This document shows positions 1 to 56,457 of a stretch of 56,457 nucleotides of DNA, piece after piece. Source of the stretch: an uncultured bacterium (GTDB lineage: Bacteria; Patescibacteriota; Microgenomatia; UBA1400; UBA12108). Both the position numbers and the translations under genes were made by a program. The stretch's first letter is position 1. Each line of letters opens with the position of its first letter. The notes beneath the pieces were generated by a model. That model saw only the letters and a list, made by a program, of their open reading frames with translations, did no database searches and was not told where the DNA came from. The stretch is from the NCBI GenBank assembly GCA_903945195.1, contig CAJAUT010000027.1, forward strand, positions 1 through 56,457, given 5' to 3'.

Positions 1-497
1 GTCAATCTCCACTTCTGAAACAGCCATTCCATAGGCGTAATAGAAGAAAGGGTTTCCCTGGCCCGTTTCCCGGTCAAAGAAGATTCTTGTCCTTCAGATA
101 CAAGTATAATTTTTTTGCAATTTTTTGAATTATATATTTGTTCTACGTTTTTATATTTATTAACCGCATTAACTGGCTCATATTCAAAGACTGGAGATAA
201 GGGGTGATCAACTGGCTCAATAATATATGGTTTGTAATCTGTAATTTGAGGGCCTGTGACCCAATGGTAGATTCTTGCCATTGACCTATTACAATATTTT
301 ATTGGTGAAAACTGATACATTGATTCAAAAAACGGATGGATATAGAGAGACTCAAATCTATACGGGTAAAAAATTCTGTGTTCATCGTTGTATAATAATC
401 TATATATTTTCTCTATATACAACAGAATTATATTTAACTTTAGAAATTTGTTAAATTTCATGATTATTTCGGAATTTCTCAATATATTGATTGACAT
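1..497 (-). CDS. Partial glycosyltransferase-like protein, N-terminal part; continues beyond the window start
   Basis: Manual reverse translation is open from ATG at 497 (or MKFNKF at 461) to position 1; contains YIIEPVDHPLSP, similar to GT1/GT4 N-terminal regions. Not in the ORF track. Confidence 0.5.
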   Translation of the reverse strand, partial: MSINILRNSEIIMKFNKFLKLNIILLYIEKIYRLLYNDEHRIFYPYRFESLYIHPFFESMYQFSPIKYCNRSMARIYHWVTGPQITDYKPYIIEPVDHPLSPVFEYEPVNAVNKYKNVEQIYNSKNCKKIILVSEGQESSLTGKRARETLSSITPMEWLFQKWRL

Positions 498-502
498 AAA
501 GC

Positions 503-1264
503 CTACTTTCCTAGATCTGATTGATTAAATATTTCTTGCATCATGTTAACTAAAGTAGCTATTATACTTTCAAAGAAATTTGTATTTTTTTTCTGAACCC
601 TCAGTCTCTCCACTTTATTTAATGTTTTGTTTATTGTTGCTGATGATTGAGAGTGTTGATGAACTCGATAATTTGATATTAAAACTGGTAAATACCCCCA
701 TAAAGTGACTTTGCATATTTTTAACCAAAAGTCATAATCCATGCAAGTCTTGAGTGAAGTGTCGAAATTTCCGAACTTTTCAAAAACTGCTTTCTTCACA
801 AAAGTTGCCTGGTGTGGAATGAAGTTAAAGAATTTGAGGAGTGTAGGACTGGCCATCTGAAATATTTTGTACTTTGGGAATATGCCAATTTTTTTATCAT
901 CTGCGTCTACAACCTGAATCTGACCATATCCCCAGTCAAGTTCTTTGTGAGTCTTTAGGTAATCTGCGACACGTGAGAGAACCTGCGGGTCGTGGAATGC
1001 ATCGTCGCTATGGAGGAAGTATAGATACTGCCCACTCGCATGCTTAATACCTTCGTTCATGGCATCTGAGATCCCATTTGGATTGACTTGAAATACTTGT
1101 GAGCTACTTGGGACAAGTGCCAATGTTTTGTCGGCAGAGAGACCATCTATTACGATGTGTTCAAAATCTTGAAAGTCTTGGGACTTGATAGATGCTAGGC
1201 AAGTAGGTAGGTATTTCTCACTATTTCTAGTGCAAGTGATTACTGAGATAAATGGCGATTTCAT
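503..1264 (-). CDS. Glycosyltransferase family 2
   Basis: SVITCTRNSEKYLPTCLASIKSQ...HIVIDGLSADKT...HSDDAF GT-A motifs. Confidence 0.9.
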   Translation of the reverse strand: MKSPFISVITCTRNSEKYLPTCLASIKSQDFQDFEHIVIDGLSADKTLALVPSSSQVFQVNPNGISDAMNEGIKHASGQYLYFLHSDDAFHDPQVLSRVADYLKTHKELDWGYGQIQVVDADDKKIGIFPKYKIFQMASPTLLKFFNFIPHQATFVKKAVFEKFGNFDTSLKTCMDYDFWLKICKVTLWGYLPVLISNYRVHQHSQSSATINKTLNKVERLRVQKKNTNFFESIIATLVNMMQEIFNQSDLGK

Positions 1265-2564
1265 CTGGACCTCTTCATGCTAGCAAATGAATATAAGATG
1301 AGTGGCGTGAATATCATAGATACGCGCTGAAGAGAGCCAGGGATCTCCTGCCAATATGGCTGAGTCATGGCAAAGATAAGTGTGCCAGCACTTAAAAGAG
1401 CTAAGTTTGTAATAACGATAAACTCAGCGACCCAAAACTTATCTCTTTGTAAATACTTAAGCAAAATCATGAAGCCAAATAATGCAAAAGCAGGTGCGTA
1501 CGGTCTAGCTACCGTGGTTGCAAGATACTGGATCACATCCATAATTACTGACATGTTGGACAGCTTGGTAACAGTCGCGAGTCCGCCAGATACTTCGGAG
1601 AGTGATCCACTAGCTGATGCACCAGCAAGGCCGGCGACGAAAACCTTCCAGATTCTTTCAAAGGGGAAGAAAATGATGGAGTATGGCAAGATGAGCCAGG
1701 GTTTACGCTTATAGATACTCACTGCTACGACAATAAGTAAGTTGGTCATCCAGAAAGGTTCGGGGTGGCGGATCCACACAGAGATGCCTGTCAGAAGAGC
1801 TCCAAGGGCGAGATTGGAAAATTTATTAGTTCGCACCCATTCCACTATGAGGATAGTTCCCATAACTAGTGACACTGTGTAAGGAAGGTTCGTATAGGCG
1901 ATCTGAGAGTGCCAGAATATATGAGGAGCTAGTACCAGCATAAGTGATGATAGTAGAGAGATAGTGCGAGAAGAAACCCGACGAGCACTAAAGTAAAAAG
2001 CAGTGACAAAACTGATCAGGAGGCCTCCATAATAAGTCATCGGACTATGGAATCCGAGCAGGTAATACCACATGTGGACTAGTGAAGTGTGTGGAGGATA
2101 GCTATTGAAATATGACCCTTGGGCTCTTATTGCCTCTTGCATGCCTCCATACTGCGCAAAGAGTCTGGCCCGGAAGTCGTAGAGTGTGAGAGAATCCCAG
2201 TCAACTACTATCGCATAGAGGCTGTTTATGAAAATCGTTATAAGAAGAAGTGCGATAGTTATAAAGATGACAGTTTCTAGTCTAGTAAGGGCATAAAAAT
2301 TTATTTTATGTTGATTTGGATTGAGAGGCACTCTGAAAATAAATCTCAAGATAATCACTATAAATAGTAAGCTACTAAGCACTAGTGATGACTCAATTGT
2401 GGCAAATCGAAGACCTAGCAAATTGGCGATAAATAAAGCCAGTGTAAAAAGCGGCCAGCCTATGAGGTACCCGTAGGCTAAATTTTCGAGTAGTGATTTC
2501 TTTTGCCAGATAGCACTTGTGATGAGATAGCCAAACAATGGAACTATGAAAATACCCAAGATGT

Positions 2565-2586
<22 letters not shown>
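1261..2586 (-). CDS. Multi-pass membrane protein, GT-C glycosyltransferase-like
   Basis: Many hydrophobic segments; periplasmic-loop style DWDSLTLYDFRARLF; 4-nt overlap with the adjacent GT2 gene. Confidence 0.6.
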
Positions 2587-4329
<1,743 letters not shown>

Positions 4330-4356
4330 CTATTTATTGAGGGAATTGCAGGGAAT

Positions 4357-4396
4357 GTCGGTAAATGTCGGTAAATGTCGGTAAATGTCGGTAAAT
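4357..4396. repeat. Perfect 10-bp tandem repeat GTCGGTAAAT x4
   Basis: Read directly; lies between the Fic tail and fcl. Confidence 0.97.
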
Positions 4397-4503
4397 TACA
4401 ATTATTGAGGAAAAACATATCGCCTATTTCGATCGGCGCCTACTTTTTGCAAGATACCCAGAGTCACCATTCTGACTAGCTCTGCTTTAGTTTTTAGGCG
4501 ATA

Positions 4504-5220
4504 TCACGATATTTTGTCCAATTTTGCGTATATTTTTTCTCTGATCCATTCTTTTAATTCAACACAGTGATTATCTTTTGTGCAGGCGGTAATGGCAGCG
4601 TGATATCTCTGCCTCTGTATTTTATTGTTTCGTGGATACCCGCCCATCGCCATGGGCAAGTTGTGCGATAGCGCAATCTGATCGATAAGAAGCCTCCCTA
4701 TCCTTCCATTACCATCCTGGAATGGATGGATGGCTATAAAACGATAATGAATGATGGCCATCTCTTCAATTTGCTGATCAATGGTAAGTTCTTTCCTGTT
4801 AAGGAAATATCTTACATCGTCGGCTAGCTGCGCGACTTTTTCTCTGACTTGATTGTGTTTTGGAATCTGATATAGATCTTGATCTTCCCAATTGCCAAAC
4901 CACACATCTATCTCACGATATTTTCCTTTCTTTTTTAGTACATACTTGAAAAGTGTCTTGTGCCAAGTAATCCACTCGTTGATCCACTCAGATGCAGTTC
5001 TTTCTTGTAGCGACTTGCTATAAAGTCTATGACAATTGGCTAGTTCGTTCTCAATAGTTCTAAAAACTTCACGTAAACCCATTTCCTCCCTAGTAATGAT
5101 AATAGGATTTTCTTTGGAAATTGCTTTCGTATTCTTATTTACTCTGTAATCTGCCGTTTTTGAATATTCATCCCAGAGATTTTTGACTACATCTTCTTTG
5201 ATTAGAAAACCACTATCCAT
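4504..5220 (-). CDS. Fic-domain protein
   Basis: HPFQDGNGRIGR Fic core motif. Confidence 0.93.
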   Translation of the reverse strand: MDSGFLIKEDVVKNLWDEYSKTADYRVNKNTKAISKENPIIITREEMGLREVFRTIENELANCHRLYSKSLQERTASEWINEWITWHKTLFKYVLKKKGKYREIDVWFGNWEDQDLYQIPKHNQVREKVAQLADDVRYFLNRKELTIDQQIEEMAIIHYRFIAIHPFQDGNGRIGRLLIDQIALSHNLPMAMGGYPRNNKIQRQRYHAAITACTKDNHCVELKEWIREKIYAKLDKIS

Positions 5221-5222
5221 AT

Positions 5223-5804
5223 TTAGTTTGAATAATGCTCTGGATGCTCCAAAGCTGAGCTATCCATTACTATTTCATCAATCATGCCACTAACTAACTT
5301 TGATTGAATAAGTTGATTATCTATTGCCTCGTCCAGTAAAACACTACCATTGCTCATAGGCAAGGATAGAGCCAAATCTTCAGGTCCTATGTAGTACTTT
5401 TGGCCGTTAGAGTTGTTTATCCATGACGGCTCCATATGACTTATTGCAACCAATTTGCTCGTTGAGATGTTCTCTAATTGAGATAAAATCCTTTGGACCT
5501 GGTGACCAGTTTGTGTGTTAATGGAAGCTGTGCTCTTTAATGAGTATTTCTCTCTGTTATATAACAAGCCAATATTATCTGTGGTTATTTCGATGTCTTT
5601 GTCTGTGGATAGATCCATAAACCCATCCGCGACCGGTCCCAAAGGCATCCGAATGAATGCAATTTGCTGATTGTCTACAAATTTGGTCAAGATTAACGAT
5701 TTGTAAACAAAGTAGATAATTTTGGCAAAACGAACTTTTGTGACTGGTGTCACGCTGCACGCTAATATTTCTTTTGCTAGTATATTTAAGTAATTTTGCT
5801 TCAT
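5223..5804 (-). CDS. Panacea/DUF4065-like protein, putative antitoxin of the Fic gene
   Basis: KIIYFVYKSL...FIRMPLGPVADGF resembles Panacea domain proteins; stop is 2 nt from the Fic start. Confidence 0.65.
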   Translation of the reverse strand: MKQNYLNILAKEILACSVTPVTKVRFAKIIYFVYKSLILTKFVDNQQIAFIRMPLGPVADGFMDLSTDKDIEITTDNIGLLYNREKYSLKSTASINTQTGHQVQRILSQLENISTSKLVAISHMEPSWINNSNGQKYYIGPEDLALSLPMSNGSVLLDEAIDNQLIQSKLVSGMIDEIVMDSSALEHPEHYSN

Positions 5805-5863
5805 ATATTGATCCTATTTGACACTATTCTACACTTACTTCAATGTCTTAGCTAAAGTATAGA

Positions 5864-6655
5864 CTATTTCTTGAGGAGATTATAGATTGTACGAACTATA
5901 TCAGAGTGTATCTTGTGGAGTGAAATCTCCCATGGTTTTGCCCCGTTTTCTTTTAAGGTGATCAAACCTTCTGCCATAAGCTTGTCGCGACTAGTCTCGC
6001 TTTTACTGTCTGGCTGGGCGCGGAAACCTGAGAGGACTACCTTTAGATCGTGAGGTTTGTAGTATTTGGCTAGTCGCAGCCAGTAGTCGTAGTCCATCAC
6101 ATAGCGATACTTTACGTTGAATTCCCCTACTTTCTCCCAAGCATTGCGTGACCAAAAAGTAGAAGGTTGAGGCAGCATAGAGTCTGCAATGCGGAGTGTC
6201 GTGGGTGAGTACAGCGCCATGAGGAAGCGCTTGTAGCCTCTTACCAGCCAACCACCATGATGTGGCCTGCCCTGCTCGTCTATCACTATGCAGTCACCAG
6301 TGATCCAGTCGGCGGAAGTAGTAGCATAGTACTCTCCTACAGCTTTTAGAGTACCAGGCATATAGACATCGTCGGAGTTGAGATAGGCAAGTACTTCGCC
6401 CTTAGCTTTTCTTAAACCTTTGTTGATGGCATCTGTTTGACCAGCGTCTTTTTTGCTTTCCCATTTGATTTTGTCGCCGTAGCTTTTGAGGATCTCTACC
6501 GTACCGTCAGTCGAGCCACCATCCATGACAAAGTATTCGAAGTTTGGATAATCCTGGGATAGTACTGAGTCTATCGTGGCGCGGATAAACTGCGCTTGGT
6601 TGTAACTGGGGGTGACGATACTAATTAGTGGCAAGTTCTTCAAGTTCATAAAGTC
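5864..6655 (-). CDS. Glycosyltransferase family 2
   Basis: ISIVTPSYNQAQFIRATIDSVLSQDYPNFEYFVMDGGSTDGT; track start at 6661 is the repeat-derived TTG. Confidence 0.93.
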   Translation of the reverse strand, partial: DFMNLKNLPLISIVTPSYNQAQFIRATIDSVLSQDYPNFEYFVMDGGSTDGTVEILKSYGDKIKWESKKDAGQTDAINKGLRKAKGEVLAYLNSDDVYMPGTLKAVGEYYATTSADWITGDCIVIDEQGRPHHGGWLVRGYKRFLMALYSPTTLRIADSMLPQPSTFWSRNAWEKVGEFNVKYRYVMDYDYWLRLAKYYKPHDLKVVLSGFRAQPDSKSETSRDKLMAEGLITLKENGAKPWEISLHKIHSDIVRTIYNLLKK

Positions 6656-6668
6656 CGTCAAGTTTTTT
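6626..6668. repeat. 9-bp degenerate tandem array: GTTCTTCAA GTTCATAAA GTCCGTCAA plus partial flanks
   Basis: Read directly; contains the stop of the DUF2304 gene and the start of the GT2 gene. Confidence 0.85.
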
Positions 6669-6984
6669 GATCCATGGCGCGATCACGCACTATACGGTCC
6701 AATTTCGCGCGCAGTTTGTTGATCTGGATACGATTTTCGATCATTACTACGCCTACAAACATGAGTGAGACTATGACAATGATGTCTGTGAGGCGATCTA
6801 CTTTAAACAACCCTCTGACCAGATCTGCCGTGGATCTGAATGTTACGACAATTCCAAGTGCGATAAGAACTATAGACCAAACAATAGCCTCTACTTTTGG
6901 AAGTTCGTTCTTTTTGTAGTGAATGCGCACGACATAAAGCATGACCAAGATAAAAGTGACCGATAAAATTTGAATTCCAATCAT
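6658..6984 (-). CDS. DUF2304-like small membrane protein
   Basis: About 108 aa, 3 TM segments, charged C-terminal tail, adjacent to a GT2 gene as is usual for DUF2304. Confidence 0.7.
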   Translation of the reverse strand: MIGIQILSVTFILVMLYVVRIHYKKNELPKVEAIVWSIVLIALGIVVTFRSTADLVRGLFKVDRLTDIIVIVSLMFVGVVMIENRIQINKLRAKLDRIVRDRAMDQKT

Positions 6985-6988
6985 GTTA

Positions 6989-7024
6989 GTCCTTCAAGTC
7001 CATAAAGTTTATAAAGTTCATAAA
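6989..7024. repeat. 9-bp degenerate tandem array: GTCCTTCAA GTCCATAAA GTTTATAAA GTTCATAAA
   Basis: Read directly; contains the TGA stop of the four-helix-bundle gene. Confidence 0.9.
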
Positions 7025-7371
7025 GTACGGAGGCTAGTAATAAAGCCAGAAAGCAACTTACTAATCTCTATAGTCATATTGTAATACAGTTCATACTCTT
7101 TTTGATTAAAATACCCAAGTTTGTTACCTAATACAAGCATAGATCTGGTTTCTCCGCACGACCCTTTGGCAATATATAGAAAATTCATAAAATCTTTGTT
7201 TGAATGACGCTCAAATCCCTCAGCAATATTATTCATTATCGAGACAGATGCCCGTTGGATTTGATCTTTAAAACTATAGTCCTTACTTGACTTTAAAACC
7301 TTGTATATTCCAACCGTTAACTCACTTGCCTTCTTCCAAGATAGTATGTCTTCAAATCTTTCTATTTTCAT
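7018..7371 (-). CDS. Four-helix-bundle protein, S23/IVP (23S rRNA intervening sequence) family
   Basis: FEDILSWKKASELTVGIYK...FKDQIQRASVSIMNNIAEGFER. Confidence 0.92.
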   Translation of the reverse strand: MKIERFEDILSWKKASELTVGIYKVLKSSKDYSFKDQIQRASVSIMNNIAEGFERHSNKDFMNFLYIAKGSCGETRSMLVLGNKLGYFNQKEYELYYNMTIEISKLLSGFITSLRTL

Positions 7372-7377
7372 AGATTC

Positions 7378-7404
7378 ACTTGATGAACTTGACGAACTTT
7401 ATTA
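7378..7404. repeat. 9-bp array in inverted orientation: ACTTGATGA ACTTGACGA ACTTTATTA
   Basis: Read directly; the opposite-strand form of the 6989-7024 array. Confidence 0.85.
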
Positions 7405-7416
7405 ACTTTTAACTAA

Positions 7417-8079
7417 CTAGTTCCATAACCAATATGGCAATTTTAGCAGAATTTTGGCGGCATCGAGCAGATTAAAACCGTATTCTTTGTCATGATAGAC
7501 GGTAGAGATAGGAACCTCGGTATAAGATAGCTTGCCCTTGGCTATGCGGACCGCTATCTCTGTCTCTACTTCGTAGCCTGTACTATGCCATTTGAGAGTT
7601 CTATAGGCGGACTTGGTAAAAGCTTTAAAGCCTGAGGGAATATCGGCAATATAGCTACCAAAAAGAATATTGATCAGGATGGACATACCTTTGTTACCTA
7701 GCATGCGCATGAGAGGCATCTTGGCGTCCATTTGACGTACTCCCAGTACCACACCTGCGCCTTTTTTTAGCGCTTTTTCAAAAAGAGAAATATCTTCGAC
7801 TATGTGCTGGTCGTCCCCGTCCATGATGATGACAGCATCTGCCCCAAGCTTGGCAAAGGCATATTCACAACCAGTTTTTAATGCAGATCCTTTACCTAGA
7901 TTTACAAGGTGAGAGAGACAAATGACTCCCTTGGATTTGACCACGTCGCAGGTCTTGTCTAGCGAGCCATCGTCTACCACCACGACATCTTTTGTATATG
8001 TCAAAAGCTTGTCCAAAAATTTAGCTATGTAGCGGGATTCGTTGTATGCAGGGACTACCACAATAAGTTTCATGTTCAT
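7417..8079 (-). CDS. Glycosyltransferase family 2 (dolichol-phosphate mannosyltransferase-like)
   Basis: LIVVVPAYNESRYIAKFLDKL...VVDDGSLDKT...MDGDDQH. Confidence 0.92.
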   Translation of the reverse strand: MNMKLIVVVPAYNESRYIAKFLDKLLTYTKDVVVVDDGSLDKTCDVVKSKGVICLSHLVNLGKGSALKTGCEYAFAKLGADAVIIMDGDDQHIVEDISLFEKALKKGAGVVLGVRQMDAKMPLMRMLGNKGMSILINILFGSYIADIPSGFKAFTKSAYRTLKWHSTGYEVETEIAVRIAKGKLSYTEVPISTVYHDKEYGFNLLDAAKILLKLPYWLWN

Positions 8080-8108
8080 AAAGTTATCAAGTCCTTCAAG
8101 TTATTTTT
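8074..8108. repeat. 9-bp degenerate array with one 8-nt unit: GTTCATAAA GTTATCAA GTCCTTCAA GTTATTTTT
   Basis: Read directly; contains the stop of the 8101..9732 gene and the start of the GT2 gene. Confidence 0.85.
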
Positions 8109-9732
8109 GATTGGCTTTCATGTGGACAGTGGGGAAACCAAAGGTACGGAAGATAACCCGCCCATCGTCCCTAGCCAAGATATCTTGCTCACCATACTCA
8201 AAGAGAGGCTGGACGATAATGAGGGTATTTTGAGGTAGATCCATTTTCTCTATGGGGCCATTTGGTCTGATATCTCCAAAATAGTATTTACCTATTTTGA
8301 TCATTGGGACATCGTCAATTATGAGCTTGTTTTCTTTGGCTTGTTTATACACTCTTGGATCAATCTGGTTGTAGTAGGCATAGTACATAGACGTTTCACC
8401 ATATGACTGAGTGATGATGATTTGATCGTATTGATCTTCGTATTTTTTGGCAAACTGCAGAGCCTCGAACATGGTCGAGTCGTACCAGTAGCGGCCATAG
8501 CTCTGGTACTGATAGATATAGCGTAGAGTCCAGTTGGAAACAGAAATTGCATACAGCGTACAGCCAACGGCAAACAGTAAAAGGCGAGTTTTAGATATTT
8601 TGGACCACTTATAAAACTCTACGAGAGCGTAGGCTGCAAAAATCTGGGGGATAGGTAGCATGGCGAGACTACGCAATCCATATGCACGGCCAACGAGCGA
8701 AGTAGGTAAGGGGGCTAGAAGTAGCCAGGCGATAAGTAATAGCCATACCTTCTTGTTCTTTTTGAACATGAGGAGGATACCTATGATGATTAGTGGAGCA
8801 TCCACTAGGTAAAGCATGCCGTGATTTGCCATGCCGTAGCGTACGTTACTATCTCCACCTACAAACAAGAACTGACCAGAAAAATTGTCGAAATAGTAGG
8901 TCATAAAGTCTTGGAGGTTGTAGGTAAACTTGTTTTCTAGGACTTTGGACAGCATACTTTTGGGGTTGTCGAAGAAGTTGCGACCTCGCTCTACCCTAGG
9001 CACTATTGTCTTGTCTACAAAGATGTTGATGTTTTGGAATCTTACTTGGCCACCTGCAAAAAAAGCGAGATAAAGGGCTGGGATAGCCATGGCAAGTGTA
9101 AGTAGCCAATACTTGAAAAATGGTTTATACCACGACTTGATACTTTGCCCCTGCTCTTTCCAGACCCAAACTAGTAGGATGAGTGCTGGAGCAAAAAGCT
9201 TCGTGGTGTAGTAGGTGTAACAGGCTAGGGCTAGAAATAAGACTGAGCGAAAGTGTTTATCTTTAAGTAAATAATAAACACTAGCTAGGCCTAAAGTAAG
9301 CGCTAGATTGGCTTCGTAACCACCGCGAGAAATATGGATGTGCCAGGGAGTAAGGGCTAGTAGAAGTCCAGAAACGAGGGCTACCCCTTCTCCAAGCTTG
9401 AAAAGCAATACAAGACGATAGAGTAAATAGACTGCCAAGATGCCAGCAATGGCTGATGGTATACGGACGGAAGCTGAGGTGGCGCCAGTAAAGAGCTGAA
9501 CCAAGGTGACAGAGTAGATATAGACAGGATTCTTTTGATCACCCCAAGATGCAAATTGAAGTGGCATAAATTTGCCAAATTCGTCACGTCCTGTTTTGAC
9601 TATCGAATAGGCGTTGTATCCTATTGCGATCTCATCACCATATAGTGAGGGCATGTGGGTATTGAGAAAAGGCAAACGAAAAAGCGACGCGATGATCAAG
9701 ATAGCTATCAGATACCAATTTAATTTTTTCAT
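8101..9732 (-). CDS. GT-C / GT39 (ArnT-PMT-like) membrane glycosyltransferase
   Basis: DEIAIGYNAYSIVKTGRDEFG...SVRIPSAIAGILAVYLLYRL. Confidence 0.88.
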   Translation of the reverse strand: MKKLNWYLIAILIIASLFRLPFLNTHMPSLYGDEIAIGYNAYSIVKTGRDEFGKFMPLQFASWGDQKNPVYIYSVTLVQLFTGATSASVRIPSAIAGILAVYLLYRLVLLFKLGEGVALVSGLLLALTPWHIHISRGGYEANLALTLGLASVYYLLKDKHFRSVLFLALACYTYYTTKLFAPALILLVWVWKEQGQSIKSWYKPFFKYWLLTLAMAIPALYLAFFAGGQVRFQNINIFVDKTIVPRVERGRNFFDNPKSMLSKVLENKFTYNLQDFMTYYFDNFSGQFLFVGGDSNVRYGMANHGMLYLVDAPLIIIGILLMFKKNKKVWLLLIAWLLLAPLPTSLVGRAYGLRSLAMLPIPQIFAAYALVEFYKWSKISKTRLLLFAVGCTLYAISVSNWTLRYIYQYQSYGRYWYDSTMFEALQFAKKYEDQYDQIIITQSYGETSMYYAYYNQIDPRVYKQAKENKLIIDDVPMIKIGKYYFGDIRPNGPIEKMDLPQNTLIIVQPLFEYGEQDILARDDGRVIFRTFGFPTVHMKANQK

Positions 9733-11531
9733 AGTGCCTTTGGCTTGCAGCGAATAGCAAAGTTAGCGTTTCCAGATATTTCATGTTTGATTATATCGTC
9801 TAGATCATAAATCTCATGTAGCAACAGAGCTTGGCTCCAGGACATGGCAGCATACTTCCTAGTAGATGCTAAATCTGACACAGGAGTGGTGATCACGAGA
9901 GTACGTCTTTTGTCATTGTTGCTTAATTTTTCGCAGGCAAGATCTTTGACTGCGGTATGCTTGAGCTCGTATTTGCCGGCTTTGATCAGATATGTAAATC
10001 CGATCGCATCGGGGGTGCTGTACTCGCCTTTTTGCACATCCTCTGTCGAGATGTCTCCGTAAAAATATGGGGCAAGTGGTCCATGAAGCTCTGTGTCTAC
10101 TATCCGGTCATAATCTTTAGAAATACTTTTGATGTATTCAAAAATTTGAGGGGCATCGCTAGTCCACTGTAAATCATTGCTATGTGTAAATACTAAGAAA
10201 TAGTGAGAAATAGACTGGATGATATAAAAAGACAAAACCCCGCTGTAAACAATTAATATCGCAATGAACAGATATTTTTTTACGTGAGTACTTAGATAGC
10301 GATAAGTAGCCTCGCATCCAATCCCTATGGTGATGGCCACTATGTATAGCGCCACCATACTCATGCGCATGTTGATATTGCCTGCCACGGCGGCTGGAGC
10401 AAGCGAGATAAGCGCTACTGCGGCAAGTGCTGCATATACCCTATCTCTAGCACTAGATTTCGTTGATTTCTTTAGAACTGAGCTAAGATATGAAACTGTG
10501 CTACTAAGTAAGATAAATAATCCAACTATATAAAGAGGTAATAGAGGGAATAAATAGGCGCCATACTCTGAATCAAACCCAAATTCGCTCTCGGCTTTGA
10601 CAAATAAATAATCTGAACCAAGGTAAGTGAGATATGTCTTGGCTGCCGTAGTTACTTTTTGAACTGGCTTGTTCCAGATCAGGTAGCATAGCTTGGAAAG
10701 CTTGTCGTTTCTATCTGTAGAGAGGTAACAGTATTGTCTTTTCTCATCAATTTCTAGACTGGCCCCGTAAGCTGCTTTTTCCTGATAGTAATATAACCTA
10801 TTGAGTCCCCTATCTGAGACTAGATCTCCTACCCAACCAAACCCCACTACAAACAGAGTGACCATAGCTATGAAGATTGTCTTGAGCTTGAGCTTGAGCC
10901 CCCACTGTTGTACAGCTACAAACAACACAACGGACAAGATGACTACGTACCTAATAGAGGCATACCAGTAGCCAGCAAGTGCAGCAAAAGCTACGGCGAC
11001 TAACAATGTTTTTAGATTGTATTTTTCATCTATTGTTTGCTTGGCCATAAAATATAAGAAGATTGAAAATATAGCCAAGGCACTAAAGGCCTCGTAAAAA
11101 ATTCGAGACATATCAAAATGCCATGGACTAAATGCTAGGACAAAGACGGTAAAGAGGATCGAAGGGAGCGCTGACTTGCCCAGTAGTAGACGTAGGGTCA
11201 TGCCCAGTATTACTAGTATCACCAAACCTGCAATGGCTGAGGGCAAGCGTGCCACCACAGAATCCATTTTGCCAAGCATAAGAGACCAAAAGGCCATGGA
11301 ATAGGTTAGTCCAGGAGCTTTCCATTCACCAAAAGCTTTAAAGACTAATGGCCAGGGTTTGTTCCAGGTGTCTCTGCCAGTCTCTGCGATGGCTTTGGCG
11401 TCTGCTGCAAAACTGACTTCGTCAATATGAAGTCCTGGAGGCTGTGACCCTAAATGGTAAAAACGTGGGTAGATGACTACAAATAAGCCAATCACTGCTA
11501 GTATGATCAAAAATATTTTTTTCATAGTCAC
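9729..11531 (-). CDS. GT-C / GT39-like membrane glycosyltransferase
   Basis: PPGLHIDEVSFAADAKAIAETGRDTW...ARLPSAIAGL; 4-nt overlap with neighbour. Confidence 0.88.
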   Translation of the reverse strand: MTMKKIFLIILAVIGLFVVIYPRFYHLGSQPPGLHIDEVSFAADAKAIAETGRDTWNKPWPLVFKAFGEWKAPGLTYSMAFWSLMLGKMDSVVARLPSAIAGLVILVILGMTLRLLLGKSALPSILFTVFVLAFSPWHFDMSRIFYEAFSALAIFSIFLYFMAKQTIDEKYNLKTLLVAVAFAALAGYWYASIRYVVILSVVLFVAVQQWGLKLKLKTIFIAMVTLFVVGFGWVGDLVSDRGLNRLYYYQEKAAYGASLEIDEKRQYCYLSTDRNDKLSKLCYLIWNKPVQKVTTAAKTYLTYLGSDYLFVKAESEFGFDSEYGAYLFPLLPLYIVGLFILLSSTVSYLSSVLKKSTKSSARDRVYAALAAVALISLAPAAVAGNINMRMSMVALYIVAITIGIGCEATYRYLSTHVKKYLFIAILIVYSGVLSFYIIQSISHYFLVFTHSNDLQWTSDAPQIFEYIKSISKDYDRIVDTELHGPLAPYFYGDISTEDVQKGEYSTPDAIGFTYLIKAGKYELKHTAVKDLACEKLSNNDKRRTLVITTPVSDLASTRKYAAMSWSQALLLHEIYDLDDIIKHEISGNANFAIRCKPKAL

Positions 11532-13279
11532 TGCTCAACTATCCACTTTTTACAAAATTGTACTCTATCTAGGCTAGAAATAGCGAAATCTGACAGATGT
11601 TTGGGATTGATATAACTACCAAGCTCTTGATCTGCGCATACTGAGTCCCCTATGATCAGTTTCTCCATACCACTGTCGTAGGGAGAAACAATTGCCCTAT
11701 CTCTAAGCTTTGAGCTTTTATGAATGGAGGTAACGGCAGGACAGTCTAGATTACCTTCTACCAAGACTCTAGTGATGATCACGGTGTCATATAATTTGAC
11801 TAGATCCTTGGGACATGATCGAAAGATGTCTATATTGCCGAGATTATAGGAGTCCAAGTCAGATGGACTATAGCTACCATTAAAATTATTTAGATCTGTT
11901 TTTGTCACTACTGATTTTGATAAGATTAAGTTGCTTAAAATATACCTAGGCTGAGAGTCGATGACTAGGATTTTTTTATCTTGATTGTGATTTAGATACT
12001 GACCCAAGACTCTGTCTGAAAAGAAATAAGCAGTCGCACTTTCTGTAGGATGGATAGCAAAGTAGATATATACAAATCTAGATAGCCCTAGCAAAAAGAG
12101 AACTGCTACTAAATACATTAGTGACTTTGATTTTGCCTGCTCATATGCAGCAAATAGTCCGTAGGCAATGATGACATTTAACATTACAAAATAGATCCCA
12201 GATCTAAAAGCCAAAGTATTGTTGATATGGATCACAGAAGCTATGGGAGATATCAAAAACAAACATAATAATAAAATGTGGAATGGTTTGCGGTGATAGA
12301 GTAAATACGCTATCCCCATGATGACAAAAGGCAAACTGATCAAGTAGATATAACCAATCCTACCTACAGAGAAGACTCCGTTTTTTTCTCCAGCTGTATA
12401 CAAAATTTCTGGTGAGATGGTCATGAGATATTTAGATTTGAGCGTATCAAAAAGTGCAATATATTTATTTGAATATATTGAATCAACTATTGACGGGGAA
12501 AGTGAAATGCGACGATCGCTATCTACACCTTTTGCAAACTTGTCTACCTGAGTGAGAATGATCTCGCTGCTGCGACTAGAATAATGATCCTGGTAGAGAT
12601 ATGTTCTAAGTAGTAGACCCAACACAACAAACATTGGAATAAGTAAATATTTTATGACTGTAGATTTTCGATTTTCATAAAACAGGTAACCCATGATAAT
12701 TAAAGTCAGGATAGGTAAAGCAAACTTGTAGCCGTGATAAGTAAAAAACCCAAGCGAATAACTGAAAGAAAACAATAAAGAATTGATGAGTACTATATAT
12801 TTCTTTTTGGTAAGTGCAAATATTTTTACAAGGAAGAACCATGACAAAGTGTAAAAAAACAAAGAAGTAGGCTGTTCTAAAGAGGTGCGAGAAAAAATAA
12901 TATGCCAGGGAGATATAGCTATGAGCCAACCGGAAAGCCAAGAAACTGAGGGTGGTGCACCGAGCGAGAGCAGTAGTAAAACTAGCACTACTGGAAAGAT
13001 CGAAGATAGAATGGCTGTAGTTACATGAGCGCTAAAGATACTATTTGGGAGGATAGAGAGTGCAGGCAAGTTAATAACTGGAGCCAGTTCGGCCATGACT
13101 CCATCGTTTGGCAAAAAACTAGTTGGATACCAAGATTTATTTATGTCTTGGCCAGTCAACTTTAGTGAGTATGACTGAATGATATTGTCTATCTCGTCAT
13201 GCGCCAAAGAAACTGGTACTACTCCTAAATATATGAGTCTAAAGAAAAATGAAACTACTAATAAGATGAATATCTTCAT
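11528..13279 (-). CDS. GT-C / GT39-like membrane glycosyltransferase
   Basis: HDEIDNIIQSYSLKLTGQD...ISPWHIIFSRTSLEQP. Confidence 0.82.
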   Translation of the reverse strand: MKIFILLVVSFFFRLIYLGVVPVSLAHDEIDNIIQSYSLKLTGQDINKSWYPTSFLPNDGVMAELAPVINLPALSILPNSIFSAHVTTAILSSIFPVVLVLLLLSLGAPPSVSWLSGWLIAISPWHIIFSRTSLEQPTSLFFYTLSWFFLVKIFALTKKKYIVLINSLLFSFSYSLGFFTYHGYKFALPILTLIIMGYLFYENRKSTVIKYLLIPMFVVLGLLLRTYLYQDHYSSRSSEIILTQVDKFAKGVDSDRRISLSPSIVDSIYSNKYIALFDTLKSKYLMTISPEILYTAGEKNGVFSVGRIGYIYLISLPFVIMGIAYLLYHRKPFHILLLCLFLISPIASVIHINNTLAFRSGIYFVMLNVIIAYGLFAAYEQAKSKSLMYLVAVLFLLGLSRFVYIYFAIHPTESATAYFFSDRVLGQYLNHNQDKKILVIDSQPRYILSNLILSKSVVTKTDLNNFNGSYSPSDLDSYNLGNIDIFRSCPKDLVKLYDTVIITRVLVEGNLDCPAVTSIHKSSKLRDRAIVSPYDSGMEKLIIGDSVCADQELGSYINPKHLSDFAISSLDRVQFCKKWIVEQ

Positions 13280-13282
13280 AGT

Positions 13283-14353
13283 TTATCCTAGTACTTTTTC
13301 GTAGACTGCGTGTGTTTCTTTTACTACTTTTTCCCAACTAAATGACCTAGCCCAGTCTCTACCGCTTTCTATATACTGCTGCCTTTTGGCTTTGTTACGC
13401 AGCAAATCTTTAAGCTTAGCCACAAAATCCTTTTGATCTGATGGATCAAAATAATGGGCGTGAGAGCCAGCTACTTCCATGAGACTCCCAGTAATGGCCG
13501 AGAGGACTGGAGTCTTTTGCTCCATGGCTTCTAGTACTGGGAAACCAAAACCTTCGTACCAGGATGGCTGGATATAGAGCGTAGCACCACGATAGATAGA
13601 TGGTAAGTGATGCGAAGGGACAAATCCAAGCATATGAATAAACTCACTTTTGCCAGACTCTTTGATGGCTTCTTCAATAGTCTTGTACTCGACTGTCTCT
13701 TTGCTGCTTTCGAATGCTTTGCCTACTAAAACTAGATGGGTTTGCTTGGAGTCTAGGGCTGCAAATGCTCTGATTAAACCTGGCACATTTTTGTTCCAGT
13801 TGATATCGCCGACGTAGAGTAGATACCGCTCTGGGAGGTTGTATTCTTTGGTGACTACTTTGACTATTTTGCTACTAACTAGTGTATGGCCAGCCGCAAG
13901 AGGTACTACAAAAATCCTATCTTCCTTGATACCGGTAAAGTGAGCGATGTCTTTTTTGCTACAGAGAGAATCGGTGATGATAGCTGCTGACTTTTGTAGC
14001 GTCGACTTTTGTAGTAGCCACTTGGCCTTACCCTTTAGACCCACGGGGAAATGTTCTGGAAACTTGAGTGGTATAAGATCATGGACCGTCACGACGTATC
14101 GTGCCTTGGAGGTTAGACCCCACAGCGTGAGGAAGAATGGATCAAAAAAAGTATAGTGGATCAGATCAGATTTTTTATCTACTGGTTTGTCTTTGGCCAA
14201 TAAGATTTTGTCGGTACTGGAGATGCGAGAGAGCTCATCAAAGAGATGTCGAGCGTATACATCTACCCCGCGCGGGCCAGAGCCAGCATAAAGTGACTTG
14301 GAGACTATCTCCACCCTAAACCCTGATTTTAATTTTTTTTGTTTTTTTGCCAT
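13283..14353 (-). CDS. Glycosyltransferase family 4 (mannosyltransferase-like)
   Basis: YVTVHDLIPLKFPEHF, YVGDINWNKNVPGLIRAF, PSWYEGFGFPVLEAM. Confidence 0.94.
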   Translation of the reverse strand: MAKKQKKLKSGFRVEIVSKSLYAGSGPRGVDVYARHLFDELSRISSTDKILLAKDKPVDKKSDLIHYTFFDPFFLTLWGLTSKARYVVTVHDLIPLKFPEHFPVGLKGKAKWLLQKSTLQKSAAIITDSLCSKKDIAHFTGIKEDRIFVVPLAAGHTLVSSKIVKVVTKEYNLPERYLLYVGDINWNKNVPGLIRAFAALDSKQTHLVLVGKAFESSKETVEYKTIEEAIKESGKSEFIHMLGFVPSHHLPSIYRGATLYIQPSWYEGFGFPVLEAMEQKTPVLSAITGSLMEVAGSHAHYFDPSDQKDFVAKLKDLLRNKAKRQQYIESGRDWARSFSWEKVVKETHAVYEKVLG

Positions 14354-15942
14354 AAATAGATGAGTCCAAAAATAGCACCTAAACTAAGTAGATTGGCTAT
14401 CCTTTCAAGGGATGTATTTTTGATTGAAATTTGATAAGTATGTACACCTATCTCAGGATAAAGATAGATCATCCCCTCTTTGGTGGGCTCAAGTTTGATA
14501 ATTGTTTTGCCGTCCATCTTGGCTACCCATCCAGGGAAATAATTACGCAAAATAGTAACCTTGCCCTCGCTTTCATCAGGCTTGTTGTTGATTGTGATAT
14601 CTATCTTTAGTGGCTTTACCACTTGCAACTCTATGATCATGTTCCCTGAGTTGACTAGGATATCTTCTGATTTGTAACGCTCATTTTCTACTCCCCATTT
14701 GGGAAGGATCTCACTCCTAAAAGTGGTGGAGGTTTTATTTAAATAAAGACGATAGAGATCTGTATATTCTGTAAGATCCAAAATCTTCATGGGTCTTCTA
14801 TAGTTTCGGATATTCGCAAAATTGAGCAGTAATAAAATTACTAATAAAAACTTGAACCATTTTTTGTCTTTGAGCACTTGAAGGAGTGGATAAATGAGGA
14901 GTGGGGTCAGAATAGCTGGCATAAAAAGGAAGCGCCAAGGGAACTGAATGGATTGCAAAATATTGATATATTTCCAGATGTAAAAAGATTTGGACAACAT
15001 GAGAAATACTGATCCAAAGTAGGCGACGATTAAAAATATTTGTGATGGCGTACGCTTGGAGTTGAAGATGATATATGTTGTGCCAACGAGTGCTAGAAAC
15101 AACTGAATTATCCCTAACTGGAAAGACATACCATCATCTGGTCCTGGCACAGAGTACCAATAATCCCATTTGCTATATAGCAGCTGCTTGAAATAGACGA
15201 AATGCTGATCAAATCTAAAATTGAGATCTGGATGAGACGCAGAGTACAGCAAGTTTTTTTCACCTATCATAGGCACTAGGAAAAAAGCTGCAAGTCCAAG
15301 TGAAAGTAGCAGCGAAAATATCAATGGTTTGACTGAGCTCTTTTGACAAAGCGTATACCCAAGTAAAAAGACTCCAAACAAGATACCCAAAAAATTGTGT
15401 GAGATTAGTAGTAAAAACAATGGTATAGGGTGATACCAAGACAACTTTTTAGTTGAGAGGAGATGGTTAAAACTAACGAGTACCCATGGCATGATACCAA
15501 GGGCCAGGATCTCACCCAAAGCGCCTCGCACAAAGATGTTTAAAAACTGATAAGGAGTCATGAGATAGATGAGCGCAAGAAAGACAGAGATAGTAGGACC
15601 TGATTTTTTGAATAAGGTATAAATACCTAGTCCACCTGATAAATATGCAATTACTGTAAGAATTTTGACTGCGATAATGGATGAGACAAAATAGCTAAAG
15701 ACAGAAGTAATATAGTAAGGTAAGGGATAAATGAAAGTGAACAAGGGTATGCCAAATCCTTGGTCAAAATTGCCTGCCCATCTCAGTGGGAATTGTCCAG
15801 CTTTGAGCATGCTTAGAGCTTCTTCGGTGCGATAGATATGGAATATCCCATCATGTGCGGTATACCACCCTGGGTAAAAAATAGAACTAACAAGAAGTAG
15901 TCCTATGACTGTGATAAATAGTGAAAAAAGATATTTCTTCAT
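14329..15942 (-). CDS. PTPS-related (pfam10131-type) GT-C-like membrane protein
   Basis: YTAHDGIFHIYRTEEALSMLKAGQFPLRWAGNFDQGFGIPLFTFIYPLPYY. Confidence 0.75.
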   Translation of the reverse strand: MKKYLFSLFITVIGLLLVSSIFYPGWYTAHDGIFHIYRTEEALSMLKAGQFPLRWAGNFDQGFGIPLFTFIYPLPYYITSVFSYFVSSIIAVKILTVIAYLSGGLGIYTLFKKSGPTISVFLALIYLMTPYQFLNIFVRGALGEILALGIMPWVLVSFNHLLSTKKLSWYHPIPLFLLLISHNFLGILFGVFLLGYTLCQKSSVKPLIFSLLLSLGLAAFFLVPMIGEKNLLYSASHPDLNFRFDQHFVYFKQLLYSKWDYWYSVPGPDDGMSFQLGIIQLFLALVGTTYIIFNSKRTPSQIFLIVAYFGSVFLMLSKSFYIWKYINILQSIQFPWRFLFMPAILTPLLIYPLLQVLKDKKWFKFLLVILLLLNFANIRNYRRPMKILDLTEYTDLYRLYLNKTSTTFRSEILPKWGVENERYKSEDILVNSGNMIIELQVVKPLKIDITINNKPDESEGKVTILRNYFPGWVAKMDGKTIIKLEPTKEGMIYLYPEIGVHTYQISIKNTSLERIANLLSLGAIFGLIYLWQKNKKN

Positions 15943-16727
15943 GAAACCTTTGAGGTCATTTTTTCCCAGTATTTCACGTACGAGCTAGCTATGTGCAAGC
16001 CTGAGTACCACGCAAAAATAAACCCAGGAAAGCCGTCCATAAACCCTTTGTGACGCAAATAAATACTGAGAAATCTAACTAATGGCTTCCAGATCATGTA
16101 CTGTAGGATGCTGAGAGTACTTGTGCCTATAGACTTATCTTTGAGCCAGTCTGCCGCTTGAAGTGTTGTATATCGATTTGAACGAAGCAAGTAGCGAGTA
16201 AAGCTGGGGTCGGCGATATGGAGTAGATCATTGTCTAGCCAGAGAGTAGTACCATCTACGGTCATGAGTTCATGGACACTGGCAGCTGGGAGGTGCGCTT
16301 TGCCTTTTTGGAAAAGTCTGATCACTGGATCTGGATACATACCACCCTTGTTCATCCATCGACCTAGGAAATAGTTGCGTCTTTTGAGGTAGTAGGCACT
16401 GGCAGGACTCGAACCGGTAATAGTTTTTTGGATTTCTGAGGCAAGCATGGTGCTCACTCTTTCGTCGGCGTCGAGCTGCAAGATCCAGTTGTTTGTGCAA
16501 GCGTCAATTGCGTGCTGCTTGTTGATATGGAAATTGGACCTATTTTCTTCTACCATCACTTTGGCGCCAAATTTGGCGGCTATATCTCTAGTATCGTCGC
16601 TTGAGCCTCCATCAACTATGACGATCTCACTAGCGATATCTTTGATAGATTCTAGGCAGGCAGCTAAATTGTCTGTTTCGTTGTAGACGGCAAGAGCTAT
16701 AGATAATTTTGGTTTTGTTTCTTCCAT
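15939..16727 (-). CDS. Glycosyltransferase family 2 (KdtX/WaaE-like)
   Basis: LSIALAVYNETDNLAACLESIKDIASEIVIVDGGSSDDT...LQLDADERVS. Confidence 0.92.
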   Translation of the reverse strand: MEETKPKLSIALAVYNETDNLAACLESIKDIASEIVIVDGGSSDDTRDIAAKFGAKVMVEENRSNFHINKQHAIDACTNNWILQLDADERVSTMLASEIQKTITGSSPASAYYLKRRNYFLGRWMNKGGMYPDPVIRLFQKGKAHLPAASVHELMTVDGTTLWLDNDLLHIADPSFTRYLLRSNRYTTLQAADWLKDKSIGTSTLSILQYMIWKPLVRFLSIYLRHKGFMDGFPGFIFAWYSGLHIASSYVKYWEKMTSKVS

Positions 16728-16741
16728 ATGATTAGTATATC

Positions 16742-18232
16742 TCAGTTGATCTCAAAGCGATAATAATCGAGTTCTTTTTGAGTTTCATTTGTCAGGCCCT
16801 GAGCTACATCTTTGCGTAAGTATATGTTTGTAGGCTTGCCATCCCTGTAAAATCTATCGTAAGAATCTAGATATTTACCTATACCTAGCGTTGTTTCTAA
16901 ATACACTATGGTAGGTAGCTGCTGTGCAAGCTGAGTCTCTAAGCTTTTCTTCATGGGCAGTGTTTGGTCCATCCATCCATAATAATTGACCATGTAAGAA
17001 TATGAGCTTACTCCTGTTTGCCAGTGAGGCCAGTACATGACAGGCTCCACCCAGATCGTTTGACTCCCTGTTTTGCCTAAAATCTTGACTGCCTCACGGA
17101 TATCTACCGATGGCGAATAGTGCACGTAAAAATCGGTCGCTGGATCGCGGAGATCAAATAGCTGTGTACGAGCAATATTTAGGGAAGCCAGAAAGATGAG
17201 AATGTATATAGAGATATTTGTCAATTTGGATTTGTAGTAGATTGGTAGACTCAGGGAAACTAGGACTGCCAGCCAAGGTAGCATATGGAAAGCGCCATAC
17301 AAGGTATTGCTTGGATCTATGTAGCGTAGTGATGCTAATCCTGGCAACATGATGAAGAGTATCAGAGTCTTGTACCTTTTGTGAGTAATAAAAAATATGA
17401 TATTGATCAAGTAGCTAAGCGCGAGTACTTTGACAAGAAGCAGCAAACTACTTGATCCGGAATTAAAAAGAGCCAAGACTGGTGCAAAAAATGCTTTAAA
17501 AAGTGAATCCCAAAATCCTACTGGCGTAGTTAGTGGAATGTAATATTTGTAATTTATATATAAAGCATTTAAAAAATAATCATATAAATCGACTCTAAAA
17601 AATAGAATAAATGTGGCAAGCATGCCAACTGAGATCCACGCGGTCACAAGTCTCTTTTTGTCTTCTGAGTTTATATACAACAAAAATGCAATCAATCCTA
17701 GTAATGGCCACAAAGGAGTGAGTGAATAAACAAGAAACCAAAAGATTATTCCTAAAGTCCAAATTTCAAATTTATACCTAATTTTGTAACTGGATAAGAT
17801 AAATAATATGACATATAAGAGCGGATAGATGACGATTGATTCTGCAAGAAACATATTCCCTAGCAATACAATCTTGGATAGCTCCATACCCGAACTTACA
17901 AATAAACCTTTAAATCCAAATCTAGCTACTAAGACTATTACCCAAATTGCACTCCATAGCATCATAAATTCTCTATGGCGTTTGACCACCATCAAAATAT
18001 TGTCTGTTTTTAAAATATTTTGAATAGCTGATGATGCCAAGAACATGCTAGGTTGGTGCTGAGAAAATACGTCAGTATAGAGTTTTTTACCTTCTCTTAC
18101 GTAGTTACCTATGACAATATTGTCATCCTCATCCACAAAATTAAGTGCAAAAATATGTGATCTATATGATGGAATGGTAAATACTAAGAGCAGCAATGAA
18201 AGCGAAAACAATATCCAACTGGATATCTTCAT
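16742..18232 (-). CDS. Multi-pass membrane protein, GT-C-like
   Basis: FVDEDDNIVIGNYVREGKKLYTDVFSQHQP plus many TM segments. Confidence 0.65.
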   Translation of the reverse strand: MKISSWILFSLSLLLLVFTIPSYRSHIFALNFVDEDDNIVIGNYVREGKKLYTDVFSQHQPSMFLASSAIQNILKTDNILMVVKRHREFMMLWSAIWVIVLVARFGFKGLFVSSGMELSKIVLLGNMFLAESIVIYPLLYVILFILSSYKIRYKFEIWTLGIIFWFLVYSLTPLWPLLGLIAFLLYINSEDKKRLVTAWISVGMLATFILFFRVDLYDYFLNALYINYKYYIPLTTPVGFWDSLFKAFFAPVLALFNSGSSSLLLLVKVLALSYLINIIFFITHKRYKTLILFIMLPGLASLRYIDPSNTLYGAFHMLPWLAVLVSLSLPIYYKSKLTNISIYILIFLASLNIARTQLFDLRDPATDFYVHYSPSVDIREAVKILGKTGSQTIWVEPVMYWPHWQTGVSSYSYMVNYYGWMDQTLPMKKSLETQLAQQLPTIVYLETTLGIGKYLDSYDRFYRDGKPTNIYLRKDVAQGLTNETQKELDYYRFEIN

Positions 18233-18235
18233 ACG

Positions 18236-19861
18236 TTACTGTCCGTCTGTGATTGTAAAAGCATTGTTATGATCTGCGAAATCGATTTTTTGTAGGACGT
18301 GTGTATCTGCCCAGAAATCGTCAGCTTTGCCTACGTATAGAGTATCGCCACCACGCGAACCACCCATATATCTAATATCTCCAAAGGTGTAGTTGCCCAG
18401 TTTGTAAGTCTTTAACTGGTCGAGCCAGGGTAAACCAAGTGATTCATACTCGAGCCAAGATTTGCTGGCTTCTTGATAGATCTTAGGGTCGAGTTTGCTA
18501 TAAAAAGCTACAAAAATTTGTGGTTCACCATAAGTCTTTGTAAAAAATATTTCTTTGTACGGTTTGTCTGAAGTTTCTATATACTCTACAGCTTGTTTGT
18601 AACCATATTGCCAATCTTTGGCAAATGCTTTGGGATACCAGGCAAAATACTGAAATAATAATATCAGTATTTCGCAAGTTAAAAGTAACAAAGTAAAAGT
18701 GAAAAGTTTGTGGAATTTTTTATTATTTTGGAGTTCAACAATGCCTATGGCTGCAAGTAGTTGCCACCAAGGGAGAGTTAAAATACTACGTAAGACGTGG
18801 TAGATATCTTTGGTTAGTGCTGGCGGGACAAACCCGATAGCGATCATGAGGAGAGGTAGATATCTAGCTACACCTGAATATTTTTTAAACAATAGCGTGA
18901 GACCAAAAATTATGAGAGCAAATTCGGTGAAATATAGTACTCCCCTGAAAGGAATAGAGTGTTGAGCGCGGATAGACTCTGAGCCCAGCAAGAAATGTGG
19001 TGAAAGATAGGAAGTCCAATTGGAAAATCCTTTGCTCAAAATAAAGGTGTATTTATTGAATACTAGCTTGCCAGCTAGATCTCCAAGAGGAAAGGTGCCA
19101 CGATATTTAAAGAATCTTTCGACCAGCTCGGCATCTGTAGTGATACCTACTTGCGCAAAACGTTTTTGTGATCTACCAGTCAGCAAGTCTGTGGCGATAG
19201 GTAAAGCAAAGATGCCTAAAATTAGTGCTGAAATAGCTAGCTTTTTAAAGCCAATTTTTTTGAAATTTGAGATAGCTAAATACACAATTATAATTGGCAC
19301 AACTAGCTTGGCACTGTGATAGGTGTGAATCGCGATCCCTAGAGGGAGTGTGGCAAAGATTGGTTTTTCTTTGAGAAATAGATAGATACCAGCTAATACT
19401 AATGTAAGGGCAACTCCCGCTTCAAATCCTGGCCTACTAAGCATCAGGTGCCACTGTGATACCGACAGTAGTAAGGCAGCCCAGAGACCAACATTCTCAC
19501 TATATAATTTTTTGCCAATTAGATAAGTCAAATATACGGCAAGAATGCCAGCAATCGCGGCTGGGAGGCGGACTGCCCAAGCATTTAAGCCAAATACTTT
19601 GATAAAGGGAATGAGTAGATAGATATATACTGGAGACTTCCACTCGCCGTATGATCTAAAAAGTAGAGGCCATGATACCCCCCACTCGTCTTTGCCGGTT
19701 TCAAGGAGAGAATAAGCAGAGTAACCCATGGAGACTTCGTCCCAGTTTAGCCCGGGTGGATTGCTTGCCAGATTGAACAATCGAAGCGTAGTGGCCAGCA
19801 AAAGAATTAGAATGAGGATGTGTGATTTGCCCCAGGTAATAAGCCGATTTATCGTGTCCAT
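18236..19861 (-). CDS. GT-C / GT39-like membrane glycosyltransferase
   Basis: NPPGLNWDEVSMGYSAYSLLETGKDEWG...AVRLPAAIAGILAVYLTYLI. Confidence 0.9.
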   Translation of the reverse strand: MDTINRLITWGKSHILILILLLATTLRLFNLASNPPGLNWDEVSMGYSAYSLLETGKDEWGVSWPLLFRSYGEWKSPVYIYLLIPFIKVFGLNAWAVRLPAAIAGILAVYLTYLIGKKLYSENVGLWAALLLSVSQWHLMLSRPGFEAGVALTLVLAGIYLFLKEKPIFATLPLGIAIHTYHSAKLVVPIIIVYLAISNFKKIGFKKLAISALILGIFALPIATDLLTGRSQKRFAQVGITTDAELVERFFKYRGTFPLGDLAGKLVFNKYTFILSKGFSNWTSYLSPHFLLGSESIRAQHSIPFRGVLYFTEFALIIFGLTLLFKKYSGVARYLPLLMIAIGFVPPALTKDIYHVLRSILTLPWWQLLAAIGIVELQNNKKFHKLFTFTLLLLTCEILILLFQYFAWYPKAFAKDWQYGYKQAVEYIETSDKPYKEIFFTKTYGEPQIFVAFYSKLDPKIYQEASKSWLEYESLGLPWLDQLKTYKLGNYTFGDIRYMGGSRGGDTLYVGKADDFWADTHVLQKIDFADHNNAFTITDGQ

Positions 19862-20745
19862 AGCTTTAGGATATCACGATCTTCGCGTACCCAGTTCTTT
19901 TTGGCTGCAGCTCTCTTTTTGATCACGCTAGGAATATAGGTAAAAGCTTTAAGTACTGGCATAGGGTATTTGATCAGATAATAAGGCAACTTTAGGAAGT
20001 GAGAGAGAAGGAACTGCGAGTCTGTCACGTTTTTCCAGATGAACAAAAATTGATTGCGCTGGGCTGTAGCCATGACAAATTCTTTGGTGAAGTTGTTGGC
20101 GATCACACTCTTTTGGTGATCGTGTACACATTTACAGTCAGGTGCCCATAGTACTTTCCAGCCACGTTTCCAGGCATTAAAGCCCATATCCGTGTCTTCC
20201 CAGTAGAATGGCTTGAAGAGTAGATCCATACCGCCTAGTGTAAGCCATTTGCGCCTATCAAAGGCAGCTTGGCCACCTGAGGCCCAGAGACTAGGGTTGA
20301 CTTTGTTTTTGTTTTTTTCATTGGGCTCTACCTTGAAATGATGGAAAAGGCCACCTTTCCATTCACCGCCCATCCAAGCTTCTTTGGAGTTGAAACCAAC
20401 GGCATAAACAGTCTCATCTTCAAAATATTTGAGGGCTTTTTCGAAACAATCGGGGCTAGGACGTACATCTGTATTTAGGAGCATGATCAAGTCCCCTGTA
20501 GCCATTTGGACTCCCCTATTTACTGTCTCTGAAAAGCCGCCGTTTGTGAAATTTTGGGCAAATTTAATTTTTTTGCCTAGAGTCTTTAGATAGTCGGCTG
20601 ACTTGTCATACTGGGAGTTGTCGTCTACTATCACGATCTCTGCCTTGACCTTTTCTGCGGCCGCAAAGACATAAGGTAGATTTTGCTTCATTTGAGATTC
20701 TGAGTTCCAGCTGGGTATGACGACACTGACTGTTTTTTGTTTCAT
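19849..20745 (-). CDS. Glycosyltransferase family 2
   Basis: VSVVIPSWNSESQMKQNLP...IVDDNSQYDKS...NTDVRPSPDCFEKAL. Confidence 0.92.
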   Translation of the reverse strand: MKQKTVSVVIPSWNSESQMKQNLPYVFAAAEKVKAEIVIVDDNSQYDKSADYLKTLGKKIKFAQNFTNGGFSETVNRGVQMATGDLIMLLNTDVRPSPDCFEKALKYFEDETVYAVGFNSKEAWMGGEWKGGLFHHFKVEPNEKNKNKVNPSLWASGGQAAFDRRKWLTLGGMDLLFKPFYWEDTDMGFNAWKRGWKVLWAPDCKCVHDHQKSVIANNFTKEFVMATAQRNQFLFIWKNVTDSQFLLSHFLKLPYYLIKYPMPVLKAFTYIPSVIKKRAAAKKNWVREDRDILKLWTR

Positions 20746-20751
20746 ATTTTT

Positions 20752-22110
20752 TTATTGTACTACACGGTAGCCTACACGTAAGCCACCAAAGCGACCGATA
20801 TCTTTTGCGATCTCGCCGTCGATAAAGATACTATCTGCCGTACTTTCGGTCACAACTACCTGAGTCTTGGCGTCTTTTGTGACTTTTACCCCTGATCTTT
20901 TTAGCATCATGGGGATGCCTGATTCGCGTCCAAATGGGAGATCGTAGCGCATATCTATGTCTGATGATAACGCTCTAGCTGAGCTTACAACTGCTAGTTT
21001 TTGAGTGAGTGAGAAACTAGTACTTTCCACCGAATATTTAGTGAGATTTAAATAACTAAAGAGGATGACAAAAAGAATAGTGGCTGGCACCATGAGCTTT
21101 TTAAAGGAAAAGAGTGGGTAGAGCAAGATGATGAGAATGGGTAGGTAAGATGAAGCAAGATAATATTCTGGAAACCCTGGCTCACCTAGATAGAGGGTCA
21201 ATACAATGTTTGATAGCACTATAATCCCTGAGACTTTAAGGGGCATAGAGCGCGCAAATAATGCAATAAAGGAAAATATAGACATGATGATGCCCCACCA
21301 CAAATGCAGATCACTAGTGCCAGTAAGGATAGCTACTGTATTTTTGCCAAAGCGCGAAAATACTGAGACAAAAACTTTGGCAAATGGATAAGTGACTGCA
21401 TCAGTCGAGACAAAGAATTGGTAAATCAAGTGACGTTCTAAACCAGAATGTCGTAGGTCAAAGATAATAAGTGGTAACAAAGCGATGGTGTAGCCAAGTG
21501 TGATAAGAAGTATTTTTTTGAGATTTAAACCCAAGTGTCTGACAAAAAAGATACTAGCAAGGAGAGATAGTGGGATGAGAGAAGCGTGGATATGCCACGT
21601 AAGACCTAAGGTCAGCCCAAAAATAAGCGCTTTAATGGAAGAAAGTTTGGTTTGTAATAGATATATAAATAGGACAATCCATATCTGCAGTAGTGAGACA
21701 TTCCAGGAGACCCTCGAGGCCTCTATAGCAAACCAAGAAATGGCCCAAATAAAAGATAGAGTGAGAGTGAGTGGATCTTTAAGCGTCTTACGTAGCAGAA
21801 TGATAACTAGGACTATCGAGGCGACGTCAAGGATACTACTTGTGATAGGTAGTGAGACTGGACTACCACCCATAATGAGATACGTAGGGGTAACTAAATA
21901 ATAATATAGTGGGCCAAGGAAAAATCCCCCCTCCCCTTTGGCTACTGGACCTATGAGGACTGGTTTGCCACCTGCAATATCTGAGATAGCTGCATAATCC
22001 CTATTTTGATCCCAGTCAAAAGGAGCCCGGTTTTCTATTTTATATAAACGCAAAAAAAGTGCTAAAGAAATAATAACTGCCGCTAAGATATAAAATAATT
22101 TGCTGGTCAT
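20752..22110 (-). CDS. GT-C / GT39-like membrane glycosyltransferase
   Basis: NRAPFDWDQNRDYAAISDIAGGKPVLIGPVAKGEGGFFLGPLYYYLV. Confidence 0.82.
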   Translation of the reverse strand: MTSKLFYILAAVIISLALFLRLYKIENRAPFDWDQNRDYAAISDIAGGKPVLIGPVAKGEGGFFLGPLYYYLVTPTYLIMGGSPVSLPITSSILDVASIVLVIILLRKTLKDPLTLTLSFIWAISWFAIEASRVSWNVSLLQIWIVLFIYLLQTKLSSIKALIFGLTLGLTWHIHASLIPLSLLASIFFVRHLGLNLKKILLITLGYTIALLPLIIFDLRHSGLERHLIYQFFVSTDAVTYPFAKVFVSVFSRFGKNTVAILTGTSDLHLWWGIIMSIFSFIALFARSMPLKVSGIIVLSNIVLTLYLGEPGFPEYYLASSYLPILIILLYPLFSFKKLMVPATILFVILFSYLNLTKYSVESTSFSLTQKLAVVSSARALSSDIDMRYDLPFGRESGIPMMLKRSGVKVTKDAKTQVVVTESTADSIFIDGEIAKDIGRFGGLRVGYRVVQ

Positions 22111-23153
22111 AACAAGAGTTTGGATAGAGTAGTAGTAAAGCTAGTCACGTCGTAGCTACCGATATTTGGATCAAGTAGATATTGCTCTTTAGCTGGATTT
22201 TGGATAATAGAGAGAGTTTTAGCGGACAATTCTTCTATGCTCTGCCAGTGCAGTGTCTCTGACAGGATGATTTCGCGCTGGCCACCGTGTGGCACAACTA
22301 GTGGGATACAACCAGCTGAGATAGCTTCTACAGTAGAGATCCCAAAGTGCTCGGTAAGCTCGGGATTTTTTACTTCGTCCACACCGTAACCAGCAGCATG
22401 CCAATAGATGGTGGATTTTTGGTATAGGGAGATTAGATCATCGTGTGAGACATTGGTAGCAAACTCTATGGGAAAACCTGCGCTTGCTAGCTTTAGCTTT
22501 GCCATAAAATCATCGCTTGATGAGGCGCCAGCTAGGATTAGTTTCCACCCTGGGATTTGAGGAGATAAGAGCATGAATGCTTCTATTAAAATATCTTGAT
22601 GCTTGGTATTTAACGATGGCTCAAAACGCCCGACTGAGAGGATAATTTGTTCTTTTGGTAGTTTTTGTGTGATGGGTGAAACAGGGGGATATAGGACTAT
22701 AGAGTTGATCCCAAATTCTTTGTCTATCACTTTTTTTGTAAACTCTGAGTTTACGACCACTTTGTGGATGAAAAGTTTCTTGAGAGAATTTTTGAGTGAC
22801 TTGCCGCCAACTCCGTGAAATGGCACTTGCATGTGAACTATATTTTTCTTGCCACCTAGTAACGGGATTGAACCATCAGATAAATAAAATACTACATCGT
22901 AGGTCCTGGTGGAGAGATACATATCAGCGGGGTTATTACTAAAATAGAGTTTTTTGATGTTTGCATCTAGGTGTGGATTTTGGAGCGAGATACCAAGCAT
23001 GCTAGAAAGTTTTGCGATCTCTTCTATATTGTCCCAGGAGAAATAAATCTCGTATCCGAGTGATTCTAGGGCAGCTGCTGCAGAAAGCATGTAGCGCTCA
23101 CCACCACCTAAATGATCTAGGTAAGGACTAACTATCAAGGCTTTTTTGTTCAT
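22107..23153 (-). CDS. Glycosyltransferase family 4
   Basis: VSPYLDHLGGGERYMLSAA...SVGRFEPSLNTKHQDILIEAF...EHFGISTVEAISAGCIPLV. Confidence 0.92.
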   Translation of the reverse strand: MNKKALIVSPYLDHLGGGERYMLSAAAALESLGYEIYFSWDNIEEIAKLSSMLGISLQNPHLDANIKKLYFSNNPADMYLSTRTYDVVFYLSDGSIPLLGGKKNIVHMQVPFHGVGGKSLKNSLKKLFIHKVVVNSEFTKKVIDKEFGINSIVLYPPVSPITQKLPKEQIILSVGRFEPSLNTKHQDILIEAFMLLSPQIPGWKLILAGASSSDDFMAKLKLASAGFPIEFATNVSHDDLISLYQKSTIYWHAAGYGVDEVKNPELTEHFGISTVEAISAGCIPLVVPHGGQREIILSETLHWQSIEELSAKTLSIIQNPAKEQYLLDPNIGSYDVTSFTTTLSKLLL

Positions 23154-23174
23154 ATTTATATCCTATCACTTTAT

Positions 23175-23210
23175 GGTTACTACCATTATTTGAATCATGA
23201 TAGTATCAAC
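23175..23210. repeat. Degenerate palindromic element (left flank of the deaminase gene)
   Basis: ggttactaccattatttgaatcatgatagtatcaac; matches 23662-23695 by eye. Confidence 0.75.
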
Positions 23211-23646
23211 TAATTCGCTTATACAATGAGTCGATACACTCCTGGTGCATGTACTGATTTATGATTGGTGGATTAATTTTATTTTCTACTAGTGATTCTA
23301 TTGTGACCCTAATCCTCTTATTTTCTGGATCAATATCTCCCATTGTCGCACCGTATACAATCCGACCTACTTTTGCATAGATTAGTGCTCCTGCACACAT
23401 AGTGCAAGGTTCGCATGTCGTATAGACAGTACAACTGTAAATATTTTTATCATCCATTTTTTGTTCGGCTAAAAGGAGAGCTTTAATTTCTGCATGAGAT
23501 GTTATTTTTTTATCTTGATGCTGTGAATTGTATGATTCTGAAATAATTTGATTATCTTTTACAATAACTACCCCTACTGGAATTTCTTCACTAGATTTTT
23601 TGGCTATATCAATAGCCCTTAACATATATTTTTCGTCATTTATCAT
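23206..23646 (-). CDS. Nucleoside/tRNA adenosine deaminase-family protein (CDA fold)
   Basis: SHAEIKALL and CEPCTMCAGALIYAKVGRIVYG zinc-site motifs. Confidence 0.92.
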   Translation of the reverse strand: MINDEKYMLRAIDIAKKSSEEIPVGVVIVKDNQIISESYNSQHQDKKITSHAEIKALLLAEQKMDDKNIYSCTVYTTCEPCTMCAGALIYAKVGRIVYGATMGDIDPENKRIRVTIESLVENKINPPIINQYMHQECIDSLYKRIS

Positions 23647-23661
23647 AATATTTATTACTTT

Positions 23662-23695
23662 AGTTACTACTATGATTCGAATCAGGGTAGTAACT
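23662..23695. repeat. Palindromic element (right flank of the deaminase gene): AGTTACTAC TA TGATTCGAATCA GG GTAGTAACT
   Basis: 9-bp outer arms and a perfect 12-bp inner palindrome, read directly. Confidence 0.88.
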
Positions 23696-24485
23696 ATTTG
23701 ATAGTTATGTTTTGTTTTTTATTGAGGTTCTTTTTGGATTGCAGTTCGTAGAGTTTGGCGTAGGAGATAAAGACCGAAAAACCCTGATACATAGATTGGA
23801 TGAGACCGATTTTTGGATCAAGCAATCCTTTTTTAAATACTCCCCTACGCAAGGTCTCCATCCACCATTTGCGCATGAGGGTGAGGCCAGTTACTGGAGC
23901 CATGCTGCCGTCATAAAATTGCTGAGCTTCTATGTCAGAGTAACGATTGGTTTTGGCAACCATCTGCGTAAGACTCTCGTCTTTGTGATGCTGCATGGCA
24001 AAAGTGGTCTTGATAGTACTACCTTTGACTACTGGCATACTGTGAATATTTTCACCCCATGACACGAAATCTTTGGTACGAATGAGTCTGACCACATAGT
24101 CTCTCTCCCAGCCGCCATGATACATAGGATATCCGAGACTGTAGTTGTCGCGGCCGATGGCGTAGGCACTGCAAGAAGCTAGATTTTCGGTGATAGCTAA
24201 GATCTCACCTGATAAGTCAGGTGTGATGATCTCGTCATAGTCCATGATAAGTACCCAGTCCCCACTGGCTTCTTGCACCTCTAACTGTCTGATAGTTTCG
24301 ACAATTTTGGGGGTTTTGACATTTACGACCTTAGCTTTGTATTTGGCAAAAAGGTCTAGCGCTGCCTTATCTTTGCGCTCCATGTTGAAGATGATGAGTT
24401 CGTCTGCAAATGAGACACTTTTGAGCATCGCTTCAAAGATAGAAAGTGAGTCTTCACGGGCAATTTGCGTACTAACGCTGAGCAT
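23694..24485 (-). CDS. Glycosyltransferase family 2 (KdtX/WaaE-like)
   Basis: MLSVSTQIAREDSLSIFEAMLKSV...WVLIMDYDEIITPDL. Confidence 0.85.
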   Translation of the reverse strand: MLSVSTQIAREDSLSIFEAMLKSVSFADELIIFNMERKDKAALDLFAKYKAKVVNVKTPKIVETIRQLEVQEASGDWVLIMDYDEIITPDLSGEILAITENLASCSAYAIGRDNYSLGYPMYHGGWERDYVVRLIRTKDFVSWGENIHSMPVVKGSTIKTTFAMQHHKDESLTQMVAKTNRYSDIEAQQFYDGSMAPVTGLTLMRKWWMETLRRGVFKKGLLDPKIGLIQSMYQGFSVFISYAKLYELQSKKNLNKKQNITIK

Positions 24486-25899
24486 AGGTAGTCTCCCTCA
24501 TGAATCCAACGTAGTTACCCGAAGTTGTGATTTGTTTGAAATCAGGACTGACCTTATCTAGATCCCCCACCGTCACAATTAGAAACTCTATATTTTTTAA
24601 ATCATTTATGTCTGCCATAAATTTGTCGTAGTTGTAGTAGTAGTGCACGCGCTTGTGACTATACCAAACTATGCTTGGGGCCCCTCCATAACGGAAACTA
24701 GAACTGATAGTTTGACTCTCTGGCAGGATGGCCTGTGCCACTCTTTCGCTTGATGACACTAACATAGCTATATCACCGCTACCACGTGATGAGAGATCTT
24801 TAGCCACAGCCAAGGTGTCTGAAAGTGGCGAAGCGGGACGACCAAAGTCGATGTAACTATAGGAGTGATAAAGCATCTGGGCGAGCATACCGACCACCAA
24901 AATAGAGACCAAGACCTTTGACCTTTTGTCTTTTGCAAAAGATGAGAGAATGTAGCCGATAGACAGAGCAATCCCTGGATAAACTGGCAAGATATACCAA
25001 GACAATCTAGTCTTGGCTAAGGTAAAGATAAAGAGAGGTAAGCCTACCCACCACATAATCAGGAAATTTTTGTCTAGGGATTTTTTGATGAACCAATTTT
25101 TAGACATGAGTGCAAATGATAAAAGTGAAGTGATGATGACTCCGTAGCCTAGATCTTTGCTTAAGAAATTGAGATAAAAATAACGACTCTCTAAGTGAAA
25201 CTCGATAGGTACAGTAGCACGTCGCAGGACCTGCTCTAGCAAATATGGCGTGACAAATGCCATACCGTGAGCAAAATATGCATATAGATGCCAAGGGAGA
25301 ATTGTTAAAAGTAGAAAGTAGAAAGTAGAAAGTAAATACTTTTTGGATTTGTGAATTAGGAGAGGCAAGGCTATCAGGATGGCTAGGAGACCGGCTGGAC
25401 CTTTGACCATCACTGCCAGTCCCATGACTACTCCAACTAGCCAGGGTGGACCACTAGAAGACAAAAGCCAGAGTGTCCAAGTGATGGCGGCAAGAAGCAT
25501 GCCATCTGTATTGACTGTGCGTGCGCGGGACAAAAAAAGATTGAAATAGCCTAGGATTGCCATACTAGCAGCGCCCATGAGCGGACCTCCTAAAGAGGTT
25601 CCTAGTTTAAAGATGGCAAGCAGTGTGAGGCCAGCAAAAAGAGGCATAAATAATCTAGCCCCCAGCTCATTTGTGCCTGCTAGTTTGATGCCTAGAGCAG
25701 TCACCCAAGCGACCATGGGAGGCTTTTCCAACCAAAGCTCGCCATTCCAGGTGGGAGTGAGATAGGAATTGTTCTCTACCATTTCACTACCTAACTGAGC
25801 GTAGATACCCTCGTCCCAGTCAAAGAGATAGTTTTTGCCCAAGCCTGTCCACATGAGTACCATAAAGATAGCCAGTGAGACTAGTGCTAGTTTTTTCAT
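24472..25899 (-). CDS. GT-C / GT39 (ArnT-like) membrane glycosyltransferase
   Basis: LFDWDEGIYAQLGSEMVENNSYLTPTWNGELWLEKPPMVAWVTALGIKLAG. Confidence 0.92.
   Translation of the reverse strand: MKKLALVSLAIFMVLMWTGLGKNYLFDWDEGIYAQLGSEMVENNSYLTPTWNGELWLEKPPMVAWVTALGIKLAGTNELGARLFMPLFAGLTLLAIFKLGTSLGGPLMGAASMAILGYFNLFLSRARTVNTDGMLLAAITWTLWLLSSSGPPWLVGVVMGLAVMVKGPAGLLAILIALPLLIHKSKKYLLSTFYFLLLTILPWHLYAYFAHGMAFVTPYLLEQVLRRATVPIEFHLESRYFYLNFLSKDLGYGVIITSLLSFALMSKNWFIKKSLDKNFLIMWWVGLPLFIFTLAKTRLSWYILPVYPGIALSIGYILSSFAKDKRSKVLVSILVVGMLAQMLYHSYSYIDFGRPASPLSDTLAVAKDLSSRGSGDIAMLVSSSERVAQAILPESQTISSSFRYGGAPSIVWYSHKRVHYYYNYDKFMADINDLKNIEFLIVTVGDLDKVSPDFKQITTSGNYVGFMRETTYAQR
25310..25335. repeat. Heptanucleotide repeat AGTAGAA x3 plus partial, inside the GT-C ORF
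   Basis: Read directly. Confidence 0.93.
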
Positions 25900-26822
25900 T
25901 TACCCATCTTTTTTGCAATGCTAAATATGAGATCATTTCTGTTTCCCATACGACCAAAAAGATAATCTAGGAAAGCTGCGCGACGGATAGGATTGCCCCA
26001 GTTGCGCAAGATAGCTTCGCGAAGGAGTGCAAACTGTAATCGCCAGGAACCATAGCGTTTGCCGATAAAGAAGCGATTTCGGGTCATGTAGTAATCAACT
26101 AGTGGACTAGCTGCTCCAGTACTGCCACCGTTGCAGTGGTGGAGAACTAGACTTGGGTTGTACATGACTTCTATCCCCTTTGATTTGGCGTGGAGCGAGA
26201 AATCACTATCTTCTAGATATAGGAAAAATGGCTCGTCTAGCATACCAATCTTTTTAAATACGGCGCGTGGGACGGCGATGAAACAACCAGTGATAAAGTC
26301 GACTGGCTTGATCTTGTCGTACTGGCCCATATCTACTTCGTCTATGCCGTAGTGGCGAGAGACAGCCATACTCCAGTCAAAAAATCCGCCAGCATACCAG
26401 ATGATATTGCCCTGATTTTTTTGGGACTCATGATACTCATAGCCTTTCGCGTAGTAGATCTTGGCGCCTGCGATACGATTTTTGCCGGCGACGTATCTAT
26501 ATGCTCTAAAGAACAAGTTTGGATCTACTAGGGTGTCATTGTTGATGATGTAGACTACCTCGGCTCCCATTTTTAAAGCTTTTTTGATACCTACATTGTT
26601 GCCTGCGGAGAAGCCGATATTGGCTCCGGTCACGATGAGGTCTAGGCCAGGACAGAGCTCGCGAAGTTCTGCGATACACTCAACTGAAGAGCCATTGTCT
26701 ACCACTATGATGTGTGGCGCGTCTTTACTGGCCTCTATCGACTTGACGCAGATAGCGGTCATTTTGGCATCTTTAAAATTGATAAGGACTGCTGCATGTT
26801 TGATTTTGGTAATCTTTTTCAT
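25896..26822 (-). CDS. Glycosyltransferase family 2 (rhamnosyltransferase-like)
   Basis: AVLINFKDAKMTAICVKSI...IVVDNGSS...NIGFSAGNNVGIKKAL...NNDTLVD. Confidence 0.93.
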   Translation of the reverse strand: MKKITKIKHAAVLINFKDAKMTAICVKSIEASKDAPHIIVVDNGSSVECIAELRELCPGLDLIVTGANIGFSAGNNVGIKKALKMGAEVVYIINNDTLVDPNLFFRAYRYVAGKNRIAGAKIYYAKGYEYHESQKNQGNIIWYAGGFFDWSMAVSRHYGIDEVDMGQYDKIKPVDFITGCFIAVPRAVFKKIGMLDEPFFLYLEDSDFSLHAKSKGIEVMYNPSLVLHHCNGGSTGAASPLVDYYMTRNRFFIGKRYGSWRLQFALLREAILRNWGNPIRRAAFLDYLFGRMGNRNDLIFSIAKKMGK

Positions 26823-27721
26823 CCGATCATTCTCCTGACAAATTTTTCTTTAATAATTTTCATTGCTCCTTTGGCTTTGTCCCAGTGCATCACTTCACTC
26901 AGCCCGTGACTAAACCAAGTACGAGGAAATGACTGGATACTGGACTCTGATTCTAGATCTATGTATTTTTTGGCTTCCCAGAAATATGCGTAAACCATAA
27001 AGTAATAAAATGATTGGAGAATAGCTAGAACTAGTCCGTGCATGCCATCTTTGTATCCAGTGCCAGCAAAGAATCTACTGATAAGCTCTGAAACTGAAAG
27101 TTTGGTGGCTGTAAGCAAAGTCAGATCTTCTTTGGCATCGATCCGATTTTGTGCGTCAGCTTTGGCGTAGCGCATGTTTTTTTCGATAAATTCATCAAGT
27201 GAGCGATAATTTTCGTGATGAATGGCAAATTTTTCTTCCGCGGGGAAAGTATAGCCTGTACCTGTAACTTGCGAATTTGCGTGTAGCTTGGTACCCCAGA
27301 CCGCTTTGTTGTATCTAAACACTCTAGTTTGGAGATCTGGCCACCACCGACTATGTTTGACCCATTTACCAAAGACATAATTGCACCTGGCGGTTACAAA
27401 ATAGTCATATTCGCCTTCTGTGATCTTGGCTTCTAGATCTGCGGCTAAATCTGGAGGAATAGTTTCGTCGGGGTCTAGAAAGAGAATGTACTCGTGATCT
27501 GCCAAACCAATGACCTCTTGCCTAATCTCTTCTACGATACTTACCTTTTTATGTAATACATACTTGGCTTTGAAAGTACTGGCGATCGTTTTGATATCCT
27601 CTGTACTTTCTAGATCTACGAGGATGATTTGATCTACCCAGGTAGAGATAGAGTTGAGAGCTTTTTCTAAAAGTTCACTTTGGTTATACACTACGACAAT
27701 AGCCGATATACCACTTTTCAT
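26819..27721 (-). CDS. Glycosyltransferase family 2 (KdtX/WaaE-like)
   Basis: ISAIVVVYNQSELLEKALNSISTWVDQIILVD...LFLDPDETIPPDL. Confidence 0.9.
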   Translation of the reverse strand: MKSGISAIVVVYNQSELLEKALNSISTWVDQIILVDLESTEDIKTIASTFKAKYVLHKKVSIVEEIRQEVIGLADHEYILFLDPDETIPPDLAADLEAKITEGEYDYFVTARCNYVFGKWVKHSRWWPDLQTRVFRYNKAVWGTKLHANSQVTGTGYTFPAEEKFAIHHENYRSLDEFIEKNMRYAKADAQNRIDAKEDLTLLTATKLSVSELISRFFAGTGYKDGMHGLVLAILQSFYYFMVYAYFWEAKKYIDLESESSIQSFPRTWFSHGLSEVMHWDKAKGAMKIIKEKFVRRMIG

Positions 27722-27725
27722 AGCT

Positions 27726-29183
27726 TTATTTTAGCAGAGAGTGTAGCAAACCACCTAGCTCGGCCTTTAGATATTTGCCATCTAGAACATAGAGGATCCC
27801 AGAGTAGGCTACGAGTCCAAAAAGAATAGCCGCTAGTAGAGAGAGAAGGCCATGGACAAAGCTTTGCTCAACGACAAATACGAGCACTCCCATGAGCATG
27901 CTAGCTACAAGAGGACGGATTACCATCCCAAAAGTATCTACAACTACCACTTTCTTGAGTGCATACAGCACTAGAGGGAAAGTAGTATAGGTGATCAGAC
28001 AGACGGTCATGGCGATACCTACATACCCAAAATATCTGATCATAGGTAGCCCTATCCCCCAGGTCATGGCAGTATATAAAGCCATGAGTGACAAGACGAT
28101 CTTGGGATGACCTGTGGCATAAATAGCATTGGTGTAGGTAGTTGTGATCACGACTGGCACAGCAGCTATAAGGAACCACAACAGAGTGGGCAAAGCTGGG
28201 AGCCATTTGTCACTTTTGTTGGCATAGAGAAACTCTAGGATAGGTTTGGCTGTGACGATGAGACCTATGATCGCTGGGAAATAGACTACGCTCATGAGGT
28301 GAATTGATTTTTCGATCCATCTTTTTAGTCTGACCTTGTCACCTTGGATACGAGAATAGGTTGGGAAAGTGATACGAGAGACAATGGTCGAGATCTCCAT
28401 GGGGCGCGAAGAGATGTTTTGCGCTACGTTTACAAACCCTACGGCAGCTGGACCATACCAGACAGCGATGATGGTCGGAGTAATATTGTCTTTGATCAGA
28501 GCTAGAACTGAGTTGAGCTGGAACGGCACCCCAAAATGGAGGAGCTCAGAGGCTGACTTTTTGTTTAGTTGCCAGCCGATTTTCCATGGTGCGATTACGT
28601 TTAAGGCTATGGCTCCAAGGACAGTACGAGTGATGACGGCGATGACTAGACTCCAGACACCATAACCATGCATCGCCATATATACGGCGATGGCATTGTA
28701 GGCGACAGTCTCGATGATCTCTGGGATGATCAGTAGCTCGAACCGGAGACGACGCTCCAGCATGATAGAGGGAATGGTTTTGAAGGAGGTAATAAAGAGA
28801 GAGAGCGAAAGGATGCGTACTAGCCAAGCACCACTATCGCCTAGATTGTAAAATCGACCGACCATTGGGGCTACGACCCAGGCCACAATCAGAATTGCCG
28901 TAACTAATCCCTGCTGGATAGTAAAGGTAGTCCGCAAGTCATCATCTGAGACATCTTCTTTTTGGATGAGGGCAGCACCAAAACCGACGTCTGAGAAAAA
29001 CGAAAGAAAGGTAAAGACAACAAAACTAATGATGCCAAAAACTCCAAATGATTCTTGGGAAAGTAACCTAGCTAAAGTGATGATGCCTACGGTATCAATG
29101 ACTTTTAAAATGAGACGACGAAAAGTGAGGGTAAATACCCCGCGGATCGCTTTGGCTTTTAAAGAATCTAGGACTTCGCTCAT
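27726..29183 (-). CDS. Oligosaccharide flippase (Wzx / MOP superfamily)
   Basis: MSEVLDSLKAKAIRGVFTLTFRRLILKVIDTVGIITLARLLSQESFGVFG; start refined to 29183. Confidence 0.92.
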   Translation of the reverse strand: MSEVLDSLKAKAIRGVFTLTFRRLILKVIDTVGIITLARLLSQESFGVFGIISFVVFTFLSFFSDVGFGAALIQKEDVSDDDLRTTFTIQQGLVTAILIVAWVVAPMVGRFYNLGDSGAWLVRILSLSLFITSFKTIPSIMLERRLRFELLIIPEIIETVAYNAIAVYMAMHGYGVWSLVIAVITRTVLGAIALNVIAPWKIGWQLNKKSASELLHFGVPFQLNSVLALIKDNITPTIIAVWYGPAAVGFVNVAQNISSRPMEISTIVSRITFPTYSRIQGDKVRLKRWIEKSIHLMSVVYFPAIIGLIVTAKPILEFLYANKSDKWLPALPTLLWFLIAAVPVVITTTYTNAIYATGHPKIVLSLMALYTAMTWGIGLPMIRYFGYVGIAMTVCLITYTTFPLVLYALKKVVVVDTFGMVIRPLVASMLMGVLVFVVEQSFVHGLLSLLAAILFGLVAYSGILYVLDGKYLKAELGGLLHSLLK

Positions 29184-30733
29184 ATAAATAGTAATCCTAT
29201 CATGACTAAGAGTGAGAGGGCAGAAACCCAGATGCCGATATTTTCTACTGCAGTCCTGTGCCAAGTCAGATCTACTTTTAGACTACCTGCTGGGATATCT
29301 GTGGTTGTGGTGATGAGTCCGTCCTGACTAGCTTGAATGGGAACGATAGAATCATTTATTTTTAGCTGCCACTGAGGCATATAGGCAGTACTAATAGTAA
29401 GTGGGGCTGGCTCTGACGTAACAAGCGATCCGTAGACGCTAGTGGATGTGCGCGACAAAGAGTCGGACAACGAAGTACTTGGGAATGCCGGCATACTGGC
29501 AGGTAAATACTCAGGGATCTTGTCTCTAGCGACAGTAGCTAACTTTTCCTGTGATAAGAAACTAGAATCGTCATAGGAAATCTCTCTTTGAGGAACAAAA
29601 AACTTGAGATTAAAAAATAGGATGCCACAGGTGATAAGTAACACCGCTAAAGGCTTTGTGAACTTTGGGAGATACTCTACAAAATATCCAGCAAGTGCTG
29701 AAACTGCAAAGCTAGCAAACGTAATGAGTCGCCATGGGAACTGCAGGATTTGAAGAGGACTCACTAGATCCCAAACAAATGATGAGGCCATAGTAGTCAT
29801 AAAGGCATAAAAGATAAATGTGGCAAGTAAAAAGATGACAACTTTGTCGAGACGTTTTTTGAGCCTTAGATAAACTAGAGAAATGGCTGCCAGCACTAGC
29901 TGAAATTTGCCTAGCATAAAAGACATCCCATCTATTTGGCCAAGCGAGGAAGACCCTCCATAGCCCCAAGCAGAATGCCATAGTTGCATGGGACTTAAGA
30001 AATGATCACTATATTTTGTAAGTAGTGCTACCTTATCTATTTGGACTAGTCCCCTTTCAAATATCACAGGTAGTAAAAACCAGCTAGATGCACCAATAGA
30101 GAGAACAAGAGCTAGGAGTGAGTTACCTAGAGTCTTGGGCTTGAAGATAAAAATCCAGATGAGTAGAAATGGAATGAAAGCAAATGGTAACGAGTTGTGA
30201 CTGAGGAAAAACAATGAGGTGATGAGAGAGGTAGAGACTACCCATTTGTATCCCCTATCCTTTTGGCTCCAGAGGTAAAGTAGCCATGGCAAAAGAGTCC
30301 AGGTGACCCCTTCGGCATAGGATCCACGGACATACAAGGTCGAGGCATGATATGGCAAAAGAGTATAAGAAACTGAAGCGATAAGCGCGCCGTAACTACC
30401 TAGAAATTGTCGCATGAGCTTGTATATGCCAAGTGCTGCCACACCTACTAGGATAAAGAGAGAAAGCTTGAGCGATAAAAGATAAATAGGTACAAAAAGT
30501 TTGATAAATGCACCTAGATAGCTAAATACTGGAGCATAGTAAAGAAACAATGGATAACCAAAGCCTTCGTTTAACTGATTGGTCCAAGCTGCTGGGAACT
30601 GACCAGCCTTCAAAGTGTCGGAAAGTGTCGCAATGCGAACAATGGATGTGGGATCGTGGACATCAAATAACCCAGGTTTAATTAGTGGCAGTAAAGTCAG
30701 ACATACTACAAATAGTAGGATGAACTTTTTCAT
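29180..30733 (-). CDS. PTPS-related (pfam10131-type) GT-C-like membrane protein
   Basis: VHDPTSIVRIATLSDTLKAGQFPAAWTNQLNEGFGYPLFLYYAPVFSYLG. Confidence 0.78.
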   Translation of the reverse strand: MKKFILLFVVCLTLLPLIKPGLFDVHDPTSIVRIATLSDTLKAGQFPAAWTNQLNEGFGYPLFLYYAPVFSYLGAFIKLFVPIYLLSLKLSLFILVGVAALGIYKLMRQFLGSYGALIASVSYTLLPYHASTLYVRGSYAEGVTWTLLPWLLYLWSQKDRGYKWVVSTSLITSLFFLSHNSLPFAFIPFLLIWIFIFKPKTLGNSLLALVLSIGASSWFLLPVIFERGLVQIDKVALLTKYSDHFLSPMQLWHSAWGYGGSSSLGQIDGMSFMLGKFQLVLAAISLVYLRLKKRLDKVVIFLLATFIFYAFMTTMASSFVWDLVSPLQILQFPWRLITFASFAVSALAGYFVEYLPKFTKPLAVLLITCGILFFNLKFFVPQREISYDDSSFLSQEKLATVARDKIPEYLPASMPAFPSTSLSDSLSRTSTSVYGSLVTSEPAPLTISTAYMPQWQLKINDSIVPIQASQDGLITTTTDIPAGSLKVDLTWHRTAVENIGIWVSALSLLVMIGLLFI

Positions 30734-32223
30734 GGACTCACTTGGTACAAGCGGATATAGCTGTCATTGGCTTTTTTAAATGACATAATCTCAGTAGAAT
30801 TTGGTGGCAGTGATTTGACCTGAGTATTGTTGATGATGAAATAAGTTTCTTTAGATTCTTCTGATTTTTTTACTACCTCAAATGGTGGAATTTCTTTTAC
30901 TGGATAAATCCCAGTAATTTGAATTTGATTTGAGCGCTGAGAGGCATATAGTTCGAGCCCGTGTGGCAAGAGGCCAAAGGTGCCTTCGGTATAAACATAA
31001 GTATCACTTCTTGTTTCTTTGACTCTGTTTACTAGCCAGTCAGAGATCTCTTTGACACCATTTCCTGCTGCCCAGCCAGAGACATAGTCCCAGTCGGCTT
31101 TAACTAGTGGCATGGTGAGAGGTGTCGTGTAACCCATGTACATAAATCTAATTGGCCAGATAGCAAGTACTGCTAATACAGCAACTCTATGCGTTGTTTT
31201 GGCTGGAAATGCATATGCTGCGTAGAGCAAAAGATAAGGAACAATAAATACTAGGTAGCGCGGGCGATATAGTAGGGCTGTGGTAATGAGTGCAAATAGT
31301 GGGACCCAGAACCAAGCTGAAACGAGTAAAAATTTGTCTAGAGTTTTAGACATTTTGTAGGCACCCCAGATTGCAAAAAGATAGATCGGAGCAGTCAAAT
31401 ACGCTACTAGCCAGCGCTGACTATCCATGAAATTTTGCCAGATACGATAGGGATGATCTTTGAGCATGGCAAATGGCGAGATCACGAAATCACCATTTTT
31501 GCGGGTGATCATGTACATCCAGGGGGACAAACGCTGAATATTGTTGATCACTTCGGCTAGGACATATACAACTATCAAAAGTCCTGCATATTTTAAAAGT
31601 TGTTTTTTGCCAAAACGAGTCTTGTCTTCAAAAAGAAATATATAAGCAGCGGGGATAAGTATGATAAAAGCTTGAGCGGGAGATTTGACTAGATACGCAA
31701 GTCCTGCGGAAAGTCCTAGGATGAGCGCGACGTCTAGTCGCTTGGATTTGGCTAAGAGATAAGAGATATTGAAGAGCCAGATACCACTAGCTGTCAGCAT
31801 ACTTTCCATGACAGCAAAACGATCGTAGAAAAACAAAAATGGAGTGATAAGACCTAGGGCAGCAGCAAGGTAACCGGTGCGTTTATCTTTGAGTAAAAAA
31901 CCAGCGTACCACAGACCTAGGATAGTGAAATAACCACAGACTACGGAGGCTAGACGAGTGGCAAAAAGAGGATCTTTGATAAAGTTTAAGAATGGCATGG
32001 CAAACCACACGAATAGTGGTTGCTTGCCGTCTGTAAGACTGATAAATCTCCACGAAGCATCATATAGTCCTATCTGAGACCAGCGACTATAGATAGCCTC
32101 GTCAACAAATATAGGTAGTGAGGTGAGGTGATAAATGCGGGTCGCAAAGTAGATGAGAGTAATACCCAGGAGGATTAGAATATCTCGTGTTTTTAGTTTG
32201 GGAAACCACTGCATAAAATCCAT
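30730..32223 (-). CDS. GT-C / GT39-like membrane glycosyltransferase
   Basis: LPIFVDEAIYSRWSQIGLYDASWRFISLTDGKQPLFVWFAMPFL. Confidence 0.9.
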   Translation of the reverse strand: MDFMQWFPKLKTRDILILLGITLIYFATRIYHLTSLPIFVDEAIYSRWSQIGLYDASWRFISLTDGKQPLFVWFAMPFLNFIKDPLFATRLASVVCGYFTILGLWYAGFLLKDKRTGYLAAALGLITPFLFFYDRFAVMESMLTASGIWLFNISYLLAKSKRLDVALILGLSAGLAYLVKSPAQAFIILIPAAYIFLFEDKTRFGKKQLLKYAGLLIVVYVLAEVINNIQRLSPWMYMITRKNGDFVISPFAMLKDHPYRIWQNFMDSQRWLVAYLTAPIYLFAIWGAYKMSKTLDKFLLVSAWFWVPLFALITTALLYRPRYLVFIVPYLLLYAAYAFPAKTTHRVAVLAVLAIWPIRFMYMGYTTPLTMPLVKADWDYVSGWAAGNGVKEISDWLVNRVKETRSDTYVYTEGTFGLLPHGLELYASQRSNQIQITGIYPVKEIPPFEVVKKSEESKETYFIINNTQVKSLPPNSTEIMSFKKANDSYIRLYQVSP

Positions 32224-32229
32224 TATAGC

Positions 32230-33057
32230 CTAATCAATCTTTTTCTGTCCTTCTGGAGTATCAATAAAATTGGATGGACTAATGATGGTGTGACCAAGCT
32301 CTTCTTCTGTGTGCTTGCGAGCTGCCCCTGCCACACTACCTCCCCTGATAGCGACTTTTTTATTTTTTTCAAAAGTTGAGGGTTTTTCAGTCTGTGAGAT
32401 CTCGGTGGTGACTCTTTCTCCGAGCATACTAAAGATCAATTCTAAGTCAGTCATGTGATCGCGGAGATTTTCTCTTTTTAGCCTTTTCAATTTCTTATAC
32501 TGAGTAGGAGTCATGCCAAATGTGGCTTTACTGATCTCTGCTGTGAGAATAGCGAAGTCGGATTCTTTTTGGACTCCCCTCTCCTTCCATTCATCAGTCA
32601 AGTCTTGCCTAATTGCTATGCCGCGCAATCTTTTATCTATCCAGTTTTGTGAGTATCCCTTTTGTTCATATAGCTTTTTCATCCGCTCTTGAGCCAGCTC
32701 AGGATTTTCGATTTCTTGGATCCGCTCATAACCCACTTTGGCTAGCCACCTTTTGAGTGGCTCTGCTTTTGGGGATGGTATGGACTGGATAATGCGTAAA
32801 GCAGTTTCTGTATTTGCACAATCTGTATCACGAAGTTTTCCATCTATAGCAATTAGTTTCAACTGTCCGATTTTTTCGGACACTTCAATATACCCCTCGC
32901 TTATCAGTTTGGTTTTTAGGTCTGACCAATATTTCCTAGGACGATCTGTGCCAGACAACACTTCGATTATATCTATAACTGAAAACCACCATTCATTTTG
33001 GAATATAGTCTTCCGAATCTGCTTACCTTCAAATATTGCTATTTTGTTTTCATCCAT
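32230..33057 (-). CDS. Bro-N domain protein (phage antirepressor / DinD-like)
   Basis: MDENKIAIFEGKQIRKTIFQNEWWFSVIDIIEVLSGTDRPRKYWSDLK...; start refined to 33057. Confidence 0.85.
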   Translation of the reverse strand: MDENKIAIFEGKQIRKTIFQNEWWFSVIDIIEVLSGTDRPRKYWSDLKTKLISEGYIEVSEKIGQLKLIAIDGKLRDTDCANTETALRIIQSIPSPKAEPLKRWLAKVGYERIQEIENPELAQERMKKLYEQKGYSQNWIDKRLRGIAIRQDLTDEWKERGVQKESDFAILTAEISKATFGMTPTQYKKLKRLKRENLRDHMTDLELIFSMLGERVTTEISQTEKPSTFEKNKKVAIRGGSVAGAARKHTEEELGHTIISPSNFIDTPEGQKKID

Positions 33058-34151
33058 AACTTTTTTATAAACCAAATACTACCCGAAGTCAATAGTGGCA
33101 AATAGATGATGCTATAGACAAATGGAGTCGAGTTGAGCCAGAAACCGGTGGAGATGTAGGGAATGTAATAGATGAGTCCAGCTAGACTAGCTAGGATGAT
33201 CCAGAGTCTAGACCAAGACGCGCCTATGAGCGAGGCAGGTAGAATTGCCCACACCAAATACCACGGCTGGAAGCGGCCAGGTAAAAATACAACGGGGGCT
33301 AGCATGGCTAAGGTTACAAAAATCATTTTAAATCTAGGAGATTTAATGAAATACATAGGGAGTGTCAGGATGGTCACGTACTTGGTGCCTACAGATGCAA
33401 TTAGTGATATCAGACTAGGTCCAAGTTTGGAATTGAGTGCATATAGTAGAGACAACAAGAACAAAGCGATCATGACGGCGTCATTGTGACCATTTACGAC
33501 TACTTCTAGGAGGATAAAGGGATTGAAGGCAATAGAAAGCTGTGCAAGCACTGACTCATCTTTGGTAAAACCAAGCTTGTACGTAATCTGCCCAATGAGA
33601 TAGATGACCCAAACAAAAAAAGCGGACATCGTCAGTTTCATCAGAAGTAGGACTGGCACAAACTTGCCTAGACCCAGCAGGTAAGCTGGTGACTCTATGG
33701 CCGTAAAGACCGGACCATAGGCGGACGGCGTGTGAACCCAGCGCATAAAGCGGAGCCAGAGATCACCGGTAAATTCTAGTGGGGCATGGATATGAGGATT
33801 CATGTGATAGAACCACAATATCTTGCCATGGAACATGTAGTTGTATAGATCGTAAGACAGCATGGGATAGGCAAAAGTTAAAATACCAATAGTTATGAGA
33901 AAGAATTTCCAGGGAAATTTAGCCACCTTAGAGCGGAGCAAAAAATAAATATATCCTAAAAATAATAATACTAGCAACAGAATATAAACTCGGACTGAAT
34001 CAAATCTTTCAAAATATACAAGGCGTTGGAGTGGTGCCACAAACTTTAGAAAAATAGGATTTTGGGTGAGGGTGAGATTGAAGTCTAGATAGCCGTAGGA
34101 GTAGATTGCTAACAGCGTACAGCATACAGCATACAGGAAAAAACTAATCAT
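33039..34151 (-). CDS. GT87/MptA-like polytopic mannosyltransferase-like protein
   Basis: Polytopic; YDLYNYMFHGKILWFYHMNPH...AYGPVFTAIES; start refined to MISFFLYAV at 34151. Confidence 0.68.
   Translation of the reverse strand: MISFFLYAVCCTLLAIYSYGYLDFNLTLTQNPIFLKFVAPLQRLVYFERFDSVRVYILLLVLLFLGYIYFLLRSKVAKFPWKFFLITIGILTFAYPMLSYDLYNYMFHGKILWFYHMNPHIHAPLEFTGDLWLRFMRWVHTPSAYGPVFTAIESPAYLLGLGKFVPVLLLMKLTMSAFFVWVIYLIGQITYKLGFTKDESVLAQLSIAFNPFILLEVVVNGHNDAVMIALFLLSLLYALNSKLGPSLISLIASVGTKYVTILTLPMYFIKSPRFKMIFVTLAMLAPVVFLPGRFQPWYLVWAILPASLIGASWSRLWIILASLAGLIYYIPYISTGFWLNSTPFVYSIIYLPLLTSGSIWFIKKLWMKTK
34112..34137. repeat. Heptanucleotide repeat ACAGCRT x3 plus partial, near the 5' end of the GT-C ORF
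   Basis: acagcgt acagcat acagcat acagg, read directly. Confidence 0.9.
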
Positions 34152-34896
34152 ATTTTCCCAAAATGTCATTGACTCTGACACGCATGATTTCAAACAACAT
34201 CTCTAGTGATTCTTTGACAAAATTGCGCGATTTACCAAGACTCGTATCTTCGTTTCTCCAGATTACTGGAACCTCTTTGATTTTGGCTTTCATTTTTTTG
34301 GCTAGGTGAAGGAGCTCTACGTCGTAGGCCGTCACTTTCCAGCCGACTGCATTGTTGGCTCTGCCAAATAAGCGCATATGACCAAATATCTCCCCTGCTA
34401 GATTTGTTTCTATGAGCTTGAAGCCGCACTGTGTATCTTTGATTTCTGGCAGTAGTATCATGCGGCGTACTAGCAAAAAGATGACAGAGGCTAGCTGACG
34501 GATAACTGTGGAATCTGGTCGTTTAGCCCCACGAGAACCTATGACCACATCAAATCCTTTGGTGGTCCATGGCAAAAGTTTGGAGATCTCACTGATTGGA
34601 GTAGATTGATCCATGTCTGTAAGCAAGATATATTTACCCTTGGCTTCTTTGATACCAGAGCGTAGAGCATAAGGCTTGCCTGCATGTTGGTTGTAGACGA
34701 TGCGGATATCCTTGTGGTTATCTATGAATTCTTTGATGACCAAGAGACTACTATCTGTAGACCCGTCGTCCGAGATGATAATCTCCCAGGTAAAATCTTG
34801 TTTTTTTAGGTAGGACACGATGTCACCGAGCACCCCACGCTTGACGTTTTCTATCTCGTTATAATTGGGTATGAGGACTGTAAGTAATGGTTTCAT
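34144..34896 (-). CDS. Glycosyltransferase family 2 (DPM1-like)
   Basis: LLTVLIPNYNEIENVKRGVLGDIVSYL...IISDDGSTDSS...LTDMDQSTP. Confidence 0.93.
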   Translation of the reverse strand: MKPLLTVLIPNYNEIENVKRGVLGDIVSYLKKQDFTWEIIISDDGSTDSSLLVIKEFIDNHKDIRIVYNQHAGKPYALRSGIKEAKGKYILLTDMDQSTPISEISKLLPWTTKGFDVVIGSRGAKRPDSTVIRQLASVIFLLVRRMILLPEIKDTQCGFKLIETNLAGEIFGHMRLFGRANNAVGWKVTAYDVELLHLAKKMKAKIKEVPVIWRNEDTSLGKSRNFVKESLEMLFEIMRVRVNDILGKYD

Positions 34897-34908
34897 GGCT
34901 TTATTTTA

Positions 34909-36387
34909 TCAGGGTTTGAGCTCTATTGTAGATACATATATATCATAGGTCACCCATTCATTTGTAAGCATTGTGCGAGGACCATTAAACTCGTTGATCT
35001 GAGGATGTCCTAGGTAGGCTGCAATAGCTGGATGTGCAGGGCCTGTCAAAAACAACAGCACGGTGGACTCATCATCTTGAGGACATGGTCCGTTTTCGCA
35101 AATGTCATAAACCAGGGTTTGTAAATCATTACTAGGAGGGTTACTGGAAATCGCCAAATAATAAGAAATTGTTGTAGTGTATGAGCCCTGAGTATTTACT
35201 ACATTATATGGTCTGCCAGCTGCTTTCTTGACTATATAATCTGAAACATTTTTGGCTCTGACTGTTTGGATAGAGGTTTTTTCGTACAAGTTGTAAACGA
35301 GAGCTTTGTAGGTAGGAAGAATCATAGTAACTAAGAAAATAATAGTAAAAATGGAAAGCCATTTTCCCTTGGTGGCCGCAAAACCAATGACTAAACTGAC
35401 AATGGGGAAAAGAAATGCCAAATAATGAACATAGATGGATTCTTTAAGAAGAGAAACTATCAATATAGATCCGATCATCACATATCCTAGCTTCTGCAAA
35501 TTTGTAAGGCAATAAATGAGCAGTATGGCTCCTACCAAAAATATTGCCCAGTTAGTCATAATGGTTGATGAAACTGACTGGCTAGCAATCATGCCAGAAA
35601 TAACAGTCTTGGTATTATTTGTGACTCTAGATAAATAGCTAGGATAATTGGTCTGAGTTGAGATGCTTTTTTGTGCAAGATAAGTCCCAAAGGCCTTTAC
35701 ATTGACAAAACTATGACGAGCTTCAAATAGCCAAAAAGGTGCTGAAGATACGATAAACCCAAAAAAAACTATGAGTAAATAGCGAGGTAATTTTCTAATT
35801 GTTTTGGCTTTATAATGCTGCCAGATTTCTTGCAAAAACAACAATCCTGGCAAAATAAGTGCTACGTAATGTAGTTGGAAAATAATCCCGGTGATAATAC
35901 CAAAAAATATTGGCTTCCATTTGGAGATGCTTTTGGCATTTATAAGAAGTAATACGATAAAAAATGGAATAACATTGGGATTCCAGGAACTACGAGAGTA
36001 GTGAAGCATGACCGGAGATAGTGCATAAAACATGCCTCCCACAATCCCAGCCGAGATATTTCCATACTTGCGACCCAGATAAATGATACCCAAGGTAGTA
36101 AAAATCCCGAACAACGCAACCATGATGGCAGGGCCCACGGGATTTAATCCAGACAAAATGAGTGATGGAACCATCAAATAATAATAAAATGGTCCCAGAT
36201 ACATATTGCCTACAGAAGTCTCTGGCCCAAGTAGCACTGGCACATGAGTATCTATCATCCTGTACGCTATGAGGGCGTCTCGACCTTCGTCGTTGTGAAA
36301 TACAAATGTTTTATCTATGCGATAAAGATGAGTAAAGGTTGTAATAGCAAGAACCAAAAATATCAAAAAATATTTTAGTTTAGACAT
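34909..36387 (-). CDS. GT-C / GT39-like membrane glycosyltransferase
   Basis: FVFHNDEGRDALIAYRMIDTHVPVLLGPETSVGNMYLGPFYYYLM. Confidence 0.85.
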   Translation of the reverse strand: MSKLKYFLIFLVLAITTFTHLYRIDKTFVFHNDEGRDALIAYRMIDTHVPVLLGPETSVGNMYLGPFYYYLMVPSLILSGLNPVGPAIMVALFGIFTTLGIIYLGRKYGNISAGIVGGMFYALSPVMLHYSRSSWNPNVIPFFIVLLLINAKSISKWKPIFFGIITGIIFQLHYVALILPGLLFLQEIWQHYKAKTIRKLPRYLLIVFFGFIVSSAPFWLFEARHSFVNVKAFGTYLAQKSISTQTNYPSYLSRVTNNTKTVISGMIASQSVSSTIMTNWAIFLVGAILLIYCLTNLQKLGYVMIGSILIVSLLKESIYVHYLAFLFPIVSLVIGFAATKGKWLSIFTIIFLVTMILPTYKALVYNLYEKTSIQTVRAKNVSDYIVKKAAGRPYNVVNTQGSYTTTISYYLAISSNPPSNDLQTLVYDICENGPCPQDDESTVLLFLTGPAHPAIAAYLGHPQINEFNGPRTMLTNEWVTYDIYVSTIELKP

Positions 36388-37090
36388 GATTGATTTTCTC
36401 CCTCAAGACAAAACTCTCTCTAGCAGCACGCGCAATGACGCGCCAGTTACCTCCGGTTTGATGACCAAATTTGCGAGAATAATGAGTTACTGGAAGCTCT
36501 ACAATTTTAAAGCCTTTTGACTTGGCTTTGACGATAAATTCGGTCACTGTGATAGCGCTTTCGGTCTCTAGTTTAATACTATCCCTGACTTCTTTGGTAA
36601 ACAATTTGTAGGCACAGTCTACATCTCTTACAGTGAGACCAAAAAGGAAAAAGTTCCAAACTTTTAGCAATACCTGAGCTACGAACACTCTATGGAATGG
36701 GTCCATGCGCTTCTTGCGATACCCTATGATCAAATCGGCCTTACGTGATGCTGTAACAAACTTGTGCAACTCATCATAATGGAACTGGCCATCTGAATCG
36801 GTGAAAAAGATCCAGTCCATTTTGCAGGCTTTAAGTCCGGTCTTGACGGAAGCACCATATCCACGATTTGTTTTGTGTGACACCAGGTGAATATTTGAAT
36901 CAAATTTTTGCAGCTCTTTGACTACTTCAGCTGTGCGATCTGTAGAGCCATCGTCTACTACTACTATTTCGTAGGTATCTGCTACTTCTACGGCCGCATT
37001 TCTAGCATCTATCAGCGTGGTGGCGATATTTCCTTCTTCGTTGTATGCAGGGAAAAATATGGACAAGCTAGAAAGTTTATCTTTATTCAT
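36380..37090 (-). CDS. Glycosyltransferase family 2 (DPM1-like)
   Basis: LSIFFPAYNEEGNIATTLIDA...IVVVDDGSTDRT...FTDSDGQFHYDE. Confidence 0.94.
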   Translation of the reverse strand: MNKDKLSSLSIFFPAYNEEGNIATTLIDARNAAVEVADTYEIVVVDDGSTDRTAEVVKELQKFDSNIHLVSHKTNRGYGASVKTGLKACKMDWIFFTDSDGQFHYDELHKFVTASRKADLIIGYRKKRMDPFHRVFVAQVLLKVWNFFLFGLTVRDVDCAYKLFTKEVRDSIKLETESAITVTEFIVKAKSKGFKIVELPVTHYSRKFGHQTGGNWRVIARAARESFVLREKINHV

Positions 37091-37123
37091 GTTCTAATTG
37101 TAACATCTGACTGACGCAGATAT

Positions 37124-38374
37124 TTACTCATATTTATATACTACAAACCTACTGTCGTCTGTGCGATATATTATCCCCCTACTAGAGAGATTGGTAGATG
37201 TGATCTCCCACGGGATGTCTTTACTCATATCCCTGTCTGATGCAGCTAAAACGTATAGATGTTTGGTACTAGGATACTGATCGATCTCCATGGGTTTTAC
37301 TCCAAAAACATAGATGAGGATATATCGCAATGAATACGCTCTATGCTCTGCTTGAGACATATAGACTACGTTAAAGTTGGTAGAATTATCATCGGCTATT
37401 GCCTTTGCAACTTGCATCATTTTTGGAGTATTCATAAACTTGGCAGTACCTACTGCCTGAGTAAAAGAAAACTCTCCAGTTTTAAATTGAAAAATAAGAT
37501 ATATACACATCACCACTGCGGCTATCATTTTGGAAGATTTAAATATTTTGTCCAAAACTAGCGCGCCTAGGTAAAATGCTAAGGGAAAATACTGATAAAA
37601 ATGATAGATTGAGAGTTTGGACTGGCCTGGATTATTTATTACGTCTAGTAGATACTGCCAAAGGGTCCGCATGTGATACCAATCATGTCTAAGATCAAAA
37701 ATGACTGTTGGCGCAAGTGATATTAGTAATCCTAAAATAAAAATGCCAAAATCAAATATTCTTTGCTTGGATCTATAAACAATATATATAGTTAATAGTA
37801 TGATCGTAAAAAGATACATATATTCTAGTCCTAGTGCCAAGCCTGATAAAAGACCTAAATACAGTGATATTTTTGGAGTAATATTTTCATGATTTTTAAT
37901 GATTAAATACATACTAACCAAACCGATTAGAGGCATAGGATTGAGAATCCAGATAGTTAAAGATTGAGAGATCATCGTCATATCAAATAAATAGAGAAAT
38001 GCAGCAAAAATAGCTACTCTTTGGCCACTCAATTTTTTGATGAGTAGATACAACATTGCCCCGGTAATTAGATTTATAAATAATGCTGTATAAGTCAAAA
38101 TAATTGGGTTGTACCCAAAAACCAACATAAATGGCATGAGAAAATAATTGTAAATAGGCGCCGAAAATATCTGATGTCCCGTAGATGTAGTGCGCTGCAC
38201 TGCTGGCAAACCTAGGAGTGAAAAGTGTCCATTTAGATATTCTGCCGTGGTAGTAAGAGTGATGCCTTGCTCTAAACCAAAATTGATCCTGTTTGGAAAA
38301 TTGTAAACCCGCAATAATAATCCTAGTGCAAATAGTAGAACTACTAAGATCGTTTTATAATATATTTTATTCAC
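37124..38374 (-). CDS. GT-C-like multi-pass membrane protein
   Basis: NRINFGLEQGITLTTTAEYLNGHFSLLGLPAVQRTTSTGHQIFSAPIYNYFL. Confidence 0.75.
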   Translation of the reverse strand: MNKIYYKTILVVLLFALGLLLRVYNFPNRINFGLEQGITLTTTAEYLNGHFSLLGLPAVQRTTSTGHQIFSAPIYNYFLMPFMLVFGYNPIILTYTALFINLITGAMLYLLIKKLSGQRVAIFAAFLYLFDMTMISQSLTIWILNPMPLIGLVSMYLIIKNHENITPKISLYLGLLSGLALGLEYMYLFTIILLTIYIVYRSKQRIFDFGIFILGLLISLAPTVIFDLRHDWYHMRTLWQYLLDVINNPGQSKLSIYHFYQYFPLAFYLGALVLDKIFKSSKMIAAVVMCIYLIFQFKTGEFSFTQAVGTAKFMNTPKMMQVAKAIADDNSTNFNVVYMSQAEHRAYSLRYILIYVFGVKPMEIDQYPSTKHLYVLAASDRDMSKDIPWEITSTNLSSRGIIYRTDDSRFVVYKYE

Positions 38375-40043
38375 GTGTTTTTATTCTCTCATAAATATTT
38401 ATTTCATCTGATTCGTAAATGATTTTAAATCCAGGATTTGATAGAGCTTGGATAGCGTCCTGTGTCCCCCACTCTGTTTTGTAGATATAAAAATAATCAG
38501 CTGGTACGGTAGTGATGCTACCACCTTTGTATGTATTTATAAAATCAAGTCGATCCTGATGCTCTGTATGAGTCACCATAAGCTGGTCAGTATCTAGATA
38601 GTATGGAATTTTTTCTGCCAGCGCTGAAACATATCCATTACGATGAACTGGATCATTGATATGTACGATCCCAGGTGGAGCAGCTTTTAATACTTCCAGA
38701 GCTTTAAGCTCATTACTACTGATAGTGATCTGAGGCGCATTTATATATCTGAGCTGATCTATAATGTTTGGAATAGTAAGCAAGAACATGATCAACAAAA
38801 AAATGTGTTTAATTTTTGATTTTGAGGTATATAGCTGATAGCAATACTCTGCTGTTAAGAAACTAGCAAACCATAAACCGTAATACAAAAATTGCATTGT
38901 GTTGTACCATCCACCTGACTGTACAAAAAATATCGGAATTAAAAAAGTTACGATAGTAATAATAAAAAATACTAAATGTTCGAAAATTAGATTTTTCCTG
39001 ATGATGGAACTTATTATGTAGATGTTTGATAAAATCCTCGTGCCAAAATTGAAGATTATGAATAGAAAAATACTAAGTACTTCTATCCCCACTAGCCTAG
39101 GCGAAAATCCTGTCTTTTTTTCATATAGGAAATATCTAGCCAAGGTCAAGCTATGGTTATAGAACAACAAGGGGTCATCTATAAATAAATGCGGCAAAGC
39201 AAATGGGGCGTACACAAATGGAAACTGGGAACCAGTACCTAGACCATAAAATACATACAAACCAAGCAAGCTAAAAATACCGACAGATATGATCTCAAAT
39301 ATTTTTTGCTTTGTTATACCAGTGTTAGCCACAGTCCAGAGACTAAACAGCCCATACATAACTAGAGCAACTATGGCCCCATAAAATTTGAAACCAAATA
39401 ACAAAAAATATAAGAAGCCTAACAAGAGCGAGCGTAGAAACTTCATATTTGACTGGCTAATCATGAGGATCCATAGAATGATAGATAGTGAAAAGGCAAA
39501 TTGGATATTTAGAAACATTGTGACAGGAGTGATGGAAGATATGACTGGAAAGCCCCTGAGTGTCGAACCAGTAAATTTACCATCCGCATAGAGAGTCGCT
39601 AGATAGCTGAAGGAACTAGCAAAATATAGGAAAAATGCGTAAATATTTGCCTTCACTTTAGGCATTTTTTTAAATTTCAAATAGCTTATGACGCTATATA
39701 CATATGTGATCGCCGCTATAATTGGTAAAACCTTAAAAAATGACGTAAAAGGCGAAAGCCCTACTTTCATCATCAGATACATAATGTAGTCAAGTAAAAA
39801 ATTGTATCCGCTTAAGGTGGAGCCAGACATAAATGGATTCGTTAGAGGCCAGCTGCCAAACCCCAACTTTGCAAGACTAATGTGCCACAAAGCATCGTGC
39901 ATATGCCAGTCACCGATAGATAGCTGGCAAAGTGAATCCTTGCAGACTAAATCTCCATTTGGCAGAATAAATGAGAGTGAGATAACTAGAAACAGTAGAG
40001 ATAGACCTATTAAAAGCTTGTTTGACCCGAGATACTTGCGCAT
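38367..40043 (-). CDS. Large multi-pass membrane protein (GT-C-like), paralog of 41216..42871
   Basis: HMHDALWHISLAKLGFGSWPLTNPFMSGSTLSGYNFLLD; start refined to MRKYLGSN at 40043. Confidence 0.72.
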   Translation of the reverse strand: MRKYLGSNKLLIGLSLLFLVISLSFILPNGDLVCKDSLCQLSIGDWHMHDALWHISLAKLGFGSWPLTNPFMSGSTLSGYNFLLDYIMYLMMKVGLSPFTSFFKVLPIIAAITYVYSVISYLKFKKMPKVKANIYAFFLYFASSFSYLATLYADGKFTGSTLRGFPVISSITPVTMFLNIQFAFSLSIILWILMISQSNMKFLRSLLLGFLYFLLFGFKFYGAIVALVMYGLFSLWTVANTGITKQKIFEIISVGIFSLLGLYVFYGLGTGSQFPFVYAPFALPHLFIDDPLLFYNHSLTLARYFLYEKKTGFSPRLVGIEVLSIFLFIIFNFGTRILSNIYIISSIIRKNLIFEHLVFFIITIVTFLIPIFFVQSGGWYNTMQFLYYGLWFASFLTAEYCYQLYTSKSKIKHIFLLIMFLLTIPNIIDQLRYINAPQITISSNELKALEVLKAAPPGIVHINDPVHRNGYVSALAEKIPYYLDTDQLMVTHTEHQDRLDFINTYKGGSITTVPADYFYIYKTEWGTQDAIQALSNPGFKIIYESDEINIYERIKTRE

Positions 40044-40064
40044 ATTTATGAGTATAATGGAATT
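40044..40064. promoter_or_regulatory. Divergent promoter with overlapping -10 elements (TATAAT on +, TATACT on -)
   Basis: atttatgagtataatggaatt between two divergent ATGs. Confidence 0.6.
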
Positions 40065-41219
40065 ATGAAGAATAAACATCTTGCCTTGACGATCATGGTC
40101 TCTATTGTGACTTTAGGACTTATGTGGCTACCCTTTACCCTGAAAACAAAGAGTTTTTGGGGGATAGATTTCAACGGGCGCAACATGCAAACCATTGTCA
40201 GAAATTTTGATGGGATCAACTTCCTGGTAGTAGCTAAATCTCTATACAATCCTAGACAAATCGAAGTAGACTTTGCCAGTATCTTATCTGGTAGGCAAAA
40301 CCTATACTTTTCTGCTCATTACCCAGGATTTCCCTTAGTCATCAAACTCTTTGATCTTTTTGTCTCAGGTCCAAATGCCCTACTTTTGTCGATTGTATTT
40401 TCTAATATATTGCTGGCATGGGCTTTGTATGCATTTTTTAGCTTATTTGTAGAAAATAAAAAATGGCTAGTTACTTTATGTGCGATCGCACTTTTTGTAC
40501 CAGCCAGAATGCTTTCTATGAGGATGGTGGGGTCAAATGAATCTTTGTTTATCTTTTTTGTGCTTACATCACTGATTGCTAACTACAAAGAAAAGCATTT
40601 ACTGGCGGCCATAATGGGTGGCTTTGCAGTACTAACCAGAAGCCCAGGCATCTTACTTTATGGAGCCTATATGCTTGGCCCCTTGATCCAGTTTGTAAAA
40701 ACAAAAAAGATTGACTGGAAATACCTGACAACTTATTTGATCATTCCCGCCTCACTTGTAGGGTTGTGGGCATATTATGGAATTGTGTTTGGAGATTATC
40801 TAGCATACTTTAAAGTGGGTGGGAATATAAATCTCTACTTCCCACCTTTCATGATATTTGGATCACACTTTGACTGGGTTTCGGGGATGTGGTTAGAAGA
40901 TGTGATTTATACATATATTTTTTATACTGCTGGCATATATCTATTTTTCAAAAATATTGTTACTTTAGACCCTAAACTAAAAACAATTGGTTACTTTGGG
41001 GCTATCTATGTGGCCATGATATTTTTTGTAGTGCACAGGGACATCTCCAGGTATGCTCTACCTATTGCTCCAATCGTACTGGCTGGATTTAGCCCTTACC
41101 TACAATCGAAATATTCAAAATATATTTTAATGATTCTAGCTATACCGATCATGCTTTACTCTTGGAATTTTATTTTAAATAATGTGCAGCCAGTAATGGA
41201 CTGGTCTAAATTGCTATGA
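40065..41219 (+). CDS. GT-C-like membrane mannosyltransferase (PIG-V/GT39-like)
   Basis: FDGINFLVVAKSLYN...YFSAHYPGFPLVIKLFDL plus TM segments. Confidence 0.72.
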   Translation: MKNKHLALTIMVSIVTLGLMWLPFTLKTKSFWGIDFNGRNMQTIVRNFDGINFLVVAKSLYNPRQIEVDFASILSGRQNLYFSAHYPGFPLVIKLFDLFVSGPNALLLSIVFSNILLAWALYAFFSLFVENKKWLVTLCAIALFVPARMLSMRMVGSNESLFIFFVLTSLIANYKEKHLLAAIMGGFAVLTRSPGILLYGAYMLGPLIQFVKTKKIDWKYLTTYLIIPASLVGLWAYYGIVFGDYLAYFKVGGNINLYFPPFMIFGSHFDWVSGMWLEDVIYTYIFYTAGIYLFFKNIVTLDPKLKTIGYFGAIYVAMIFFVVHRDISRYALPIAPIVLAGFSPYLQSKYSKYILMILAIPIMLYSWNFILNNVQPVMDWSKLL

Positions 41220-42871
41220 AAAAATGGGTTTTTTGGACAATCCTAATTTCTGCCTTTTTAGTACAGATGCTCGTAGTCTTACCTAGTGGGAGTCACTATT
41301 GCTACAACTCTATCTGTGGATTATTCTTCTGGGGTGCTCATGAGCATGATGGCATCTGGCATCTGGCACTTATAAATAGTGCACTTACTTCTTGGCCAGC
41401 CAAGTTTCCTACATATTCCGGCGCTGTGTTAAGTGGCTACAATGCACTTCTAGATATTGTGCTCAGCTTTGTTAATTTTGTAACTAAAATACCGACGAGC
41501 TTACTGTATTTTAAAATTATTCCTTTTGCGTGGTTTGGATCGATGGTGTGGGTATGGAATAAATTTGGTCGTATTTATAGTAAAAGTAAATGGTACGTCA
41601 GTGCACTCATGTTTTTTGTATTTTTTGGAAATTCATTTTCATATTTGTTTAGACTATTTCATGAAGGAACTATTTGGGGAGCAAGCGGAATACTGTCTAT
41701 GCAGTCGCCGCAAATGCTTAACAATATCCAGTTTGCTCTTACTCTCCCACTACTAGGACTCCTCCTCATTTTATTTAAAAAAGATGAACTTACATGGAAA
41801 GACAGTCTATGGATTGGGTGTTTGAACTTCCTGATGATGGGACTGAAGTTTTATGGCGGGGTAGTTGCGATAGCAATGTCTGGAGTATATGTAATTACCT
41901 TACTTTTTCAGAAAAAATGGAATCAGGGTCTAACTGCAGGAATTGCTGCGATCATCGGCTTTGGACTATCAATGTTAATATTTTATAACCCACTGAATGC
42001 AATTGGCTTACCTGCTATCCTTACCGTCAAGCCCATGGAAACTGTGCATCCAATCATAGAAGAAATTGGATTGTTTTATGCTCCCTCAATAGCTAATCTG
42101 CGCAACAATCTATATGCTAGTGGAGGAGGTATTCGATTAGTTTTGATTGAGCTGGCGACCCTACTCGTATTTATTGTCTTTAACTGGGGCACGAGGATCA
42201 TTGGGGTACTATCTATCAGGCGAAAACCTTTTGACTATATACTTATCACTGGAATACTTACTGGACTACTCATGAATGTCCTATTTATTCAAAGGGGTGA
42301 GTGGTGGAATACGGTACAGTTTTTATACTATGCCACATTTTTATCTAATATTTATGCGGCCCAAATACTTTCAAAATGGATGGATAATGGAAAACTATGG
42401 TTGTCACTAGTTTTTATTACGATAATTCTGACAATCCCAAATACACTAGATACTTACAGAATATTCTCTAGCTACCCGCCACAAAGCTATGTGAGTGATG
42501 TGGAAATAGATGTGCTCACACATCTGAAGTCGTTGCCAAAGGGTACTGTACTAGCTCTCCCAAGCGTGACAATAATTGGCACTGAAAACAGTATTCCAAA
42601 GTCTTTATACAGTAGATATGATACGGCTTACGTTGCGGCATTTTCTGGTCAACAAACCTACCTAAATGACTTGGTTCAATTACGACTGACGGGGATCGAA
42701 TATCAAGATAGATTAGATGCAGTCACTACCAATAATTGCATTGTGCTAGACCAGGTAAGTTATATCTATGTCGCTGGTAATAAATCACAAATCGAGCCAT
42801 GGGAGAAATGTATGAGAAAAATGGATTTGATTAAAATAAACCAAGAAGCAGCATTATATAAGTTGCAGTAG
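41216..42871 (+). CDS. Large multi-pass membrane protein (GT-C-like), paralog of 38367..40043
   Basis: HEHDGIWHLALINSALTSWPAKFPTYSGAVLSGYNALLD. Confidence 0.72.
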   Translation: MKKWVFWTILISAFLVQMLVVLPSGSHYCYNSICGLFFWGAHEHDGIWHLALINSALTSWPAKFPTYSGAVLSGYNALLDIVLSFVNFVTKIPTSLLYFKIIPFAWFGSMVWVWNKFGRIYSKSKWYVSALMFFVFFGNSFSYLFRLFHEGTIWGASGILSMQSPQMLNNIQFALTLPLLGLLLILFKKDELTWKDSLWIGCLNFLMMGLKFYGGVVAIAMSGVYVITLLFQKKWNQGLTAGIAAIIGFGLSMLIFYNPLNAIGLPAILTVKPMETVHPIIEEIGLFYAPSIANLRNNLYASGGGIRLVLIELATLLVFIVFNWGTRIIGVLSIRRKPFDYILITGILTGLLMNVLFIQRGEWWNTVQFLYYATFLSNIYAAQILSKWMDNGKLWLSLVFITIILTIPNTLDTYRIFSSYPPQSYVSDVEIDVLTHLKSLPKGTVLALPSVTIIGTENSIPKSLYSRYDTAYVAAFSGQQTYLNDLVQLRLTGIEYQDRLDAVTTNNCIVLDQVSYIYVAGNKSQIEPWEKCMRKMDLIKINQEAALYKLQ

Positions 42872-44059
42872 TTATTTCTTTTTCCAGACAAATCTAGAGT
42901 AGGCAAAGAAGTTCCAGAACATACCGATCAGGATACCAACTATAGAAAAGACCATGCCTGTATCTACAGTTAAGTTGAAAGTTGAAAGTTGAAAGTTGAA
43001 AAGTGTAAAGAGACCGATAAACTTTTCACCCATAAAGGCGATAGCCATTTGAATGAGAATAGAACCAGCCGAAGCTAAATTGAACTGTAAGAATTTACCC
43101 GGGATCTGGGTTACTTTGAGTTTGCGGTCGGCAAAAGTCCAGAGATTTGAAAGAGTAAAGTTGGAGACTATGGCTGTCTCGATGGAGAGAAAATTGGCTA
43201 GCTGGTAACCTAGACCCATGCGGTAGAAATATAAAGCTGTGATCTGAACTAGCGTACCCGTGCCGCCTGTGACCAAGAATTTGAAGATGCGACTATTTAC
43301 TATCTCTGACATCCGAACTTTCATAATGTACCTCATGGTATTAAATATGTATTCTGGACCTAGTTTGGATGCTCCACTTGTGCGGTCACGGAAAACAAAT
43401 GGAACCTCACTAACTTTATACCCTTTTTGGATAGTTTTCACTAAGAAACCTATCTGCCAAGTATAGCCATAGAACGCCGCGTTGTTCATGATTTTGAGGA
43501 TCTCTTGCACGACCGGAGTGCGGATAGCCCGATAGCCTGTCGTCCAGTCGTGAACTTTGAAATTGGCCATGACTACACGGATATAAATATTGCCTACGAC
43601 TGAAAGGAATTTGCGATACCATGGCCAGTGCGATGGGATACCGCCTCCTCTTATATATCTAGACCCTAGGACTAGGTCAGAACCAGCTGCGATACTAGCC
43701 AGCATAGCTGGGATGACGGAAGGATCGTGCTGGAGATCGGCGTCAAACTGAAAGATGATATCTGCTTTGTATTTGTCTATGGCTACGAAAAATCCCTTTT
43801 TGTAGGCATGACCTAGACCACCTTTGTGCTTGTTGTTTAAGATATGTACAAAGGGATACTTTTTCATCAAACCGTCAATCACTTTGCTGGTCCCATCAGG
43901 AGAATTGTCGTCTACAAACAAGATATGCATGTCGTAAGACTGGCAAGATTTAAAAACTTTGGCTAGGGCCACGGTCGTAGGAATGACGTTTGCCGCCTCG
44001 TTGTAGGTGGGGATGACTATCACGACTTTAGTTAGTGTTGAGTTCATAAAGTTCATAAA
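42872..44059 (-). CDS. GT2 (DPM1-like) fused to a C-terminal GtrA-like membrane domain
   Basis: VVIVIPTYNEAANVIPT...LFVDDNSPDGT...FDADLQHDPS; C-terminal FLVTGGTGTLVQITALYFYRMGLGYQLANFLSIETAIVSNF is GtrA-like. Confidence 0.9.
   Translation of the reverse strand, partial: FMNFMNSTLTKVVIVIPTYNEAANVIPTTVALAKVFKSCQSYDMHILFVDDNSPDGTSKVIDGLMKKYPFVHILNNKHKGGLGHAYKKGFFVAIDKYKADIIFQFDADLQHDPSVIPAMLASIAAGSDLVLGSRYIRGGGIPSHWPWYRKFLSVVGNIYIRVVMANFKVHDWTTGYRAIRTPVVQEILKIMNNAAFYGYTWQIGFLVKTIQKGYKVSEVPFVFRDRTSGASKLGPEYIFNTMRYIMKVRMSEIVNSRIFKFLVTGGTGTLVQITALYFYRMGLGYQLANFLSIETAIVSNFTLSNLWTFADRKLKVTQIPGKFLQFNLASAGSILIQMAIAFMGEKFIGLFTLFNFQLSTFNLTVDTGMVFSIVGILIGMFWNFFAYSRFVWKKK
42973..43000. repeat. Perfect heptanucleotide repeat AGTTGAA x4 inside the GT2-GtrA ORF
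   Basis: Read directly. Confidence 0.97.
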
Positions 44060-44086
44060 GTTTATCAAGTCTATTGAGTTTTATTT
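44042..44086. repeat. 9-bp tandem array: GTTCATAAA GTTCATAAA GTTTATCAA GTCTATTGA GTTTTATTT
   Basis: Read directly; contains the UXS stop codon and the GT2-GtrA start codons. Confidence 0.9.
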
Positions 44087-45030
44087 TGATAATATTCTAA
44101 TGTCTTTTTCATACCAGTTTTAAAGTCTATAGTAGGCTCCCAATTTAATAAGTTTTTGGCTTTTGTGATATCTGGCTTTCTTTTCTTTGGATCGTCAGGT
44201 GGTGTGTCTATATATTCTTTGGTTAACTCTTTGCCTATGATACTTTCAAATTCTTTGATCGCATCAGCTAGAGTAAACTCGACTGGATTGCCGAGGTTGA
44301 TGACCTGCCCAATCGCCGACTCTGTTTCGTAGACTTTGATGATGCCAGATAAGAGATCGTCGATATAACAGAATGAGCGTGTAGAGCTACCATCGCCAAA
44401 CATTTTGAATGGTTTATTGTTTATGTGTGAGTCGATCAGATTGATCGTGAATCTACCATCATCTAGTCTCATGTGAGGACCGTAAGTATTGAAGATGCGG
44501 ATCACCTTGATCAAAGTGCCACCTGTCCTATTGTAGGCAAATGCTAGGGACTCCATGGCACGCTTACCTTCGTCATAGCAACTACGAGGGCCTACAGAGT
44601 TCACATTGCCCCAGTAAGATTCTGGCTGTGGATGAACGAGTGGGTCACCATAAACTTCACTTGTGGACGCAAAGATGATCTGACACATGTTGGCGTGGGC
44701 TAGCTCTAGCATACGCTGACTGCCTAAGACATTTACCATCATGGTCTCTACCGGGTATCGCATATAAGAGACAGGGCTCTGTGGATTGGGGCTAGCGGGA
44801 CAGGCAAAGTGAAAAATAGCATCTAGATGCTCTTTAAATTCTGGCAGTGGCTGGCATACGTCGTGTTCAATAAGGCGAAAGTTTTTGTTGCCTTCGAACT
44901 CTTTGATATTGTCACGCGAACCTGACAAAAAATTGTCGACACAGATGACGCTGTCACCCTGATCCAAAAAATATTTACAAAGATGGGAGCCGATAAACCC
45001 TGCCCCACCTGTGATCAAGATTTTTTTCAT
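44071..45030 (-). CDS. UDP-glucuronate decarboxylase-like (UDP-xylose synthase) SDR epimerase
   Basis: ILITGGAGFIGSHLCKYFLDQGDSVICVDNFLSGSRDNI...FHFACPASP...TSEVYGDP. Confidence 0.88.
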   Translation of the reverse strand: MKKILITGGAGFIGSHLCKYFLDQGDSVICVDNFLSGSRDNIKEFEGNKNFRLIEHDVCQPLPEFKEHLDAIFHFACPASPNPQSPVSYMRYPVETMMVNVLGSQRMLELAHANMCQIIFASTSEVYGDPLVHPQPESYWGNVNSVGPRSCYDEGKRAMESLAFAYNRTGGTLIKVIRIFNTYGPHMRLDDGRFTINLIDSHINNKPFKMFGDGSSTRSFCYIDDLLSGIIKVYETESAIGQVINLGNPVEFTLADAIKEFESIIGKELTKEYIDTPPDDPKKRKPDITKAKNLLNWEPTIDFKTGMKKTLEYYQNKTQ

Positions 45031-45034
45031 AAAC

Positions 45035-46420
45035 TCATTTGATCCCTGTAGTAACTACTGTTTTGGTTTGGACAAATTCTAAAAATCCCTCCTCACCATA
45101 CTCTCTACCTAGGCCACTGAGTTTGTATCCACCAAATGGACACTCTGGTTTGAAATAATTGGAAGTGTTGATACCTATAGTGCCAGCTTTTACAGCTTGC
45201 GAAAGGATATCCGCTGTTTTTTGACTAGTTGTATATGCCTCCCCACTTAAGCCGTAAACAGAGTCATTTGCAAGACCAATGACTTCCTCGATAGTTTTGA
45301 ACTTTATAACTGGCAAGATTGGACCAAATACTTCTTCCTGCATAATAGCCATGTCTGTAGTGACATCTGTGAGAATAGTAGGCGTGATAAAGTTACCTTT
45401 TTGAAGCAGTGCGTTCTCTATTTTATTTTTACCAACTAATACAGTTGCGCCTTTACTGATTGCTGTATTTAGCTGATTGGTGAGTAGTTCAAATTGAGAT
45501 TTAGATACGACTGGACCTATCTCGGTCTCCACATCTTTTGGATCTCCCAGCTTAGCGTTTCCTACACGAGTTGTAAACTTGACCATAAAATCATCATATA
45601 TACCAGCTTGGATAAATAGTCTCTTGTCAGCGTTGCAAACTTGGCCGTTTGCGAGATATCTACCCCAAAATATATTTTCTACAGCATTGTCTATATCTGC
45701 GTCATCCATCACGATGGCCGCACTATTTCCACCCATTTCAAGTAGGGCTTTGATAAATTTGGTGCCGGATTTGATGTAGATCTCTTTGCCTACTTTGGTA
45801 CTTCCTGTAAACCAAACTGCATCGATCTCCTGATCAAGTAGTGCCGCGCCAATATCCTTGCCACCGACTGCACTTTGCAATACATTTTTTGGGAGTCCGG
45901 TACTATTTAGCAAATTAAGGGTAAACATCTGAGACATAGTAGTGAGTTCTGAAGGTTTAAAGACTACTGTATTGCCACCAAGGAGGGCTGGGATGACGCC
46001 TGTATGAAACATGGTGAGGGGGAAGTTCCAGGGTGCAATACAAGCAAATACGCCAAGAGGTTCATGGACGATTTTATATATCACATCGTCATCTTGTCTG
46101 ACAATTTTTTCTTTGAGAACGACTGATGATTTGTCGATATAAAACTCTAGATATTCTAGCTCCATATCTATCTCGCCAATGGACTGGGCGATAGGCTTGC
46201 CCATTTCATTTGTGATGAGATTTGCAAGCTCTTTTTTATTATTTTCTAGAAGTTCTTTGTATTTTTTTATATAGGAGATACGATCTTCAATTTTTGATTT
46301 GCTCCACACAATTCCTGCAGTGCGTGAATCACTAACTACTTTTGCTAAATCTCCTAAACTTACACACTCGGTCTCCCCTACCACGGTTTGATCGAATGGA
46401 TTAATTGAAGTTATTTTCAT
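45035..46420 (-). CDS. NAD(P)-dependent aldehyde dehydrogenase (succinate-semialdehyde dehydrogenase-like)
   Basis: APWNFPLTMFHTGVIPALLGGNTVVFKPSE, FTGSTKVGKEI, LEMGGNSA, ANGQVCNADKR. Confidence 0.93.
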   Translation of the reverse strand: MKITSINPFDQTVVGETECVSLGDLAKVVSDSRTAGIVWSKSKIEDRISYIKKYKELLENNKKELANLITNEMGKPIAQSIGEIDMELEYLEFYIDKSSVVLKEKIVRQDDDVIYKIVHEPLGVFACIAPWNFPLTMFHTGVIPALLGGNTVVFKPSELTTMSQMFTLNLLNSTGLPKNVLQSAVGGKDIGAALLDQEIDAVWFTGSTKVGKEIYIKSGTKFIKALLEMGGNSAAIVMDDADIDNAVENIFWGRYLANGQVCNADKRLFIQAGIYDDFMVKFTTRVGNAKLGDPKDVETEIGPVVSKSQFELLTNQLNTAISKGATVLVGKNKIENALLQKGNFITPTILTDVTTDMAIMQEEVFGPILPVIKFKTIEEVIGLANDSVYGLSGEAYTTSQKTADILSQAVKAGTIGINTSNYFKPECPFGGYKLSGLGREYGEEGFLEFVQTKTVVTTGIK

Positions 46421-46422
46421 AA

Positions 46423-47391
46423 TTATTTTTTCTCTAGTTCTAGATCGGCTTCGACCATGATACGGACGAGCTCATCAAAACTGGTCTTTGGGACCCAACC
46501 TAGTTTTTCCTTGGCTTTTTTGGGATCACCGATTAGATGATCTACTTCTGCTGGTCTGCCATAGCGTGGATCGTTCCAGACGACTTTGTCTTCCCAGTCT
46601 TTGATACCTGCAACCTCAAAAGCTTTGGTCACAAACTCACGAACCTCGTGGGTCTGTCCCGTTGCGATCACAAAATCCTCTGGAGTTTCTTGCTGGAGCA
46701 TGAGATGCATCATCTCCACATAATCTTTGGCATAGCCCCAATCGCGCTTGGCATCTGGATTGCCTAGGAAGAGCTTGTCTGCTTTGCCGTATTTGATCTT
46801 GGCTACAGTACTTGTGATCTTGCGGGTCACAAACTCCAAGCCACGACGAGGGGATTCGTGATTGAAAAGAATACCTGAGACAGCAAAAAGATCGTATGAC
46901 TCGCGGTAGTTGACTGTGATCCAGTGACCATAGACTTTGGCTACGCCATAAGGTGAGCGTGGCCAGAAAGGAGTGCTTTCGACTTGAGGGATCTCTTGTA
47001 CTTTGCCAAACATCTCACTACTACTAGCTTGGTAAAATTTGGCATCTGGCTTGGCCATGCGCATAGCATCAAGCATGCGGGTGACGCCAAGGGCTGTGGA
47101 CTCGCCGGTAAACATGGGCTGTTCCCAGCTGGCTTTGACAAAACTCTGGGCGCCTAGATTGTAGATCTCGTCTGGCTGTGACTCTTTGATAGCTTGGTAG
47201 AGTGAGTACTGGTCTAGGAGATCGCCTGAGATCAAATGGATCTGGTCAACTATTTGTGAGATGCGAGAGTGATTTGGGGTACTAGTGCGGCGGGTAAGAC
47301 CAAATACTTCGTAGCCTTTAGATAAAAGTAGCTCTGCTAAATAAGAGCCGTCTTGGCCTGTGATACCAGTAATCAGTGCTTTTTTTGCCAT
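46423..47391 (-). CDS. gmd: GDP-mannose 4,6-dehydratase
   Basis: [33 protein letters not shown]...NLGAQSFV...FNHESPRRG. Confidence 0.96.
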
Positions 47392-47392
47392 A

Positions 47393-48340
47393 TTATTTTC
47401 CTCTATAATAATTAAGTATATCTGACACAGTTTGATTTAAGGATGTTTTTGCCGTCCAACCAGTGATAGCATTAAATTTGCTGGCGTCGCAGATGAGGAC
47501 TGGCACATCGGCAGTGCGCACGAGCTCTTCTTTGACTTTGATTTCTACTTTGGCAGGTGAAAGTGACTGCAAGATATCTAGGATTTCTTTGATGGTATGA
47601 CCTGTGCCACTACCTAGGTTGTAGATCTGACCTGATTTGCCACTTTGGGCAGCTAAAGCGTAGGCTTGCACCATGTCGCGGACATCGGTAAAATCGCGCA
47701 CAGTATCTAGGTTGCCTACTTCGATCACTGGTTCTACCTCTCCTTTTTCGATGCGTGCAAATTGCTCTGCTAGTTTGGGGATCACGAAGTCGGTGGTTTG
47801 GCCGATACCTGTGTGATTGAAGGGTCGCACGATCACGACATCGAGCCCATATGCCAAACTGTACATGGTCGCAAGCATCTCCTGTGAGACTTTGGAAACT
47901 GCGTAAGGATTTAAGGGACGTAGTGGGAGGGACTCATCTATGGCTTTGCTAGTATCTGTAACTGCCCCGTAAACATTTGCTGAGGCGATCGCGATAAATC
48001 TGGCCTTTGGTGCAAAGCATCTTACAGCTTCTAGGACATTGTAAGAAATGGTGGTATTTGTATTCATCACAGACAAAGCCTTGGCTTCGCTTGTGCCTAC
48101 GACTGATAGCGCGGCTAAATGGTAGACAACATCGGGGGCTGATTTTTGCACTAATTCTGAGGCAAAGCTGAAGTTGCTTAGATCCCCTTCGATGATGTGA
48201 CCCTCAGGTAAGAGTGAAGACACGTCTGAGGTGGCGCTAAAGACCGCACCATAGATCTCGAAATCCGCAGATTTTTGTAGCTCTTTGATCAGGTAGGTAC
48301 CTACAAAGCCGCCAGCACCTGTGATTAATATCTTTTTCAT
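47393..48340 (-). CDS. NAD-dependent epimerase, probably GDP-4-dehydro-6-deoxy-D-mannose reductase
   Basis: [18 protein letters not shown]...IASANVYG...PFNHTGIGQ; adjacent to gmd. Confidence 0.82.
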
Positions 48341-48347
48341 AGTTTTA

Positions 48348-49271
48348 TTATAACCTTTGTAGTAATTCTACACTGGATGTTTCCAATTTGGATACTACAA
48401 ACCACTTTTTACCCAAATCTTTGATTGAAGCTCCCAGATGATAGATATTTGCGTGGTCTATGATCAAAAAACGATCGTGAGAGGTGGAAAGTTCTTTTAT
48501 ATCGATTTTTGGATACTGAGCATTGAATTTATTAAGATCTAGAGATAGTACGGTACTGATATTTTTACAGTAAATTGTAATAGAGACTCCAGGTCTACGC
48601 TTGATGAAAAGAGATAATACCTCTTCATTTATATAGTTGTCGATCAATTTGATATCTTTTTTGGCGCTTCGGATAAGTTTTGAGATAAATATATGTGCGT
48701 CAAATACGGTTCCTTCAAAATAGAGTTTTTGTTTGGGGATGTCATCATTTGAAGCTAAAGCATCTAGGACTTCATTGATTTTAGCTTCCGTTTTAAATTG
48801 TTTTTGCTCGACAATGTCTAGTCTCGTAAAGAGATGAGCATTGGCCCCGATCATTTTGCGAAGTAATACAAACTCTGTCATGATCTCGATACTGACTCGC
48901 ACGGCGACGTCGCTACGTAAAACTCCAGATAACATGGCCACCCCTTGCTCCGTAAATGCATATGGTAATTTTCTTCGACCACCATGATCAATGGTCGCAA
49001 ATTGCGCCCATTGATTTAAGGTCACATTTTGTGACCTTTGACTTGAAGTCACAAATTGTGACTTCAAGTTTAAATATTCATCTCTTGTTAACTGAAAGCA
49101 AAATTGCTCTGGAAATCTATCAATATTTCTTTTGACGGTTTGATTTAGTACTTTGGTTTGTACTTGGTAAAGCTTTGCTAGATCTTCATCCAACATGACC
49201 TGCACTCCCCTGATAGTATAAATGTGTGAGCGAATATCTGATAAATCTAAATTGAGAGCCGACAGCTTCAC
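48348..49271 (-). CDS. ORF6N DNA-binding domain fused to a PLD-like C-terminal domain
   Basis: IYTIRGVQVMLDEDLAKLYQVQTKVLNQTVKRN...GGRRKLPYAFTEQGVAMLSGVL (ORF6N); STSHDRFLIIDHANIYHLGASIKDLGKKW (PLD-like). Confidence 0.88.
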   Translation of the reverse strand: MKLSALNLDLSDIRSHIYTIRGVQVMLDEDLAKLYQVQTKVLNQTVKRNIDRFPEQFCFQLTRDEYLNLKSQFVTSSQRSQNVTLNQWAQFATIDHGGRRKLPYAFTEQGVAMLSGVLRSDVAVRVSIEIMTEFVLLRKMIGANAHLFTRLDIVEQKQFKTEAKINEVLDALASNDDIPKQKLYFEGTVFDAHIFISKLIRSAKKDIKLIDNYINEEVLSLFIKRRPGVSITIYCKNISTVLSLDLNKFNAQYPKIDIKELSTSHDRFLIIDHANIYHLGASIKDLGKKWFVVSKLETSSVELLQRL

Positions 49272-50557
49272 CGCCCAACTCCTTTGTATTTTAGACCTGC
49301 AGTCTCCATAGAACTTGCATTGTACTGATTGCGGGTATCGATAAAATATTTGGGCTCTGACATAAGTGAGTTAATTTTTGAGAGATCGAGAGTTTTGTAC
49401 TCGTCCCATTCAACTAGGAGGATCACGACACTAGCACCTTTAATGGTTTCGTAGACATCATTTAAATATTGCACTTTAGTAGGTAAAAGTGGTTTGATTT
49501 CTTCGATGGCTTTGGGATCTGTGGCTTTGACTGTGGCACCATGATCAAGTAACCAAGGGATAACTTCGAGACAAGGGGCTACGCGAGTATCGTTTGTATT
49601 GGGTTTAAAAGATAGACCAAGTACCGCTACAGTTTTGCCGGCAAAACCGCCTGCTAGCTTGTCATATCCAGCCATGAGCCTGCCGATCCGCTTACTGTTT
49701 AAATCATCGATTTTGATAAATAGACTTTCGTTTTCGTTAATTGATTTGGCGTAGGCGGCAATCTCTTTGACGTCCTTGGGGAAGCATGATCCTCCATATC
49801 CTAGACCGGGATACCAGTAGTGAGCACCTATGCGTTTGTCCTGACCTATACCTTTGATCACTTCCTGGATATCGGCCCCATTGGCTTCGCATAGATCGGA
49901 GATTTGATTGATAAAAGTGATGCGAGTGGCTAGATAGTTGTTGGCGGCGTATTTGCACATCTGGGCACTTTCGGGCTTCATGATGACTACATTTGAGGTC
50001 AAAGGTTTGTGGAGCTCGACCAAGATATCTCGAGCTCTATCTGATTCGACTCCGATCACAGCGCGATCAGGACGCAAAGTGTCTTCTACGGCAGTACCCT
50101 CTTTTAGAAACTCGGGGACGGAAGCCATCTCAAAATTGACGGATGTGTTGGCTTTGATAATCTCGCGAACTTTGGCGTTTGTACCAGGTGGCACGGTACT
50201 TTTGACTATTACGATAGCACCATCTTTAAGGTGTGGTGCAAGTGATTCTGTAGCGGCAAAGACATATTTGAGGTCAGCCTGACCATCAGGTGCGGAAGGA
50301 GTACCTACCATGATCATGACGATATCGCTATCTTTGATGCCCTGGCTGTAATCGGTGGTGAATGTTAGATTGCCTGTTTTTTGGGTTTCTACTAGGAGTT
50401 CTGAAAGTTGGGGTTCAAAAAATGGGACTATCCCCTGCCTAAGTAAATCGATCTTTTTCTCATCGATATCCAGGCCTACTACTTGATTGCCTAATTTGGC
50501 AAAGACGGCTGATGTCACAACCCCTACGAAACCAGTACCTATACAGGCTATCTTCAT
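49268..50557 (-). CDS. ugd: UDP-glucose/GDP-mannose 6-dehydrogenase family (UDP-glucose 6-dehydrogenase)
   Basis: KIACIGTGFVGVVTSAVFAKLGNQVVGLDIDEKKI...VPEFLKEGTAVEDTLRPDR...GYGGSCFPKD; start refined to 50557. Confidence 0.94.
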   Translation of the reverse strand: MKIACIGTGFVGVVTSAVFAKLGNQVVGLDIDEKKIDLLRQGIVPFFEPQLSELLVETQKTGNLTFTTDYSQGIKDSDIVMIMVGTPSAPDGQADLKYVFAATESLAPHLKDGAIVIVKSTVPPGTNAKVREIIKANTSVNFEMASVPEFLKEGTAVEDTLRPDRAVIGVESDRARDILVELHKPLTSNVVIMKPESAQMCKYAANNYLATRITFINQISDLCEANGADIQEVIKGIGQDKRIGAHYWYPGLGYGGSCFPKDVKEIAAYAKSINENESLFIKIDDLNSKRIGRLMAGYDKLAGGFAGKTVAVLGLSFKPNTNDTRVAPCLEVIPWLLDHGATVKATDPKAIEEIKPLLPTKVQYLNDVYETIKGASVVILLVEWDEYKTLDLSKINSLMSEPKYFIDTRNQYNASSMETAGLKYKGVGR

Positions 50558-50598
50558 ATAAATATATGATAACACTACAACGGCCCATAGGGCCAGGC

Positions 50599-51129
50599 CT
50601 AGGCTAGCAGTTTGGCAATTACGGCAGCAAAATCTGGGTTTTTGGCAATCTTTTTGATACCGTCTTTTATACTAAACCAGCCTGCGTCGTGATACTCTGA
50701 CTTTATATAATCAAACTCTTGCTGAGGGATATGTACTAGGTGCCAGACATCGTAGTGAGCCATGCAACCTTTTTCTGGTCTATTTATCTCTTTGACGGTG
50801 AGCGCAAATACTTGCAGCTGGTCTTTGGTGATGTCTACACCCAGCTCTTCTTTCATCTCGCGCACGGCGGCGTCACTTGGAGTCTCGCCTAACTCTATGT
50901 GACCACCAGGTGGGATCCAATCATCGGCTTTGATGTGATGGCCTAGATAGATTTTGCCGGCTGCTTTGTCATAAGGCAAGAAAAATGAACAGTAGTGGCG
51001 AGGATTGCCCTCAGCTTTGGTGTGGACCATGCTGCCGGATTTTAGATCGTTATACGCGTCGATGATGGAAATATTTAATTTTGTGCGATCTAGTAAGGGG
51101 ATGATTTCGTCCCAAGCTTTTTGGTTCAT
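50599..51129 (-). CDS. NUDIX hydrolase
   Basis: GGHIELGETPSDAAVREMKEELGV Nudix box; start refined to MNQKAWDE at 51129. Confidence 0.94.
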   Translation of the reverse strand: MNQKAWDEIIPLLDRTKLNISIIDAYNDLKSGSMVHTKAEGNPRHYCSFFLPYDKAAGKIYLGHHIKADDWIPPGGHIELGETPSDAAVREMKEELGVDITKDQLQVFALTVKEINRPEKGCMAHYDVWHLVHIPQQEFDYIKSEYHDAGWFSIKDGIKKIAKNPDFAAVIAKLLA

Positions 51130-51133
51130 ACTA

Positions 51134-51439
51134 TTACCTCTCATCCTCAAAAGATTCTTGCATATATCTATACACAATTGAGACAGTTTCCCGAATATTG
51201 TTGTTAGCATTTTTGTAAACAAGATTATTGAATGCAACATCTTTATATTTGCGAATTGGGTCACTAATTAATGCATGAACAAACGACTGCGTAGCCCCAC
51301 TGACACCTTTAAAATCTAATATAATTTCTGCTCCACTAGACAATACTGGAATGATTTCTTTTAATCTCAACTTTTTTGCAATATCCTTGTTTTCTGCAAA
51401 GTCTCCAATGAGACTCTTCATTTTTATTATTTTTTTCAT
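51134..51439 (-). CDS. STAS-like (DUF4325-type) small protein
   Basis: EIILDFKGVSGATQSFVHALISDPIRKY, STAS-like signature; ATGA overlap with the GHKL gene. Confidence 0.72.
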   Translation of the reverse strand: MKKIIKMKSLIGDFAENKDIAKKLRLKEIIPVLSSGAEIILDFKGVSGATQSFVHALISDPIRKYKDVAFNNLVYKNANNNIRETVSIVYRYMQESFEDER

Positions 51440-52404
51440 ATAAACTTTGGTTCTTTGTATTTATTTTTCTTGCGTTCTCGTATAGCCTTGTCATATACCT
51501 CGCCAATCCTAGACAATAAGTCGTTAAGTTCTGGAGTTTCGTCCAAGGAAATATCAACCGATACCAAAGTCCCCTCGAAACTAGCTGCATCTTTTGCAAA
51601 ATTATGGGGATCCCTAGTAGGATCAGAATATAATCTAGGATATCCCTTGATGCGTTTATTATGTTTAAGCAGAGTATATTCGGCTTTACCGCTGTATATG
51701 ACAAAGTAATTGCGCGAAATCTTGGCTATTGATTTGATAAAAAATAACCCCGCCCCTGCATTTTCGGAAGTACCACCCTCTCTTCTTGTAGTGCCTGTAA
51801 TACCTGGTGTTAAGGCTAGATTGATTGCTTCTAGATCTGTTTTAGGATGCCAATTTTCATGCATGCTTTTCCATATGCCAATACCTGTATCACAAATTGC
51901 GATACTGACACGATTGGTTTTTTTGAAATATTGAGCTGCAACTATAGCTCCATTTTTTGCGTAAGCATGCTCTAGTACATTGCGTACTAATTCGCCTATT
52001 ATATATTTCACAACTGTGGTATTACTTTCTGACAAGTGCAATAGAGGAACCATATCGGATATAAAAAGCGATTGATCTTTTGCGTCTTTTATGACCTTAA
52101 TCGGGACAAATCTCCCAGCTTCTTCTTTTTTGTGATAATTAAACTCAGAATGTGTACTAGTTAACTTATAAAGTCCCATGCGATCTAGATATCTCCCAGT
52201 TTCTGGGACCTTTCCAACAATTTTTGAGTTTTCCCTGCCTACTTTTAAAGCTAATGATGCCGCTAACACTAAATTGGCAGGGTGTACTGTTACCCATTTG
52301 TCATGCGTAGTTATTTCTAATGTACTAGGATTAGATAGATCTAAAGACTTGATAAAACTACGAAAATTTCGAAGGTTTCCGTGATTTGATAGAAATATCT
52401 TCAT
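51436..52404 (-). CDS. GHKL-family ATPase / HATPase_c protein
   Basis: N box ELVRNVLEHA, G1 CDTGIGI, G2 GTSENAGAGLFFIKSIA. Confidence 0.85.
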   Translation of the reverse strand: MKIFLSNHGNLRNFRSFIKSLDLSNPSTLEITTHDKWVTVHPANLVLAASLALKVGRENSKIVGKVPETGRYLDRMGLYKLTSTHSEFNYHKKEEAGRFVPIKVIKDAKDQSLFISDMVPLLHLSESNTTVVKYIIGELVRNVLEHAYAKNGAIVAAQYFKKTNRVSIAICDTGIGIWKSMHENWHPKTDLEAINLALTPGITGTTRREGGTSENAGAGLFFIKSIAKISRNYFVIYSGKAEYTLLKHNKRIKGYPRLYSDPTRDPHNFAKDAASFEGTLVSVDISLDETPELNDLLSRIGEVYDKAIRERKKNKYKEPKFI

Positions 52405-52480
52405 GTTTTCATGATACCCGTAGGCTGCCTTTTTGTCAATAAGCCATCTACTGGTAAATCTATCTGATATTTGATTTATG

Positions 52481-52813
52481 CTATTTAACTACCGAGATAC
52501 CACGAACACCTAGGACTAATAGTGAAATGATAAAAAGTTTGAGGAGATAGTGGCCTGTTGGGTCTAGGAAATATTTGGTCATGGGGGTGTAGTTGCCAAA
52601 GATGATATGGAAAATGATCCCTAGGGGAATCGTGAAGTACAGCCAGCTCGCGCGGGGGATATTTAGATGAATGAGTAAAAACAATTTGGTCAGAAGCGGG
52701 GATAACAAATATATCCCGATAAACGAAGCGGCTAAATCAAAGATGGCGTAGTCTAGGATTTTGAACGAGCGGAGATATTTGATGTTGAACATGTAAGTGT
52801 CATTGTACTGCAA
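52481..52813 (-). CDS. Small multi-pass membrane protein, hypothetical
   Basis: Hydrophobic ORF; real start may be MFNIKY at about 52792. Confidence 0.55.
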   Translation of the reverse strand: MQYNDTYMFNIKYLRSFKILDYAIFDLAASFIGIYLLSPLLTKLFLLIHLNIPRASWLYFTIPLGIIFHIIFGNYTPMTKYFLDPTGHYLLKLFIISLLVLGVRGISVVK

Positions 52814-52822
52814 ATGGAAAAA

Positions 52823-53551
52823 TTAGTCCTCGAACCTAAAAGTAGAGAGAATTTTATCAAATATTTCGCCTGTCCTACTATAGAAAGCAAAATAATATTT
52901 ATCTTTCTCAAATATCCTTACTTTATACTCACCTTCTTCTACTACTCCACCCCAATTTAGCGCAACCATTGCTTGACCTGTAAAAGTATATTCATAGCCA
53001 TCATAGCCTAGGTATTTAAGGGGTATAAGCTCACTAATAATTGTTGTTTGAAAATGCTCTTTTTGTTTAGAGTAGATATCGTTAACAGCGTCTGCTAATG
53101 ATTTTTTGTATGCTGTAGCATCTGTAACTTCAATTTGGATAAAGTTTTTAAATAACTCTGTTTGAGATGAGAGGAGTATATCAAGCTGATCTTCATCTCC
53201 AATTCCTTCTTTAAAAAGTGCACTTCTTGCATCGAAGCTCCCAACTAATGCATCCTTAGGTTGTTTTATATAGTATTTGTGCTTAGTGTTTGTATATTTT
53301 TTCCATTCCTCTATAGGGGCTGATGAGGATAATTCTAAATCTGAACTATTTGCAGCTGGCTGCTGCGTTAGATCCTGTTTATGCTGATAATATTTAAATC
53401 CAAAATAACTAGCGACTCCAAGCAGTACAACAATCACTGTAATAAATATCATAGGAATTTTGCTTGTGGGAGTTGCCTGAGTCGTCACGGGCGTAGTAAT
53501 GGGTAATGGAGTAACTGGGATTTGATTTGGAACTTGTTGTGTTTCGTCCAT
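52823..53551 (-). CDS. Single-TM anchored extracytoplasmic protein, copy A of a shared N-terminal module
   Basis: MDETQQVPNQIPVTP...IPMIFITVIVVLLGVASYFG, shared with 53671..54423. Confidence 0.8.
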   Translation of the reverse strand: MDETQQVPNQIPVTPLPITTPVTTQATPTSKIPMIFITVIVVLLGVASYFGFKYYQHKQDLTQQPAANSSDLELSSSAPIEEWKKYTNTKHKYYIKQPKDALVGSFDARSALFKEGIGDEDQLDILLSSQTELFKNFIQIEVTDATAYKKSLADAVNDIYSKQKEHFQTTIISELIPLKYLGYDGYEYTFTGQAMVALNWGGVVEEGEYKVRIFEKDKYYFAFYSRTGEIFDKILSTFRFED

Positions 53552-53669
53552 ATAATTACTGTATCGTATTTATGTGATTTGTACTACCCCCCCTCAAAAC
53601 TATACTTTCTGCTCTCTCTGTCCCCTTTTTCAGCGAGCAGAGGGGCTGGGGGTGAATGCGAGCTGAAAA
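53400..53669. repeat. About 270-bp near-identical duplicated segment, copy A (5' coding plus upstream region)
   Basis: Matches 54272-54543 with about 2 substitutions and 2 single-base indels by eye. Confidence 0.92.
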
Positions 53670-53670
53670 A

Positions 53671-54423
53671 TTAGTTCGTAAATTTGAAGGATGAGAGAAT
53701 TTTAGAGAATTCTGGCTCTCTACTAGATCCGACGGGTTCCACGGTAACTTCAACTAGCGTACCACTACTTAGTAAGAGTGCTGTTTTTTTAATTGGTGAT
53801 TGTGGTCTTTCGATAGTCAGTATATATACTTTTTGATTATTGATATTAATTGATTCTGTATTTGTAATTTTACTGTAACCATCTGATAGTGTTTCTTTTT
53901 TGAAATTTGTTAAATAATCATCTATTTTAATTGATGAAGAATTCTCAGCAAAGATAAAGTTAATTGCTAATTCATTTTCACCTAAACCTGCAGCTCCTCG
54001 CATTTCTGGATCATAATTTGGATCAAGTGGGCTTCTTATTTCATACAGAAAAGATCCATCGTTCCTTGTTGTTTCGTATTCTACGGTGTAGTCATCAGGG
54101 TAATGAAAATTAATTCCATACTTACTATTATTATATGTTTTCCAATTTATCGGGAGTTCTGTCGTCGATGTCGTAGTTGTAGTGGGATCGGGACTAGGAA
54201 TAATGGTTGTTGCTGGTGTTGACGTTGATTTCTGCACATTCATCTGCTGTTTGAGTTGATAATACTGGTAGCCAAAATAACTAGCGACTCCAAGCAGTAC
54301 AACAATCACTGTAATAAATATCATAGGAATTTTGCTTGTGGGAGTTGCCTGAGTCGTCACGGGCGTAGTAATAAGTAATGGAGTAACTGGGATTTGATTT
54401 GGAACTTGTTGTGTTTCGTCCAT
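53671..54423 (-). CDS. Single-TM anchored extracytoplasmic protein, copy B of the shared N-terminal module
   Basis: Same N-terminus, different C-terminal domain (NSKYGINFHYPDDYTVEYE...). Confidence 0.8.
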   Translation of the reverse strand: MDETQQVPNQIPVTPLLITTPVTTQATPTSKIPMIFITVIVVLLGVASYFGYQYYQLKQQMNVQKSTSTPATTIIPSPDPTTTTTSTTELPINWKTYNNSKYGINFHYPDDYTVEYETTRNDGSFLYEIRSPLDPNYDPEMRGAAGLGENELAINFIFAENSSSIKIDDYLTNFKKETLSDGYSKITNTESININNQKVYILTIERPQSPIKKTALLLSSGTLVEVTVEPVGSSREPEFSKILSSFKFTN

Positions 54424-54543
54424 ATAATTACTGTATCGTATTTATGTGATTTGTACTACCCCCCCTCAAAACTATACTTTCTGCTCTCTCTGTCCCCTTT
54501 TTCAGCGAAGCAGAGGGGCTGGGGGGTGAATGCGAGCTGAAAA
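54272..54543. repeat. About 270-bp near-identical duplicated segment, copy B
   Basis: See copy A. Confidence 0.92.
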
Positions 54544-54617
54544 TGAATCTTAACCTGTATCGTGCACCGCTAATCTGGATTCTTGACTAATTCTATATGT
54601 TATAGGATAATACACTT

Positions 54618-55088
54618 ATGAAGAAAAATGAAGGATTTGTTCACGAGCTGAGACAGCAATGGGATAGTCTAATCTCTGAATTGCCGTCTCGCGAACAAGT
54701 ACTGATATTTACAATGCTGGTATTGGCTATGGCAGGTATAGCATACTCACAAGATGCTAGGAAAGCTGAACAGGAAAGAATGTGCCCAGGTGTCATGAAT
54801 GTTGCTCCAAAAGAAACAATATATTTTAGAATAGAAGATTCTGCTTATCAGGTTAGGCACAATGGATTCGGATTATTTAGTGGTGAAAGTAGTGTGTCAT
54901 ATGCACAAACTGATAATGGTTTGAAAACAAATTTCGGAGGCACGACACACGTTAGCGAAGGTGAAACTATCTCTGTGGGTGGGGTTAACTTCCAAAATCG
55001 AGGAACTAAAGACCAAACTATGACTGGTGAAGTTATGTCATTTGTTGGTGGGTCGGATAATTGTGTGTTAGTAGAACTAGGTGAGTAA
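54618..55088 (+). CDS. Hypothetical single-TM protein
   Basis: QVLIFTMLVLAMAGIAYSQ TM segment then a soluble domain; GATAAT-N6-ATG upstream. Confidence 0.65.
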   Translation: MKKNEGFVHELRQQWDSLISELPSREQVLIFTMLVLAMAGIAYSQDARKAEQERMCPGVMNVAPKETIYFRIEDSAYQVRHNGFGLFSGESSVSYAQTDNGLKTNFGGTTHVSEGETISVGGVNFQNRGTKDQTMTGEVMSFVGGSDNCVLVELGE

Positions 55089-55133
55089 AATCTCAATCAC
55101 TAATTGCCAATATCCCCACTTTAGTTAATTAAA

Positions 55134-55148
55134 GTCGCCGAAGGCGAC
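55134..55148. other. Perfect short hairpin GTCGCC-GAA-GGCGAC
   Basis: 6-bp stem, read directly. Confidence 0.85.
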
Positions 55149-55197
55149 ACCACTAACCCCCCTCTCAAAAATATACTCTCTGTACCCTTTGTTCTCA

Positions 55198-55241
55198 TTT
55201 TCAGCGAAGCAGAGGGGCTGGGGGTGAATGCGAGCTGAAAA
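55198..55241. repeat. Third copy of the TTTTCAGC...GCTGAAAA hairpin element
   Basis: ttttcagcgaagcagaggggctgggggtgaatgcgagctgaaaa; other copies at 53627-53669 and 54499-54543. Confidence 0.92.
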
Positions 55242-55244
55242 TAG

Positions 55245-55535
55245 TTATTTATTTTTGTTCTTTTTTGTAGCTCGCCCGATAATAATTCCAAGCGCTAGAA
55301 CAAGTAAGGATATCAATGCGGAAAATCTAGCATCAATCGAAGCTTTATTCCAAAATTGTGTATAAAAATAGTATGGTATGCCAAATATGATTGCTCCAAA
55401 TACTCCCAATAATAGAAGTAGAAACAGCTGGTCAAGTAAGCCTGCTAGGGCTGCTTCCATGGCTTCGGCAGGCGTGATGTGCCTCCCGGGAATGGCTAAA
55501 AATGGCATTTTGTGATCGGACTCATCGGATTGCAT
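55245..55535 (-). CDS. Small 2-TM membrane protein, hypothetical
   Basis: FLLLLLGVFGAIIFGIPYYFYTQF...ALISLLVLALGIIIG. Confidence 0.5.
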   Translation of the reverse strand: MQSDESDHKMPFLAIPGRHITPAEAMEAALAGLLDQLFLLLLLGVFGAIIFGIPYYFYTQFWNKASIDARFSALISLLVLALGIIIGRATKKNKNK

Positions 55536-55563
55536 AAACTCTGCAAATGTTCTTAATAATGTC

Positions 55564-55680
55564 GCCTAACGTTGCGCGTGTATGCGAGGTTGCCGACTGA
55601 TAAAATTGATTATACTCGCATCAGTCGAGCAATCTGGGTGAGGACGAGCTGAGTCCGAACCGCATACACGCTAGTTAGAC
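55564..55680. other. attC-like imperfect palindrome 1
   Basis: GCCTAAC ... GTGTATGCG ... CGCATACAC ... GTTAGAC. Confidence 0.55.
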
Positions 55681-55816
55681 GAGGGTGAGTGAGGAGAATA
55701 TACTACTCCCCTATTCTCCGAACGAAAGCGCAGCGCCCCCTTGCGTACATTATTCTCACCTATCTGTTCAATATTTTTGCGGAACTATACTCAAGGAGCG
55801 GTGGTATAATTAGGGC

Positions 55817-56287
55817 ATGGAATTACGCAGACTAGGTAAGTCAGATATCGATTCGATAATTGAACTAGAGAAACACCACGCTCCCGATAAACCTCATTAT
55901 GCAAGATACGACCAGGAGGCACTGTCATTTATATTTGACAACCCAGAGTCATGTGAAGCAATCGGACTTTTTGATGAGGAAATCCTGGTCGGGTGGGGGG
56001 CATACAGAACCAACTGGAGTAAATACAACAAAGAGCGTGGTGTGTTCGAGATCAGTTCAATTGTCGTGAATACTGACTACCGCCGCAAGGGGTTAGGTGA
56101 AAAAATATTGAACAGAATTATTGAAGACCTAAAAAAGAAAAAATTTACGAAGATCTACCTTACGGTATCACCACTAAATACCGGAGCGTTGCTATTGTAC
56201 GTTAAGAATGGATTTGTTATTTTTGACTACAAGCCGAACGTATACGGGCCAGGTGCCGACAGAGTCTTCCTTGAGTTGAAAAGTTGA
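55817..56287 (+). CDS. GNAT-family N-acetyltransferase
   Basis: FEISSIVVNTDYRRKGLGEKILNRIIEDLKKKKFTKIYLTVSPLNTGALLLYVKNGF. Confidence 0.93.
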   Translation: MELRRLGKSDIDSIIELEKHHAPDKPHYARYDQEALSFIFDNPESCEAIGLFDEEILVGWGAYRTNWSKYNKERGVFEISSIVVNTDYRRKGLGEKILNRIIEDLKKKKFTKIYLTVSPLNTGALLLYVKNGFVIFDYKPNVYGPGADRVFLELKS

Positions 56288-56335
56288 AAGCCCTTTTTCT
56301 TTTTTTTGGTCTTCACAGTGAGAATAATGTATGTC

Positions 56336-56455
56336 GTCTAACGTCCCTGTGTATGCGACGTTTGGTGATGAGATAATTTTAGCACGAAGTGCCAACTCAT
56401 CACCAAATGTGGGTGAGGACGAGCCGAGTCCGAACCGCATACACAGTTGTTATAC
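56336..56455. other. attC-like imperfect palindrome 2
   Basis: GTCTAAC ... CTGTGTATGCG ... CGCATACACAG ... GTTATAC, with an internal 12-bp stem TTTGGTGATGAG/CTCATCACCAAA. Confidence 0.55.
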
Positions 56456-56457
56456 GA

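What the first reader, a model, noticed from the sequence alone, without database searches (positions are those of the whole stretch)
44042..44086. 9-bp minisatellite whose units carry both a stop and a start codon (GT2-GtrA / UXS junction)
On the coding strand the unit is ACTTTATGA. Read as ACT TTA TGA it gives a stop; read as TTT ATG AAC it gives a start, with the stop and start overlapping as ATGA. Here the UXS gene ends in TAG inside the array, and GT2-GtrA starts from it, giving the N-terminus (TTG)INFMNFMNS. Related arrays occur at 4261, 6626, 6989, 7378 and 8074. Copy-number changes of 9 nt add or remove three residues without shifting frame. Inference: a portable translational-coupling punctuation repeat that may also act as a recombination site between glycosyltransferase genes.
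Basis: partly seen in the sequence, partly recalled or inferred. Interest (0 to 1): 0.76.

Follow-up and report, generated by a model that had tools for sequence, protein, structure and literature searches.

The report
Repeat scattered by a tiny mobile element
The 9-letter repeat between two sugar-processing genes is one of about 30 copies in this genome of a sequence that also forms the mirror-image ends of a small insertion carrying only an S23 'four-helix bundle' gene, so it is the footprint of an apparently undescribed family of tiny mobile elements rather than purpose-built genetic punctuation.

Summary
The array is real: five 9-bp units at 44035-44079 on the minus strand, with the SDR ('UXS') stop and the only plausible GT2-GtrA starts inside it. 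About 28-31 such arrays occur in the 1.05-Mb genome against 0-1 in reversed controls, enriched at gene boundaries. The genome's only S23 (23S_rRNA_IVP, PF05635) gene, at 7018-7371, is bracketed by two of these arrays in inverted orientation. That 432-bp block is absent between the same two genes in relatives, and the 44042 array is absent at its conserved junction in four of four family relatives. Across 126 S23 loci the gene's two flanks match each other in inverted orientation (median score 33, against 14-17 for other small genes). S23 proteins at least 55% identical share an arm repeat even between Patescibacteria and Bacteroidota; more distant S23s have other units. Related genomes hold S23 elements, gene-less hairpin mini-elements and solo arrays. 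In a second genome 26 of 27 arrays are intergenic, without orientation bias, also at divergent and convergent junctions, which argues against coupling as the general role. Best reading: a REPIN/RAYT-like, rRNA-IVS-related family of S23 elements. How it moves is inferred, not shown.

The parts
44030..44079 (-). solo array of the finding: five units plus outer terminus ACTAA; holds the stop of the upstream SDR gene and start codons (ATG 44056, ATG 44047) of GT2-GtrA
   Evidence: sequence; lineage-specific insertion, absent in G002-G005
6985..7416 (-). complete S23 element: TTAGTT-arm, S23 gene, arm-ACTAAC; 432 bp inserted between GT2 (7417-8079) and DUF2304 (6658-6984)
   Evidence: empty sites in G005 (L219) and G002 (L218)
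7018..7371 (-). S23 / 23S_rRNA_IVP / TIGR02436 four-helix-bundle gene, the only one in the genome
   Evidence: Pfam PF05635 E=1e-34, TIGR02436, own-genome search
6991..7026 (-). downstream arm of the S23 element, 4 units (ACTT orientation on the S23 strand)
7378..7413 (+). upstream arm of the S23 element, 4 units, inverted relative to the downstream arm
4272..4307 (-). solo array at the start of an SDR-family gene
6628..6663 (-). solo array at the DUF2304 / GT2 junction; absent in G005 (L219)
8067..8101 (-). solo array at the PMT_2-family glycosyltransferase / GT2 junction; shared with G002 (L218), absent in G005 (L219, where the genes overlap as ATGA)
42872..44047 (-). GT2-GtrA gene downstream of the array
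   Evidence: Pfam Glycos_transf_2 and GtrA
44071..45030 (-).
   Evidence: Pfam Epimerase, NCBIfam

Best explanation
The array is a solo copy of the repeat arm of an S23 element. A complete element is one S23 (four-helix-bundle) gene between two inverted arms; each arm is a tandem array of about four 7-10 bp units ending outward in TTAGTT/AACTAA. The same arms also occur without the gene, as hairpin mini-elements and as single arrays, scattered between genes. Shown: anatomy, genome-wide dispersal, presence or absence at conserved sites, and matching between S23 subfamily and arm unit. Inferred: the basic S23 oligomer binds the repeated units (as DNA or RNA) and enables its own and the gene-less arms' copies to spread, borrowing an enzyme it does not encode, much as a RAYT protein serves REPINs. 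At the 44042 junction the insertion landed on the GT2-GtrA start, and array ATG codons took over initiation; that role is a by-product of where the insertion landed.
For: Repeat is non-random and dispersed. The only S23 gene sits between inverted arrays; convergent pairs 2 in G000 and 6 in G061, divergent pairs 0 in both. S23 flanks, 126 loci: inverted-arm score median 33 with 58% at or above 30, against 14-17 and 0.5-1.4% for 345 other small genes; the two best-scoring small genes in G061 proved to be S23 genes, one of them not selected beforehand. Of 82 close S23 loci, 59 have an upstream and 59 a downstream array in the expected orientation, against 6 and 5 in the opposite one and 0-1 for control cores. 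Protein-arm matching: Mantel r=0.66 (p=0.001); Patescibacteria-Bacteroidota pairs at 55% identity or more score 26.7 (wrong orientation 18.4), while S23 pairs under 50% identity score about 15, the chance level. Divergent S23s still have matching arms within a locus (mean 26.7 against 14.9 between loci). Clean presence or absence: S23 element; a second S23 family with a different unit, filled in G047, G040 and G026 and empty in G052 and G015; the 44042 array absent in 4 of 4 family relatives; of 10 comparable junctions only one array is shared with G002. Genomes chosen for a close S23: 27 of 50 carry 5 or more array hits against 4 of 192 in an even phylum sample (p=5e-18). Mini-elements fold as hairpins (z -3.3 to -4.4).
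Against: No movement was observed, and no enzyme is identified. S23 has no recognised catalytic domain; reverse transcriptase is absent from 11 of 15 and Y1 transposase from 2 of 15 genomes checked, including the array-richest one. Some genomes have arrays but no close S23 (G289, G228) and some have a close S23 but no arrays (G125, G226). Most G000 copies are single-armed, which an inverted-repeat element does not explain directly. About 29% of S23 loci score below 25 in the arm test. The S23 tree follows phylum fairly well (6 changes), so recent wide transfer is not shown. The S23-chosen genomes and the phylum sample were not matched for taxonomy, and the counts include the arms themselves. 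Gene calls are my own, not curated.
Confidence: 0.72

Rival explanations
1. Translational-coupling punctuation: the repeat is kept because each unit carries a stop and a start and couples neighbouring genes.
For: At 44042 and at 6628 and 8067 the array supplies start codons, and stops fall at its edge; enrichment at gene boundaries.
Against: No orientation bias in G061 (8:7) and none significant in G000; arrays at divergent and convergent junctions; in-gene copies; relatives couple the same genes without it; explains neither the S23 link nor the inverted pairs.
Confidence: 0.07
2. Ordinary minisatellite: local replication slippage made each array, and gene-poor spacers merely tolerate them.
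For: Tandem units, variable number (one array of 11 cores in G061), intergenic location.
Against: The same unit and the same terminus (ACTTNNN-ACTAA) at about 30 unlinked sites; usually about 4 units; clean presence or absence; a specific relation to S23 genes across phyla. Slippage may still tune unit number.
Confidence: 0.06
3. The hairpins and arrays are moved by a Y1/HUH (IS200/RAYT-type) transposase; S23 is a passenger that landed in the loop.
For: 13 of 15 genomes checked have Y1 genes, five of them in G000, some of RAYT-like length; hairpin anatomy resembles REPINs.
Against: The array-richest genome checked (G068, 153 hits) has no Y1 hit; Y1 is common anyway; arm unit tracks S23 sequence, which a passenger would not. 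Y1 flanks were not systematically tested.
Confidence: 0.1
4. The arrays are host regulatory or operator sites for S23, a DNA- or RNA-binding regulator, rather than parts of a mobile element.
For: Basic protein (median pI 9.0), coevolution with the repeat, copies at gene junctions.
Against: The S23 gene and both arms are present or absent as one block; 9 of 10 comparable junctions lack the array in relatives; no conserved regulon seen.
Confidence: 0.05

Closest known systems
23S rRNA intervening sequences (IVS) encoding S23 protein (Leptospira, Coxiella; PMC4990558)
   Same: One S23 ORF between inverted (complementary) ends, about 430 nt, no other gene; sporadic distribution; mobility suspected by earlier authors.
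   Different: Here the elements lie between protein-coding genes, the ends are tandem arrays of 7-10 bp units, and solo and hairpin copies are scattered genome-wide. The Coxiella ends form a 28-bp stem inside helix 45 of 23S rRNA.
REPIN/RAYT systems (PMC3116915, PMC8049555)
   Same: A protein gene bracketed by inverted repeats, plus many gene-less hairpin and single copies in extragenic space, with protein-repeat matching.
   Different: The protein is a four-helix bundle with no HUH/Y1 domain; the repeat is a tandem array rather than a single palindrome; RAYT GTAG-type ends are not seen.
23S_rRNA_IVP ORFs in rRNA insertions of CPR bacteria (PMC11270868)
   Same: Same protein family in Patescibacteria.
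   Different: That work covers insertions inside rRNA genes and, by term search, does not mention flanking inverted or tandem repeats.
Avd accessory protein of diversity-generating retroelements
   Same: From my own knowledge: also a small basic four-helix-bundle pentamer that binds nucleic acid.
   Different: No reverse transcriptase in G000 and no template/variable repeat sought or found here.

Membership tests
S23 / 23S_rRNA_IVP protein family (PF05635, TIGR02436) | Profile match above the curated cut-off | tested here: met
   119 bits against cut-off 33.8; 116 against 24; PDB relatives 2gsc, 2rld
23S rRNA intervening sequence (IVS) | Inserted in a 23S rRNA helix and removed by RNase III | tested here: not met
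   The window element lies between GT2 and DUF2304; no Rfam match in the window
23S rRNA intervening sequence (IVS) | S23 ORF bordered by complementary ends | tested here: met
   Inverted arms
REPIN/RAYT | Gene bracketed by, and dispersed copies of, inverted repeats in extragenic space | tested here: met
REPIN/RAYT | The bracketed gene encodes a Y1/HUH (TnpA-REP) transposase | tested here: not met
   The bracketed gene is S23; Y1 genes exist elsewhere in the genome
REPIN/RAYT | Catalysed single-strand cleavage of the repeat | not testable with these tools
   Needs biochemistry
MITE of a classical DNA transposon | Terminal inverted repeats with target-site duplication | tested here: inconclusive
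   Empty sites found, but too diverged to define a duplication
Simple minisatellite / VNTR | Tandem units differing in number between strains at one site | not tested
   No second strain of the species was available
Diversity-generating retroelement | Reverse transcriptase | tested here: not met
   No RVT_1 match in G000

The most novel reading that the evidence does not exclude
S23 elements are a distinct class of minimal mobile DNA: a single non-enzymatic four-helix-bundle protein recognises a rapidly changing tandem code in its own inverted arms and mobilises itself, hairpin mini-elements and solo arrays through host enzymes, in Patescibacteria, Bacteroidota and others; rRNA IVSs would be copies that happened to land in rRNA genes.
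Probability: 0.4. Interest if true: 0.88.

Novelty: new variant of a known kind. Interest (0 to 1): 0.72.

Why it matters
'Four helix bundle protein' (S23) genes are common in environmental genomes and have no known function beyond being found in rRNA intervening sequences. If these elements move, they explain both the orphan genes and a class of scattered intergenic repeats, link rRNA intervening sequences to a wider mobile family, and offer a protein-DNA (or RNA) pairing whose recognition code varies naturally across many loci. The origin and function of S23 intervening sequences, an open question since the early 1990s, becomes directly testable.

Tried and rejected
(3) Using flanks from mismatched S23 loci as a null was rejected, because many loci share the same unit; matched small-gene controls were used instead. 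(4) Reverse transcriptase or Y1 transposase as the constant partner: neither is constant. (5) rRNA location of some S23 loci: none found in ten checked. (6) Viral vehicle: only one weak partial hit in viral contigs. (7) Recent, frequent cross-phylum transfer: not supported by the tree. (8) A Rfam-listed RNA in the window: none. (9) Literature: seven full-text searches found no description of S23 genes with tandem-array arms or dispersed copies; bioRxiv and many subscription journals are not held, so this is not proof of novelty.

Full report
Observation. The array exists as described. On the minus strand it reads ACTCAATAG ACTTGATAA ACTTTATGA ACTTTATGA ACTCAACAC, 44079 to 44035. The upstream SDR gene ends in TAG at 44073-44071 within it, and the GT2-GtrA reading frame has TTG 44068, ATG 44056 and ATG 44047 within it. 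Homologues begin M-I-K-R-VVVIIPTYN or similar; in the window the equivalent start position is occupied by the array's outer end, so an array ATG is the likely start.

Not chance, and not only here. I fetched the window's genome (G000, 1.05 Mb, 34 contigs), called genes (88% coding) and built a unit matrix: A-C-T-T-[GT]-A-[TCA]-[AG]-[AGC]. 31 arrays score above 25 bits against none on the reversed sequence. A simpler definition (four or more AAGT/ACTT cores spaced 7-10) gives 28 against 1. Most have about four units and many end in a 7-bp unit plus ACTAA. Spacings of 7 and 8 occur beside 9, so frame neutrality is not general.

The key to the window. The genome's only S23 gene (PF05635, TIGR02436) lies at 7018-7371. 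Its two flanks, 6991-7026 and 7378-7413, are arrays of the same repeat in opposite orientation. The block TTAGTT-arm-S23-arm-ACTAAC, 6985-7416, sits exactly between GT2 and DUF2304. In relatives G005 and G002 the GT2 gene is followed directly by DUF2304. So the S23 gene and both arms are gained or lost as one unit.

The array of the finding is also an insertion. The SDR/GT2-GtrA junction is conserved in family members G002, G003, G004 and G005, all without the array; G002 has an ATGA overlap there. In the order-level relatives inspected the GT2-GtrA start also lacks an array, although the upstream gene's homology was not checked in those. Of ten G000 array junctions with both flanking genes found in relatives, nine lack the array in G002 or its family, and one (8067-8101) is shared with G002 but absent in G005. 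At two of the junctions G002 carries a short tandem array of a different unit, consistent with turnover of unit types.

Generality. S23 loci were collected from relatives, from 84,980 species genomes and from a phylum sample. Of 126 with both flanks, the inverted-arm score has median 33 and 58% reach 30; 345 other small genes in two genomes have medians 14 and 17, and 0.5-1.4% reach 30. In G061 the two best-scoring small genes were both S23 genes; one was unselected and has different, AT-rich arms. For 82 loci with close S23 proteins, 59 have an upstream and 59 a downstream array in the expected orientation, against 6 and 5 in the opposite one.

Protein and repeat evolve together. Comparing the upstream arm of one locus with the downstream arm of another, S23 pairs at 55% identity or more share the unit, pairs below 50% do not (mean about 15, chance level), Mantel r 0.66, p 0.001. 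This holds between Patescibacteria and Bacteroidota (1053 pairs, 26.7 against 18.4 in the wrong orientation), while divergent S23s within Patescibacteria have unrelated units between loci but matching arms within a locus. An element with a GAACTCAAG-type unit shows the same presence/absence pattern among close species (filled G047, G040, G026; empty G052, G015). The simplest inference is that S23, or a complex containing it, recognises the units. S23 is basic (median pI 9.0); its relatives of known structure are 2gsc and 2rld.

Copies without the gene. In genomes chosen for a close S23, 27 of 50 have five or more array hits (up to 153), against 4 of 192 in an even phylum sample (p 5e-18); controls are 0-2. 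Head-to-head pairs with short loops are hairpin mini-elements: five in G061 by the chain definition with others visible by eye, and one in G000 contig C22. All pairs found are convergent, none divergent. Three tested fold as hairpins with z -3.3 to -4.4, while the solo array of the finding does not (z -0.15).

Punctuation tested. Arrays are enriched at gene boundaries (G000 13 of 28 within 30 bp, expected 9%, p 3e-7; G061 20 of 27, p 5e-16; 26 of 27 intergenic). But orientation relative to tandem genes is 8:7 in G061 and 11:5 in G000 (p 0.21), and arrays also sit at divergent and convergent junctions. Some G000 arrays are in frame inside genes. The stop/start content therefore looks like a consequence of unit sequence and insertion site, used locally, rather than the reason the repeat exists.

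Mechanism and limits. No enzyme is common to the genomes tested: reverse transcriptase in 4 of 15, Y1 transposase in 13 of 15 but not in the array-richest. How copies move, and how single arms arise from two-armed elements, is unexplained. The S23 tree is mostly sorted by phylum. Arrays occur in a few genomes without a close S23 and are missing from some with one. The literature held describes S23 inside rRNA intervening sequences with complementary ends and suspected mobility (PMC4990558), S23 ORFs in CPR rRNA insertions (PMC11270868) and REPIN/RAYT systems (PMC3116915, PMC8049555; titles and abstracts), but nothing found describes these elements.

Noticed in passing
window 23173-23697 (minus strand gene 23206-23646): A TadA/dCMP-type deaminase gene is bracketed by 33-nt inverted repeats (82%), one arm of which is itself palindromic; possibly another small mobile cassette.
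   Followed up: partly
window 4354-4396: Perfect 10-bp tandem repeat (AATGTCGGTA, 4.3 copies) just upstream of the array at 4272-4307; a different unit.
   Followed up: no
window 48993-49062: 27-bp imperfect tandem repeat containing GGTCACAAATTGCGACC-like palindromes.
   Followed up: no
L355 near 13.9 kb and L346 near 5.5 kb (G002): At two junctions where G000 has the ACTT array, G002 has short arrays of other units (TAGGTACTTA type, resembling arms of G002's own S23 genes; and TACGGAT type).
   Followed up: partly
G000 contig C7:12610-12636 and C10:23965-23991: Arrays lie in frame inside what look like leucyl-tRNA synthetase and RluA-type pseudouridine synthase genes, encoding about 9-10 residues (identities by eye).
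   Followed up: partly
L366-L373: Y1/HUH transposase genes are present in 13 of 15 genomes checked (five in G000); their flanks were not systematically examined for repeats.
   Followed up: no
L100 and L173: Two unrelated S23 types seem to sit downstream of the same gene (ComM/YifB-like C-terminus by eye), hinting at preferred insertion sites.
   Followed up: no
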